DNA of 50,863 nt from the NCBI GenBank assembly GCA_030066085.1, contig JASJCI010000031.1, positions 103,626 to 154,488 of the forward strand, given 5' to 3'. The stretch comes from Gammaproteobacteria bacterium (GTDB lineage: Bacteria; Pseudomonadota; Gammaproteobacteria; GCA-001735895). Of this stretch, positions 1 through 50,863 are shown in pieces; position 1 is the first letter of the stretch, and the number at the start of each line of letters is the position of its first letter. Under the pieces are notes generated by a model that saw nothing but the letters and a program-made list of their open reading frames with translations, did no database searches and was not told the origin of the DNA. Both the position numbers and the translations under genes were made by a program.

Positions 1-1596
1 AAGGCGGAAGTGCTGGCGGCGCTCAAGCCCCTGCTCGAGGATCCGGCTGTCGCCAAGATCGGGCAGAACATCAAGTACGATGCTCATATATTCTGCGGGG
101 AGGGTATTCGCCTGCGAGGCATGGCTCACGACACCATGCTCGAGTCCTACGTGCTCAACTCGACCGCCAGCCGGCACAACATGGATGCGCTTGCGCAGCA
201 CTACCTTGGTTACGAGACCGTGCATTACGAGGATATTGCCGGCAAGGGTGCCAGGCAAAAAACCTTCGACCAGGTCGAAATCGAGCCCGCTGCCGATTAT
301 GCTGCTGAAGACGCCGATGTAACGATGCGCCTGCACGAAGCGCTGCGCTCGCGCCTGGCCGAGTGCGAAAGCCTGGAGCGCGTTTACCGTGAAATCGAGA
401 TGCCGCTGGTCGATGTGTTGCTGGAGGTCGAACAGAACGGTGTGTTGATCGACGAGCAGTTACTGCAGCAGCAAAGCCGGGAAGTCGACAAGCAGATGCA
501 GGGGATCGAGCAGGCGATATACGCCGAGGCGGGACAGGTATTCAACCTGAGTTCGCCCAAGCAGATCCAGGAAATACTGTTCGAAAAGCTAGAGCTGCCG
601 GTTCTGCGCAAAACACCCAAGGGACAACCGTCCACCGCCGAGGATGTACTCGAGGAACTGGCCCGCGACTATGAAATCCCCTCGCTGATTCTCGAACATC
701 GCGGGCTGCACAAGCTGCTATCAACCTATATCGACAAGCTTCCGCAGGAAATCTCGCCCCGCACCGGCCGCGTGCACACGTCTTACCAGCAGGCGGTGGC
801 ATCTACCGGGAGACTTTCGTCCACCAGCCCGAACCTGCAGAACATTCCGATTCGTACCGCTGAAGGCCGGCGTATACGCGAGGCTTTCATTGCCCCGCCC
901 GGGTATCGCATTCTCGCGCTCGATTACTCCCAGATCGAGCTGCGTATCATGGCGCACCTGTCGGCGGACGATAACCTGCTGCGCGCTTTCGACCAGGGCC
1001 TGGACGTGCATCGTGCAACGGCGGCAGAAGTGTTCGGCAGCGGTCTCGACACGGTCACTGACGACCAGCGTCGGGCGGCCAAGGCGATCAATTTTGGCCT
1101 GATTTACGGTATGTCTGCGTTTGGCCTCGGCCGCCAGCTAAACATCGGCCGCAACGAGGCGCAGCAGTATGTCGACACCTACTTCGAGCGCTACCCGGGC
1201 GTGCGTCGTTACATGGAAGAAACCAAGCAACGCGCCCGTGACCAGGGATTCGTCGAAACCGTGTTCGGCAGGCGCCTGCACCTGCCCGATATCCATGCGC
1301 GCAACGCCAATGTTCGCCAGTATGCTGAACGCACCGCGATCAACGCGCCGATGCAGGGCACTGCCGCCGATATCATCAAGCGCGCGATGATTCGCGTTCA
1401 GGGCTGGCTCGATGGCAACCGGCCGGACTGCCGCATGATCATGCAGGTGCACGATGAGCTCGTATTCGAGGTGGCCGAGGGAGAAGTCGAGGAGTGCCAG
1501 GACGGGATCGCGGCACTGATGACCGGCGCCGCCGATTTATCCGTGCGGCTGGAAGTTGACGCAGGCGTCGGCGCCAACTGGAACGAGGCCCACTGA
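1..1596 (+). CDS. polA: DNA polymerase I, C-terminal part (5' end outside window)
   Basis: DNA polymerase I fills gaps during excision repair and Okazaki-fragment maturation. The reading frame is open from base 1, so the gene begins upstream; 531 residues are visible. The N-terminal 5' nuclease is missing only because of the window edge. The first 110 or so visible residues are the 3'-5' exonuclease domain with its acidic residues still present ([22 protein letters not shown]). The rest is the family A polymerase: LDYSQIELR (motif A), [14 protein letters not shown] (motif B, O-helix) and [11 protein letters not shown] (motif C). The stop is at 1594-1596. It is followed by a 315-bp gap before convergent engB that holds a small-RNA locus, the usual gammaproteobacterial arrangement. 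Confidence 0.97.
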
Positions 1597-1710
1597 GTCC
1601 GGGCCCGGCGTGGAGTTAGTTGCGACCTGTCACCAGGCGGTGGCAACCAGCGTACGCGGTATGCCCGCTCGAAAAGCCGTTACCTTTTGCAGCGCCCCTT
1701 GATTTTCGGT

Positions 1711-1740
1711 GATCCGGACCCTATCTCCCGACGTATCAGT
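1711..1740 (+). promoter_or_regulatory. Possible second promoter of the small RNA, TGATCC-N18-TATCAG
   Basis: TGATCC lies at 1711-1716 and TATCAG at 1735-1740, exactly 18 bp apart. This is the same -35 box and spacing as the two promoters in front of the ChrR-type sigma factor and its divergent operon at 27401-27463. From memory, RpoE/ChrR-type sigma factors of alphaproteobacteria use a TGATCC -35. A transcript from here would start near 1746 and run about 145 nt to the terminator. A chance match is possible, so this is an inference. Confidence 0.4.
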
Positions 1741-1750
1741 TTCAGACCCG

Positions 1751-1778
1751 GGAACTTCAGCCCTGACCCCTGGTCTAC
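1751..1778 (+). promoter_or_regulatory. Sigma-E/AlgU-type promoter, GGAACTT-N15-GTCTAC
   Basis: GGAACTT at 1751-1757 and GTCTAC at 1773-1778 are separated by 15 bp. This matches the extracytoplasmic sigma factor (RpoE/AlgU) consensus in both boxes and in spacing. A start at about 1783-1786 would produce a transcript of roughly 110 nt ending at the terminator at 1867-1900. In Pseudomonas the small RNA ErsA, in the same polA-engB gap, is AlgU-dependent, which supports the reading. Confidence 0.65.
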
Positions 1779-1783
1779 CCAGT

Positions 1784-1894
1784 AGCGCTTTAGCCCAGCG
1801 CTATGTCCGTTCTCCCTCCTATGAGCGGACAAGGATCCGGGAACCCCATCCGGATCGTTCATTTTTCCCTGGCAGCTCGCTGCCAGGGTTTTTT
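1784..1894 (+). ncRNA. Spot 42/ErsA-position small RNA candidate
   Basis: This is a predicted Hfq-type small RNA in the polA-engB gap, where Spot 42 (enterics) and ErsA (Pseudomonas) are encoded. Two hairpins precede the terminator. GTCCGTTC (1805-1812) pairs with GAGCGGAC (1823-1830), leaving a loop TCCCTCCTAT that could pair with Shine-Dalgarno sequences. GATCCGG (1834-1840) pairs with CCGGATC (1850-1856). A short U-rich linker (CATTTTT, 1860-1866) then leads into the terminator stem and U tract, as in Hfq-binding RNAs. The 5' end is inferred from the promoter at 1751-1778. No protein frame here looks real. The class assignment rests on position and structure, not on primary-sequence similarity. 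Confidence 0.65.
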
Positions 1895-1900
1895 GTTTTT
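1867..1900 (+). terminator. Intrinsic terminator of the small RNA (and polA read-through)
   Basis: A 9-bp stem, CCCTGGCAG with CTGCCAGGG, closes a CTCG tetraloop. It is followed by six T, one G and five more T. It works only on the plus strand, because the opposite side has no T run after the stem. Confidence 0.92.
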
Positions 1901-1911
1901 ATTCGGCGCGT

Positions 1912-2523
1912 TCAGGTTTTATACGCGCCGATCTCACCGAAATCAAGCCACAAGCGGCAAATTCGCTCGAGGTCATCCAGGCCCGAACGGTTGATCACCG
2001 ACAGGGTAGATACCGTGTGTGCCGCGTTGGCGAGGTGTTGCCGTGCCTCGTCCACCGCGCGTCTTGTGCCTGCCCGGGAGAGCTTGTCGGACTTCGTAAG
2101 AAGAACGTGAAGCGCAAGCTGATCTTGCGTCATGTCGATGAGGGCCTGGTCGAGATCGCTGATGCCGCGGCGAATGTCGACCACGATGACCAGGCCCTGC
2201 AATGCCCGGCGTTCGAGCAGAAAACGGGTCAGTACCTGGTCCCAGTGATTGCGCATGCTGCGCGAGACCCTGGCGAAGCCGTAGCCCGGCAGATCCACCA
2301 GGCGTCTTTCTTCATCCAGTTCGAAGAAGTTGATCAACTGGGTGCGCCCCGGCGTCTTGCTGGTCTTGCACAGGTTTTTTTGGCGCACCAGGCAATTTAT
2401 CGCGCTCGACTTGCCGGCGTTGGAGCGACCGGCGAAAGCAACCTCGCGCCCGTGGTCCGGCGGCAGTTGTGACAGCTCGAACGCACTGGTGGCGAAGCGA
2501 GCCTGCTTGAACGACAGGGGCAT
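1912..2523 (-). CDS. engB: Ribosome-biogenesis GTPase EngB (YihA/YsxC)
   Basis: EngB is a circularly arranged TRAFAC-class GTPase needed for assembly of the large ribosomal subunit and for normal cell division. The 203-residue protein starts at MPLSFKQARF. GTPase motifs are visible in order: GRSNAGKSS (P-loop, G1), DLPGYG (G3), TKSDK (G4) and a G5-like serine-rich segment near the C-terminus (SVINRSG). An upstream in-frame extension to 2703 is rejected because it lies antisense to the start of the cytochrome gene and adds about 60 residues unlike the family. The gene converges on polA and the small RNA, and is divergent from cytochrome c4 across 91 bp. Confidence 0.95.
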   Translation of the reverse strand: MPLSFKQARFATSAFELSQLPPDHGREVAFAGRSNAGKSSAINCLVRQKNLCKTSKTPGRTQLINFFELDEERRLVDLPGYGFARVSRSMRNHWDQVLTRFLLERRALQGLVIVVDIRRGISDLDQALIDMTQDQLALHVLLTKSDKLSRAGTRRAVDEARQHLANAAHTVSTLSVINRSGLDDLERICRLWLDFGEIGAYKT

Positions 2524-2614
2524 GGCGCAGGGCTGCCTTATTGTTGAACGCGTGGCCGGTGTATGATATACATTTGCGCCCTGAATTTCCGTACCGATTT
2601 CCCCTGGAGTAGTA

Positions 2615-3223
2615 ATGAAACTGAGCCATTTCGGAGCCCTGCTGGTGGCTGCCGCCTCCCTGTTGCCTGTTACCGCGTGGGCAGCCGATATCGAGGCCGG
2701 CAAGGCGAAAAGCGCCGTTTGCGCGGCCTGTCACGGAGCGGATGGAAATAGTAACAATCCGATCTGGCCGTCGCTCGCTGGCCAGCACGCGTCCTACATT
2801 TACAAGCAGCTCACCGATTACAAGGCCGGTCGCCGCGTCAATGCGTCGATGGCGGGAATGGTCGCGATCCTGAACGACGACGATATGAAAAACCTCGCGG
2901 CTTACTATGAAAGCCTGGAATCGAAGCCGGTGGATTTCAACGCCGACCTCATTGAAAAGGGCGAAAATATTTACCGCGGCGGGATTACCGAAACCGGTGT
3001 TGCTGCCTGCATGGCTTGCCACGCACCGAACGGTAAGGGTAATGGTCCCGCAGGCTGGCCTTCGCTCGTGAACCAGCATCCCGAGTATATTGTCGCCCAG
3101 CTCCAGGCCTTCAGGGCCGAAATGCGCGCCAACGACAGCGGCCGAATGATGCGTAACTCGGCCAAGCGTATGCTCGACGATGAAATGGAAGCGGTCGCCG
3201 CCTACCTGGCCGGCATTCGTTAG
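2615..3223 (+). CDS. Cytochrome c4-type dihaem protein
   Basis: This is a periplasmic or membrane-associated dihaem electron carrier that usually feeds terminal oxidases. The 202-residue precursor has a signal peptide of about 23 residues ending AWA-A. Haem-binding motifs are CAACH (residues 36-40) and CMACH (132-136), one in each of two similar class I cytochrome domains. Candidate axial methionines follow in SMAGM and in the C-terminal half near RMMRN. Length and domain duplication fit c4. It lies beside engB and dsbA, a neighbourhood I recognise from other gammaproteobacteria. A good ribosome binding site (GGAG) precedes the ATG. Confidence 0.93.
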   Translation: MKLSHFGALLVAAASLLPVTAWAADIEAGKAKSAVCAACHGADGNSNNPIWPSLAGQHASYIYKQLTDYKAGRRVNASMAGMVAILNDDDMKNLAAYYESLESKPVDFNADLIEKGENIYRGGITETGVAACMACHAPNGKGNGPAGWPSLVNQHPEYIVAQLQAFRAEMRANDSGRMMRNSAKRMLDDEMEAVAAYLAGIR

Positions 3224-3313
3224 CTCGCCCGGAGCCGTTAAGCGGCGATTAATCGCGCCGGGGTAAAACTTATCCCGTTCGCTCCGGTCGAAGCCCTTTT
3301 TGTGGAGATTACT

Positions 3314-3940
3314 ATGATCAAGCGTTGGCTTATCGCCTGTTTCATGCTCGGTCTCGTTGCCAACGGCGCGTTCGCGCAATCCGCGTTCGTTGCCGGCAGC
3401 GATTATCAGCTGATCGATCCGCCGGTAGACACGGGTCAGCCCGACCAGGTCCTGGTCACCGAGGTGTTCTGGTACGGCTGTCCGCACTGTTTCCGTTTCG
3501 AACCCTACGTCGAGCGCTGGTCGGCTAACCTGCCTGACGGCGTGATATTCGAGCAGCTGCCCTCGGCTCTGAACCCGCGCTGGACGGAACACGCACGTGC
3601 TTTTTACTCGTTCCAGCTCATGGGCGCGCATGACAAGCTGCACAAGGCCTTCTTCGATGCCCTGCACGTCGAGCGTCAGCGACTTTTGAGTCTCGATACG
3701 ATTGCTGAATTCGTAGCCGCGCAGGGATTCGATGAAGCGGCGTTCCGCAAGCACTACTTTTCTTTCCCGGTCGAAACCCAGATCCGCCGCAACGTGCAGA
3801 AAGAAAAGCGCTACGGTCATCGCGGGGTGCCCGCCGTCATCGTCAACGGCAAGTACCTGGTATCGGCCACCCTTGCTGGCAGCAACGAGCGCATGATCCA
3901 GATCATGAACCACCTCGTGAGCAAGGAACTCGCGCAGTAA
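3314..3940 (+). CDS. dsbA: Thiol:disulfide interchange protein, DsbA family
   Basis: Periplasmic oxidase that introduces disulfide bonds into exported proteins, normally re-oxidised by DsbB. The protein has 208 residues, with a signal peptide ending near AFAQ (residue 21). The active site is CPHC at residues 56-59 (FWYGCPHC), the DsbA-type dipeptide, and the cis-proline loop is GVPA. I use ATG 3314 because GGAG sits 6 nt upstream; a GTG at 3302 in the same frame overlaps that ribosome binding site. It follows cytochrome c4 by 90 bp and ends 25 bp from the convergent regulator gene. Confidence 0.93.
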   Translation: MIKRWLIACFMLGLVANGAFAQSAFVAGSDYQLIDPPVDTGQPDQVLVTEVFWYGCPHCFRFEPYVERWSANLPDGVIFEQLPSALNPRWTEHARAFYSFQLMGAHDKLHKAFFDALHVERQRLLSLDTIAEFVAAQGFDEAAFRKHYFSFPVETQIRRNVQKEKRYGHRGVPAVIVNGKYLVSATLAGSNERMIQIMNHLVSKELAQ

Positions 3941-3965
3941 CCGGGCAGCGGCCGCCGCGCCGATA

Positions 3966-5669
3966 TCAGGACTGGCCGGTACTCCAGCTAAAGCGCGCGA
4001 TCGCGATATTGCCTTTGCCGTGATACTCGAGTGATTCGCAGAGGTCGCGAATCAACAGGATACCGCGGCCGCTGAACGCGGTTTCGTCATCCGTGGTCGG
4101 CGCGTGGTTGGCAAAGTCGAATCCCTTGCCGCTGTCCTCGATGCGCAACAGGATGCTGCGCCGCGTCGATTCCTGTTCGACCGACAGGTTGAAGATCACG
4201 TAGCCCGAATCCAGGCCGGCCAGGCGCTGCTCGCGTGCCTGGAAGTACTGGCCGAAACCGGCCGGATCCGCCTTGAGGTTCGAATCGAGGCCCAGCACAC
4301 CGTGATCGAGCGCGTTGACGTAAAGCTCGGTGATAACCGTAAACAGCGACTGCCGCTCCTCTTCCAGCGCTTCCATTTCCATCAGGTAGTTGACCAGGAT
4401 CGGCACCGGGTTGGTCTCGCGCAGGCGTGGGCCATTGAAACGCAGCGAGAGTTTCCATTCGCCGCGATCGCCGACGGTAAGCGGCGTCGGCTTGATGTAA
4501 TCGTGTATCTCGATTTCGGGCAGCATGTCGTGCACGCACGAGATTTCGACCAGGGTTACGTCGTCGGCCTGCGTGGTATGCGCGCCACAGAAGTCGTCCA
4601 GCTCTTCGAGTACGTTATCGAAAATGCCGTCGCGTGGCGCATGCTCGATCGCCCTGAACAGTCGGTCGTTGCCGAACTCCCGATCGTCCGCGTCGCGTGC
4701 CTCGGTGAGGCCATCGCTGTGCATCAGTATCTTGTCGTTGTAGCTTATCGGTGCGTACTGCAGCATTTCCTTCGGATCGATCGAGGCCTGCACTCCCAGC
4801 GGCAGCTCGGTAGACCTGAGCCGGTGTTTTATGCGCCCGCTCTCGCCATCGATGATCAATACGTCGGGCATTCCGGCGTTGAAAACGCGCACGTGCTCCA
4901 GGTCGTGGTTGACGACGACCAGCTGTGCGCCGAAGAACATGCCCACCGGCAGCATGGCTTTCAGTTTCTTGTTGATTCCGTTCAGGATGTCTTCCGGGCT
5001 GAAGCCCTTGGTAGTCATCGCGCGAAAAACCTCCGATACCGGCATTGCGCCGAGTGCCGCCAGCAGGCCGTGACCGGTAAAGTCCCCGCACAGGAAAAAC
5101 AGGTCGCGAGACGGCGAATAGGCCGACAGCACCATGTCACCGCTGAATATCCCGGCCGGGCGAACCACCTGGCGTAAGTGGTGGTTTTGAATGTTGCTGC
5201 TCTGAATCGCGTTGATAAAAACCGACTCGGCGATTTCCTGTTCCCGGTGGATCATGCTGTACATGCCCTGCACCTCGTGATTCAGTGCGGCAATACGCTG
5301 CATCGAGTGAATCTTGCTTTGCAGGATCAGCTTGTCGTAGGGCTTGACCAGGAAATCGTCGCCGCCCGCTTCGATACACTGCGCCAGCGCTTCTTCGTCG
5401 GTCATCGCGGTCAGAAAAATTACCGGTACAAAACGGTTGGCCGATGCGGCCTTGATCTGGCGGGTAGCCTCGTATCCGTCGATCAACGGCATCATCACGT
5501 CCATGAAAATGATGTCGGGGGCCTCGCTGTGAAACAGGTCGATGGCTTCTCGGCCGTTGAGCGCCTCGATGGTTTCGTAGCCCTGCTTGTTCAGCAGGGA
5601 GCGCAGTATCAGGCGATTGGTTTTCTCGTCATCGACGATCAGCGCCTTGCCTGGACCCGCGCTACTCAT
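3966..5669 (-). CDS. Response regulator with PP2C phosphatase and anti-sigma-type HATPase domains
   Basis: A 567-residue three-domain regulator. Residues 1-125 form a receiver domain with acidic pair D13/D14, phospho-acceptor D57 (IIFMDVMMP) and the KP loop (FLVKPYDK). Residues of about 150-385 form a SpoIIE/RsbU-type PP2C phosphatase (CGDFTGHGLLAALGAMP; HSDGLTEARD). Residues of about 420-560 form a GHKL ATPase of the RsbW/anti-sigma kinase type (ELYVNALDHGVLG; RIEDSGKGF). The same order is known in Pseudomonas HsbR, which both phosphorylates and dephosphorylates an anti-sigma-factor antagonist. No such antagonist gene is adjacent, nor is a sensor kinase. A partner-switching role is therefore inferred from domains alone. 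Confidence 0.9.
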   Translation of the reverse strand: MSSAGPGKALIVDDEKTNRLILRSLLNKQGYETIEALNGREAIDLFHSEAPDIIFMDVMMPLIDGYEATRQIKAASANRFVPVIFLTAMTDEEALAQCIEAGGDDFLVKPYDKLILQSKIHSMQRIAALNHEVQGMYSMIHREQEIAESVFINAIQSSNIQNHHLRQVVRPAGIFSGDMVLSAYSPSRDLFFLCGDFTGHGLLAALGAMPVSEVFRAMTTKGFSPEDILNGINKKLKAMLPVGMFFGAQLVVVNHDLEHVRVFNAGMPDVLIIDGESGRIKHRLRSTELPLGVQASIDPKEMLQYAPISYNDKILMHSDGLTEARDADDREFGNDRLFRAIEHAPRDGIFDNVLEELDDFCGAHTTQADDVTLVEISCVHDMLPEIEIHDYIKPTPLTVGDRGEWKLSLRFNGPRLRETNPVPILVNYLMEMEALEEERQSLFTVITELYVNALDHGVLGLDSNLKADPAGFGQYFQAREQRLAGLDSGYVIFNLSVEQESTRRSILLRIEDSGKGFDFANHAPTTDDETAFSGRGILLIRDLCESLEYHGKGNIAIARFSWSTGQS

Positions 5670-5836
5670 ACTGTCAACCGCCCGCCGAGTGGCCGGCGCA
5701 GGGTTACGCCGCGACCTGGCGAATTAAACGGATGCAGGGTGAAAAGGTACTGCATGGGTGAGGGCGAAGCTCCTGGCCGAAACCGTGCGACGATGCGATG
5801 CGGTTCTGTTCTGTGTAGTCAATAACCCGGGCTTAT

Positions 5837-7579
5837 TCAAGCCGAAGGCTGTGGCGCGGACTCGGGCCATCCGAGTCGAACCGCGAGACCGGAATGGCGC
5901 CGGGTCAGCCTGGCGACAGTGTGCCGCAACACCTCCGGTGACGCCAGTAAGCCAAACTCGTGCCGTGCGCGCGTGATGGCGGTGTATAGCAGTTCACGTG
6001 TCAGGACTTCGGCGCCGACGTCGTCGGGCAAGAGCAGCAGTACCCGGTCGAACTCGGAGCCCTGCGACTTGTGTACGCTGATCGCCCAGGCAGGCAAGTG
6101 TTCCGGCAGGCGATTGAGCGCAACATCGCGCAGACTGCCCGTGCTGTCGCGGAACCAGGCACGCAGACCGTCGCCTTCGTCCCACAGAATTCCGGTATCG
6201 CCGTTGAACAGGCCCAGCTCGTAATCGTTGCGCTGAATCATGAGGGGCAAGCCATGGAAGTAGTCGTCCGGGGCCATGCCGTTGCGCCTGAGCAGTTTGT
6301 CCGAGATCGCCTTGTTCAACGCGAAAACACCTCGTGGGCCAAAATTGACCGCACACAGGATTTGCGAGCGATCGAATGCCGCCAGCGCAGCGGCGGGATC
6401 GGTGCTGGCGAAAACCGCCTCGCAGTCTGCCAGCCACGGGCCGATTACCCCGGCACCAGGCGCCGCGTCCTGTTCGCGGTGCCAGGTAAGGCCTGAGCCC
6501 GCAGCCATCAGCTGCTCGGCCATTGGCGCATCTCCCTGGTTGACTCGCGCCGCCAGCAGGGCGATAGCGCTGTCGCTGGCGAAACGATAGTTGTGCCGCA
6601 GTAAGGAAAGTGCATTTGCTATCGGTGGCTCGTTGCCGCTGGCTGCAAGCCCGTGACCGGTTATGTCGCCGAGTACATTACCGGCAGCCACCGACGCCAG
6701 CTGATCCCGATCGCCGAGCAGGATCAGGCGCGTGTCGGGCGCCAGCGCCTCGAGCAGGTGATGCATCAGCTGGAGGTCGATCATCGATGCTTCGTCGATC
6801 ACGATACAATCGAAAGGCAGGTTCTGGCGGGCATCGAAGCCGAATCGGTGCTGGCGATAGCCTAGCAGGCGATGCAGCGTTGTGGCCTCGTCCGGTAGTT
6901 GCGCGCGCAGCGGGCTGTCCGCGTCCAGCTGGCGCTCGATCGAATCGAGCATACGCGCCGCGGCCTTTCCGGTGGGTGCCGCCAGCGCAACGCGAGTCGT
7001 AGGGTCCAGTTGCAGCAGCACCGACAGCATCCGAACGACGGTGGATGTCTTGCCGCTGCCCGGCCCGCCGGAAATTACGCTGAACTGGCTACTCGCCGCG
7101 CGCAGGATCGACTGGCGCTGGTCGTCGTCGAGCGGAGTTCCCTCGGAAAGGCCTGCGTCGACCTGCTCGATGCGTGGCGCGGGCAGGCCAGAGGGCACCA
7201 GTCGCGCCTGGATTCGCTCGGCAACGCGGCACTCGTACCACCAGTTGCGATGCAGGTACAAACGTTCATGATCGAGCGTCAGCGGGCAGCGCTCTCCGGC
7301 CGTGCCAACCAGCGGACTGCGCTGCAGGCAGTCGAGCCATTCCGCGGTCGACGGCAGGGCAAGATCAGCATCTTCGCTGGCGAAGGCAAAACCACCGGCA
7401 AGCTCGGCCAGGTGAATGCAGGCACTGCCGCGCTGGTTTGCCTCGCACACCAGCGCCGCGCTCAGGATCAACAGGGGTTCGGCAACTGCTGGAGAGCGTT
7501 GCGCAACAAACTCGGCAAAATGAAAACTCAGCCATTCGAGGCCACCCTGGCGGGCGAGCTGGCGCAGCTTGCCGATCAT
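5837..7579 (-). CDS. recD: Exodeoxyribonuclease V subunit alpha (RecD helicase)
   Basis: The 5'-3' helicase of the RecBCD recombination and repair machine. It has 580 residues from MIGKLRQLARQ. The Walker A motif is GGPGSGKTS and Walker B is VIDEAS. SVHKSQGSEFD (motif V) and YTAITRAR (motif VI) follow near the C-terminus, as in superfamily 1B helicases. Its ATG overlaps the recB stop in an ATGA, which fixes the start; a longer in-frame extension into recB is rejected. It is the last gene of recC-recB-recD. Confidence 0.95.
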   Translation of the reverse strand: MIGKLRQLARQGGLEWLSFHFAEFVAQRSPAVAEPLLILSAALVCEANQRGSACIHLAELAGGFAFASEDADLALPSTAEWLDCLQRSPLVGTAGERCPLTLDHERLYLHRNWWYECRVAERIQARLVPSGLPAPRIEQVDAGLSEGTPLDDDQRQSILRAASSQFSVISGGPGSGKTSTVVRMLSVLLQLDPTTRVALAAPTGKAAARMLDSIERQLDADSPLRAQLPDEATTLHRLLGYRQHRFGFDARQNLPFDCIVIDEASMIDLQLMHHLLEALAPDTRLILLGDRDQLASVAAGNVLGDITGHGLAASGNEPPIANALSLLRHNYRFASDSAIALLAARVNQGDAPMAEQLMAAGSGLTWHREQDAAPGAGVIGPWLADCEAVFASTDPAAALAAFDRSQILCAVNFGPRGVFALNKAISDKLLRRNGMAPDDYFHGLPLMIQRNDYELGLFNGDTGILWDEGDGLRAWFRDSTGSLRDVALNRLPEHLPAWAISVHKSQGSEFDRVLLLLPDDVGAEVLTRELLYTAITRARHEFGLLASPEVLRHTVARLTRRHSGLAVRLGWPESAPQPSA

Positions 7580-10500
7580 ACTGTTCCGGCCTCCTCGGGC
7601 CGGAAGCCGAACAGGCTTTGCAGCGCGATCAGGCGTCCTCGTGCCGGGCGCTCGAAATGTACGCCGTAGCGCGCGCCCGTCGATGTGCGCATCGCGCGCA
7701 GGAAAAGATAGTAGCAACCGCCGAAATGGCGATCGTAGTCATAGTCGCGCACCCGGGTTGCAAGATAGCGGTCGAGCGCCAGCGTATATATGATTGCCTG
7801 CAGGTCGTAGCGTCGTTCGAGCATCGCACGCGCCAGTGCCGGGGGCGCGTAATCCTCCAGTTGCGACCCGAGGTAGTTACTCTTGTAATCAGCGAGGTAA
7901 AAGCGACCGTCGTGTTCGAACACGAGGTCTATGACACCGGTGAGCAGACCCCGAAAAGCAGCGGCCTCGATCGGCTGCAGTGAATGATCGACGTCCTGCT
8001 GCAGCAGCCGATTGATCGCATCGGCATCGAAATGGTCCAGCGCCAGGTCGAACTTGAGTTCATTCAAGCGCCGGTTTGGTGACAAGCGCTGCAGGCAAAG
8101 CCCGGCCGGGCCGATTTCGCTGCTGACAACCTGTTCGATCCAGCCGAGCAGCGTGCTTTCATGCTCGCCGGCCGGCAGGCCGTGCGTGGACAGGCATTGC
8201 GCGATGCGCGCGCCGAGCTGCGGCTCGACCGCCGCGGTGAAATCGAGGTGTTCGAGTAGTTCGTGCAGCAGCAGGCCGACGTGACTACCCGCGGGAAAGT
8301 CGAGAATCGGATCACCACGGCTGCGGTCGTCACCCGCCAGCGGCGCCTGGTGAACATCCCGCGTCAGGCTGCTGAAACTGCCGATGCGCCAGGCCAGGCC
8401 GAGATCGCGCTCGAACCGGGCCGCTTCGAGATCTTCCCTGGCGGCAGCCTGCTGCCGACTGGTGCGAGGGATATCGACATCCGGCAGGTCCTCGACCGCA
8501 ATGGCGCGGCAGTCGCGCGCCAGGTCGTCGATCTGTTCGAACATGAGTTTACGATCGGGAATACCGTCCGGCAGCGAAGTGGCCAGGTCCGAGGGTGTCT
8601 GCGTCGAGTGCAACAGCCACGCCAGCGCCGAATGCTTCGGTTGCCCGGCTGACCTGCCGTCGCCCACGTCACCCCAGGCGACATAGAGCTTGGAGCGCGC
8701 GCGGGTCAGCGCAACATAGAGCAGGCGCAGATCCTCGGCAAGACGTTCGCGTTCGAGCAACAGGGCATTGTCATCGAAATCGGCGCTGCCGATGTCGAAA
8801 CAGGCCGTATAGTCGCGGTCGTGAAAACGCAGCAGTTCCGCGCGTTTGCTAACCAGTCGGCAGCGCCACGGGAATGGCACAAAGACGACCGGATACTCCA
8901 GGCCCTTGCTCTTGTGCCAGGTAACGATGCGCACCAGGTCGGCCTCGCTCTCGAGGCGCAGCTCGGAGGCTTCGTCGGCGTCGCCGTCCAGCTGCGCGCG
9001 GTACCAGGCCAACAGCAGGTCGGCACCGGGTGTGGCGAGTGACTGCTGTTGCAGCAGTTCGGCCAGGTGGCCCAGGTTGGTCAGGCGACGCTCGGCCCCG
9101 GCACGATTTGCCATGCGGGCGGTTATATCCAGTAAACGCAGCATCTGCTGGTACATCGCGACGAAGCCGGACTGCTGCCAGCGCCGGTTTAACGCCAGCA
9201 ACTGCTCGCTCCATGCCTGCCAGGCATCGTCGTCGTCGAACACTTGTGCCAGCTCGCTGTAGCTGCGCGCGAACAGGTTGCTCGCGCAGGCGCGCCGAAG
9301 ATTGTCGCCATCCCGCGGATGCGCAATCCCCGCGAGCAGATCGAACAGGCCGCGCGCCTCGTCGCTGTCGAAAACCCGGGCGCGGCTGCTGATTACCGCG
9401 CGGATGCCGGCCTGTGCCAGTGCGGCGCGCATTTCCTCACCCTCGTTATGATCCCGCACCAGGATCGCGATGTCGCGGCTTGCGAGTGCGCTCGCACCGA
9501 TTCGAGCGTTACCGGAGGGGCCCAGCAGGTCGACGATTTCAGCGCAGACGGCGCGACATATCCGCGCGCGCATGTCGCCGACTCCCCAGGTCCTGCCGTT
9601 ATCCCGCAGCGGGATTTTCCACAGGGTCAGCGGCGCGGGCGCCTCGTTGTCTGTCAGCAGGACCTGGCCGGCATTCACCGCTGCGGCCTCGGCAGGCTCG
9701 AACGGAATCGAGGCGGAAAACACGAACGGGTCGGGGCGCCGGGTGAACAGGTGATTGACCGCATCCACCAGTTCCGGCGCCGAGCGCCAGTTGGTGCGCA
9801 GGGAATGAATGCGGGTCGCCGGATCGCCGCGCGCGTCGATGTAGGTGAAGATGTCACCGCCGCGAAAGCCGTAGATAGACTGCTTCGGATCGCCGATCAG
9901 CGTGAGGCATGAATCAAGCTGCCCATGGTACAGTCGATGGAAGATACCGAACTGTACCGGGTCGGTATCCTGGAACTCGTCGATCAGCGCCACCGGGAAA
10001 CGCTGTCGCAGGCGGTTTGCCAGCCGCTCGCCGCTAACGCCGTGAAGCGCGGCAGCCAGGTCGTCGAGCAGATCCTGGTAGGCGAGCTGGCCGCGTTGGC
10101 GCTTGCTCGCGCGGACCTGCTGCCCACAGAAATCGCGCAATTCATGCAGCGCGGCGGCACGCAAGTTGCGCGTCTCGTCGGCGTCGGTCGCCGGTGCATC
10201 GAGCAGTTCACGTAACGAAGCGGTCGGCGCGGGCAGCAGGCGCCCGCCGGGATGACGTCGCAGTTCGCGCAACCAGCCGGCGAGCCTGTCGATATTACCG
10301 ACCGCGTCCGCCAGGCGTTGCCATGCCGTCGCATCGAGCTCGTAGGTGGCGAGGCGCCACCAGTCTTTCAGCGCTTGCTCCCACAGCGCTTCGTCGGCAC
10401 CGATTACCTCGGCATCGAATTCACGGTTACTGAGAAAAGCGTGATCGATCAGTGCCGCCTGGCAAAAACCGTGGATCGTCGATATGGCGGCTTCGTCCAT

Positions 10501-10851
10501 GTAGCGCAGGGCGTGGGCCAGCCGGCGTTGCCGCAATTCGCGTTCAGCGGCTTCGAGGCCCTGGTCTTGTTGTGCCAGCTGGCGCAGGAACTCGTCGCCG
10601 TCGTCTTCGCCGGTACGCAGACAGTGAAGGGCCCGGTAAAGCCTGGCGTGGATACGCTCCTTGAGCTCGGCGGTCGCCGCGTTGGTATAGGTGACGACCA
10701 GGATGTCAGCCGGCAGGCGCCCGTCGAGTACGTGGCGCAGGTAGAGGTTGGCAATGGTATAGGTTTTGCCGGTGCCGGCGCTGGCCTCGATCAGGTGAAT
10801 ACCGCGCGGATCGAACTCCAGGCTTGCGCGCCCGTCGAGGACCGTGCTCAT
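7576..10851 (-). CDS. recB: Exodeoxyribonuclease V subunit beta (RecB helicase-nuclease)
   Basis: 3'-5' helicase and sole nuclease of RecBCD; it processes double-strand ends and loads RecA after Chi. The protein has 1091 residues. Walker A is ASAGTGKTYT (residues about 24-33), Walker B is IDEFQDTDP, and TWHKSKGLEYP plus YVALTRAR are UvrD-type motifs. The C-terminal nuclease shows GVIDLVFEHDG and LADYKSN, the D-x-K catalytic core. The start ATG overlaps the recC stop and the stop overlaps the recD start, so the three subunits are probably translationally coupled. Confidence 0.96.
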   Translation of the reverse strand: MSTVLDGRASLEFDPRGIHLIEASAGTGKTYTIANLYLRHVLDGRLPADILVVTYTNAATAELKERIHARLYRALHCLRTGEDDGDEFLRQLAQQDQGLEAAERELRQRRLAHALRYMDEAAISTIHGFCQAALIDHAFLSNREFDAEVIGADEALWEQALKDWWRLATYELDATAWQRLADAVGNIDRLAGWLRELRRHPGGRLLPAPTASLRELLDAPATDADETRNLRAAALHELRDFCGQQVRASKRQRGQLAYQDLLDDLAAALHGVSGERLANRLRQRFPVALIDEFQDTDPVQFGIFHRLYHGQLDSCLTLIGDPKQSIYGFRGGDIFTYIDARGDPATRIHSLRTNWRSAPELVDAVNHLFTRRPDPFVFSASIPFEPAEAAAVNAGQVLLTDNEAPAPLTLWKIPLRDNGRTWGVGDMRARICRAVCAEIVDLLGPSGNARIGASALASRDIAILVRDHNEGEEMRAALAQAGIRAVISSRARVFDSDEARGLFDLLAGIAHPRDGDNLRRACASNLFARSYSELAQVFDDDDAWQAWSEQLLALNRRWQQSGFVAMYQQMLRLLDITARMANRAGAERRLTNLGHLAELLQQQSLATPGADLLLAWYRAQLDGDADEASELRLESEADLVRIVTWHKSKGLEYPVVFVPFPWRCRLVSKRAELLRFHDRDYTACFDIGSADFDDNALLLERERLAEDLRLLYVALTRARSKLYVAWGDVGDGRSAGQPKHSALAWLLHSTQTPSDLATSLPDGIPDRKLMFEQIDDLARDCRAIAVEDLPDVDIPRTSRQQAAAREDLEAARFERDLGLAWRIGSFSSLTRDVHQAPLAGDDRSRGDPILDFPAGSHVGLLLHELLEHLDFTAAVEPQLGARIAQCLSTHGLPAGEHESTLLGWIEQVVSSEIGPAGLCLQRLSPNRRLNELKFDLALDHFDADAINRLLQQDVDHSLQPIEAAAFRGLLTGVIDLVFEHDGRFYLADYKSNYLGSQLEDYAPPALARAMLERRYDLQAIIYTLALDRYLATRVRDYDYDRHFGGCYYLFLRAMRTSTGARYGVHFERPARGRLIALQSLFGFRPEEAGTV

Positions 10852-13800
10852 GCATCGACCTCGTGCTGCAGCAGGGCGCGGTACAGGCGTGCGGCGCAGT
10901 CGGCGAACTCGGGCTCGTCGATCGGTACGCTCACTCCGGCCCGCAGCACCAGTGCCAGGTAAGGATCATCGCGGTCGCGCCCGTACTGGTTCGCCCAGCA
11001 GCGCCAGGCACTCGCAGCGGCACGTTCGGGGCTGTCGGCGGAAGCCCAGGCAAAGCTGGTCTCCGGCAATACCGGCAGGGGCCGGCTGCAGCCTTCCTGC
11101 AGCAGGTCACAGAGATCCACCAGCAGTTCGCGCGCGGCCGCGCCTGGCAGGGGCGCGTAGCGGCGCTGCGCGTCGGTTGCGAGCAGGTAGGTCGCTTCGC
11201 CGTCAGCGAAGCCATCCGACGCGCACAGCGCGAGGTGGTCGATCCATGCGCGCAGGCGGTGTTTGCCGCGCAGTTTGCCGGCGTGGTGGGCCATCAGGCC
11301 GCGCCCGGGGTAGTAACCGTCGATGCTGCCGACCAGTGTGAGATCGTTGGGCAGGCGCAGATCCAGCGGCAGGCGACGTCTTTCGCCGGTAGCGAAGCGC
11401 TGCAGCGCCTCGAACCATTTCTGTTGCTCCGCGCGCGCGCTGTCGATTTGCACACGGCCTGCTTCGCCGTGCGCGAGCAGGCCTCCCGCCAGCAGTCGCT
11501 CGCTCGAGTCGGCCCGATCCAGCAGCAGGTCTTCGGCCAGGCGATGCATCAACTGCCAGCGCTGCAGGGGGCCGAGGGAAAATGCCTCGTCGTCGTCCTG
11601 CTCCGTCTCGCGCTCGAGGTAGAGCGCAAGGCGCTGGCGAAAAAAGAACTGCACGGGATGACTGACAAACGCGTGCAGCTGGGACAGTCTGGCGCTGGTC
11701 ATTTGCCCTGTCGCAAGTGTGTGCCGTGGCCAGCCGTGCGTTTCGAGATCGTTGCGGCCACCCAGCGCGCGCGCAACCTGACACCAGTCGGCGCGGTATC
11801 CCGGGCGCGGCGGCGCAAAGTTCCGCGGTGAAAATGCCTGCATGGGATGTACCTGCTGGAGGCTATCCACCAGCGATTCGCCGTCCTCGGCATGGAAACG
11901 TTCAGTGATGAAATCGAGCAGTTCCTGTACCAGCGACGACGGCCTGGCCAGGCCGTCGTCGTGCAGGCTGCGGCCGGTGTAGCTGATATAAAGGCAGCGT
12001 CGCGCGCTCAGCAGGGTTTCAAGCATCAGGTAGCGATCTTCGTCACGCCGTCCCGGTTCGAATTCCCGCGCGCCGCGGGCCAGGTCGAGTTCGTCCGGTG
12101 GGTCACGTCGCGGGAAATCACGATCGTTCATGCCCAGCAGGCAAATGGCCTGGAACGGGATCGCGCGCAGCGGGCGCATGCCACAAACGGTAACGCCGCC
12201 GGAGTAGAGCCGGCCCTGGTTGTCCCGGCCGCGCAGCCAGCTTGCCATCAGTCGCTGCAACAGCTCTGGCGAGACCTCGCTGTCGGGCAGGATCAGGAGC
12301 TCGTCCAGCGCATCGCGGATCTGTTGCAGGCGCGACTCGCGCGGATCCGTCTCGATGAAAAACTCGTCGAGCAGGCGTGCCAGCAGGCGGTGCCACTCCC
12401 CCGCCGGCCGCGGCCGTGCCAGCCGCTGGCGCCAGCTGTCGAGCCGGTCGATGAACTGCCAGAAGCGGCCGAGGGTGCCGGCTTCATCGTCGTCGCGATC
12501 CGGCAGGGGGGCGATACCCTGCCAGAGAGCGTCGTCGGCGAAAGCAAAGCCGGCGAAAAAACGGGCGCGCGCCTGTGCCCAGGTGTTGCCGGCCGTAGCG
12601 GGCAAATCGAAGTCTGCCTTGTGCGCGGCATCGAGCCCCCAGCGCGTATGCGCCTCGTCCACCAGCCGCAGCACCCGATCGAGATCCAGTCCCGCCAGAT
12701 CGAAACGTTGCGCCACGGCTTCGTCATCCAGCAGGGCGAGTATATCGGAGCGCGTGAAGCGGCTCTGCGGCAGTTGCAGCAGGCGCAGGAAAGACGCCAG
12801 CATCGGGTGCTCGTCCGCGAGCGAGATGTCGGACACATTGCAGGCCAGCGGCGAAGCCTCGAAAACCGCCTCGAGAAAAGGTGCATAAGCGGCGATATCG
12901 GGCACCATGACGAGGATGTCTTCCGGCGCAAGGCCCGGGTTGGCCTCGAGCATGGCGAGGAGTTGATCGACCAGCACCTCGCATTCCCGCATGGCGCTGT
13001 GACAGATATGAATGGCCACTGAATCGTCGGCGGCAAGCGTCTGGCTGCCCTGCTCGAGGTTAAAGATCGACTGCTGGATCCGGCTGAGCAAATGTGACCC
13101 TGAAGGCGGGTCGAAGCGGTCGATGTCGATCCCCGACAGAGACTCCTGGTCGAGCAAAAGGTCCTGGAAATGCTGGCCCATTTTTCCCCAGGAACCGAGC
13201 AGTTCGTGCTCGTCGACGGCGCCGGCAATCGCGTCCGGGTTGGCCAGTCGCTGACGGGCGCGGCGGCGCGCGGTTTCAATATCAGCCCAGTAATGTTCGG
13301 TCGGGCTGTGCAGGTACAGGTCGACTTCGCAGTGCTTCGCCAGCTGCTGCACGATTTCGAGGTATAGCGGCGGTAGTGTCGGCAGCGCGAACAGGCTGAT
13401 GCGCGCGGGCAGGGTTGCCTCCGGTTGCTGCCGCTGCAGGTCGTTGGCCAGGCGCGCGATCGCCGCGACCCGGTGCGGCGAATCGATCGCGCGGGTCAGT
13501 GCGCGCCACAGCTGCGCCTGCCAGGAATTGTCCTCGCCCGCGTCCCAGGCGGCAATCTGCCGCGGCCGATAAGTCTGGTAGCGGTCAAAGGCTTCCGCTA
13601 TACGTTGCGCCAGCTGCCAGCGGCGCAGCGCGGTGGCATCACTTTCCAGGTAGGATGCCAGTATCGCGAAGTCGGGCTGTGTTAACAACGCGGGCAGGCG
13701 ATCGTAGATCCACCATGTCAGCCGCTGCGCCGACCAGAGGTCACCGCCTGCGCCGTTGCGCACGAGCGTGGTTGCAAGCCGCCAGATCCAGGGGGCGGGT

Positions 13801-13994
13801 AAAGGGTAATCGATATTGGCGGCGATACCCTGTTGTCGTGCCAGCCGCAGGTTGAGCCAGCGGCCCATCGCCCAGGTCGGCACGACCACGATCTCGGTTG
13901 CAAAAGGATCGGCCAGCGGCGAATCGCCGAGTCGGCGCGCGAGCCGCGCCTGCAGCGTTTCCACTCGATTAGAGCTGACGATGGTCAATCCCAT
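10848..13994 (-). CDS. recC: Exodeoxyribonuclease V subunit gamma (RecC)
   Basis: RecC scaffolds RecBCD, splits the DNA strands and reads Chi. It has 1048 residues, close to the usual length. The N-terminus MGLTIVSSNRVETL and the stretch LPLYLEIVQQLAKHCEVDLYL-like region (reading LPPLYLEIV) match RecC. Like other RecC proteins it is a degenerate helicase fold with no intact Walker A. The start is the first ATG after the divergent intergenic region. No ptr (pitrilysin) gene separates recC and recB, unlike in E. coli. The promoter must lie in 13995-14181, shared with the divergent gene at 14182. Confidence 0.94.
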   Translation of the reverse strand: MGLTIVSSNRVETLQARLARRLGDSPLADPFATEIVVVPTWAMGRWLNLRLARQQGIAANIDYPLPAPWIWRLATTLVRNGAGGDLWSAQRLTWWIYDRLPALLTQPDFAILASYLESDATALRRWQLAQRIAEAFDRYQTYRPRQIAAWDAGEDNSWQAQLWRALTRAIDSPHRVAAIARLANDLQRQQPEATLPARISLFALPTLPPLYLEIVQQLAKHCEVDLYLHSPTEHYWADIETARRRARQRLANPDAIAGAVDEHELLGSWGKMGQHFQDLLLDQESLSGIDIDRFDPPSGSHLLSRIQQSIFNLEQGSQTLAADDSVAIHICHSAMRECEVLVDQLLAMLEANPGLAPEDILVMVPDIAAYAPFLEAVFEASPLACNVSDISLADEHPMLASFLRLLQLPQSRFTRSDILALLDDEAVAQRFDLAGLDLDRVLRLVDEAHTRWGLDAAHKADFDLPATAGNTWAQARARFFAGFAFADDALWQGIAPLPDRDDDEAGTLGRFWQFIDRLDSWRQRLARPRPAGEWHRLLARLLDEFFIETDPRESRLQQIRDALDELLILPDSEVSPELLQRLMASWLRGRDNQGRLYSGGVTVCGMRPLRAIPFQAICLLGMNDRDFPRRDPPDELDLARGAREFEPGRRDEDRYLMLETLLSARRCLYISYTGRSLHDDGLARPSSLVQELLDFITERFHAEDGESLVDSLQQVHPMQAFSPRNFAPPRPGYRADWCQVARALGGRNDLETHGWPRHTLATGQMTSARLSQLHAFVSHPVQFFFRQRLALYLERETEQDDDEAFSLGPLQRWQLMHRLAEDLLLDRADSSERLLAGGLLAHGEAGRVQIDSARAEQQKWFEALQRFATGERRRLPLDLRLPNDLTLVGSIDGYYPGRGLMAHHAGKLRGKHRLRAWIDHLALCASDGFADGEATYLLATDAQRRYAPLPGAAARELLVDLCDLLQEGCSRPLPVLPETSFAWASADSPERAAASAWRCWANQYGRDRDDPYLALVLRAGVSVPIDEPEFADCAARLYRALLQHEVDA

Positions 13995-14181
13995 GCGCGG
14001 GCCTGGCGATAACAGAGGCGCACATTATACGATGCGGCCGGCTCATCGCATGAGCCGGTTGGGGGGATATCGCCCGTCGGCATTCGAAAATTTAATTGAT
14101 TACCCCGGCAGAATTCATACCATTGACCGAAACAACGATTAAGATTGCTGAATTTCCGAGTATTAATTCGACGCGGACTGC

Positions 14182-15105
14182 ATGGAAATCGCCCCCGAAA
14201 CCAATCGCCCGGCCCCCGCCAACGGGGATCGACGCCTGACCGGTGGTAACGAATACGTTTATTACGACGGCTACTGGATTCGCTACTACGCTCCTATCGG
14301 TGACACGCTGGCCAACCGCAAACGCCTGATCGACAGCTTGACCCGGCGGGCTTTTCATCATACCGAAGCCGGAATCAACACGCCCGGCAAGAGCCTCGAT
14401 ACCGCGCGCGCGGCCTTCGAACGCGAGACCGATCCGGCGCGTAAACGCGTCAACGCGGCGATGCTGGCGGGCGCGCTGTTCAACCGCGCGACAGACCTGT
14501 TTACGTCGATCGTGGACCTGGAAGAGCTTGGTGTACAGGTCAGCGAAAACAACGAACTGATGCGCGAGTGCAGTGACTGTTTCCAGGAAGCGCTGGCGCT
14601 CGGCCAGCAGGTCAAGCATCACAGTGGCTGCGAGGGGATCGATGAAGTCTGGGGAGAACCGTTCAAGGCCTTTACCATGCCGGTCGCGGATTTCTACGAA
14701 TCGCGCTTCGTCAAGATTGCACAAAGCATGCGTGATATCGATAGTATCGCGGATAACATGATCGAGGTGTTCTGCGGACTCGATGCGTTCGCCAGGTTGC
14801 GCGGCCTGATCGTCGATTACGCCGCGGCCGCACGCCAGATTGCCGAAACCATGAAAAAGGATCCCGTGATATTCGAGGTCTGGCCAAACTTCGTTGCGCT
14901 TGGCGAACAGCTCGATGCCTTCCGCCCGGAGGTTGCGGCCGATGCATCGCAGATCAACCGCATGCGCATCGCTTACGGCCGGGACCTGATCCAGGAAGGT
15001 CGCCGCCTGATCAGCTACATTGCGAGTGCCCGCGTTCCGATGCCGCTCAGCACCCGGGGATATACCGACAAGTGCGCGCGTTATCACCAGGAATCGCGGG
15101 ACTGA
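14182..15105 (+). CDS. Uncharacterised protein upstream of a 2OG oxygenase-like gene
   Basis: I do not recognise this 307-residue protein. It has no signal peptide and no transmembrane segment, and looks soluble and mostly helical. The N-terminal part is distinctive and aromatic (YVYYDGYWIRYYAP, residues about 26-39). A long charged helical region follows, with HHTEAGINTPG, CSDCFQEAL, and an acidic/aromatic segment near VWGEPFKAF. The stop lies 24 bp before the oxygenase-like gene, so the two are probably co-transcribed. It could be a substrate or accessory protein of that oxygenase, but that is inference from spacing only. The ATG at 14182 lacks a strong ribosome binding site. Confidence 0.8.
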   Translation: MEIAPETNRPAPANGDRRLTGGNEYVYYDGYWIRYYAPIGDTLANRKRLIDSLTRRAFHHTEAGINTPGKSLDTARAAFERETDPARKRVNAAMLAGALFNRATDLFTSIVDLEELGVQVSENNELMRECSDCFQEALALGQQVKHHSGCEGIDEVWGEPFKAFTMPVADFYESRFVKIAQSMRDIDSIADNMIEVFCGLDAFARLRGLIVDYAAAARQIAETMKKDPVIFEVWPNFVALGEQLDAFRPEVAADASQINRMRIAYGRDLIQEGRRLISYIASARVPMPLSTRGYTDKCARYHQESRD

Positions 15106-15129
15106 GCGCTATCCTGTCGAGTGTGATTC

Positions 15130-15840
15130 ATGGCCAAGAAACCCCGTTCCGACGGTAATCCCAATATCGTGCAGCTGTGGCCTACCACGCTGCTGGTCAA
15201 GCGCTTTTCGCATTACCAGCGCGTGAACCCGGCCTTGCTCGAGCTGTTTTACGCGCATCGGGACCGGGAACAGCGCGATAATCCGCAGCAGGCTTATGCC
15301 AGCAGGGACGACCTGCTGGAACAGTACCCGATGAACGAAGCGCTGGGCGAGCTTGCCCGTTTCATAAGCCAGGGGATAGTCGAGGTCGCGCAGGAAGCCA
15401 ACCGCGGGGTCTGGCGCCAGGGTGAAAAGATCAGCACCAACCTCACCGGCCTGTGGTTCCAGATTTCCAACGGCCACTCGTTTCACGAGATGCACGTGCA
15501 CGGCAACTGTTCATGGTCGGGCGTGTACTACGTGCAGGCCGGCGACTGCGATACTTCGCCCGATGCCCACCGCGGTCGCCAGCCGAACGGTATCACGCGG
15601 TTTTACGGGCCACACGTCGAGCACATGGCCGGCGGCTTCGGCGACTACGGAAATTTTTACCTGCACGACAGCAACTGGGATTCGTACCCCCAGGACGGCA
15701 AGCTGTGCGTGTTCCCGTCCCACCTGAAGCACATGCCGTTTCCATACAACGGCGACAAGGATCGCGTAATCGTCTCTTTCCATGCCCAGGTCTTCAACCA
15801 GTCCGGCAACATGGAATACGACTACTCCTTCAATAACTGA
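15130..15840 (+). CDS. Putative Fe(II)/2-oxoglutarate-dependent oxygenase (TIGR02466/PF13759-like)
   Basis: A 236-residue protein of the double-stranded beta-helix type. The metal-site pattern is H122-x-H124 (EMHVHGNCSWSGVYYV), a distal His in FPSHLKH (H201 best fits the family) and R212 in KDRVIVSFH, which would bind 2-oxoglutarate. The family uses HxH instead of the common HxD. The SGVYYV and FPSxLxH motifs are what I remember of the TIGR02466 group. Members probably hydroxylate proteins or small molecules; the substrate is unknown. It is encoded 24 bp after the unrecognised 307-residue protein. Confidence 0.8.
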   Translation: MAKKPRSDGNPNIVQLWPTTLLVKRFSHYQRVNPALLELFYAHRDREQRDNPQQAYASRDDLLEQYPMNEALGELARFISQGIVEVAQEANRGVWRQGEKISTNLTGLWFQISNGHSFHEMHVHGNCSWSGVYYVQAGDCDTSPDAHRGRQPNGITRFYGPHVEHMAGGFGDYGNFYLHDSNWDSYPQDGKLCVFPSHLKHMPFPYNGDKDRVIVSFHAQVFNQSGNMEYDYSFNN

Positions 15841-15930
15841 CCTGCGTTCCAGCCACCCTGGCCGGCGTCGGCTCGAGCGCCACCCCCGGCAAGCGGGACT
15901 GGCGAACAGGGGCAGGACCAGTGTCGTTTC

Positions 15931-17457
15931 TTACTTCAGCACCGGCATCGTGAACTCGGCGTCGACACCGTCATCGAGCCAGCGCGAGGTAACGGTCTTG
16001 ACCCGGGTGTAAAATCGCAGCCCTTCCATGCCGTACTGGTTGTGGTCGCCGAACGCGGAGTTTTTCCAGCCGCCGAAACTGTGGAAGGCGAGCGGTACCG
16101 GGATCGGCACGTTGATGCCGACCATGCCGACCTCGACCTTGTCGGCGAAGGTGCGCGCGGCGGCGCCGTTCCTGGTGAAGATCGAGGTGCCGTTGCCGTA
16201 GGGATGGTCGGTCGCCAGGGCCGCACCCTCCTCGAAGGAACCGACCCGCATGATCTGCAGTACCGGGCCGAAAATCTCTTCCTGGTAGGACTGCATGTCG
16301 GGCTTGACGTCATCGACCAGCGAACCACCAAGGAAATAACCTTCCTCGTGGCCATCGAGGACGAAGTCGCGCCCGTCGACGACGAGACGTGAACCCTCGT
16401 CCGCGGCCATCTGGATGTAGTTCATGACCTTTTCGCGATGTTCCTTCGTTACCAGCGGACCCATCTCGAGTCCGCGGTCCAGGCTCGGGCCGATGCGCAG
16501 CGCCTCGACCCGTGGCTTCAGTTTATCGATCAGCCTGTCGGCAACTTCGTCGCCGACGCAGACGCCGACCGAAATCGCCATGCAGCGCTCGCCGGCGGAT
16601 CCGTAGGCGGCACCCATCAACGCGTTGGCGACGTCGTCAAGATCGGCGTCGGGCAGGATCAGCATGTGGTTCTTGGCGCCGCCCATCGCCTGGCAGCGTT
16701 TGCCGTTGGCGGTGGCGGTAGCGTAGACGTACTTCGCGATCGGCGTCGAGCCGACGAAGCTCACGGCCTTGATGCGTGGATCCTCGAGCAGCGTATCGAC
16801 CGCTTCCTTGTCACCGTTGACGATGTTGAAAACACCCGGCGGACCGCCGGCCTCGATGAACAGCTCGGCCAGGCGCAGCGGGCAGGTCGGATCCTTCTCC
16901 GACGGCTTCATCACCACGGCATTGCCGGTGATCAGCGCCATGCCGGCCATCCACAGCGGAATCATCGCCGGGAAGTTGAACGGCGTGATGCCGGCGACGA
17001 CACCGAGCGGCTTGCGCATCGAGTAGATATCGATGCCGCGCGCAACGTTGTCGGAGAATTCACCTTTTTGCGCGTGCGGCGCGGCACAGGCGAACTCGCA
17101 GACCTCGATGCCGCGCAGGACTTCGCCCATCGCGTCCTCGAACACCTTGCCGTGTTCTTTTGATACCAGCTCGGCCAGTTCCTCCTGGTGCTGGTAGAGC
17201 AGCTGCACGTAACGTGCCATGATGCGCGAACGCTGCAGTACCGAGGTTGCGCCCCAGGCCGGAAATGCCTGTTCGGCCACCGATATCGCGTTCTCGATTT
17301 CGCTTTTCGAGGCCAGCGGCGCTGCGCCGGATTTGCGTCCAAGGCTGGGATTGAACACGTCGCCGAATCGCCCGCTGGTGCCGGCGACATGCTCACCGCC
17401 GACAAAATGGGTCAATTGGGTCACTTCAGGGTTAACGGCTGCGGCCGGCTGGCTCAT
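15931..17457 (-). CDS. mmsA: Methylmalonate-semialdehyde dehydrogenase (CoA-acylating)
   Basis: Oxidises methylmalonate semialdehyde or malonate semialdehyde to propionyl-CoA or acetyl-CoA, in valine, inositol or beta-alanine catabolism. The protein has 508 residues starting MSQPAAAVNPE. The ALDH fold shows NAD-binding GITPFNFPAMIP, the FVGSTPIAKYV loop, and the catalytic Cys in GSAGERCMAISV. The GERCMA context and PFNFPAMIP are typical of MmsA rather than other aldehyde dehydrogenases. ATG 17457 is chosen; the upstream in-frame extension is in AT-rich, non-conserved sequence. It is divergent from a LysR gene across 311 bp, a common regulator-target layout. Confidence 0.93.
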   Translation of the reverse strand: MSQPAAAVNPEVTQLTHFVGGEHVAGTSGRFGDVFNPSLGRKSGAAPLASKSEIENAISVAEQAFPAWGATSVLQRSRIMARYVQLLYQHQEELAELVSKEHGKVFEDAMGEVLRGIEVCEFACAAPHAQKGEFSDNVARGIDIYSMRKPLGVVAGITPFNFPAMIPLWMAGMALITGNAVVMKPSEKDPTCPLRLAELFIEAGGPPGVFNIVNGDKEAVDTLLEDPRIKAVSFVGSTPIAKYVYATATANGKRCQAMGGAKNHMLILPDADLDDVANALMGAAYGSAGERCMAISVGVCVGDEVADRLIDKLKPRVEALRIGPSLDRGLEMGPLVTKEHREKVMNYIQMAADEGSRLVVDGRDFVLDGHEEGYFLGGSLVDDVKPDMQSYQEEIFGPVLQIMRVGSFEEGAALATDHPYGNGTSIFTRNGAAARTFADKVEVGMVGINVPIPVPLAFHSFGGWKNSAFGDHNQYGMEGLRFYTRVKTVTSRWLDDGVDAEFTMPVLK

Positions 17458-17576
17458 CGGGGTCTCCTGCGCATGCGCGTGAATAATGGAAAGACGGGCA
17501 GTATAAGCAAGATATTTCTGCAAAGAAACAGATGGAATTTCACATCCAATCTGCAAAAATACACATAGGTTGCACC

Positions 17577-17614
17577 CGTCATTCCCGCGCAAGCCTGCGC
17601 GGCCCGGCGGGAAT
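17577..17614. repeat. REP-like inverted repeat, unit 1
   Basis: CATTCCCGC at the left is complementary to GCGGGAAT at the right, around a GC-rich middle that includes a second small inverted repeat (CGCGCAAGCCTGCGCG). It resembles the dispersed GTCATTCCCGCG palindromes found in many proteobacterial genomes. Confidence 0.55.
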
Positions 17615-17699
17615 CTTTGGCGGAAGGCGATCTACAAGGTCACGCCGCGCCGGAATGTGGATCGGGCGCCAGAGTGACGGGTCGAGGCGTTATTGAGAG

Positions 17700-17719
17700 A
17701 TCCCCGCTTGCGCGGGGAT
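17700..17719. repeat. REP-like inverted repeat, unit 2
   Basis: ATCCCCGC and GCGGGGAT are perfect 8-bp arms around TTGC. The flanking GATGACG and GAGAGA are like those of dispersed proteobacterial palindromes. Confidence 0.6.
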
Positions 17720-17732
17720 GACGTTTTGAGGA

Positions 17733-17757
17733 GTCATTTCTGCCGTGCAGAAATGAC
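17733..17757. repeat. Perfect 11-bp inverted repeat next to the LysR start
   Basis: GTCATTTCTGC and GCAGAAATGAC flank a 3-base CGT centre. The repeat ends only 11 bp before the LysR ATG, so in RNA the hairpin would sit against the ribosome binding site. It could be a third REP-like unit or a control element. Confidence 0.6.
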
Positions 17758-17768
17758 GGATTATTGGT

Positions 17769-18683
17769 ATGTACGACTGGAATGACCTGAGGTATTTCCT
17801 GGAGCTGTCGCGGCAGGGCAAGCTGGTGCGCGCGGCGGCGCGCCTGCAGGTCGATCACACCACCGTCAGTCGTCGAATCGGCGCGCTCGAAAAGGAGCTC
17901 GACGTGCGTCTGTTCGATAAGTCACCGCGCGGTTACCAGCTGACCGACGCAGGTCTTAGACTGTTGCCGCTGGCGGAGCGGATCGAGACCGAATCGAACC
18001 GGCTTTACCAGGATATCGCGGGCAAGGACACCCGCCTCGGCGGCACCGTGCGCGTGGCCGCGCCCGAGGCCCTGGGTTCGCAGGTTATCGCGCGCCACGT
18101 CACCGGCTTTCGCCGCGAGCACCCCGGTATCGAAATCGAGCTGGTAGCGGAAACCCGCCGCATGAGCCTGTCGAAGCGCGAAGCCGACATTGCGATCAGC
18201 TTCTCGCGGCCCGAGAGCGGGCGCCTGGTGGCGTGGAAACTGTGCGACTACCGGCTGCGGCTTTACGGCGCACGTGACTATCTCGCGGGCTATCCCGCGA
18301 TCGAATCGATCGACGACCTCGCGGATCACGGTTTCGTGACCTACATCGATGATCTAATCGAAATGCCGGAGCTGCGTTTTTTCGATGCGACCGTCAAAAA
18401 TGCGCGCGTGGTGTTTCGCAGCACCAATGTCAGCGCGCAGTACAACGCGATCCTGGACGGTATCGGCCTCGGTCTCGTCCACTGTTTCATGGCGCAGGCC
18501 GAACCGCGGCTGCAGGTCATTCTGCCGCAGGAGGTGTCGGTCGAGCGTGCCTACTGGCTGGTGGTGCACGAGGATCTGCGAGCGGTGGCCCGCGTCGATG
18601 CGGTGTGTAAATTCCTGACCCGAATTCTCGGCCGCAATCCCGCCCTGATGATGGGCGCACAGGATGGCGCCGCGCGCGGCTAG
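17769..18683 (+). CDS. LysR-family transcriptional regulator
   Basis: A 304-residue regulator. The N-terminal winged helix-turn-helix occupies residues 1-65 (RYFLELSRQGKLVRAAARLQVDHTTVSRRIGALE motif read in pieces). An effector-binding domain follows from about 90 (GTVRVAAPEALG, then LVHCFMAQ). Its position divergent from mmsA suggests that it controls that gene and senses a related metabolite, which is an inference. It converges with the MFS/acyltransferase gene: the two genes share the palindromic CTAG, each using three of these bases as its TAG stop. Confidence 0.93.
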   Translation: MYDWNDLRYFLELSRQGKLVRAAARLQVDHTTVSRRIGALEKELDVRLFDKSPRGYQLTDAGLRLLPLAERIETESNRLYQDIAGKDTRLGGTVRVAAPEALGSQVIARHVTGFRREHPGIEIELVAETRRMSLSKREADIAISFSRPESGRLVAWKLCDYRLRLYGARDYLAGYPAIESIDDLADHGFVTYIDDLIEMPELRFFDATVKNARVVFRSTNVSAQYNAILDGIGLGLVHCFMAQAEPRLQVILPQEVSVERAYWLVVHEDLRAVARVDAVCKFLTRILGRNPALMMGAQDGAARG

Positions 18684-20554
18684 CGTAAGTCGCCGCGCAG
18701 TTCGAGGACCTGTTGCTGCAGTTTTTCCGGCGTTGCATCGGCGGCCTCGATCGGGGTGCCGGCCGCGAGCTCGATACGGCTGAACAGGCCGCGCGGGAAC
18801 CAGCGCGTCATCGCCCGGCCATAGGCGCGGCTGAAAAAGCTGCCCCACAGGCCGCGTAATGCCAACGGCACGACCGGTACCGGGTTGCGTTCGAGGATTC
18901 GCGTGATGCCGGGGCGAAAGTTTTGCAGTTCGCCGTCCTCGGTCAATTGTCCCTCGGGAAAAATGGCGACTATTTCACCGTCATCCAGTGCTGCCGCGAC
19001 CTGGTCGAAGGCCCGTTCCATCATCTCCGGATCCTCGCGTGCACCGGCGATCGGAATCGCGCCGGCCGTTTTGAAAATGAACGACAGCACCGGCAGGCGA
19101 AAAATCTGGTAATACATGACGAACCGAATCGGTCGACGTACACAGCCCGCGAGTACCAGTGCATCGATGAAGCTGACATGGTTGCAGACCAGCACTGCCG
19201 GCCCGGTCTCGGGAATCCGGCCAAGGGCCGATTTCTTCACCCGGTACAGGGTGTGCACCAGCAGCCATACCAGCAGGCGCATAATGAACTCGGGCACCAG
19301 CATGAAAATAAACGCAACCACGGCAATGTTCATCAGCGCCATTATCAGGAACAGCATCGGGATCGTAACGCCGGTACCCAGGGCGAACAGGCCATAGGCT
19401 GCCGCCGCCACCATGAAAAGCGCATTGAGTACGTTGGTGGCCGCTATGATCCGCGAACGTTTGCGCACCTCGCTGCGCTGCTGTATCAGCGCGTAGAGTG
19501 GCACGATGTACATGCCGCCTGATACACCGAGCATGACGATGTCGAAACACACGCGCAGGCTCGAGCCGCGCGCGAGGAAATCAGCAACGCCTATCAGTAC
19601 GTCGCCCACGGCGAGGTCCTGGCTGAAGTAGATATCGATACCGAAAACCGTCAGTCCGAGCGCGCCGAGAGGCACCAGCCCGATTTCGACCGTTCGTCCC
19701 GAAAGCCTTTCGCAAAGAAAGGAGCCTGCGCCGATGCCGATCGAAAACAGCGCCAGCAGCAAGATATAGACGTCGGACCCGCCGCCCAGCTCGAAACGAA
19801 CGTAGTTTGGCAATTGCGTGGTGTAGGTAAACCCGCTGAACCAGAACCACGAAATCCCCATGATGGCGTAAAACACGGTCGTGTCTTCGCGCGCGTCGCG
19901 CATGATCTGGACGATCTGGACAGGGATGTTGTAACTGATCCTGAGTTCCGGATCGCCGGCTTCGAGCCGCGGCACGCCCAGGCTCGCCCAGTATCCGAGC
20001 AGCGCGGTGCCCACGACCGCGGCGCCGATCGCGACGGTACCCAAATCAGATACCAGCGTCGTGCCCAGGACCAGTCCCATCAGGATCGCCAGGAAGGTGC
20101 CGGCTTCGACCATCGCGTTACCGCCTATCAACTCCCGGCTGTCCAGTGCCTGCGGCAGCAGGCTGTACTTGACCGGGCCGAACAGTGCCGACTGCAGACC
20201 CATCAGGAACAGGATCGACACCAGCATGATCGGACTTTGCAGCAGGAATGCGACTGCACCGAGCAGCATGATACCGACCTCGAGCAGCTTGACCCGCCTG
20301 ATCAGCATCGATTTTTCGAGCTTGTCGGCGAGCTGGCCCGCGATCGGCGAAAACAGGAAGAACGGCAGGATGAACAGGCCGCCGGCGATGTTGACCAGCA
20401 TGTTGCTATCGGCGCGCGATACGTTCGGCGCGACGAACACGACGAAGGTCGCAAATCCGTTGCGATAAAGATTGTCGTTGAATGCGCCCAGTAACTGCGT
20501 CAGGAAAAACGGACGGAATCGTCGAGTCCCGAGTAGTGCGAACGAGTCGGCCAT
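18680..20554 (-). CDS. MFS transporter (LplT-like) fused to PlsC-type acyltransferase
   Basis: A 624-residue fusion. Residues 1 to about 420 form a major facilitator transporter with about twelve hydrophobic segments (N-terminus RRFRPFFLTQLLGAFNDNLYR, shown here in part). Residues of about 430-624 form a lysophospholipid acyltransferase: NHVSFID (H-x4-D catalytic motif), FPEGQLTEDG (substrate site) and PVVPLALRG. In E. coli, LplT flips lysophospholipids and Aas re-acylates them. Here transporter and acyltransferase are one chain, without the AMP-ligase domain of Aas. The likely role is membrane phospholipid repair at the inner membrane; an acyl-ACP or acyl-CoA donor would be needed. Confidence 0.88.
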   Translation of the reverse strand: MADSFALLGTRRFRPFFLTQLLGAFNDNLYRNGFATFVVFVAPNVSRADSNMLVNIAGGLFILPFFLFSPIAGQLADKLEKSMLIRRVKLLEVGIMLLGAVAFLLQSPIMLVSILFLMGLQSALFGPVKYSLLPQALDSRELIGGNAMVEAGTFLAILMGLVLGTTLVSDLGTVAIGAAVVGTALLGYWASLGVPRLEAGDPELRISYNIPVQIVQIMRDAREDTTVFYAIMGISWFWFSGFTYTTQLPNYVRFELGGGSDVYILLLALFSIGIGAGSFLCERLSGRTVEIGLVPLGALGLTVFGIDIYFSQDLAVGDVLIGVADFLARGSSLRVCFDIVMLGVSGGMYIVPLYALIQQRSEVRKRSRIIAATNVLNALFMVAAAAYGLFALGTGVTIPMLFLIMALMNIAVVAFIFMLVPEFIMRLLVWLLVHTLYRVKKSALGRIPETGPAVLVCNHVSFIDALVLAGCVRRPIRFVMYYQIFRLPVLSFIFKTAGAIPIAGAREDPEMMERAFDQVAAALDDGEIVAIFPEGQLTEDGELQNFRPGITRILERNPVPVVPLALRGLWGSFFSRAYGRAMTRWFPRGLFSRIELAAGTPIEAADATPEKLQQQVLELRGDLR

Positions 20555-20668
20555 GGCGGCAGGCTAAAAGAATGTGACTCGGTGCGCAATTGTTCCTACA
20601 ATGTTTTCGCCACCGCCTGCGCTCCGCGGCGTCGGCCCCGTCGAACAGAACCTGAACCGGAGAGCGTC

Positions 20669-20956
20669 ATGGCGAACGAAGGCTACCACGAACCGATCGA
20701 AGAACTGAGTGACGAAACCCGCGACATGCACCGGGCGATTACCTCGCTGATGGAAGAGCTGGAAGCGGTGGACTGGTATAACCAGCGGGTCGATGCCTGC
20801 AAGGACGAAACCCTCAAGGCGATCCTCGAACACAATCGCGACGAGGAAAAGGAGCATGCGGCCATGGTGCTCGAGTGGATTCGCCGCCGAGACCCGACTT
20901 TCAGCGCCGAATTGAAGGATTTCCTGTTTACCGACAAACCTTTGACGCACGACTGA
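20669..20956 (+). CDS. Encapsulin-type ferritin-like protein (EncFtn), short and without a nearby shell gene
   Basis: 95 residues from MANEGYHEP; AGAG lies before the ATG. Similarity to Rhodospirillum rubrum EncFtn, recalled from memory, is strong (MEELEAVDWY, HNRDEEKEHAAM). Those proteins form iron-oxidising decamers inside encapsulin cages. The residues of the ferroxidase and entry sites are all present: E29, E30, E32, W36, Y37, E60 and H63. Encapsulated relatives carry a C-terminal targeting peptide; this one ends at KPLTHD right after the ferritin helices, and no other frame downstream supplies one. No encapsulin gene is in the window. The gene stands between a divergent MFS/PlsC gene and a kinase. 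It may be a free ferritin or may act with a shell encoded elsewhere. Confidence 0.85.
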   Translation: MANEGYHEPIEELSDETRDMHRAITSLMEELEAVDWYNQRVDACKDETLKAILEHNRDEEKEHAAMVLEWIRRRDPTFSAELKDFLFTDKPLTHD

Positions 20957-21086
20957 GCCAGGCCGGCAAAATGCCCTGTTCTGGCGTCGCCAAAGCCGCG
21001 GCCATGCAGCTGGTTGCGTGAATCGCGAGACCCGGTTCACGCTACGACCACGAGGCGCCAAAACCACAAGCAATCTGGCCTGAATA

Positions 21087-21125
21087 AGCTATATAGAATC
21101 CATTGGCTGCACGGTTTCTATAGCT
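21087..21125. promoter_or_regulatory. Imperfect inverted repeat before the CHASE2 kinase
   Basis: AGCTATATAGAA (21087-21098) and TTCTATAGCT (21116-21125) are complementary apart from a 2-base insertion. The right arm ends 8 bp before the ATG of the kinase. Possible operator or 5' leader hairpin; also consistent with an AT-rich promoter. Weak evidence. Confidence 0.35.
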
Positions 21126-21133
21126 AGGCTTGA

Positions 21134-23662
21134 ATGCGTTTTAACAAACCCTGGATCACACGCGACTGGTTCATCGGACTGGTCCTGACGATGCTGTTCC
21201 TCGCTTTCGCGGAACTCGGCGTCTTCAGTACGTTGGATCGCGGCGCCTACAATCTCGGGGTCAAGTTTTCCAGCGCGCGCGAACCGCACGAGGACGTGGT
21301 CGTCATCGCCATCGACGATAAATCGATCCAGGCACTCGGCGCCTGGCCCTGGTCGCGCGACGTGCTTGCTGAAACCACCAAGCTGCTGAGCAAGGCCAAA
21401 CCGAGCGTAATCGGCTACAACATGCCGCTCGACAGCCCCCAGTACGAGATCGGTCTGGAATCCCTGGCGCAGCTGCGCACCACCTTGCGCAAGGAAAAGA
21501 AACTGAGCCGCAACGTCAACCGCGCGCTGCGGCGCACCGAGTCAGCCCTGTTCGGTGACGACAATCTCGCTTCCAGTTTCAAAAAAGGCGGCCGCATCGT
21601 GCTGGCGATGCCGTATATCCCCGCGACCAGTCCTGCACCCGGCCTGACCGCGTCGCTGCCAAAACACATACAAAGGTTTTCGCTGGCCAACGTGCGTATC
21701 AACGGTGGCCATGAATTCGGCGATCGTTCCCCGCAGGTAACCCGGGCCGATGCGATCTTCCCGCCGATCGACAAGCTCGCAAGACAGGTTGGGGGCGTGG
21801 GCGTGGTCAGCTTCGCCGAGCACTTCAACAGCGAGCCGTTGATCGTGCAGTACGGCAACGAGTTTCTGCCGTCCTTCCCGTTGATGGTCGTGACCCGCAG
21901 CAAGGGCTTGTCGATGCAGCACATCGAATCACGCACCAGTATCAGCCCGATGCTCGGCGGCAAGGATCTCGGCGCCGACATCGACTTTCGCATCTACCCG
22001 CGTTTTTACGACGATCGCGCTGGTAAATCCGCGTTCCGGGTTTACTCGTTGATCGACGTGCTCGACGGCAGCGTCGGCCTGGGTCAGTTTCGCGACAAGA
22101 TCATCCTGGTCGGCCTGACCTCGCCACGCCTCGCGCAGCCGCGCGTCACCCCGGCCGGCAACCTGATATCGCCGACACTCGCTGCCGCGCACAGCGTATC
22201 CAGCCTGCTCAACGGCGATCTTTACCAGCTGCCCGAATGGGCTGACTGGGCCCTGCGCGGGATCATTGCCGTGATCGGCCTCTACCTGATGTTCGTGCTG
22301 GGCCGTTTCCGTACCAATACCGCGATGTTCCTCAGCCTGTTCCTCGTGGTCATGATTTTCAATGCGCACTTCATCCTGATGAGCTCGCAGGCGCTGTGGT
22401 TGCCGATGATGACCGCGGTGGTCATGATTATTTTCGGGCACCTGTTGCTGGGCACCCGGCATTACTTCAATGCGCGCCTGCAACTGGTGCAGCAGGATCT
22501 GTCCGCGGCCAATCGTCAGCTTGGCGAGTCGCTGCATTCGCAGGGCAAACTCGACCAGGCGTTCGACCGCTTTCGCAGCTGTCTGCCGGATGCCTCCCTG
22601 CTGGGACAGGTTTACAACCTGGGCCTGGACTACGAGCGCAAGCGCCAGTTCAACAAGGCGGCCAAGGTCTTCAACTTCATCAACGATCACGATCCCAAGT
22701 ACGGGGACGTACCCCAGCGCATCGAGCAAAACGAACAGGCTGCGAATACCGTGGTGCTGTCGGGGCGCGATACCAACGGGCCCGGGCCTACGCTGATATC
22801 GAGCAAGGAAGGCATCCAGAAGCCCAAGCTCGGTCGCTACCAGATCGACGCCGAGATCGGCAAGGGTGCGATGGGCATGGTCTATCTCGGCCACGACGAC
22901 AAGATCGGCCGTACCGTGGCGATCAAGACGATGATGCTGGGTGACGACATCGACGATGACATGCGTGACGAAGTGCGCAACCGCTTCTTTCGCGAGGCGG
23001 AAGCCGCCGGGCGTCTCGACCACCCCAATATCGTGACCGTGTACGATGTCGGCGAGGAGCAGGACCTGGCCTATATCGCGATGGATTTCCTCAAGGGTAA
23101 AAACCTGACGAGCTACTGCACACCCAAGGGCCTGCTGCCGGTCAGCGAGGTGTTCCACATCATCAGCAACATGGCCAAGGCGCTGGACTATGCGCACCAG
23201 CAGCACGTCGTGCATCGCGACATCAAGCCGGCCAATATCATCTACGATCGCGAAAAACGTCTCGCCAAGATCACCGATTTCGGCGTTGCCTGCCTGACCG
23301 ATGCCAGCAAGACCAAGACCGGTACCGTGCTCGGCAGTCCCTATTACATGTCACCCGAGCAGCTCGCCGGCAAAAAGGTCGACGGCCGGGCCGACCTGTT
23401 TTCGCTTGGCGTTACGCTCTACCAGATGTTGAGCGGCGAACTGCCCTTCAAGGGCGATTCCATCGCCAACCTGATGTACAACATCGCCAATGAAAAACAT
23501 CCGGATATCCGTCGCTTCCGCTCCGACCTGCCGAACTGCGTCACCAACATCATCAACAAGTCGCTGCAGAAAGAAGCCGCCGAACGTTACCAGGGCGGCA
23601 AGCAAATGGCCGCGGCCATGCTGCGCTGCCAGGAACATATCAGGGAAATGGAAGCTGCCTGA
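21134..23662 (+). CDS. CHASE2-domain membrane Ser/Thr protein kinase
   Basis: 842 residues. An N-terminal membrane anchor (about residues 13-33) is followed by an extracytoplasmic CHASE2 sensor domain (about 45-360; starts DVVVIAIDDKSIQALG, ends near IILVGLTSP). Three hydrophobic segments occupy about 373-440. A tetratricopeptide-like helical linker spans about 455-530 (GKLDQAFDRFR, NKAAKVFNFI). A Hanks-type kinase fills about 570-835: GKGAMGMVYLG (P-loop), AIKTMM (Lys), HRDIKPANI (catalytic loop), DFGVA, and SPYYMSPEQLAG (activation segment). It is catalytically complete. No PP2C phosphatase partner is adjacent. It would link an envelope signal to phosphorylation in the cytoplasm. Confidence 0.93.
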   Translation: MRFNKPWITRDWFIGLVLTMLFLAFAELGVFSTLDRGAYNLGVKFSSAREPHEDVVVIAIDDKSIQALGAWPWSRDVLAETTKLLSKAKPSVIGYNMPLDSPQYEIGLESLAQLRTTLRKEKKLSRNVNRALRRTESALFGDDNLASSFKKGGRIVLAMPYIPATSPAPGLTASLPKHIQRFSLANVRINGGHEFGDRSPQVTRADAIFPPIDKLARQVGGVGVVSFAEHFNSEPLIVQYGNEFLPSFPLMVVTRSKGLSMQHIESRTSISPMLGGKDLGADIDFRIYPRFYDDRAGKSAFRVYSLIDVLDGSVGLGQFRDKIILVGLTSPRLAQPRVTPAGNLISPTLAAAHSVSSLLNGDLYQLPEWADWALRGIIAVIGLYLMFVLGRFRTNTAMFLSLFLVVMIFNAHFILMSSQALWLPMMTAVVMIIFGHLLLGTRHYFNARLQLVQQDLSAANRQLGESLHSQGKLDQAFDRFRSCLPDASLLGQVYNLGLDYERKRQFNKAAKVFNFINDHDPKYGDVPQRIEQNEQAANTVVLSGRDTNGPGPTLISSKEGIQKPKLGRYQIDAEIGKGAMGMVYLGHDDKIGRTVAIKTMMLGDDIDDDMRDEVRNRFFREAEAAGRLDHPNIVTVYDVGEEQDLAYIAMDFLKGKNLTSYCTPKGLLPVSEVFHIISNMAKALDYAHQQHVVHRDIKPANIIYDREKRLAKITDFGVACLTDASKTKTGTVLGSPYYMSPEQLAGKKVDGRADLFSLGVTLYQMLSGELPFKGDSIANLMYNIANEKHPDIRRFRSDLPNCVTNIINKSLQKEAAERYQGGKQMAAAMLRCQEHIREMEAA

Positions 23663-23690
23663 GCGGGCGCCCGCCGCTGCCTGCCGCAAT

Positions 23691-25115
23691 TCAGCCAAGC
23701 GCCTTGAAGCGCGCCAGCGCGCGTTCGCGGGTCATCTTCAGATCGAGTATCGGTCGCGGGTAGTCTTCGCCCAGGCGCAGGTTGGCTGCCGCCAGCGTGG
23801 CGGCATCGGCTTGCCAGGGCTTGTGTCGCCAGCGCGGTGGCAGACCGGCGAGCTCGGGGCAGTAGCGCGCAATGTATTCGCCGTCACGATCGAACTTTTC
23901 GCTCTGCAGCAGGGGATTGAAGATCCGGAAGTAGGGCGCGGCATCGGCACCGGAGCCCGCGCACCACTGCCAGCTCGCGGAATTACTGGCAAGATCGGCA
24001 TCGACCAGGCAGTCCCAGAACCAGCGTTCACCCTCGCGCCAGTGCAGCAGCAGGTTTTTGACCAGGAACGAAGCCACGATCATGCGTACGCGATTGTGCA
24101 TGTAGCCGGTCTGCCAGAGTTCGCGCATGCCGGCGTCGACGATCGGGTAACCGGTCTGCCCACGCTGCCAGGCGCGCAGCCCCTCGGCGTCGGACTCCCA
24201 GGCAAAGGCGTCGAAGCGATTGTTGAAATTCGCTTCCGGTAGCTGCGGGAAGTGATACAGCAGGTGATAGGAAAACTCGCGCCAGCCGAGTTCGCGCAGA
24301 AAGCCGTCGACACCGTCGTCGTTGGCTTCGAAGCGCGCCTGGTCGGCGCGCTGCCATGCCTGCCGCGGCGACAGTTCGCCAAAATGTAAATGCGGCGAAA
24401 GGCGGGAGGTGCCCGGTTGTGCCGGGAAGTCCCGCAGCTGCTGGTAGTCGCCGACCATGGCTACGCAAAATTCCTCCAGCCTGGCCGCGGCGCCGGCTTC
24501 GCCTGGCTGCCAGTGCGCCAGCATCGGCGTGTGCCAGTCCACGCTGGAGAGCAGGTCGAGGTCATCGACCGTGCCGGCGGCGCTCAGCGCGTCGCGGTAG
24601 AGCTCGAGCCGTTCCGGAGCCGGCAGTGGTGCCGGCGGTGGTGCCGCGCGCAGGCAGCCCTTTTTCCAGAACGGGGTAAAAACCCGGTAGGGGCCACCGC
24701 TTTCCTTCTCGATTTCCCAGGGTTCCCACAGCAGCGACGCGTTGAAGCTGCGGCAATCCAGCCCGGCGTCGATCAGCGTCTGCTTGATGCGCGTGTCGCG
24801 TTCTCGCCGCCAGGGCTCGTAACACCGATTCCAGTAAACCGCCGTTACCGGCAAGTCGCGCGTCAGTTTTGCCAGCACGTCACCGGCGTCACCGGCGAAG
24901 CAGCGCAGGCCAGCGTCGAGCGACCGGTCCAGGCTCGACAGCGAGCGGTGCAGCCAGGCGCGGCTGGCTGCACCGCGGGCCCAGTCGCCCGCACCGGCGT
25001 CGTCGAGTATGTAAATCGGCAGTACCCGCGCGTGCTCCGCCGCGGCGCGCAGCGCCGGGTTGTCGACAAGGCGCAGGTCCTGGCGGAACCAGGCGATGGC
25101 GATATCGTTGCTCAT
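23691..25115 (-). CDS. phrB: Deoxyribodipyrimidine photolyase (class I CPD type)
   Basis: Light-driven repair of UV-induced cyclobutane pyrimidine dimers. The protein has 474 residues. The N-terminal antenna-binding domain begins IAWFRQDLRLVDNPAL. The C-terminal FAD domain contains TSRLSPHLHFGELSPRQ, WREFSYHLLYHFP, and SASWQWCAGSGADAAPYFRIFNP, diagnostic for class I photolyases. It lies 7 bp after the DUF523-DUF1722 gene and is the last gene of the operon led by the ECF sigma factor. Photolyase is a classic target of ChrR-linked sigma factors responding to singlet oxygen. Confidence 0.95.
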   Translation of the reverse strand: MSNDIAIAWFRQDLRLVDNPALRAAAEHARVLPIYILDDAGAGDWARGAASRAWLHRSLSSLDRSLDAGLRCFAGDAGDVLAKLTRDLPVTAVYWNRCYEPWRRERDTRIKQTLIDAGLDCRSFNASLLWEPWEIEKESGGPYRVFTPFWKKGCLRAAPPPAPLPAPERLELYRDALSAAGTVDDLDLLSSVDWHTPMLAHWQPGEAGAAARLEEFCVAMVGDYQQLRDFPAQPGTSRLSPHLHFGELSPRQAWQRADQARFEANDDGVDGFLRELGWREFSYHLLYHFPQLPEANFNNRFDAFAWESDAEGLRAWQRGQTGYPIVDAGMRELWQTGYMHNRVRMIVASFLVKNLLLHWREGERWFWDCLVDADLASNSASWQWCAGSGADAAPYFRIFNPLLQSEKFDRDGEYIARYCPELAGLPPRWRHKPWQADAATLAAANLRLGEDYPRPILDLKMTRERALARFKALG

Positions 25116-25122
25116 GTACAGC

Positions 25123-26076
25123 TCAGAGGGAGTTCAGCAGCATCAGCTCGTCCGGATGCGGCCGCATGTAATAGGAGCGATCGATATAGGGATCGGGACT
25201 CTTGCGGAAGTGATGGCGTAGCAGCGTGATCGGTACGATCAGCGGCAGCTGTCCTCGTCGGTAGCGTTCGATGGTGTCGCTCAGCTCCTGCTTGTCATCG
25301 CGGTCGAGATCATGCTTGAGGTAACCGCGGATGTGCTCCAGTACATTGACGTGGTTGGAGCGCTTGGCATTGATTTTCAGGATTTGCATCAATGCTTCGA
25401 GGTAACGCCCGGCATAATCCTCGAGCGAACCCTGGTGTGCCTCGGACAACTCGCGGCCTAGTTTGCGCGCGCGGTCCTGGTTGTGGCTGAACAGGATCAG
25501 CTTGTGGCGCGCGTGGAATTCGGTCAGCGCTTTCCACGACAGGCCGGCCTCGACCATGTCATGCCAGCGTTTGTAGATATAGACGCGCTTGACGAAGCTT
25601 TCGCGCAGGACCGGGTCGCCGAGCCGTCCTTCCTCCTCGACCGGCAGGTTGGGGAAGTTTTCCATCAGGGTGCGCGTGTACAGGCCGACGCCCTGGCGCT
25701 GCGCCTGGCCGTTGCGGTAAACCCGCACGCGCTCCATGCCGCAGCTGGGGGAGTCTTTCTTGACGATATAACCGAAGGTTTGCGCGTGCCAGTCGCGTTG
25801 CGCGTGGGCGCTGTCGATTAGCTCGCGGGTGACGTCAAGGCCCGGATCCTTGACGCCGACCGCGCTGATGATTTCGCCGTCGCCGGCGAGATGAATGGTC
25901 TGACGCGGGACGCCGAGGCCGATGGCCATCTCAGGGCAAAACGGCCGAAAACGGAAATACTGGCCGAGCGTATCGATGATGTACCGATTCTGCTTGTGCC
26001 CGCCGTCGAAACGAACTTTTTCGCCGAGCAGGCAACTGCTTACGCCGACCAGTATCCTCTCGTGCTCTTCGACCAC
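25123..26076 (-). CDS. DUF523-DUF1722 protein (TudS-like N-terminal domain)
   Basis: 317 residues with two domains. DUF523 spans about residues 6-150 and has three conserved cysteines: C15 (VSSCLLG), C47 (PFCPEM) and C112 (SPSCGM). DUF1722 spans about 190-315 (YbgA-like; KLILFSHNQD, RRGQLPLIVPITLLRHH). DUF523 proteins named TudS are iron-sulfur thiouracil desulfurases that use three Cys to hold a [4Fe-4S] cluster; the cysteines here fit. DUF1722 is uncharacterised but often accompanies photolyases. Position between anti-sigma factor and photolyase implies a role in light or oxidative damage, possibly of thio-modified nucleobases (inference). Confidence 0.88.
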   Translation of the reverse strand: MVEEHERILVGVSSCLLGEKVRFDGGHKQNRYIIDTLGQYFRFRPFCPEMAIGLGVPRQTIHLAGDGEIISAVGVKDPGLDVTRELIDSAHAQRDWHAQTFGYIVKKDSPSCGMERVRVYRNGQAQRQGVGLYTRTLMENFPNLPVEEEGRLGDPVLRESFVKRVYIYKRWHDMVEAGLSWKALTEFHARHKLILFSHNQDRARKLGRELSEAHQGSLEDYAGRYLEALMQILKINAKRSNHVNVLEHIRGYLKHDLDRDDKQELSDTIERYRRGQLPLIVPITLLRHHFRKSPDPYIDRSYYMRPHPDELMLLNSL

Positions 26077-26095
26077 CGCGCTCCGCTGTCCCCGA

Positions 26096-26758
26096 TCAGG
26101 CGTAGCCGCGGCGCAGCAACGGATTGAACAGGCGATTGAAAAAGCCGGTGAGCTGGATCGGGCCTTCGGTTACCGCGAGACAGATGCATTCGCGATCCTG
26201 GGTTGCTACCGGGGTGTGCTTGTCGGATGCGTCCTTCACCATGAAGTCGCCGCGGGCATAGACCCCGCTCTCGTCGGAAAAGCTGCCTTCGAGAATGACG
26301 GTGTATTCGTCGCCGAGGTGCGTGTGCGTGGTCGCCGAGCCGCCCGGGCGGATCTTGAGCAATTCGACACGTGCGCCGTTGCTGTCGCGACACAGTTCGA
26401 CGGTTTGAATGTCGGCCGAAACTCGTTTCCACGGCAGGTCCTCGTATCCGCGCTCGATGAACTGGTGCAGGCAGCGCGGAATCGACGGGTCAGTGACGCT
26501 GGGGGCCGGCTCGACGGTCTCTTCGTCGAGCATGTCGAGCTTGGCCATCAGGCTCTCCTTGAGCGCGGCGGAAGCCGCGGCGGGTTTGAGCTGCGTCATC
26601 AACTCGCTGCCGACCCGGTTAAGGCGCTGCAGCTTGCGCACACAGGCCGGGCAGTGCTCGAGGTGAGCCGAGACACACAGCGCCTGGCTCAGCGGCAGAC
26701 TGCCGGCCGAGTAAGCAGCCAATAATTCGTCGGTGGGGTGATTGTGGGTTTTTTCCAT
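26096..26758 (-). CDS. chrR: ChrR-like zinc/cupin anti-sigma factor
   Basis: 220 residues. The N-terminal zinc anti-sigma domain (residues 1-85) shows H32-x3-C36-x2-C39 (HLEHCPAC) with further His at 5 and 7. A cupin domain follows at about 110-200 with metal-type residues in THTHLGDEYTVILEG and a later DKHTPV. In Rhodobacter ChrR the zinc domain holds the sigma factor and the cupin is needed for release upon singlet oxygen. The order sigma then anti-sigma, 25 bp apart, is the standard one. It is followed 19 bp later by the DUF523-DUF1722 gene. Confidence 0.93.
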   Translation of the reverse strand: MEKTHNHPTDELLAAYSAGSLPLSQALCVSAHLEHCPACVRKLQRLNRVGSELMTQLKPAAASAALKESLMAKLDMLDEETVEPAPSVTDPSIPRCLHQFIERGYEDLPWKRVSADIQTVELCRDSNGARVELLKIRPGGSATTHTHLGDEYTVILEGSFSDESGVYARGDFMVKDASDKHTPVATQDRECICLAVTEGPIQLTGFFNRLFNPLLRRGYA

Positions 26759-26783
26759 GATACAGATTGCCTCTCGATACAGA

Positions 26784-27371
26784 TTACCGCTCGACCAGGA
26801 CTTCGAGCTTTTTCAAGGCGAGCCGGACTCGGGACTTTACGGTTCCGAGCGGCAGCTTGAGCTCGTCGCTGGCCTGCTGGTGACTTTTGCCCTCCAGGTA
26901 TACTTTGGTCAAAATTTCTGCCTGTTCTCTCGGCAAGGCTTCAAGCCCCGCTCTTATGCTCTCGCCCATACGACTCTGATGGACGCGTTGAAACGGACCC
27001 GGGGTCTCGTCTTCGATCTCCTCGAAGATACCGGTCGGGTCGATTTCGGTGACGAAACGGCTGTTGCGACGCAGATAGTCGATGCGACAGTTCCGCGCCA
27101 GGGTAAAAATCCACGTATTGAGATTGGCGAGCCGGCCGTTGTACTTGTCGGCCTTGAGCCAGACGCGCGTCATGACTTCCTGTACCAGCTCATCGGCTAC
27201 CAGGTCGGCGCCCGGTTCGCGCGCCAGGCTGTAGGCGCGAATCTGCGGCGCATAGTGATCGAACAACGTCGCGAAAGCTTTCTTGTCGCGTTGCTCGGCC
27301 ACCTGGGTCATACAGCGACTCAGCGCGGCGAGCTTGTCGCTGTGAGCCTCGTTCTTGCACATGGTTTTCAT
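26784..27371 (-). CDS. RpoE/ECF sigma factor, ChrR-associated group (ECF11-like)
   Basis: RNA polymerase sigma factor of 195 residues starting MKTMCKNEAH; a start at the second Met (27362) is also possible, and ribosome-binding sites are weak for both. Region 2 (about 40-105) includes LVQEVMTRVWLKADKYN and NTWIFTLARNCRIDYLRR. Region 4 (about 130-190) includes LPREQAEILTKVYLEGKSHQQAS and LPLGTVKSRVRLALKKL, given here in separate motifs. Longer in-frame starts to 27470 would run through the promoter. The gene is preceded by a TGATCC-N18-TATTTA promoter, the motif expected for this group, so autoregulation is likely. Confidence 0.94.
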   Translation of the reverse strand: MKTMCKNEAHSDKLAALSRCMTQVAEQRDKKAFATLFDHYAPQIRAYSLAREPGADLVADELVQEVMTRVWLKADKYNGRLANLNTWIFTLARNCRIDYLRRNSRFVTEIDPTGIFEEIEDETPGPFQRVHQSRMGESIRAGLEALPREQAEILTKVYLEGKSHQQASDELKLPLGTVKSRVRLALKKLEVLVER

Positions 27372-27400
27372 ATTAAACAGCAAATCGTTGCGGTCGCCAA

Positions 27401-27430
27401 TAAATACGGCCCGCCGGCGGGGCTGGATCA
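27401..27430 (-). promoter_or_regulatory. Predicted autoregulated promoter of the sigma factor operon
   Basis: On the minus strand, TGATCC (27430-27425) is followed by 18 bp and TATTTA (27406-27401). It lies 30 bp upstream of the sigma factor ATG. The -35 is one half of the palindrome TGGATCA-CCC-TGATCCA at 27424-27440. Confidence 0.7.
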
Positions 27431-27433
27431 CCC

Positions 27434-27463
27434 TGATCCAAAACAAATAACCCCGCGTATACA
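27434..27463 (+). promoter_or_regulatory. Predicted sigma-dependent promoter of the divergent lipid operon
   Basis: TGATCC (27434-27439), 18 bp, then TATACA (27458-27463), 33 bp before the ATG at 27497. It mirrors the promoter on the other strand with identical -35 and spacing, so both operons should respond to the same sigma factor. Confidence 0.7.
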
Positions 27464-27496
27464 AGGGCAAATTCAGGTAACGAGAAGCAACCCCAA

Positions 27497-27925
27497 ATGA
27501 ACAGCGAACCTCATTCGATTGAGCGTTTCAAGGAGTTCTTTCGCGTTCTGCACAACGCGGATTTGAGCCGGTTACGCGAGATCTACGCCGATAACGTCGT
27601 CTTCAAGGATCCGGTACACGAAATTCGTGGCCTGGTCGAACTGGAAGACTATTTCACCGGCATGTGTGCCGATTTGACCGATTGCCGCTTCGAGTACCTC
27701 GACGAGGCTATCGTGGGTGATTCCGCCTACGTCAAGTGGGTCATGCACTTCAAGCATCCGAAACTCGGCAATCGCCCCATCAGCGTCCGCGGCGTCAGCC
27801 ACCTCAAGGGTGAGCACAGGATCGAGTATCACGAAGACTTCTACGACATGGGTGCCATGTTGTACGAGCAGCTCCCGGTGCTCGGTAATGTCACGCGCTG
27901 GCTGCGCCTGCGACTCGCGAGCTGA
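27497..27925 (+). CDS. NTF2/SnoaL-like small protein
   Basis: 142 residues of the nuclear transport factor 2-like fold: helical start (ERFKEFFRVLHNADLSRLREIY) read as several turns, then VVFKDPVHEIRG and a curved sheet ending YHEDFYDMGAMLYEQLP. The conserved VFKDPxHxxxG element is typical of this family when it occurs with ChrR-linked sigma factors. No catalytic role is assigned. It is first in the divergent operon; the next gene starts 3 bp after its stop. Confidence 0.85.
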   Translation: MNSEPHSIERFKEFFRVLHNADLSRLREIYADNVVFKDPVHEIRGLVELEDYFTGMCADLTDCRFEYLDEAIVGDSAYVKWVMHFKHPKLGNRPISVRGVSHLKGEHRIEYHEDFYDMGAMLYEQLPVLGNVTRWLRLRLAS

Positions 27926-27928
27926 GCC

Positions 27929-28720
27929 ATGACATCCAGGCGCGAAAAAACCATCTGGCTGACCGGTGCAAGCACCGGTCTCGGCCGCAGCATTGCCGAG
28001 AAGCTCGCCCGTGAGGGCCACCGGCTCATAGTCTCGGCGCGCAACGCCGAAGCACTGGCCGAGCTGGCAGAGCAGTTCGATAACGTCACCGCCTTGCCCT
28101 GCGACATCACCAGCGACACGGCGATGGCGGCGGCGGGTGCCGAACTCGAGCGTATTACGCCGCATCTCGACCAGGTCATCCTGAACGCGGGCAACTGCGA
28201 GTACCTGGACTTTCCCAACCCCGACTGGGGCTCCGTCAAGCGAGTCATGACGGTCAACTACTTCGGCACCGTGAACTGCCTCGAACAGGCCCTGCCGCTG
28301 TTACGCAGAGCTGCGAACAGGGACGGGCACGTAGTGGTCGTGGCGTCACAGGTAACCAATGCCCCGTTTCCCCGGGCCGAGGCCTACGGTGCGTCGAAGG
28401 CCGCGCTGCAGTACTTCTGCGACAGCCTGCGCATCGACCTCGCGGCCGAGGGTATCGACGTCACGGTGGTCAATCCCGGCTTCGTCGATACGCCGCTGAC
28501 ACGCAAGAACGACTTCGACATGCCGTTCCTGATGGCGGCCGACGATGCCGCCGATCGTATCGTGCGCCGAATTGCCGCGCGGCCGTCCAGTTACAGTTTC
28601 CCGTTTCGGCTATCCGCCCTGCTGAGCCTTTCCCGGGTTTTACCCGGTCTCTGGCGCAAGCTCATGGCGCCGGGTGCCGAACGTCAACAAGCGCAATCCA
28701 GCCGGGAGGCCGGGCAATGA
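27929..28720 (+). CDS. Short-chain dehydrogenase/reductase
   Basis: 263 residues, classical SDR. Cofactor motif TGASTGLGRS (T-G-x3-G-x-G) at about residues 11-20. LNAGN matches the NAG motif. Catalytic Tyr and Lys lie in YGASKAA (Y-x3-K). Substrate unknown. SDRs of this kind sit in RpoE-ChrR regulons of Rhodobacter. The stop overlaps the next ATG (ATGA), so translation is coupled to the FAD oxidoreductase. Confidence 0.92.
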   Translation: MTSRREKTIWLTGASTGLGRSIAEKLAREGHRLIVSARNAEALAELAEQFDNVTALPCDITSDTAMAAAGAELERITPHLDQVILNAGNCEYLDFPNPDWGSVKRVMTVNYFGTVNCLEQALPLLRRAANRDGHVVVVASQVTNAPFPRAEAYGASKAALQYFCDSLRIDLAAEGIDVTVVNPGFVDTPLTRKNDFDMPFLMAADDAADRIVRRIAARPSSYSFPFRLSALLSLSRVLPGLWRKLMAPGAERQQAQSSREAGQ

Positions 28721-30021
28721 AAATAGCAATAATCGGGGCCGGCATCACCGGCCTCACGGCCGCGTATTACCTGCGGCAAAAACACGACATCACCGTATTC
28801 GAATCCGAGAATCGCATCGGCGGCCACACCGCGACGGTCGACGTCACGCACGACGGCCGTGAATACGCGATCGATACCGGCTTCATCGTTTACAACGACT
28901 GGACTTACCCGAACTTCATCGAGCTGATCGACGAGCTCGGTGTCGAGACACAGCCAACCGAGATGAGCTTCAGCGTGCGCTGCGACAACAGCGCGCTCGA
29001 GTACAGCGGCAGCAACCTGAACACGCTGTTCGCCCAACGCCGCAACCTGCTGCGTCCGGCTTTTTACGGCATGCTGCGGGACATCCTGCGCTTCAATCGC
29101 GAGGCGATCAACGACCTCGAATCCGGTGCAATCGACGCCGCAACGACGCTCGGTGAGTACCTGCATCGCGGCGGCTACGGCGATACCTTCATTCATCAGT
29201 ACCTGGTGCCGATGGGTTGCGCGATCTGGTCTGCCTCGACGCGCTCGATGTTCGACTTTCCGCTGTTGTTCTTCACCCGCTTCTTCAAGAACCACGGTTT
29301 GCTCAGCGTCAACGACCGGCCGCAGTGGCACGTGATCCGGGGCGGCTCACGCTCTTACCTCGAACCGCTGACGCGCGATTTCCGCGACGCGATTCGCGTC
29401 AATGCCGACATCGCCGCGGTGCGTCGCCGGCGCGACGCCGTCGAGATCCTGTTCGGCGACGGCCGCAGCGAGATCTTCGACCAGGTCGTATTCGGCTGCC
29501 ACAGCGACCAGGCGCTGGCACTGCTCGGTGATGCCACGCTGGCCGAGCGCTCGGCGCTCGAGGCCGTTCCCTACCAGTCCAACGAAGTTGTGCTGCATAC
29601 CGACGAAAGCCTGTTACCGCGCCGTCGGCGTGCCTGGGCCAGCTGGAACTACTGGTTGCGTGAGCGCTACCAGGAGCGTGCCGTGCTGACCTACGACATG
29701 AATATCCTGCAGGGAATTAGCGCCGACACGACCTTTTGCGTTACTCTTAACGCGACCGAGACCATCGACGAGGCCAAAATCATCGATGTTTTCAACTACA
29801 GCCACCCCATGTTCTCCCTCGAATCCGTGGCCGCGGTGAAGCGGATCGAGTCCTTCAACGGTCTCAACCGCACCTGGTTTGCCGGCGCCTGGATGGGTAA
29901 CGGTTTCCACGAGGATGGTGTGTTGAGCGGCCGCCGCGTGGCCGAGGCGATCAACCGCCTGCCGGAAGCGCAGATCATGCTGCCGGAAGAGCCGATAACC
30001 CGCGCGGTCGCTTATGCATAG
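28717..30021 (+). CDS. NAD(P)/FAD-dependent oxidoreductase (amine-oxidase fold)
   Basis: 434 residues. The N-terminal dinucleotide-binding motif is IIGAGITGLTAAYYL, followed by VFESENRIGGHTATV. The C-terminal FAD-contact region is WFAGAWMGNGFHEDGVLSGRRVAEAI. It resembles flavoproteins found with DUF1365 and cyclopropane-synthase-like methyltransferases in photo-oxidative stress regulons. Related flavoproteins act as fatty-acid desaturases in furan fatty acid synthesis in alphaproteobacteria; whether this one does is inference. It overlaps the DUF1365 gene by 8 bp. Confidence 0.9.
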   Translation: MKIAIIGAGITGLTAAYYLRQKHDITVFESENRIGGHTATVDVTHDGREYAIDTGFIVYNDWTYPNFIELIDELGVETQPTEMSFSVRCDNSALEYSGSNLNTLFAQRRNLLRPAFYGMLRDILRFNREAINDLESGAIDAATTLGEYLHRGGYGDTFIHQYLVPMGCAIWSASTRSMFDFPLLFFTRFFKNHGLLSVNDRPQWHVIRGGSRSYLEPLTRDFRDAIRVNADIAAVRRRRDAVEILFGDGRSEIFDQVVFGCHSDQALALLGDATLAERSALEAVPYQSNEVVLHTDESLLPRRRRAWASWNYWLRERYQERAVLTYDMNILQGISADTTFCVTLNATETIDEAKIIDVFNYSHPMFSLESVAAVKRIESFNGLNRTWFAGAWMGNGFHEDGVLSGRRVAEAINRLPEAQIMLPEEPITRAVAYA

Positions 30022-30793
30022 CGCGATCTACGAGGGCCACCTGCGTCACCGTCGATTCACGCCGCATGCGCATCGCTTCACCTACGCGGTGTTCATGATG
30101 TACCTGGACCTCGACGAGCTGCCCGATGTCATGGCGAAGACGCCGCTGTGGTCCGAGCGTCGCTGGCGACCGGCACGCTTCCGGCGCGAGGATTTTCTCG
30201 GCCCCGCCGAGATGCCGTTGAAAGACGCCGTGATTGCGCGCATTCGCGAAGCTACCGGGCGCGAGCATGACGGGCCGATACGCATGCTCGCCAACCTGCG
30301 CTACTGGGGTTTTGTCATGAATCCGATCACCTGTTATTACTGCTTCGATCGTGACGAGAAACTGCGCAATATCGTGGTCGAGGTCACCAACACGCCGTGG
30401 AACGAACGACAGCCCTACGTGCTCGATTGTGACCCGAAGCAACGTTTCCAGCGTATCCAGTTTCAGAAGCTCATGCACGTGTCGCCGTTCAATCCGATGG
30501 ACATGACCTATCGCTGGTGCAGCAACGACCCGGCAAAAATCCTGAGCCTGAATCTCGAGACGCTGCGCGACGGGCAATCGGAAATGGACGCGACGCTGGC
30601 ACTCAGGCGGCGGGAAATCGACGCCGCCAGCCTGAATGGCGTGTTGCTGCGGCATCCGTGGATGACCGCCAAGGTGGCCGGGGCTATCTACTGGGAAGCG
30701 CTCAAGCTGTGGATCAAGCGCAACCCGTTTTACGATCATCCAAAATCAAGCGCGACCAATGTGGTCGACAGTAAACCATCGTTACAGGACTGA
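30014..30793 (+). CDS. DUF1365 family protein
   Basis: 259 residues of unknown biochemical function. Family signatures: YEGHLRHRRFTPHAHRF near the start, MNPITCYYCFD in the middle, and HVSPFNPMDMTYRW further on. DUF1365 genes almost always lie between an amine-oxidase-like flavoprotein and a cyclopropane-fatty-acid-synthase-like gene, as here. The start overlaps the preceding gene by 8 bp. A role in lipid modification is inferred from this context. Confidence 0.92.
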   Translation: MHSAIYEGHLRHRRFTPHAHRFTYAVFMMYLDLDELPDVMAKTPLWSERRWRPARFRREDFLGPAEMPLKDAVIARIREATGREHDGPIRMLANLRYWGFVMNPITCYYCFDRDEKLRNIVVEVTNTPWNERQPYVLDCDPKQRFQRIQFQKLMHVSPFNPMDMTYRWCSNDPAKILSLNLETLRDGQSEMDATLALRRREIDAASLNGVLLRHPWMTAKVAGAIYWEALKLWIKRNPFYDHPKSSATNVVDSKPSLQD

Positions 30794-30805
30794 AGAGCAC
30801 ATAAA

Positions 30806-32065
30806 ATGAACTACGCCAATCAATCCCGAGTTGAAACGACGGCCAGGGGCGGCCTGATCGAAAATTTTGCCCGCAACCAGGTGCTGAAGCGCCTGCGCGG
30901 AATTCCCAGGGGGTACCTGATAATCGAAGACGGCGAGGAGCGCTTCGAATTCGGCGATGCGGACTGCGACAGTGGCGTGCGCGCCACGATCGTAGTCGAA
31001 AATCGCACTGCCTTTCGCGCATTCGCGTTCGGCGGCTCGATCGGCGGCGCCGAGGCCTACATGCTGGGGCAGTGGACCACGCCCAACCTGGTGGACGTCG
31101 TGCGCCTGATGTCGATCAACATCGATTTCCTCAACGATATCGACGACAACCGTGCCTGGACCCAGCGGATTGCCGACAAGCTCGCGCACTGGCTCAACCG
31201 CAATACCGAGAAACAGGCGCGCGAAAACATCTCGCGGCACTACGACCTGAGCAACGATTTCTTCGGCCTGTTTCTCGATCCGCGCATGATGTATTCCTCG
31301 GCGATCTATCCGCGGCAGGACGCCGATCTGGACGAAGCCGCGATCCACAAGCTCGACGTAATCTGCCGCAAGCTCGACCTGCGTCCCTCGGACCACCTGC
31401 TCGAAATCGGCACCGGCTGGGGCGGCCTCGCCATCCACGCGGCGCAGAACTTCGGCTGCCGCGTAACCACCACTACGATTTCTCGCGAGCAATACGAGGC
31501 TGCTTGCCAGCGAGTGCGCGAGCAGGGGCTCGAAGACCGCATCGAGGTGCTGCTGCAGGACTATCGGAACCTGACCGGTCGTTACGACAAGCTTGTGTCG
31601 GTGGAGATGATCGAAGCGGTCGGCCACGCATACTACCGCCAGTATTTCAGCGGCTGCGCCTCGCTGCTCAAGGACGACGGCCTGATGCTGCTGCAGGCGA
31701 TCACCGTGCCGGATCAGCGCTTCGAATACGCCCAGCGCTCGGTCGACTTTATCCAGCGCTACATTTTCCCGGGCGGTTCGCTGCCGAGCCACGAGGTCAT
31801 CCTGTCGACGGTCAAGCAGCATACCGACATGCTGATGGTCGGTATGCAGGAAATTGGCGAAGACTATGCGCGCACGCTGCAGCACTGGCGCGAGCGCTTC
31901 CAGGCCAGGCTCGAGCAGGTACGCGAACTCGGCTTCGACGACACATTTATTCGCATGTGGAACTATTATCTGTGTTACTGCCAGGGCGGTTTCGAGGAGC
32001 GCATCATCGGCACCTCGCAAATCCTGTTTGCCAAGCCGAACTGGCGTCAGGCGGCTCGCGGCTGA
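30806..32065 (+). CDS. Cyclopropane-fatty-acyl-phospholipid synthase-like methyltransferase
   Basis: 419 residues. S-adenosylmethionine-dependent methyltransferase that acts on acyl chains of membrane phospholipids. SAM motif LEIGTGWGGLAIHAA; HYDLSNDFFGLFLDPRMMYSSA and FIQRYIFPGGSLPS are typical of the Cfa family (each quoted in part). The product may be a cyclopropane or a methylated (for example furan-precursor) fatty acid. Such a gene is a core target of ChrR-linked sigma factors. It begins 12 bp after the DUF1365 gene. Confidence 0.93.
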   Translation: MNYANQSRVETTARGGLIENFARNQVLKRLRGIPRGYLIIEDGEERFEFGDADCDSGVRATIVVENRTAFRAFAFGGSIGGAEAYMLGQWTTPNLVDVVRLMSINIDFLNDIDDNRAWTQRIADKLAHWLNRNTEKQARENISRHYDLSNDFFGLFLDPRMMYSSAIYPRQDADLDEAAIHKLDVICRKLDLRPSDHLLEIGTGWGGLAIHAAQNFGCRVTTTTISREQYEAACQRVREQGLEDRIEVLLQDYRNLTGRYDKLVSVEMIEAVGHAYYRQYFSGCASLLKDDGLMLLQAITVPDQRFEYAQRSVDFIQRYIFPGGSLPSHEVILSTVKQHTDMLMVGMQEIGEDYARTLQHWRERFQARLEQVRELGFDDTFIRMWNYYLCYCQGGFEERIIGTSQILFAKPNWRQAARG

Positions 32066-32069
32066 ACAG

Positions 32070-32576
32070 ATGAATGGCGCGATGAAGAAAATCATCCTCA
32101 ACCTGGCGGTGTTCCAGGTCGGCTGGCTGATGTGCGTACTGGGCGGCGACTATTACGCCGTGCCTTACACCGCCGCGGCGCTGCTGCTGCACCACTTCGT
32201 GCTGGTGACGCAGAAGTCCGAGTGGAAACTGATCGCGCTGGTGGCTGGTATCGGCTGCCTGTGGGATATCGCGATGGCCTACAGCGGCACTATCCAGTTT
32301 GCCGGCAGCTCGCCGATCGGCATACCGCTGTGGCTCGTGTGCCTGTGGCTGCTGTTTGCGACCACGTTCATGCACGGCCTGTTCTGGCTCAGCCGTAACC
32401 TGTGGCTGGCGGTAATCTTTGCCGGCGTTGCCGGTCCCGCCACCTACTGGCTCGGAGCCAGCCTGACCGATGTGCAGCTCGGGCTGCCGGTGTTGACTTC
32501 GCTGCTGGTAATGGCGGCAGGCTGGGCCCTGCTGTTCCCCTGTGGCATCTATTATGCGGGAAGACTGAAATCATGA
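32070..32576 (+). CDS. DUF2878 family inner-membrane protein
   Basis: 168 residues from ATG 32070; an alternative start is ATG 32082 (MKKIILNLAVFQ), and neither has a clear ribosome binding site. Four or five hydrophobic segments span nearly the whole length (FQVGWLMCVLGG, AALLLHHFVLVT, LWLVCLWLLFATTFMHG, LLVMAAGWALLFPCG). DUF2878 proteins are found mainly in this operon type. Function unknown. It overlaps the next gene by ATGA. Confidence 0.85.
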   Translation: MNGAMKKIILNLAVFQVGWLMCVLGGDYYAVPYTAAALLLHHFVLVTQKSEWKLIALVAGIGCLWDIAMAYSGTIQFAGSSPIGIPLWLVCLWLLFATTFMHGLFWLSRNLWLAVIFAGVAGPATYWLGASLTDVQLGLPVLTSLLVMAAGWALLFPCGIYYAGRLKS

Positions 32577-33382
32577 AAAAGACGACCTCGGGCCTGGTAT
32601 TGGCCACCTTGTTGACCGCTTCGGTTACCGCCTGGGCGGAACCAGTCGGGCAAACCGTCGGCGAAGCCTTCGACCTCGAGAGCAACGAATTGCTGTACCG
32701 CGAAACCCATTGCGTGATCGGCAGCGAGGACGCGCGCGAGGTCATTTATCAAAACGATGCCGGCGACCTGATCGCGCACAAGCGCGTCGACTATCGCAGC
32801 GGCGAGTTTACCCCGTCGTTCGTGCAGCAAAATTTTTACTCGCGCGAACGCATCGAGGTGGCGATGGACGATGGCCGGGTACTGATGTCGGTGCGTGACG
32901 AAGCACAGCCCGAGGCCGTCGAAGTCAGCAGCGATGCGCCCGAACCGGGCACCCAGGTGGTAATCGATGCCGGCTTCGACTATTTCGTGCGCAATCACTG
33001 GGACGAACTCGTAAGCGGCGAGATCAAGGAGTTCGCGTTCCCGTTCGCGGCGCGCTCGAGCCTGGTCGACCTGCGCATTCGCCGTTTCGGCTGCAGCTAC
33101 GAGTCGGAGACCGATCAGTGTTTCCGGCTGGAGTTGTCGAACTGGTTGTATCGCATGCTGGCGGCGCCGATCGAGCTCGGTTACGACGCTACCGATCGTC
33201 GCCTGACCCGTTACCGTGGATTGTCGAACATCGGGGACGGCAAGGGTAACGGCCAGGTGGTCGATATCCGTTACGATTACGACAACGTCCCGGCCCAGGC
33301 CTGCGCTATCCCGCGCCAGGCCCTGACCGACAACGCCGATCTGCCCGATCCGGTGCCTTACTCGGTTGACCGGGAGTCCTGA
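32573..33382 (+). CDS. Predicted periplasmic protein of the lipid-modification operon
   Basis: 269 residues with a cleavable signal peptide (MKKTTSGLVLATLLTASVTAWA). The mature part is mixed alpha/beta with one pair of Cys (FGCSYESETDQC). ELLYRETHCVIGS and FDYFVRNHWDELVSGE are its most distinctive segments. I recognise the position (between DUF2878 and DUF3833) but not a named domain. It may bind or carry a lipid in the periplasm; this is inference. The start codon overlaps the DUF2878 stop. Confidence 0.82.
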   Translation: MKKTTSGLVLATLLTASVTAWAEPVGQTVGEAFDLESNELLYRETHCVIGSEDAREVIYQNDAGDLIAHKRVDYRSGEFTPSFVQQNFYSRERIEVAMDDGRVLMSVRDEAQPEAVEVSSDAPEPGTQVVIDAGFDYFVRNHWDELVSGEIKEFAFPFAARSSLVDLRIRRFGCSYESETDQCFRLELSNWLYRMLAAPIELGYDATDRRLTRYRGLSNIGDGKGNGQVVDIRYDYDNVPAQACAIPRQALTDNADLPDPVPYSVDRES

Positions 33383-33945
33383 TGGGGCTAATCGCACGCC
33401 TGCTGGTTGCGGGGGCCTGCCTCGTGCTGGCATCCTGTTCGTCGGTGTCGATCGAGGACTATGCCGATAACCGACCGACATTGACGCTGGAAAAGTTCTT
33501 CGACGGTAAACTTGTCGCGCACGGGATAGTGAAAAACCGTAGCGGCAAGGTTATTCGTTATTTCAACGCCGATATCGACGCCTCGTGGGAGAACGGTGTC
33601 GGCACGCTGGACGAAGTTTTCGTTTTCGATGACGGTGAGAGACAGACCCGTGTCTGGAAACTGACGCCGAACGGAGACGGCAGCTATATCGGCACCGCGG
33701 GTGACGTGATCGGCGAAGGCAGTTTGCGGGTTGCAGGCAACAGCATGTTCCTCGACTACGTTCTGCGCATTCCTTACGAAGGCGACACCATCGACCTTAG
33801 GATCGACGATCGCATGTACCTGGTTTCCGACCGTGTACTCCTGAATGAATCGGTCATGACCAAGTGGGGTTTCGAGGTCGGCGAAATCTTGCTCGTGATC
33901 GAAAAGCTGCCCGCGGCAGCGAACACGGTATCGTCCGTCAACTAG
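33382..33945 (+). CDS. DUF3833 family lipoprotein
   Basis: 187 residues. Signal peptide with lipobox LASC (lipidated Cys at about residue 19), so envelope-anchored. The body has the family pattern LEKFFDGKLVAHGIVKNRSG, then W(K)LTPNGDGSYIGTAGDVIG (each quoted in part). Function unknown; the family travels with Cfa-type methyltransferases. The ATG shares one base with the preceding stop (TGATG). Last gene of the eight-gene operon; it converges on ygiQ. Confidence 0.87.
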   Translation: MGLIARLLVAGACLVLASCSSVSIEDYADNRPTLTLEKFFDGKLVAHGIVKNRSGKVIRYFNADIDASWENGVGTLDEVFVFDDGERQTRVWKLTPNGDGSYIGTAGDVIGEGSLRVAGNSMFLDYVLRIPYEGDTIDLRIDDRMYLVSDRVLLNESVMTKWGFEVGEILLVIEKLPAAANTVSSVN

Positions 33946-33956
33946 GCATGCCTTGT

Positions 33957-33972
33957 TCCGCGGGGCCGCGGA
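33957..33972. repeat. GC-rich inverted repeat between convergent genes
   Basis: TCCGCGG and CCGCGGA lie 2 bp apart, 11 bp past the DUF3833 stop. There is no T run on either side, so it is at best a weak bidirectional terminator. Confidence 0.3.
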
Positions 33973-34026
33973 GCGAAACCCCCACCGGTTCGACCCCGCG
34001 CTGACACCCAGCATCCCTTCGATCAC

Positions 34027-36192
34027 CTAATCGCGTGGCGGAAGCCCCGTGTGCTGGGTCAGGATCCGGCCCTTGCGCAGCCGCCCGCGGTCGCTGTTCT
34101 TGCGTCGCGGGCTGTGATACGGCTTCGTACCGCGCGGTTGATGCGTCGGAATCAGCTGATGCTTGCCGTTACCGATGAGGTCTTCACGCCCCATGCGTTT
34201 GAGCGCATCGCGCAGCATGGGCCAGTTGGCCGGGTCGTGATAACGTAAAAAAGCCTTGTGCAGGCGGCGCTGTTTTTCACCCTTTGGAATGGCCACGCTC
34301 TCGCTGTCCCGGCGCACGCGCTTGAGCGGGTTTTTGCCACTGTGGTACATCGCGGTTGCGGTTGCCATCGGCGACGGGTAAAAGTTCTGTACCTGGTCCG
34401 CGCGAAACCCGTTGCGCTTCAGCCACAGCGCCAGCTGCATCATGTCTTCGTCCGTGGTACCGGGATGCGCGGCGATGAAATAGGGAATCAGGTACTGTTC
34501 CTTGCCAGCCTTGCGCGAAAACCTGTCGAACAGCGCCTTGAATCGATCGTAGCTGCCCATGCCGGGTTTCATCATTTTCGATAACGGGCCGGTCTCGGTA
34601 TGTTCGGGCGCGATCTTCAGGTAACCGCCGACGTGGTGGGTCACCAGTTCCTCGACGTAGGCCGGCGATTCGACCGCGAGATCGTAACGCAATCCCGAGC
34701 TGATCAGGATCTTCTTGACGCCATCGACGTCGCGCGCGGCGCGGTAGAGTTCGATCAAGGCCGAGTGGTCGGTGTTCAGGTTTTCGCAGATGCCGGGAAA
34801 GACGCAGGACGGCCGGCGACAGGCAGTCTCTATCGCCTTCGACCTGCAGGCGATACGGTACATGTTTGCGGTCGGCCCGCCGAGATCGGAAATGACGCCG
34901 GTGAAGCCGGGCACACGGTCGCGAATCAGCTCGATTTCGCGCAGGATGGACTCCTGCGACCGGTTTTGAATGATGCGCCCCTCGTGTTCGGTGATCGAAC
35001 AGAAGGTGCAGCCACCGAAACAGCCGCGCATGATGTTGATCGAAAAGCGGATCATTTCATACGCCGGTATGCGCGCATCACCGTAGGCGGGGTGGGGCAC
35101 GCGCGCATAGTCGAAGCCGAACACGTAGTCCATCTCCTCGGTCGAGAGCGGGATCGCGGGCGGGTTGTACCAGACTTTGCGCCCGCCCTGGTTTTGCACC
35201 AGCGCGCGCGCGTTGCCGGGGTTGGTCTCGAGGTGTAGCACCCGGCTCGCATGCGCATACAGCACGGGATCGCGTTTTACCTGATCGAAGGCCGGCAGGC
35301 GCACCACGGTTTTGAGGCGTTTGCTCAGTTTTTGCTGCACCTTTGCCAGCTTGCCCGCGAGTTTGACCTCGGCATTTGGCGCCGTGTCCGTATCGGGATC
35401 CTCCGGGCACACGGACTCGTCGATGATCTGGTAGGGATTCAGCGGCTGCTCGACGCGGCCGGGCTTGTCGACGTTGGTCGAATCGATCACGCTCCAGTCG
35501 GCAGGCAGATCGTCGACAAAAAACGCGCTGCCGCGCACGTCGGTTATGTCGCCGATGACTTCGCCGGCGGCGAGCCGGTGGGCAACTTCGACCAGCGCGC
35601 GCTCGGCGTTGCCGAACAGCAGCAGGTCGGCCTTGGAGTCGGCCAGGATCGAGCGGCGCACCTTGTCCTGCCAGTAATCGTAATGCGCGATGCGGCGCAG
35701 GGAGGCCTCGATGCCGCCGAGCACTATGGGCACGTCGCGATAAGCCTCCCGGCAACGCTGCGCGTAGACGATGGAGCAGCGGTCCGGGCGCTTGCCGCCG
35801 ATATCGCCCGGTGTATAGGCATCGTCGCTGCGAACCTTGCGATCCGCCGTGTAGCGGTTGATCATCGAGTCCATGTTGCCCGCGGTGACACCGAAGAACA
35901 GGTTCGGTTTGCCGAGTGCGCGAAACGGGTCGGCCGACTGCCAGTCCGGCTGCGCGATGATGCCGACGCGAAATCCCTGCGCTTCCAGCAGGCGACCGAC
36001 GATGGCCATGCCGAAGCTCGGGTGATCGACATAAGCGTCGCCGGTCACGATGATCACGTCGCAGGAATCCCAGCCGAGTTGATCCATCTCGGCGCGGGAC
36101 ATCGGCAGGAACGGCGCCGTACCGAAGCACTCCGCCCAGTACAGCGGGTACTGGTTCAGCGGCCTCGGCTTGTTTGACAGTTCGATTTGCAT
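34027..36192 (-). CDS. ygiQ: YgiQ-family radical SAM protein
   Basis: 721 residues. The radical SAM cluster motif C-x3-C-x2-C is in [12 protein letters not shown] at about residues 377-384. The N-terminal domain ([19 protein letters not shown], quoted in part) and C-terminal DUF3362-like tail are those of YgiQ. The C-terminus ends in a basic, disordered stretch ([17 protein letters not shown]). The reaction is not established. It is the last conserved gene before the cassette array, which starts about 250 bp upstream of its start codon on the other strand. Confidence 0.93.
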
Positions 36193-36443
36193 GGCATCTG
36201 GCTCCAGGCTGGGGATTCTACCGAAGCCGCGCGCAAATGTATCCGCAGCGCCCGCGGTATTTTGTCAGCTATCGATAGCGGGCATATGCGATGCTTCTAG
36301 CTGTTTTTCGCCGAAAATCAGTCAATTTCGTCGAGGATAGACCCAAAAACCCGGATTAAGGGCCTCGTTTGCACTGTGATTCCCGAACGAATTAGACTGC
36401 AACCCTAAAACCAGGGTAAAAGACGGCTGCCGTCCATATCACT
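36193..36443 (+). promoter_or_regulatory. Intergenic region upstream of the cassette array, possible promoter
   Basis: 251 bp between ygiQ and cassette 1. A sigma-70-like arrangement TTGTCA (36262-36267), 17 bp, TATGCG (36285-36290) points into the array. The spacer contains the perfect 12-bp palindrome GCTATCGATAGC (36268-36279). A small inverted repeat GACGG-CTG-CCGTC occurs at 36422-36434. No attI site could be defined and no open frame here looks real. Promoter function is inference. Confidence 0.35.
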
Positions 36444-36459
36444 GCTAGGAAGAAACACC

Positions 36460-36750
36460 ATGCGTCAACTCAGATCTGAAATATCGGAAAAATTGGATGG
36501 CGCACCTAAAATTTGCATCATTAGTTTTTGGGTGACAATCATTGCTCTTATTTCCGCCACAGTTGGGGCGTCACTACTAATCATAGGTGGCTTTGAGATT
36601 GGGAGGGCAATAGCACTCATAAGCATTCCAATTGGATCACTTAGCATCTTTGTGGGACTTGGTGGAGTTATTTATAAGTCGTACGAAGACCGAGAAAATT
36701 TAAAGGCATATAGAAAAAGATATGAGAATCCAAGGCAACCGTGGGAATAA
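36460..36750 (+). CDS. Cassette 1: small membrane protein
   Basis: 96 residues, not recognised. Two hydrophobic segments (IISFWVTIIALISATVGASL and IALISIPIGSLSIFVGLGG, about residues 19-70) lie between a charged N-terminus and a basic/acidic tail (SYEDRENLKAYRKRYENP). Predicted inner-membrane hairpin with both ends in the cytoplasm. The ribosome binding site AGGA (36447-36450) is part of the presumed recombination box. Much AT-richer than ygiQ. Confidence 0.75.
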   Translation: MRQLRSEISEKLDGAPKICIISFWVTIIALISATVGASLLIIGGFEIGRAIALISIPIGSLSIFVGLGGVIYKSYEDRENLKAYRKRYENPRQPWE

Positions 36751-36756
36751 TGTTTC

Positions 36757-36829
36757 TCCTAACAAGCGCATGCAGCCGGACCGCCAGCCGGCTACGCCGT
36801 CTGTCGGCCGCTGATGCTGGACGTTAGGC
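36757..36829 (+). repeat. attC site 1
   Basis: R'' TCCTAAC (36757-36763) and R' GTTAGGC (36823-36829), with AACAAGCGCATGCAG and GCTGATGCTGGACG as inner boxes. The arms between form an imperfect GC-rich hairpin with one unpaired base between the GCAT and CAG parts, the usual strand-selection feature. Confidence 0.87.
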
Positions 36830-36836
36830 GCAACAG

Positions 36837-37310
36837 GTGAGGAGCATATCAATAGTTCTGTTTTTGGCATTGGCGCTACTATCTTGTAATCAAATTCATC
36901 CGTGGGAAGAATTTGAGAAGTACCCCAATGCACTTAACTTTGAAATACGCGAACTAGGGAACGGAACTGCGAACCAGGCAAGCTTCTATATCGAAGAAGC
37001 CTATCCGTTCGATGGGGTCATTGAGCACTATAGGAATCAAGCTGGCCCAAACTGGAAGCCATGTCCATCCGATGAAAATTGGCGGAGTTATGTCGACTCA
37101 ACAACTGGAAAGCAAATTCTTGTACATGAACTTAAAAAATACTGGGCAAACCACAAAGTATCACGGCTTTTGATACTGGCAGTCTCGTATCGATCAGTGG
37201 AGTTCGAAAACATGAGTGAACCAAATACAAAAAAGCAAGACGTGTTTTTGATCGAGTATCGAGAAAGAAACCTGGACTCAGCACTAAAAAGGCTAAAACT
37301 TGATTGTTAA
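36837..37310 (+). CDS. Cassette 2: predicted lipoprotein
   Basis: 157 residues. GTG start only 13 bp after the cassette junction, so almost no leader. Signal sequence RSISIVLFLALALLSC with lipobox LLSC (Cys about residue 17). The mature protein is acidic and soluble-looking (PWEEFEKYPNALNFEIREL; YPFDGVIEHYRNQAGPNWKPC, each quoted in part). No family recognised. Ends 18 bp before the next attC. Confidence 0.72.
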   Translation: MRSISIVLFLALALLSCNQIHPWEEFEKYPNALNFEIRELGNGTANQASFYIEEAYPFDGVIEHYRNQAGPNWKPCPSDENWRSYVDSTTGKQILVHELKKYWANHKVSRLLILAVSYRSVEFENMSEPNTKKQDVFLIEYRERNLDSALKRLKLDC

Positions 37311-37328
37311 GTCAGAACCTTCGTTTGC

Positions 37329-37403
37329 GCCTAACAAGCTCAGGCAGTCCGACCTCACAAGTCGCTGCGCGCCTTGCGAGACCGCTGATGCTGGACGTTA
37401 GAA
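37329..37403 (+). repeat. attC site 2
   Basis: R'' GCCTAAC is the exact complement of attC 1 R' (GTTAGGC). Its own R' is GTTAGAA (37397-37403). Inner boxes AACAAGCTCAGGC and GCTGATGCTGGACG. Confidence 0.88.
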
Positions 37404-37408
37404 GCAAA

Positions 37409-37792
37409 ATGAAAACCCTCGTCTTCATTTTTTTGGCAATAACCTCCGATACAGTCTTTGCATGTACCCCATTTCACTTTGATTACGGTCACGCGACTTA
37501 TGTGTACCTCGGGCAAATTGAAAAGATAGACCGTCCGTGGTACCACTGGATTCAAAGAAAAACAAAAGTTCAAATCCATTTTGGGATAAAAAAGTATTGG
37601 AAGGGCGATCCCAAACAACACATAGTGCAAAAAACTGAAGGGACTTTCGGTAACTGTGGCACTACATCATATGAAGAAGGAGAACAGTATGTAGTTTTCT
37701 CTGTACCCGTTATAGATTCGGAATGGATTGTTCTGCGAACATATACCCGTGGCTATGGCGCAATTCTCGACGAAATATATAAAACACAATAA
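37409..37792 (+). CDS. Cassette 3: secreted TIMP/NTR-like protein
   Basis: 127 residues. ATG 37409 lies 5 bp past the attC R' box. A signal peptide is cleaved before CTPFHFDYG (cut near VFA-C, residue 18). The layout N-terminal Cys, YVYLGQI strand, KYWKG, then FGNCGTTSYEEGEQYVVFSV is that of the netrin/TIMP-like (NTR) barrel, where an exposed N-terminal Cys and a C-G-x-x-[FY]-x-x-G-x-x-Y block are typical. Function of bacterial NTR-like proteins is poorly known. Call is by motif only. Confidence 0.7.
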   Translation: MKTLVFIFLAITSDTVFACTPFHFDYGHATYVYLGQIEKIDRPWYHWIQRKTKVQIHFGIKKYWKGDPKQHIVQKTEGTFGNCGTTSYEEGEQYVVFSVPVIDSEWIVLRTYTRGYGAILDEIYKTQ

Positions 37793-37795
37793 TGC

Positions 37796-37870
37796 TTCTA
37801 ACAAGCGCATGCAGACGAACCGCTCCATGCGCTACGCGCTTTCCGCGGCCGCTGATGCAGGACGTTAGAT
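37796..37870 (+). repeat. attC site 3
   Basis: R'' TTCTAAC is the exact complement of attC 2 R' (GTTAGAA). R' is GTTAGAT (37864-37870). Inner boxes AACAAGCGCATGCAGACG and GCTGATGCAGGACG. Confidence 0.9.
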
Positions 37871-38354
37871 GTCACTAGAAATCATCGCAGATCCAAAAAC
37901 GAGATACTGGATATCAACTGGACTGGTTATTACCTTTTTCCACTATTCGACATACCTCTGGCCATTACTTTTTGACGACGCTGTAATAACTCGCCTGCAA
38001 GACAGCCCTGAATTCCTCGAGGGCATGCGAATTCACCTGGCCTTTTTTATTGCAATTTCCACAGTCGCGATTCTATTTGCATTCAAACAATTCAAGTATT
38101 GGCGAGTGGCAACGCTATTGGTTTGCTTACTCGGAATATACAACGGCGAAACAGTAGACGTATTTCATTACTGGTTTAAAGATATAGATTCTTTCGAGCA
38201 GTTATCCTCCAGGTGGGAATCGCATAGTAAATATCCTTGGCTTATGGCCGCGGGTTTTCGAAATGGTATATTCATACCACTTCTATATTTGGCAGTAGTA
38301 TTTCTGACCATTAAAGACTTGAATCTAAGAAAAAATGGCAGAGGTGACATCTAA
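37869..38354 (+). CDS. Cassette 4: membrane protein whose start and stop lie in attC boxes
   Basis: 161 residues, not recognised, with four hydrophobic segments (TGLVITFFHYSTYLWPLLF, HLAFFIAISTVAILFAF, VATLLVCLLGIYNG, FIPLLYLAVVFLTI). The ATG (37869-37871) overlaps the R' box GTTAGAT and the TAA stop (38352-38354) is inside the next R'' box ATCTAAC, so coding sequence fills the entire cassette. There is no room for a leader; translation would need read-through coupling or leaderless start. Confidence 0.75.
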   Translation: MSLEIIADPKTRYWISTGLVITFFHYSTYLWPLLFDDAVITRLQDSPEFLEGMRIHLAFFIAISTVAILFAFKQFKYWRVATLLVCLLGIYNGETVDVFHYWFKDIDSFEQLSSRWESHSKYPWLMAAGFRNGIFIPLLYLAVVFLTIKDLNLRKNGRGDI

Positions 38355-38421
38355 CGAGCGCATGTAGACGGACCGCCAGCCGGCTGCGCCGTCTGGCGGC
38401 CGCTGATGCGAGGCGTCAGAG
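38349..38421 (+). repeat. attC site 4
   Basis: R'' ATCTAAC matches the complement of attC 3 R' GTTAGAT, and the match extends to 10 bases (GACATCTAAC). R' is GTCAGAG, one change from the consensus. Inner boxes GAGCGCATGTAGACGG and GCTGATGCGAGGC. Confidence 0.86.
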
Positions 38422-38438
38422 TGAACAAAGGTTCCAAA

Positions 38439-38807
38439 ATGAAAACAATAGAACAAACCAGCCTTGTGCTCCTGTCAACGACATTTGTAGTTGTAGCTTT
38501 CGCACTAGGGATGATTTTCCTGAGCGACTACCTCATACACCCGCCTCTCTTTATTGAACCCCCCGAATTACAGGAATACTCAGCTGTAAAACTGCTAAAT
38601 GAGTCAACTAATTTCGAACAGTTAAAAAAGACCTGTTCCATCTGGGCAGAAAGAGACGACGAAAACAGGAAGTTTCTCAATGACATGAATGACCGGATAA
38701 ATTCATCCTTGCAGGGTCTTGCCATCGGTGTCTTATGGTTTTGTGTTTTTGTTGGCGCAGGATTAATCTACATAAACGTCATTGCCAGGCGAATGTCTCG
38801 TGTTTGA
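38439..38807 (+). CDS. Cassette 5: small two-span membrane protein
   Basis: 122 residues from MKTIEQTSL. Transmembrane segments at about 8-31 and 95-118 flank an extracytoplasmic loop of about 60 residues with a charged helical stretch (FEQLKKTCSIWAERDDENRKF, quoted in part). ATG 38439 is chosen because AAAGG sits 7 bp upstream; an in-frame GTG at 38421 is within the attC box. No family recognised. Confidence 0.72.
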   Translation: MKTIEQTSLVLLSTTFVVVAFALGMIFLSDYLIHPPLFIEPPELQEYSAVKLLNESTNFEQLKKTCSIWAERDDENRKFLNDMNDRINSSLQGLAIGVLWFCVFVGAGLIYINVIARRMSRV

Positions 38808-38816
38808 TTCCGCTCA

Positions 38817-38891
38817 ATCCAACAAGCGCATGCGGCCGGGCCATGTCACTCGCCACGCGAGGGAAATGGCCGCTGATGCGAAGCGTTGTGT
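38817..38891 (+). repeat. attC site 5
   Basis: R'' ATCCAAC and R' GTTGTGT (38885-38891). Inner boxes AACAAGCGCATGCGGCC and GCTGATGCGAAGC. R'' does not match attC 4 R', suggesting mutation or cassette loss at that junction. Confidence 0.78.
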
Positions 38892-38921
38892 TTCAAGCAA
38901 CTTGATATCCGGTAACCAGGC

Positions 38922-39377
38922 ATGAGTCTTTCATTCAAAAAAGCCGAGCCGTCTGACCTGCCGGTACTAATGCGCTTCATGCAGGAATTTCATGAGTTCG
39001 ATCACGACGATCCATTTGATGAGGTTCCAGCGAAGAGGGCTATGGAAAAAGTGATCTCGGATGAACGAGCCGGATTTGTATGGTTAATCAAATCCTCTGG
39101 CGAAGATGTTGGTTACTTGGTGTTAACGCTGCATTACAGACTTGAGTCGCGAGGCACATGCGCTAACCTGGACGAGCTTTTTATAAACGAGGAAAATCGT
39201 GGCCAGGGAATTGGCCGCAAAGCAATGAAATTTCTCGAGAACACTTGCAGGGAGCGCGGCGTTGCCGCCATGCAATTAGAGGTGAAAAAGGATAATCCCG
39301 AGGCTGCTTCCTTGTATGAGAAAGTGGGGTTCGAAAAACTTGATCGTGATTTCATGCTAAAGGATATTGCCACATAA
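38922..39377 (+). CDS. Cassette 6: GNAT-family N-acetyltransferase
   Basis: 151 residues. Acetyl-CoA-binding motif A: NEENRGQGIGRKAMKFLE (R/Q-x-x-G-x-G). Motif B: DNPEAASLYEKVGFEKL. Substrate unknown; such cassettes are common in integron arrays and sometimes act on amines or antibiotics. The TAA stop at 39375-39377 overlaps the attC R'' box. Confidence 0.9.
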   Translation: MSLSFKKAEPSDLPVLMRFMQEFHEFDHDDPFDEVPAKRAMEKVISDERAGFVWLIKSSGEDVGYLVLTLHYRLESRGTCANLDELFINEENRGQGIGRKAMKFLENTCRERGVAAMQLEVKKDNPEAASLYEKVGFEKLDRDFMLKDIAT

Positions 39378-39446
39378 CAAGCGCATGCAGCTGTACCTCA
39401 CCAATTGCTACGCACCTTGTGAGGCCGCTTACGCTGGACGGCAAGC
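39372..39446 (+). repeat. attC site 6
   Basis: R'' ACATAAC differs by one base from the complement of attC 5 R' (GTTGTGT). The right end is decayed: GGCAAGC (39440-39446) instead of GTTRRRY. Inner boxes AACAAGCGCATGCAGC and CCGCTTACGCTGGACG. Confidence 0.78.
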
Positions 39447-39524
39447 AGCACAATACGTCGAGATCGAGATTTCTAGCGCTAACATTTATCGCTGTAGCTC
39501 CGCGGAAGTCCACGGGAGGGTAGC

Positions 39525-39959
39525 TTGAAACAGATCGGGATAGATAAAGCATCAAGTGTCGCCTGCTTCTCGGTTCGTGCCATCGTGTTGGCCTTTTTCC
39601 TTGTATCCCCGCAAGCCAATGCAACTGGCATTATGCTGCCAGACATGGGGCTGGACGAGGCCTTTTTAGTTATCTTCGGGTCCTTTTCGGTGGCATTGGT
39701 GTTTTGGGCAGCCATAAGATTTACTCCTTTTTGGAGAGCAAGACTAAAACTGAACTCTGGCCTGGCGTTACTGGCGAAAATCAATCCACCCCTTCTCGCA
39801 ATCGTTGTCATAGCTTCAGGGTTTTTCTTTTTGTCGGATTCCTGGCTACTGCTGATTCCCATGTTTTTGGGAGCGCCGCTTGCGGTGCTCGGAATCCTCA
39901 TTGAATTGATTTGGGGTTTAGTGATTAAACCCACCGATCAGGAGGACTTGCCCAGATAA
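39525..39959 (+). CDS. Cassette 7: membrane protein with TTG start
   Basis: 144 residues. The TTG at 39525 follows a strong ribosome binding site (GGGAGGG, 39514-39520), and no ATG fits. An N-terminal signal or first membrane segment (VRAIVLAFFLVSPQANA) is followed by segments near FLVIFGSFSVALVFWAAI, LLAIVVIASGFFFLS and WLLLIPMFLGAPLAVLGILI. Not recognised. Confidence 0.72.
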   Translation: MKQIGIDKASSVACFSVRAIVLAFFLVSPQANATGIMLPDMGLDEAFLVIFGSFSVALVFWAAIRFTPFWRARLKLNSGLALLAKINPPLLAIVVIASGFFFLSDSWLLLIPMFLGAPLAVLGILIELIWGLVIKPTDQEDLPR

Positions 39960-40167
39960 AGCAGAAAACAGGGGGGGGCGAAAAACGGGCGAAACGGATC
40001 ACAAGCATTCGACGTTGCGGATCATGCCCGGGAATCAGTACCCTCTTGGCGTGCCAAAACCAATACCGTTGGACATGGCAGTCCTTCTGTCTCCAATCCA
40101 ATTTGGGGTAAGGTTTTTGTGCGCAACCTGTATGATTGCCGGGCTTGTCGAATACAGGCAAATTGGA
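39960..40167. other. Non-coding tail of cassette 7
   Basis: 208 bp after the membrane-protein stop and before attC 7. It starts with a G8 homopolymer (39971-39979 region) and contains GACGTTGCGG (40011-40020), which resembles the right end of an attC. It may be the remnant of another cassette or of a lost gene. I see no convincing open frame. Confidence 0.45.
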
Positions 40168-40230
40168 GCCTGACAAGTGCGTGCAGACGGACGTGGCCTT
40201 TGGCCACGCCGCTTATGCGAGGCGTTATGC
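40168..40230 (+). repeat. attC site 7
   Basis: Short site (63 bp): R'' GCCTGAC, R' GTTATGC (40224-40230). Inner boxes ACAAGTGCGTGCAGACGG and GCTTATGCGAGGC, with a hairpin of CGTGGCC and GGCCACG. Confidence 0.83.
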
Positions 40231-40272
40231 GGCAACACCGCGTAGATTCTGATCCCCAGGAGAACCTGGAAC

Positions 40273-41022
40273 ATGCCAAACAATCGAGTCGCAATACTGA
40301 CGGGAACCGGCCAGGGTATTGGCGCTGGCTGTGCTCGTGAAATGGCCAAAGCCGGCTACAAGGTTTCGCTGATGTCGCCATCTGATCGCAGTGTAAAACT
40401 GGCTAAAGAATTGGGTGGTATTGGGCGTGCCGGCTCGGTACTTGAAGTTGATGACCTGCAGGCGCTCGTCGATAGCACCATGGAGAAATACGGGAGAATT
40501 GATGCCGTTATCAGCAATATGGGACACGGCGGCAGTGTTCCGGAGGAAATTAAAACCGTTGGTTTCGATCCGGACTTCGACGGACCTTTGCTCGAACTGA
40601 GCGACGAGCTATGGCATGAAAGCCTCGATATGTATGTATTGAACGTGGTAAAGCTCGCTCGTATTGTCACGCCAATCATGATCGATCAAAACGGAGGGGC
40701 CTTCGTCAATATCTCTTCCATGAATGCAATCGAGCCGAGGGCGCCTTACCCGATGAGTATGCTTCGGGCCACCTTGCACAGTTTTTCCAAGCTTTACGGA
40801 GATCGATACGCCAGGCACAACATTCGGATGAACAATCTATTACCCGGGTTTTGCGAAAACGTGAACCTGTCCGAATTTGCCAGGAAGTCTATTCCTGCGC
40901 AGCGGCCAGCTACTTTTGCAGAAATCGGGCAAACGTGTGTGTTCCTGGCGTCTGACGAAGCCAGATATATCACCGGCCAGAGTATTTTGTCTGACGGCGG
41001 CATGAATCGGGCAGTTCGGTAA
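40273..41022 (+). CDS. Cassette 8: SDR-family protein without the catalytic lysine
   Basis: 249 residues with a classical SDR fold: TGTGQGIGAG (cofactor loop, about 10-19), VNISSM (catalytic-Ser region), NNLLPGF and SILSDGG at the end. The active-site tyrosine region reads Y159-PMS-M163: the lysine of Y-x3-K is replaced by methionine. The downstream context RATLHSFSKLYGDRYA is like a divergent SDR subgroup I remember with FPxS-x-x-RA in place of Y-x-x-x-K, so this may be a natural variant rather than decay. Activity as a reductase is uncertain. Confidence 0.85.
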   Translation: MPNNRVAILTGTGQGIGAGCAREMAKAGYKVSLMSPSDRSVKLAKELGGIGRAGSVLEVDDLQALVDSTMEKYGRIDAVISNMGHGGSVPEEIKTVGFDPDFDGPLLELSDELWHESLDMYVLNVVKLARIVTPIMIDQNGGAFVNISSMNAIEPRAPYPMSMLRATLHSFSKLYGDRYARHNIRMNNLLPGFCENVNLSEFARKSIPAQRPATFAEIGQTCVFLASDEARYITGQSILSDGGMNRAVR

Positions 41023-41034
41023 AATCATCATGCC

Positions 41035-41109
41035 GCATAACAAGTGCGCGCAGCCGGACCCTGCAAGACGCTGCGCGGCTTGTCAGGCCGTTGCTTCCAG
41101 GCGCCAGGC
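41035..41109 (+). repeat. attC site 8
   Basis: R'' GCATAAC is the exact complement of attC 7 R', and the match continues to 10 bases (GCCGCATAAC). The right end is degenerate; GCCAGGC (41103-41109) is the best candidate for a mutated GTTAGGC. Inner box AACAAGTGCGCGCAGCCGG. Confidence 0.7.
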
Positions 41110-41133
41110 GTTTTTCAATTTGGAGACGATTCG

Positions 41134-41466
41134 ATGATAAAAAGAATTTGGCACGGATGGACGACTCCTGAAAATGCGGATATTTATCAGCAACTGCTCC
41201 ATGACCATGTCTTCCCGGGCATCGAAGCAAAAGGTATTCCGGGTCACCGGAGTATCGAGCTTCTGCGCAGGGAGCATGAAGCCGAGGTCGAGTTCGTCGT
41301 TATCATGGCCTTTGACTCACTGCAAAACGTGATCGATTTCCAGGGCCAGGATTATGCTCGAGCTTATATTCCTGAAGAGGCGCGGAAAGTGCTTGAACGA
41401 TGGGATGAACATGCCTCTCATTACGAAATCAAAGAACTGAGAAAGTATGACCGAATTGATCCCTGA
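41134..41466 (+). CDS. Cassette 9: small ABM-like (dimeric alpha/beta barrel) protein
   Basis: 110 residues from MIKRIWHGWT. The pattern of strand, helix with paired residues (PENADIYQQLLHDHVFPGIE, in part), strand (HRSIELLRREHEAEVEFVVIMAFDS, in part) and final AYIPEEARKVLERWDEHASHYEI fits antibiotic-biosynthesis-monooxygenase-like small dimeric proteins. Catalytic function cannot be read from the sequence. The stop TGA overlaps the next R'' box. Confidence 0.78.
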   Translation: MIKRIWHGWTTPENADIYQQLLHDHVFPGIEAKGIPGHRSIELLRREHEAEVEFVVIMAFDSLQNVIDFQGQDYARAYIPEEARKVLERWDEHASHYEIKELRKYDRIDP

Positions 41467-41532
41467 CAGACGCATGACGGCGGATCGAAAGCGGCGACGC
41501 CGTCTTTCGTCCGCTGATGCCGGGCGTTAGAA
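41461..41532 (+). repeat. attC site 9
   Basis: R'' CCCTGAC, R' GTTAGAA (41526-41532). Inner boxes GACAGACGCATGACGGCGG and CCGCTGATGCCGGGC; hairpin arms GACGGCGGATCGAAAG and CTTTCGTCCGC. Confidence 0.82.
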
Positions 41533-41614
41533 GTTGAGAGGCATTTCCCAATGCACAGCTGCTGATTTATGATTTAAAAATTACCAACAAAAAAATACAA
41601 AACAGGAGGAGGCC

Positions 41615-41977
41615 GTGGCGAAATTATTAATCCATGTAACAACAGCACCTGAAGATCCTACCAAGGCGGCTTTGTCGTTTCTTGTCGCGAAAACAGCCCT
41701 GGCCGAAGGTCATGAAGTAAACCTGTTTCTCGCGGGAGAATCCGTAAGACTTCTTGATGCGGAAACGCTGGAATCTTTGCAGGGACTGGGGACCGGTAAT
41801 CTCAAGGAACACTACGACGCTATTGTAGAAAATGGCGGGCAGTTTTACTTGTCTGGCATGTCGGCAAAAGCAAGAGGCTATGACGAGTCATTGATAGACG
41901 GAAAACCGGCCCGGTTTGCAATGCCTGATATGCTGGTAAAGCTTTTGACCGAGTCCGACAGGTCACTGACCTACTAA
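41615..41977 (+). CDS. Cassette 10: DsrE/DsrF-like protein
   Basis: 120 residues. GTG start behind the strong ribosome binding site AGGAGGAGG. The alpha/beta pattern KLLIHVTTAPEDPTKAALSF, then EVNLFLAGESVRLL is that of the DsrE/F sulfur-relay or peroxiredoxin-like family. There is no Cys in the protein, so a thiol-transfer role is unlikely for this member. The leader of about 80 bp before the start is AT-rich and contains ATTTATGATTTAAAAATTA. Confidence 0.8.
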   Translation: MAKLLIHVTTAPEDPTKAALSFLVAKTALAEGHEVNLFLAGESVRLLDAETLESLQGLGTGNLKEHYDAIVENGGQFYLSGMSAKARGYDESLIDGKPARFAMPDMLVKLLTESDRSLTY

Positions 41978-41995
41978 ACTGGCGGACGAGTCACC

Positions 41996-42054
41996 CGTTT
42001 ACAAGCGCATCAAGCGGACCCGGGGCACCAGCTCCCTGATGCGAGGCATTAGCA
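41996..42054 (+). repeat. attC site 10
   Basis: 59 bp: CGTTTAC at the left is a mutated R'' and ATTAGCA at the right is GTTAGCA with one change. Inner boxes ACAAGCGCATCAAGCGG and CCTGATGCGAGGC. Confidence 0.7.
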
Positions 42055-42089
42055 ATCAATAGCGCACCATACATAAAAGGCTACCCGTT

Positions 42090-42734
42090 ATGTACCAACT
42101 ATTCTATATGCCGGCGCGTGCCAGCCTTGCCCCGCACATCGTTTTGCAGGAACTACAGCTCCCTTACGAACTGAAGCTGGTCGATTTTTCCGAGGGCGGC
42201 CAATCCGACCCTGAATTTCTCGCCATAAACCCGAATGGCCGCGTACCTGCACTGGTGTGGGACGGATTCCCGATGTATGAATCCGCTGCCATTACCATGT
42301 ATCTGGCTGATAAACAACAGGACCCCAGGCTCGCCCCGGATCTACAGGATAAAAACAGGCCCCTCTATTATCAATGGATGAGCTACCTGTCCACCACGAT
42401 TCAGGAAACGTTGAATCAATGGTTTCATCCTGATGAGTTCATCGTTGATGAAGGTCCGCATGCCGAGTTCAGGAAATATGCTGAGCAGCGACTGGAAAAA
42501 ATGTGGCGGGTGGCACACGAAACGCTTTCCGGATCCGAATACTTGCTCGGGGAAAAATTTTCTGCATGCGACGCCTATATGTTCATGCTTTTGTGCTGGC
42601 AATACGAGCTGCCCTTTACTCCAGAAAAATGGCCTGTGATCGACTCCTATTTCTGGAAAATCAGGAGGAGGCCTTCGGTGGTTCGTACCCTCGAGGCGGA
42701 AGGCGTTCCGGAATGGTGGAGTGATAAACTTTGA
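42090..42734 (+). CDS. Cassette 11: glutathione S-transferase
   Basis: 214 residues. Thioredoxin-like N-terminal domain (MYQLFYMPARASLAPHIVL; NPNGRVPALVWDG; YESAAITMYLAD, the glutathione-binding E-S-x-A). Helical C-terminal domain with the N-capping motif FSACDAYMFML. Detoxification of electrophiles or peroxides by conjugation to glutathione is the likely role. It follows attC 10 by 35 bp. Confidence 0.93.
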   Translation: MYQLFYMPARASLAPHIVLQELQLPYELKLVDFSEGGQSDPEFLAINPNGRVPALVWDGFPMYESAAITMYLADKQQDPRLAPDLQDKNRPLYYQWMSYLSTTIQETLNQWFHPDEFIVDEGPHAEFRKYAEQRLEKMWRVAHETLSGSEYLLGEKFSACDAYMFMLLCWQYELPFTPEKWPVIDSYFWKIRRRPSVVRTLEAEGVPEWWSDKL

Positions 42735-42799
42735 TGCCTGACAGGAAGCCCGACGATCCCGGCTATTACGAGGCTGCATGCAGACGCTGAGGGGTAAAC
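42735..42799 (+). repeat. Possible decayed attC site 11 at the right edge
   Basis: TGCCTGAC (42735-42742) is close to the complement of attC 10's right end (TGCTAAC expected), followed by AGGAAGCCCG and a later CTGCATGCAGACGCTGAGG. No clear R' box remains. It marks the likely end of the array. Confidence 0.3.
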
Positions 42800-42884
42800 C
42801 GGCAATGGTTACAGGCACATCTGTCGAGACAATGTTGTCTCAGGCTCGCCCGCAACGGATGAGTCCGCACTGCCAGGATCGCGC

Positions 42885-43343
42885 GTGACCGGGCCGCTCT
42901 GCCGCGAGGCCAGCAGGTCGGATCTTGGGCCGATCGTCGAGATGCTCGCTGACGATGCGCTCGGAGCCACGCGCGAGCGCCCCGGCGAACCGCTCGCCCC
43001 GGCCTATGTCGATGCCTTCAGCGCGATCCAGGACGATCCCAACAACGAACTGGTCGTGGTCGATGTCGAAGGCAAGCTGGCCGGCGTGATGCAACTGACC
43101 TTTATTCCCTACCTGTCGCATACCGGCACATGGCGCTGCCTGATCGAGGGCGTTCGCATCGCCCGGGCGCACCGGGGGCAGGGGCTGGGAGGCGACATGA
43201 TTCGCTGGGCGATCGAGCGCGCACGCCAGCGCGGCTGTGGCCTGGTGCAGCTGACGTCCGACAAGCAGCGCCCCGACGCCCTGCGTTTCTATGGCGAACT
43301 CGGCTTCGTCGCCAGCCACGAGGGTTTCAAGCTCAAACTCTGA
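42885..43343 (+). CDS. GNAT-family N-acetyltransferase
   Basis: 152 residues, GTG start; no in-frame ATG lies upstream of it. GNAT motif A is RIARAHRGQGLGGDMIRWAIE; motif B is DKQRPDALRFYGELGFVASH. GC-rich and with the same codon use as the core genes, unlike the acetyltransferase inside the cassette array. Substrate unknown. The HIT gene starts 57 bp later. Confidence 0.9.
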   Translation: MTGPLCREASRSDLGPIVEMLADDALGATRERPGEPLAPAYVDAFSAIQDDPNNELVVVDVEGKLAGVMQLTFIPYLSHTGTWRCLIEGVRIARAHRGQGLGGDMIRWAIERARQRGCGLVQLTSDKQRPDALRFYGELGFVASHEGFKLKL

Positions 43344-43400
43344 CCGAGCGCGGCTGGCTAAATCGGTACAATAAGCCGACCCTATCGGAGGATACCGTGC

Positions 43401-43862
43401 ATGCCCAATCCAACCGCCGCTCGTTTCGGCTACCCGCGCACCCTTGTCCGTGAATACGAACACTGGCTGGTCCTGTTGCGTGAAGACCAGGTTACGCTGG
43501 GATCGCTGGTGCTGTGTGCCCGCAGCGACGTAACCGCCTTCGCCGAGCTGCCTGCCGAGGCTTTCACCGAAATGGCGATCGTGGTCGGCGAGATCGAGCA
43601 CAGCCTGCGCGCGGCGATCGGGTATGGCAAGATCAACTATCTGATGTTGATGATGTCGGATCCGAACGTGCACTTCCACGTGCTGCCGCGCTACCCCGGT
43701 GAGCGCAGCGCCTGCGGACTGACTATTGCCGACCGGGGCTGGCCGGCAGCGCCGAACCTGGCCGAACCGCGGGCGCTTGACGAGTTCGAGAGTACGCGGC
43801 TCATCGATTACCTTGGCGGGCATTGGGTTGGCTCAATGCCGCCCGCCGGGCGGCATTCGTGA
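43401..43862 (+). CDS. HIT-family hydrolase with altered first histidine
   Basis: 153 residues. Family members cleave nucleotide-phosphoryl bonds, for example of Ap4A. The triad segment is DPNVHFHVLPRY. The central nucleophilic His (H91) and the last His (H93) are present, but the first position holds Asn89 instead of His. GGAGG lies 9 bp before the ATG. The stop overlaps the GTG of the following DUF3565 gene. Confidence 0.9.
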   Translation: MPNPTAARFGYPRTLVREYEHWLVLLREDQVTLGSLVLCARSDVTAFAELPAEAFTEMAIVVGEIEHSLRAAIGYGKINYLMLMMSDPNVHFHVLPRYPGERSACGLTIADRGWPAAPNLAEPRALDEFESTRLIDYLGGHWVGSMPPAGRHS

Positions 43863-44065
43863 AACAATCGATCGTCGGATTTCATCTCGACGAGCTGGAA
43901 GACTGGGTTGCCGAGCTCGCCTGCGGTCACGACCAGCACGTACGACATCGCCCCCCGTTCGTCGAACGACCGTGGGTGACGACCCGGGCAGGACGGGAGT
44001 CGATGCTCGGGGCCAGTCTCGACTGTCTCAAGTGCGATCGTAACGAGGCGGTGGATCGCAAGTGA
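43859..44065 (+). CDS. DUF3565 small zinc-ribbon-like protein
   Basis: 68 residues, GTG start overlapping the HIT stop. KQSIVGFHLDELEDWVAELACGHDQHVRHRPPF (recalled family pattern; quoted in part as VAELACGHDQHVRH) and a C-terminal CLKC suggest a metal-binding fold with Cys-Gly-His and Cys-x2-Cys. DUF3565 proteins have been described as pressure-regulated; the function is unknown. The stop overlaps the next GTG. Confidence 0.85.
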   Translation: MKQSIVGFHLDELEDWVAELACGHDQHVRHRPPFVERPWVTTRAGRESMLGASLDCLKCDRNEAVDRK

Positions 44066-44508
44066 GCCAGGCAACACCGGAGAAGGAATCGCTGGTGTTC
44101 GTATTCGGCACCCTGAAATCAGGTTTCCCCAACGCCGCGTCGAACCAGGGTCGACGCCTGCCGGGAGATTTTCGGACCAGTGAAAACTGGCGGCTCTACC
44201 TCGTCGGTGAGCGCCATTCGCCGTGGCTCGTGTCATCGCCGGGCGAGGGCCTGCCGGTGCGCGGACAGCTGTTCGCGGTTGATGCGGCGGCGCTGGCTGT
44301 GATGGACCGGCTCGAACGTGTACAGCTTGCGGATGGCTACCGTCGGATCGAAATCCGCGTGGTCGCCGAAACCGATGCGCGCGAGTACGATGCTTTCGCC
44401 TACGCCAGGTCACCGATACAGCTGGCGGCGGCCAGCGTCAGGTCAGGGCCATTCGAGGAATACACGCTCGAGCATGCCGCGCTCTACCGGCCGCGTCCGC
44501 GAGGGTAA
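44062..44508 (+). CDS. Gamma-glutamylcyclotransferase-like (AIG2) protein
   Basis: 148 residues, GTG start in a GTGA overlap. VFVFGTLKSGFPN carries the Y/F-G-T-L-x-x-G substrate loop of the family; PVRGQLFAVDAAALAVMDRLE gives the second signature, and the acidic catalytic residue is probably in this segment. It may act on gamma-glutamyl amines. The convergent neighbour is a PuuB-like oxidase that also handles gamma-glutamyl amines, so a link is possible. Confidence 0.85.
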   Translation: MSQATPEKESLVFVFGTLKSGFPNAASNQGRRLPGDFRTSENWRLYLVGERHSPWLVSSPGEGLPVRGQLFAVDAAALAVMDRLERVQLADGYRRIEIRVVAETDAREYDAFAYARSPIQLAAASVRSGPFEEYTLEHAALYRPRPRG

Positions 44509-44511
44509 TTT

Positions 44512-45876
44512 TCAGCGATCGAGCCAGTCGAGCAACCGGTAGTAAGTCATCCCGAGACGCAGGTACTGGCGGCGCAGAAATCCGAACGGAAAACGCGGTG
44601 AACGTCCGCGCATGATCGCCGGCAGGTGCATCGGTAGCAGGTCGTTACCGGAGTCGGCACCGGCCAGCCACTGCGCCAGCGCGCGACCGGTCCAGCTCGC
44701 GTTGGCGACGCCGTTGCCGTGGTAGGCGTAGCCAAAGTAAATCGACGGGTCCTCGGGCATGCGGCCGACGGACGGGCGCAGGGTCCGGGTGAAACAGACC
44801 AGGCCGCGCCACTGGTGAGTAAACTCGAGGTCGGCGAAGCGTGGCCACATGCGCGCGATTTCGCGTTGCATCCGGGTGAAAACCTGCCCAGCGCCGAGCG
44901 GATCCCCGATGTGATTGCCGCGACCGCCGCACATGAAACGGCCGTCGCTGAGAACGCGGTAATAAAAGAACATGCGCTTCGAATTGTAGGTCGGGTTCTG
45001 GGTAAACCAGCCGCGCTCGCGCAGCTCCTCCGGGCTCATCGGGCGTGTCACGACGATCTGGCTCTGGATCGGCAGCGGTCGTTCGGCAATACCGCGATGC
45101 AGGTGTTCGGGCATGAAACCGTTACCGGTCAGGATGACCCGGGTTGCCGTCAGCGTGCCGTCGGCGGTCTCGAGCAGGTGTCGGTCGCCCTGCTTGCGCC
45201 ATTGCAGCACCCTGCTGTGCGGGTGTAGTACCGCGCCGCGCCGTTCGGCTGCCTCGGCCAGGCCCTGGCAATAGCGCAGCGGATGCAGGCCGAAGCCCGG
45301 TCGAATGACCATCGCGCCGTGCTGGTGTGGTGCGTCGTAGCCGCGCTCGGCAAACTCGCCCTGGCTGATCATGTGGTAGTCCATACCGAGTTCGCGGCGC
45401 TCGAACTCGGCCTGTGACTGCATCGCGGCAAAATGTTTTCGGCTCTCGGCAACGCCGTACTCGGCGTCGCCCTGCGGCAGAAAATCGATCGCTTCGTCCT
45501 GCCCCAGCGCACGCACCATTTCGACCGCGTCGACCAGGCAGCGGTGGTAAGCGCGTGTCTCGTCGATACCGAAACGCGAGATCTGGGTTTTGACCGACAG
45601 CTTGCTGGATCCCAGGCAGCAGAAGCCGCCGTTGCGTCCTGATGCACCCCAGCCGATGTGGCCGGCTTCGAGCACACGCACATCGACCTGGTAATCGCGC
45701 ACGAGGTGATAGGCAGCCGACAGGCCGGTATAGCCGCCGCCGATGATCGCGACGTCACATTGCTGGTCACCCTCGAGTTTCTTGCCTTGCAGGTTGGGGG
45801 TGCCCGCGGAGGCTTCCCAGTAGGAGGGTTGTGCTTCGGCGAAACGATACAGGCTGGGATGGAACAGGGTCGACAT
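44512..45876 (-). CDS. FAD-dependent amine oxidoreductase, PuuB-like
   Basis: 454 residues of the D-amino-acid-oxidase superfamily. FAD motif AIIGGGYTGLSAAYHL is at about 43-58, then LEAGHIGWGASGRNGG. The C-terminal region has GYAYHGNGVANASWTGRALAQWL. Closest to gamma-glutamylputrescine oxidases and related N-methyl amino acid oxidases; substrate not fixed. The start is 3 bp from the BenE stop, so it is the last gene of the run that begins at hutH. Confidence 0.9.
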   Translation of the reverse strand: MSTLFHPSLYRFAEAQPSYWEASAGTPNLQGKKLEGDQQCDVAIIGGGYTGLSAAYHLVRDYQVDVRVLEAGHIGWGASGRNGGFCCLGSSKLSVKTQISRFGIDETRAYHRCLVDAVEMVRALGQDEAIDFLPQGDAEYGVAESRKHFAAMQSQAEFERRELGMDYHMISQGEFAERGYDAPHQHGAMVIRPGFGLHPLRYCQGLAEAAERRGAVLHPHSRVLQWRKQGDRHLLETADGTLTATRVILTGNGFMPEHLHRGIAERPLPIQSQIVVTRPMSPEELRERGWFTQNPTYNSKRMFFYYRVLSDGRFMCGGRGNHIGDPLGAGQVFTRMQREIARMWPRFADLEFTHQWRGLVCFTRTLRPSVGRMPEDPSIYFGYAYHGNGVANASWTGRALAQWLAGADSGNDLLPMHLPAIMRGRSPRFPFGFLRRQYLRLGMTYYRLLDWLDR

Positions 45877-45879
45877 GCT

Positions 45880-47043
45880 TCAGCTCCGTTTTTTGAATAC
45901 CAACAGGGCGATCGCGCCGGCAACCAGGCCCCAGAAGGCGGCGCCGATACCGAGCAGGCTCGCGCCCGATGCGGTGACGACGAAAGTTATAACCGCGGCC
46001 TCGCGCGAGTCGTCATCGGCGACCGCTCCGTGCAGGCTGGCCGCGATCGTACCGAGCAGCGCCAGGCCGGCGAGCGACAGTACGAATTCCTGCGGGAAGG
46101 CGGCAAACAGGCCGGCTACCGCGGCACCGAACAAACCGACGACCAGGTAGGCCACACCGTTGGCAACGCCGGCAATATAACGCCGGGCCGGATCCTCGTG
46201 CGCTTCCGGCCCGGCACAGATCGCGGCCGTGATTGCGGCCAGGTTGATCGCGAAGCCGCCGAAGGGTGCCAGCAGCAGCGTGCTGACGCCGGTCCAGCCG
46301 ATGATCGGCGACACCGGCGGCTGATAGCCCGAGGCGCGCAGTACCGCTATGCCGGGGATGTTCTGCGATGCCATGGTGACGACAAACAGCGGGATGCCGA
46401 CGCCGATCAGCACAGCGGGAGAAAATTCCGGTGCCACGTATACCAGACTGCCGACGTGAAACGAAAAACCACTAAAGTCGAGCAGGCCGAGCCAGGCGCA
46501 CAGCGCCAGCCCGATCACGAGCACCAGCAGGATGGCATAACGCGGCAGCCGCCGCTTGCTGACCAGGTAGACGGCAAACATCGTCGAAACCAGCACGAAC
46601 TGGTTTTGCATCGACAGGAATACCTCGACGCCGAACTGGAACAGGATGCCTGCCAGCATCGCCGCCGCCAGTGACAGCGGGATCCGTTCCATGATGCGCG
46701 CAAACCAGCCGGTCACGCCGACGAGCGTGATCAATGCGCCCGAAAACAGGAAAGCGCCTATTGCCTCGGCCAGGCTGACGCCCTCGAGCGAGGTCGCGAG
46801 CAGCGCGGCGCCCGGCGTCGACCAGGCCACGATGATCGGCATGCGGTAGTAGAGCGACAGGCCGATGCTCAGCACGCCCATGCCGAGACCGAGCACCATC
46901 ATCCAGGAAACGACCTGCGCACTGCTGGCGCCGGCTGCCTGTGCCGCCTGGAATACGATCACCGCCGAACCGGTATAACCGACAAGCACGGCAACGAAAC
47001 CGGCGGTAATCGCGGGCGGATGGAAATAGTCTCTAAGCGTCAT
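45880..47043 (-). CDS. BenE-type benzoate/H+ symporter family transporter
   Basis: 387 residues, about twelve membrane spans. Signature segments VGYTGSAVIVFQAAQAAG, AWSTPGAALLATSLEGV and GGFAINLAAITAAICAGPEAHEDP. BenE-family members move benzoate or related aromatic acids; others have unknown ligands. A 24-bp longer GTG start (47067) exists; ATG 47043 is preferred. It is preceded by a perfect palindrome and follows the EamA gene by 66 bp. Confidence 0.9.
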   Translation of the reverse strand: MTLRDYFHPPAITAGFVAVLVGYTGSAVIVFQAAQAAGASSAQVVSWMMVLGLGMGVLSIGLSLYYRMPIIVAWSTPGAALLATSLEGVSLAEAIGAFLFSGALITLVGVTGWFARIMERIPLSLAAAMLAGILFQFGVEVFLSMQNQFVLVSTMFAVYLVSKRRLPRYAILLVLVIGLALCAWLGLLDFSGFSFHVGSLVYVAPEFSPAVLIGVGIPLFVVTMASQNIPGIAVLRASGYQPPVSPIIGWTGVSTLLLAPFGGFAINLAAITAAICAGPEAHEDPARRYIAGVANGVAYLVVGLFGAAVAGLFAAFPQEFVLSLAGLALLGTIAASLHGAVADDDSREAAVITFVVTASGASLLGIGAAFWGLVAGAIALLVFKKRS

Positions 47044-47059
47044 GGCTGCGTCGTTCTGG

Positions 47060-47079
47060 ACGGGCACTGCAGTGCCCGT
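47060..47079. promoter_or_regulatory. Perfect 20-bp palindrome before benE
   Basis: ACGGGCACTGCAGTGCCCGT is perfectly self-complementary and lies 17 bp upstream of the BenE-type ATG. It might be an operator, or an RNA hairpin (8 bp with a TGCA loop) between the two genes. Confidence 0.4.
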
Positions 47080-47109
47080 GCAAGTATGGGCCTTCGATCG
47101 GCATCGTCG

Positions 47110-47982
47110 TTACTTTGCCCGAAAAGCGATCAGCACACCGAGCAGGATGATTACCGAAGCAAGGGTGAATTTCAACGACAGGGTCTCGGCCAGCACCAGC
47201 CAGGCCAGGATGACGCCGGAGACCGGCTGCAGGAACTGCATCAGGCCGACGCGCGCGATGCCGCCGGTACCGAGCGCCCAGTACCACAGCAGGTAGGCGA
47301 CAATCGTAACGCCGATCGCCTGGTAGAGCAGGCCGGACCAGGCCTCGGTGCCGGCCGCCTGCAGTTCGCCGGTACTTATAAAAAATGGCAGCACCGGCAG
47401 CAGCAGCAGCGCGAACAGCCCGACACCCCAGAAGGTTGTACCGCGCGACGAGTAACCACCGCGCTGCAGGCGACCGCCGGCGACGTAGCCGAGCGAGGCG
47501 AACAGCGTCGACAGCAGCACCAGCAGGTCGCCCGCGAGCGTCGCTTCGTCGACCTGTCCGGCGGGCTCGTAGATCAGCAGAACTTCGCCCGTGAACGCGA
47601 TGGCGCAGCCGCCCCACCATTTTGCGGCCGGTCTTTGTCGATCCCAGGCCATCGCCAGCGCGCCGGTCAGCACCGGCAGGATCGCGAGGACCATGGTGGC
47701 GTGGTTGGCCGTGGTGCGTTCGACGCCGAGCGTGAACAGCAGCGGAAAGGCGATAAAGCCGCACAGGCCGGACAGCAACAGCAGGCCGAGGCGCGCGGGA
47801 TCGGTCGGCGGCCGTATCCGCAGCAACAGCGCGAGTATTATCGCGAGCAGGCCGCCGATCACGGTGCGCAGCAGCGCGACGTCGACCGGCTGGAAGCCGG
47901 ATACCGCCAGCTTGGTGCCGACCGCGGAGCCGCCGAAAATGATTACCGCGGCGAGTGCTGCCGCCAGCACGCCGGGTGTCAT
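47110..47982 (-). CDS. EamA/DMT-family transporter
   Basis: 290 residues, ten hydrophobic segments from two EamA repeats (LAAALAAVIIFGGSAVGTKLA at the start; PVSGVILAWLVLAETLSLKF in the second half, each quoted in part). Probable metabolite exporter; substrate unknown. Six bp separate it from the YrbL-like gene upstream. Confidence 0.9.
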   Translation of the reverse strand: MTPGVLAAALAAVIIFGGSAVGTKLAVSGFQPVDVALLRTVIGGLLAIILALLLRIRPPTDPARLGLLLLSGLCGFIAFPLLFTLGVERTTANHATMVLAILPVLTGALAMAWDRQRPAAKWWGGCAIAFTGEVLLIYEPAGQVDEATLAGDLLVLLSTLFASLGYVAGGRLQRGGYSSRGTTFWGVGLFALLLLPVLPFFISTGELQAAGTEAWSGLLYQAIGVTIVAYLLWYWALGTGGIARVGLMQFLQPVSGVILAWLVLAETLSLKFTLASVIILLGVLIAFRAK

Positions 47983-47988
47983 CGAGGA

Positions 47989-48603
47989 TCAGGTTTTGCG
48001 TGCAATGAGTGGCGTCGAGAGGTCACGGCCTTCCATTTGTGCGCGAACCTCGGTGGTACGGTAGAGGCGCTCGAGGAAGCCCGTCCAGCGCCGTCGAATC
48101 CTGCGCCGCGCGACCCACGGAAGCGCGTCCAGCCAGGCGATTGCACCCGTATCGCCGAGCCCGTCGATCGCGACCAGCCGGCCGCGCGTCATCGAGCGCT
48201 TCTGCAGCAACAGGTCAGCGATGCTCATTGCCTCGCTGACGACGACGCGGTTTTCGACCAGGGATTGGTACAGTTCCTTGAGCAACGGTTCGAATTCCTC
48301 GACCGGGTAGCCTTCGGCAAGATACCAGTTCATCGGCCGCGAGATCTGGCCGTCGTAATCGCGCACCAGGTCGACCACGATGCCGCGGCCGAGATTGGTG
48401 TCGACGAGGCCGTGGAACGCCGGGATATGTTTGCTGTGAACTGCCTTGCGCCGGCGCAGCTTGCGATAAAAACGGATGTCGCGCTGCGATTTCCGGCTGT
48501 CTCCAGACAGCGGCAGCAGGACCGCCAGGCGCGGATCCTCGGGATGCACGTAACACGCGCGCTCCCGACCCTGGCCGATCGGCTGTGAATGGATTTCCAG
48601 CAT
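47989..48603 (-). CDS. YrbL-family (PhoP-regulated) kinase-like protein
   Basis: 204 residues. Start MLEIHSQPIGQGRERACYVHPEDP and DIRFYRKLRRR fit the YrbL family, which has a small protein-kinase-like fold. LVRDYDGQISRP and a catalytic-loop-like AMSIADLL with LVAIDGLGD are visible. In E. coli yrbL is PhoP-regulated; the activity is unknown. Placing between hutG and a transporter is unusual. Eight bp follow hutG. Confidence 0.82.
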   Translation of the reverse strand: MLEIHSQPIGQGRERACYVHPEDPRLAVLLPLSGDSRKSQRDIRFYRKLRRRKAVHSKHIPAFHGLVDTNLGRGIVVDLVRDYDGQISRPMNWYLAEGYPVEEFEPLLKELYQSLVENRVVVSEAMSIADLLLQKRSMTRGRLVAIDGLGDTGAIAWLDALPWVARRRIRRRWTGFLERLYRTTEVRAQMEGRDLSTPLIARKT

Positions 48604-48611
48604 TGGCAGCG

Positions 48612-49394
48612 TTAGCCGGCGGCGGCGACCAGGTTGCGTAACACGGCGGCAAGAATAACACGAAGCGCCTCCGCTTTGTTTTCGGCGTAAGTCCAGGGCG
48701 CGGTTTCCTGCATGTAGGTGGACTGTGCGAGTTCCATTTGAATAGCGTGAATTCCGGACACGGGATCGCCGTAACGGCGCGTGGTCCAGCCGCCCTTGAA
48801 ACGGCCGTTGGTCACCGCGCTATAGTCATCCGCTGCCCCGCAGGTATCGGCGACGGCGCACTCCAGCGCCGGCGCGCAGCTCGTGCCGCTATTGCTGCCG
48901 ATGTTGAAGTCCGGCAGCCTGCCCGCGAACAGGAACGGGATATGTGACCGGATGGAGTGGCAGTCGTACAGGATGGCGAAACCGTGGCGCTGGCGAATGC
49001 GTTCGAGCTGTTGTTCGATTGCCTCGTGGTAAGGCCGATGGTACATCTCCCTGCGTTCGGCAATTTCGTCGGCCGAGGGTTCTTCTCCGTCGCGGTAGAT
49101 GGGCGCACCATCGAAGGTCGTCGTCGGGCACAGGCCGGTGGTGTTCTGTCCGGGATACAGCGAGGCGTCGGCCGGGTCGCGATTGGCGTCGATGACGTAG
49201 CGATGGACCGGCGTACTGATTACGGTCGCGTCGGGCGCGAGGTCGGCATACAGGCGCGTGATATGCCAGTCGGTATCGGCACGCTCGAGGCCGAGCGAGT
49301 TCAGGCGCGCGGCGATCTCGTCCGGGATCTCCGTGCCGCCGTGCGGCTGCGCGAGCAACAGGGGACCGTCACCGGGAGTAATCGTGGGTGTCAT
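48612..49394 (-). CDS. hutG: N-formylglutamate amidohydrolase
   Basis: Final step of the five-step histidine degradation pathway: N-formylglutamate to glutamate plus formate. 260 residues. [15 protein letters not shown] at the start, then [30 protein letters not shown] (quoted in part: [10 protein letters not shown]) and [14 protein letters not shown] with metal-binding His. The ATG overlaps the hutH stop (ATGA), so the start is certain. Confidence 0.94.
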
Positions 49395-50863
49395 CGGCCG
49401 AGCCTCGGCAACAGTTCGTACTCGTCCAGGGCATGCACCACGTCGTGATTTTCGACCAGTTCGCGGATAGCGGCGATGTCGTCGGCGAGGTAACGGTCCT
49501 GCTCGAGTCGCGCTACCCGCGCGCGCACGCAGGCCATGACTTTTTGCAGCCGCGGGCTGGTTTCGGTGGGCGCGCGAAATTCGACACCCTGTACGCTGAT
49601 CAGCAATTCGATCGCGAGAATGTGCGCGAGATTGCGATTCATGTCGCCGAGACGGCGCGCCGCGTGGCAGGCCATCGACACGTGATCTTCCTGGTTGGCG
49701 CTGGTCGGCGTCGAGTCCAGCGAGCAGGGCATCGCGCGCTGCTTGTTTTCCGCCATCAGCGCGGCCGCGGTGACCTCGGCAATCATGAAGCCGGAGTTGA
49801 GCCCGGGATCCGGCGATACGAACGCCGGCAGACCGAAATTTTGTGCCGGGTCGACCATGGTGGCGATACGCCGCTCGGTAATCGAGCCGATTTCGGCGAT
49901 CGCGAGCGCTATTGCGTCGGCGGCGAAGGCTACCGGCTCGGCATGAAAATTGCCGCCGGACAGGATCGAGCCATCGTCGGTAACGACGATCGGGTTGTCG
50001 GTTACCGCGTTGGCCTCGATTTCCAGCGTGCGCCCGGCCTGGCGCAGTTGATCGATGCAGGCGCCCATGACCTGCGGCTGGCAGCGAAAGCTGTACGGAT
50101 CCTGCACCCGTTCGTCGTCGTCGCGATGCGACTCGCGAATGGCCGAGTCGAGCAGCAGGGCACGCAGGCACTGCGCCGCGTCGATCTGGCCCTGGAGGCC
50201 GCGCAGCAGGTGGATTTCGGCGCGGAAGGGCCGGGTGGAGCCCATCAATGCATCGGTCGACAGCGCGCCTGCCACCAGCGCTGTCTGCGCCAGGCGCCAG
50301 CTATCGAACAGGTTGGCAAGCGCGAGCGCGGTCGAAACCTGGGTGCCGTTGATCAGGCCGAGCCCTTCCTTCGGCCCGAGTTCGAGCGGTTCGAGGCCAG
50401 CCTCGGCGAGTGCGTCGGCGGCGGGCTTTTCCCGGCCGCGAAAGCGAACCCGGCCTTCCCCGATCAGTACGGCGGCGAGGTGCGCGAGCGGGGCCAGGTC
50501 GCCGGACGCGCCAACCGATCCCTGCGCCGGTATCAGCGGCAGCAATCCCAGTTGCAGCATGGCCTGCAGGCGCTCGATTACCTCCCAGCGCACACCGGAT
50601 GCGCCGCGCCCGAGCGACAGCAGCTTGAGCATGATGACCAGGCGCACGATTGCATCAGGTAGCGGTTCGCCGACGCCACAGCAATGGGATAACACCAGGT
50701 TACGCTGCAGCAACGACGTCTGTTGCGCCGGAATACGGGTGTTCGCGAGTTTACCGAAGCCGGTATTGATACCGTAGACCGCGTCGTCGCCGGCTGCCGC
50801 GGCGGCAACGATGGCGGCGGCCCTGTCCACCTCTGCGCGGCAGGCGGGATCGAGTTCCAGCGG
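49391..50863 (-). CDS. hutH: Histidine ammonia-lyase, 5' end outside window
   Basis: Deaminates histidine to urocanate, the first step of the Hut pathway. The frame is open to the window edge, so about 20 N-terminal residues are missing; 490 residues are visible. The MIO prosthetic group forms from Ala-Ser-Gly in [39 protein letters not shown], and SVTDNPIVV-like sequence (read as [13 protein letters not shown]) are family motifs. It is directly coupled to hutG. hutU and hutI are not in the window. Confidence 0.96.

Follow-up and report, generated by a model that had tools for sequence, protein, structure and literature searches.

In current descriptions, an integron consists of one integrase and one adjoining attI. 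Arrays without an integrase are common and are usually taken to be decayed integrons; their scattered positions (for instance in Xanthomonas) are not well explained. The cassette array analyzed here, which lies beside ygiQ, raises the question of how its cassettes came to be inserted at this place. Hereafter, the window indicates the whole stretch of 50,863 nt that was analyzed, namely positions 103,626–154,488 (forward strand) of contig JASJCI010000031.1, abbreviated as C44, in assembly GCA_030066085.1 of a Gammaproteobacteria bacterium of the GCA-001735895 lineage.

The ten cassettes and their cargo

Ten attC sites, all on the + strand and each preceded by one + strand gene, span positions 36755–42058. 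They had been proposed by a sequence-only reading of the window, which wanted at least eight of them recovered by an attC model. A covariance model retrieves all ten at E ≤ 2e-11, with the next window match at E 0.38, but these scores are circular since the model was built from the same ten sites. All ten are also recovered by an independent profile, whose 28 attC sites all come from outside the window, nine of them at E ≤ 2.8e-9 and the tenth at E 0.018, the best other match in the window having E 0.18; a CALIN is defined by at least two. The 5′ ends of the cassettes match the R″ box of their own attC at a mean of 6.90 of 9 positions, as against 4.93 of 9 for the attC of other cassettes (permutation p 2e-5), and the match is perfect in four of the ten; such ends are of the kind produced by integron integrases. 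With increasing distance from the head of the array, the attC score given by the independent profile declines (rho −0.93), and the GC content of the cassettes increases along the array (rho 0.78, p 0.008). RNAalifold applied to the ten sites found 8 pairs only, with covariation not above that of shuffles, and no Rfam family matched the window at gathering scores; sequence, order and box complementarity are what identify the attC sites, with no contribution from covariation. Throughout the genome, a scan in which the model scored 150 of 8544 first-look candidates returned 27 matches at E ≤ 0.01, all falling into four clusters (12 on contig C40, ten in the window, three on C37 and two on C57), so that the repeats were not seen outside cassette contexts, a finding that would have spoken against the sequence-only reading. 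These results confirm that the window holds a genuine assembled array of ten mobile gene cassettes.

On its left the array is flanked by ygiQ (34027–36192, − strand, 721 aa), homologues of which occur in 26 other genomes of the genus, at 78–89% identity. The first five cassettes, like all the others on the + strand, encode proteins without Pfam match: cassette 1 (36445–36823; ORF 36460–36750, 96 aa; attC 36755–36833), cassette 2 (36824–37397; ORF 36837–37310, 157 aa; attC 37327–37407), cassette 3 (37398–37864; ORF 37409–37792, 127 aa; attC 37794–37874), cassette 4 (37865–38415; ORF 37869–38354, 161 aa; attC 38347–38425) and cassette 5 (38416–38885; ORF 38439–38807, 122 aa; attC 38815–38895). 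The same applies to cassette 7 (39441–40224; ORF 39525–39959, 144 aa; attC 40166–40234). Cassette 6 (38886–39440; attC 39370–39450) carries a GNAT acetyltransferase (38922–39377; PF00583, 65.4 bits) with 84.8% identity to the protein of one cassette in the C40 array, and cassette 8 (40225–41103; attC 41033–41112) a short-chain dehydrogenase (40273–41022; PF13561, 129.9 bits). The protein of cassette 9 (41104–41526; ORF 41134–41466, 110 aa; attC 41459–41535) is weakly ABM-like, its 17.7 bits with PF03992 lying under the cut-off of 23.1, and cassette 10 (41527–42048; attC 41994–42058) encodes a DsrE-like protein (41615–41977; PF02635, 51.5 bits). After the last recognizable attC there is a GST gene (42090–42734, + strand; PF02798, 55.6 bits) with no attC model match downstream, which is possibly an eleventh cassette with a decayed attC. 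The cargo is thus mostly uncharacterized, as had been anticipated (six of the ten proteins lack a Pfam match), and the secreted protein earlier called TIMP-like matches no Pfam family at E ≤ 0.01. What is notable in this array is less its cargo than the attI copy at its head.

The head of the array and the integrase on another contig

The sequence-only reading had stated that the window contains neither intI nor attI. The first part stands: a tblastn search with the integrase of this genome has its best window match at E 2.5, and no trace of intI is present in the 200 bases separating ygiQ from the head of the array or in the rest of the window. Hence, the array has no neighboring intI, as in the definition of CALIN, and lacks the intI in cis of a complete integron. 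The search of the whole genome that was then called for found one integron integrase gene, on contig C40 (TIGR02249, 432 bits, cut-off 265), accompanied by its own attI and array; an alignment of its product with the solved integron integrase 2a3v covers 306 residues, and the catalytic motifs are present. The second part is contradicted by a site at 36393–36451 (+ strand) containing the inverted repeat GACGG..CCGTC and the crossover G at 36444. This site, which is not in the training set of the R2 attI model, scores 25.3 bits with it (E 0.0066 in the genome, E 2.4e-4 over 13 loci). Its local alignment with the head of the C57 array scores 28 (shuffled maximum 19) and that with the intI-linked head of C40 scores 18 (shuffled maximum 17), none of 5000 shuffles being as high in either case. 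By sequence homology, the site is related to the intI-linked attI of this genome, inverted repeat included, and gives the array the attI head of a complete integron. The previous interpretation holds for a CALIN beside ygiQ and fails for the missing attI; in addition, the genome encodes an IntI.

Of the three attI in this genome, that of the window is the most diverged (25.3 bits versus 72–81). Its core triplet is GCT (36444–36446), not the GTT found in C40 and C57, and so departs from the core expected of an attI of the genome's IntI; GNT is given as the conserved motif for IntI1 in PMC10127599. Moreover, the end of cassette 1 matches its R″ box at only 6 of 9 positions, and the site has no match at E ≤ 0.001 in a class-wide run. 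The window attI may be dead. A scan for consensus promoters at the head of the array found none. The C57 array, also with no detectable intI, has a head scoring 38 against that of C40 (shuffled maximum 17), and its first cassette fits the R″ box of its own attC at 9 of 9 positions. As for C37, its head was rejected as a type A attI, since 960 and 2234 of the 5000 shuffles did as well; it matches the integrase-less head G020:C7 (score 36, shuffled maximum 16), which lies outside the training of either attI model.

Could the head be a chance chromosomal attG site, hit off-target by IntI and resembling attI only incidentally? Insertions of this sort have been described (second-hand, in PMC12444791 and PMC12901181), yet about 60 bases, the inverted repeat among them, are homologous to the C57 head, the 17-bp core drawn from the three heads (C40, C57 and C44) has no other occurrence in the 4.39 Mb of the genome (its reversed control gives 0 matches), and type B sites, when predicted solely from attI linked to intI, are found at the heads of integrase-less arrays. 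We consider this explanation very improbable. Fainter still is the chance that assembly or binning has joined the array to the ygiQ region, or brought in arrays from another organism. The assembly is indeed a draft of 85 contigs, and many attI matches of relatives are close to contig ends; against this, the array lies within a contig of 154 kb, flanked by other genes to its left and right, and the adjoining ygiQ has the identity to its relatives reported above. Tetranucleotide correlations among the flanks of C40, C44 and C57 are 0.967–0.984, versus 0.845–0.950 with three stretches of the same genus and 0.777–0.802 with one of another genus. The C44 head also differs from the C40 and C57 heads at many positions, and therefore is not a shared repeat.

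We favor, with a probability of roughly 0.6, the reading in which the cassettes entered at the window attI, most likely through the C40 integrase working in trans on several attI. Cassettes would have been inserted one after another at this site, and IntI would act on the attI copies of C40, C57 and C44, each of which would have built its own array.

attI copies and integrase remnants in the genus

Two attI models applied to 31 genomes of the genus gave 51 matches, including 13 training sites. A long intI lies beside 10 of them, a stub beside 5 and a contig end inside intI beside 1, while 35 have none detectable. Among the 22 integrase-less attI with enough flank, 14 are followed by attC and three by half an attC (half-site controls: 3/51 upstream, 0/51 on the reverse strand). 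The remaining five are followed by neither, an observation that runs against the favored reading. At integrase-less heads the end of the first cassette fits its own attC, the cognate match being 7.65 versus 5.87 of 9 positions (p 1e-5), and perfect in 8 of 17. In genomes keeping intI elsewhere, integrase-less sites retain a mean of 7.38 of 8 pairs in the inverted repeat, compared with 7.62 for intI-linked sites and 4.41 for shuffles (37 of the 39 type B matches, leaving out G017:C272 and G042:C177). The advantage of intI-bearing genomes over those lacking intI in the quality of the inverted repeat reaches only p 0.06; model scores differ correspondingly (p 0.012), but the models were trained on intI-bearing genomes, which confounds this comparison. 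Three genomes (G001, G002 and G023) have four attI without detectable intI plus one intI-linked attI, one of the four in G001 having almost no upstream sequence.

Stubs of intI adjoin attI at G007:C187, G039:C2, G042:C177, G016:C137 and, weakly, G007:C196; in another genus, the attI of G087:C15 is adjoined by an intI with a missing middle. Because such stubs remain at 5 of the 51 sites, the likeliest route to the attI copies would be that a whole integron was copied or acquired and then lost its intI. Such stubs, lying at sites other than that of the window, are compatible with either history, an integrase lost in cis or one acting in trans.

They also speak for the main rival explanation, according to which the array was assembled in cis by an intI formerly located between ygiQ and attI, the later deletion of which left attI and cassettes as a static remnant; the altered GCT core of the window attI points the same way. 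This account appears less likely, considering the lack of any intI trace between ygiQ and attI or elsewhere in the window and the C57 array, which is arranged in the same way, its attI being well conserved and its cassette junction perfect. Furthermore, neither array nor attI was found beside ygiQ in the flanks of 20 relatives, out of 26 other genomes with ygiQ (18 of at least 4.2 kb, one with a run of N), in which a single weak attC match (20.9 bits) is distant from ygiQ. The downstream HIT-domain gene was rejected as a synteny marker, being present in one other of the 31 genomes.

Extending the reading in trans, one integrase may serve several attI scattered over the chromosome that multiply and are kept by selection, a distributed integron in which many CALINs would be live satellite arrays, neither debris nor off-target insertions; we put this forward tentatively. 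If CALINs carry attI copies, it becomes possible to test where they came from and whether they may still be growing, and part of the platform escapes searches limited to attC and intI. Four integrase-less attI beside one linked to intI, as in the three genomes above, would multiply the landing places for captured genes.

Comparison with known systems

In the original attG study, IntI reportedly inserts cassettes outside its own integron, in sites that are unlike attI. The window array shares the placement away from the integron of IntI, but the heads found here are attI-like. With chromosomal integrons it shares an attI head, a single cassette orientation and older attC decaying away from the head, and it differs in having its intI on another contig.

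CALINs themselves are already known, and what appears from homology to recur in this genus is the integrase-less array headed by attI. As presented in IntegronFinder 2.0 (PMC9024848), a CALIN is an attC cluster without integron integrase, usually read as a degraded integron; attI sites other than those of class 1 are said to be poorly described, and the program does not detect them. The window array fits the definition because it is an assembled cassette array without intI in cis, beside ygiQ, with several attC; it differs in that it retains at its head an attI-like site belonging to the same kind as the intI-linked attI of the genome. A search covering few subscription papers found no published report of several attI copies heading CALINs, a negative that is weakly supported. 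A similar case is that of Xanthomonas, where CALINs occupy seven loci away from ilvD/intI and, according to the same source, can be mobilized in trans by IntI (PMC12444791); there too the arrays are dispersed with intI elsewhere in the genome, but the passages of that paper on attI place none at those CALINs. Finally, the Delta-attI cassettes of mobile integrons carry attI away from intI that is used by IntI1 (PMC12901181). In these cassettes pieces of attI replace attC at the 3′ end within an array, whereas the attI-like site of the window heads an array at a separate locus.

The cassette array and the single integrase gene of the genome

The cassette array at 36444-42742 is real, with ten attC-like sites in a single orientation, each preceded by one plus-strand gene. 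A covariance model built from these ten sites (R1) recovers all of them at E <= 2e-11, the next window match having E 0.38. Since this scoring is circular, the same sites having been used for training, we trained a second, independent profile on 28 attC sites, none of them in the window. All ten are recovered by it (E <= 2.8e-9 for nine and 0.018 for the tenth; best other match in the window, E 0.18), which confirms the array described in the sequence-only reading; at least eight sites in such a model search had been named there as support. An integron cassette has a 5' end complementary to the R'' box of the attC that belongs to it; in the window, cognate pairs match at a mean of 6.90 of 9 bases and non-cognate pairs at 4.93 (permutation p 2e-5), the match being perfect in four of the ten cassettes. 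Covariation at attC pairs was not above that of shuffles. Genome-wide, R1 gives 27 matches (a count resting on 150 scored of 8544 first-look candidates) in four clusters, on contigs C40 (12), C44, which carries the window array (10), C37 (3) and C57 (2).

The window attC scores obtained with the independent profile drop with distance from the head, namely the sequence before the first cassette (rho -0.93), and those of C40 drop likewise (13 sites, rho -0.74). Cassette GC increases along the array (rho 0.78, p 0.008), from 0.43-0.48 in cassettes 1-6 to 0.49-0.53 in cassettes 7-10, in the direction of the 0.62 found outside. Both the attC and the GC trend would be expected from cassette entry at the head with decay of the older cassettes. 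An array beside ygiQ, the host gene on the left, was not recognised in 20 relatives, two of which have only ~0.7 kb of flank. No Pfam match was obtained for cassettes 1-5 and 7; cassette 6 encodes a GNAT protein (with a homologue in the C40 array of 84.8% protein identity), cassette 8 a short-chain dehydrogenase, cassette 9 an ABM-like protein scoring under the Pfam cut-off and cassette 10 a DsrE protein, while a GST gene stands after the last attC. Nothing found in this cargo points by itself to a new function.

As noted before from the sequence, the window contains no intI, nor any trace of one detectable by tblastn. The genome-wide search found one intI (C40:16928-18379, 483 aa; TIGR02249 432 bits vs a cut-off of 265), together with two other tyrosine recombinases, XerC- and XerD-like. 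This IntI can be aligned over residues 160-465 with an integron integrase of solved structure (2a3v), and has the arginine, lysine, HxxR, histidine and tyrosine motifs. With divergent intI, attI and then 13 attC sites at E <= 0.01 (L004 + L005), C40 is a complete integron. Its IntI (L003 1405-2856) is extended at the N-terminus by ~150 residues that match no Pfam family at E <= 0.01. This long form is shared with others such as Thiocapsa imhoffii (at 9 of 14 related loci from named genomes the match starts within the first 26 residues); the extension alone is matched at two places of one gammaproteobacterial assembly (OB6; L213 10001-10276 and L214 5099-5313). Toxin-antitoxin-like gene pairs, BrnT/BrnA- and HicA/HicB-like by eye (L007 4980-5530, L005 420-840), lie inside arrays of the source genome.

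attI-like heads of the four arrays

The most interesting feature of the window array is the attI that was overlooked in the sequence-only reading. That account placed no attI in the window, a statement that has to be corrected: an attI-like site (36393-36451) heads the array, and the array start given there, 36444, is its crossover G. Over 71 bp this head resembles the C40 attI (score 18, shuffled maximum 17), and its resemblance to the C57 array head is closer (score 28, shuffled maximum 19), with 0/5000 shuffles as good in either comparison; the best match to the C57 head anywhere in the window is this same site. The attI model R2, whose five type A training sites include C40 and C57 but not the window, detects it at 25.3 bits (genome-wide E 0.0066). 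This is weak beside the training sites (80.6 and 72.3 bits), and in the class-wide R2 run the site is not among the matches at E <= 0.001. With one mismatch allowed, a 17-bp core pattern designed to include the heads of C40, C57 and the window matches exactly those three in the genome, and its reversed control matches none. The window head keeps an inverted repeat (GACGG..CCGTC; C40 counterpart ACAG..CTGT) and has GCT instead of GTT in its core. The C37 head was rejected as type A, to which it has no match; it matches the array head of a relative, G020 (score 36, shuffled maximum 16). Judged by sequence, all four arrays of the genome start with an attI-like head, three heads being of one type, and intI is present only at C40.

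attI copies in the genus and beyond

Among 31 genomes of the genus, R2 (E <= 0.05) gives 12 matches in 8 genomes, five being training sites, and R3 (E <= 0.01), the type B model of relatives' attI trained on only eight intI-adjacent sites, gives 39 in 21 genomes, eight being training sites and none lying in the source genome. Two or more attI matches occur in 14/31 genomes (five each in G001, G002 and G023); intI over the cut-off is matched 14 times in 13 genomes, one apiece and two in G042. A long intI lies upstream of 10/51 attI matches (that of G001 has an in-frame TAG, that of G019 spans positions 1-281 of 315), an N-terminal stub is found at 5/51 (one weak, E 0.002) and a contig end inside intI at 1/51. 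At the other 35 no intI was detected by tblastn (E <= 0.01, up to 2200 bases upstream, with <350 bases available at four).

Twenty-two of these 35 have >= 850 bases upstream and 1000 downstream, and 17 of them are followed within 3 kb on the same strand by attC (14) or half attC only (3); neither was found within 3 kb at G010:C187, G039:C1, G021:C230, G004:C19 and G045:C7. The half-site test is positive downstream at 27/51 matches vs 3/51 upstream and 0/51 on the reverse strand. For the 17 integrase-less heads, agreement between the end of the first cassette and the R'' box of that cassette is 7.65 of 9 bases, and 5.87 in mismatched pairs (p 1e-5); it is perfect in 8/17, and in 5/5 intI-linked heads. 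Several integrase-less sites (L178, L182, L184, L175) show one gene and then the first half-attC only, as if the second half were lost, and one G045 array (L105 5855-6612, G045:C1) adjoins an intI surviving only in pieces.

Paired changes preserve the inverted repeat that precedes the type B core, for example TAAAAGGT/ACCTTTTA, TAGAAGGC/GCCTTCTA and TAAGAGGC/GCCTCTTA. The 8 intI-linked type B sites average 7.62 of eight pairs (shuffles 4.41). Where intI lies elsewhere in the genome, 13 integrase-less sites average 7.38, and where the genome has no intI over the cut-off, 16 sites average 6.69. The last two values differ at p 0.06. Model score shows a corresponding difference (p 0.012), which is confounded in that the genomes with intI supplied the training sites. 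These results are suggestive, not proof, that integrase-less attI copies are maintained. IS91-type-like genes (by eye, a tyrosine recombinase and then a zinc-finger transposase) lie directly at the attI core in L172 3387-4577 and L173 3329-4700, where it reads GTTGAAC, as it does in the L017 and L183 heads; attI might be copied through rolling-circle elements.

Run with stricter filters on 274 genomes of the class, R2 has matches in 12, ten of them outside the genus. The 17 extra-genus matches comprise 3 beside a long intI, 3 beside a fragment (one, G087:C15, being an intI with its middle missing) and 11 without intI, a pattern that fits intI loss as one route to integrase-less attI sites. Weak attC matches (E <= 0.0021) follow four of these sites on the same strand (G087:C15, G078:C53, G111:C36, G214:C45); foreign attC sites may escape R1 because it was built from the window. 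The nearly complete genome G154, of another genus, has four R2 matches (L225-L228), near which no intI and no R1 attC was found; they may represent unoccupied sites, the heads of arrays that have diverged, or chance resemblance.

Comparison with known integrase-less arrays

Clusters of attC sites lacking intI (CALINs) are well known. One account takes attI to be a single site adjoining intI (PMC9024848). No description of integrase-less arrays headed by multiple attI copies was found in the literature searched, which was of partial coverage. attI-like sites are reported to be frequent in genomes (PMC10127599), which counts against taking every resemblance for a true attI. The window attI is a putative substrate, present or past, of the distant C40 IntI. 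A Xanthomonas study reports CALINs at seven loci apart from intI, states that mobilisation of CALINs in trans is possible, and in the accessible text places no attI at those seven (PMC12444791). The window array is best called an attI-headed integrase-less array within the multi-attI pattern of its genus.
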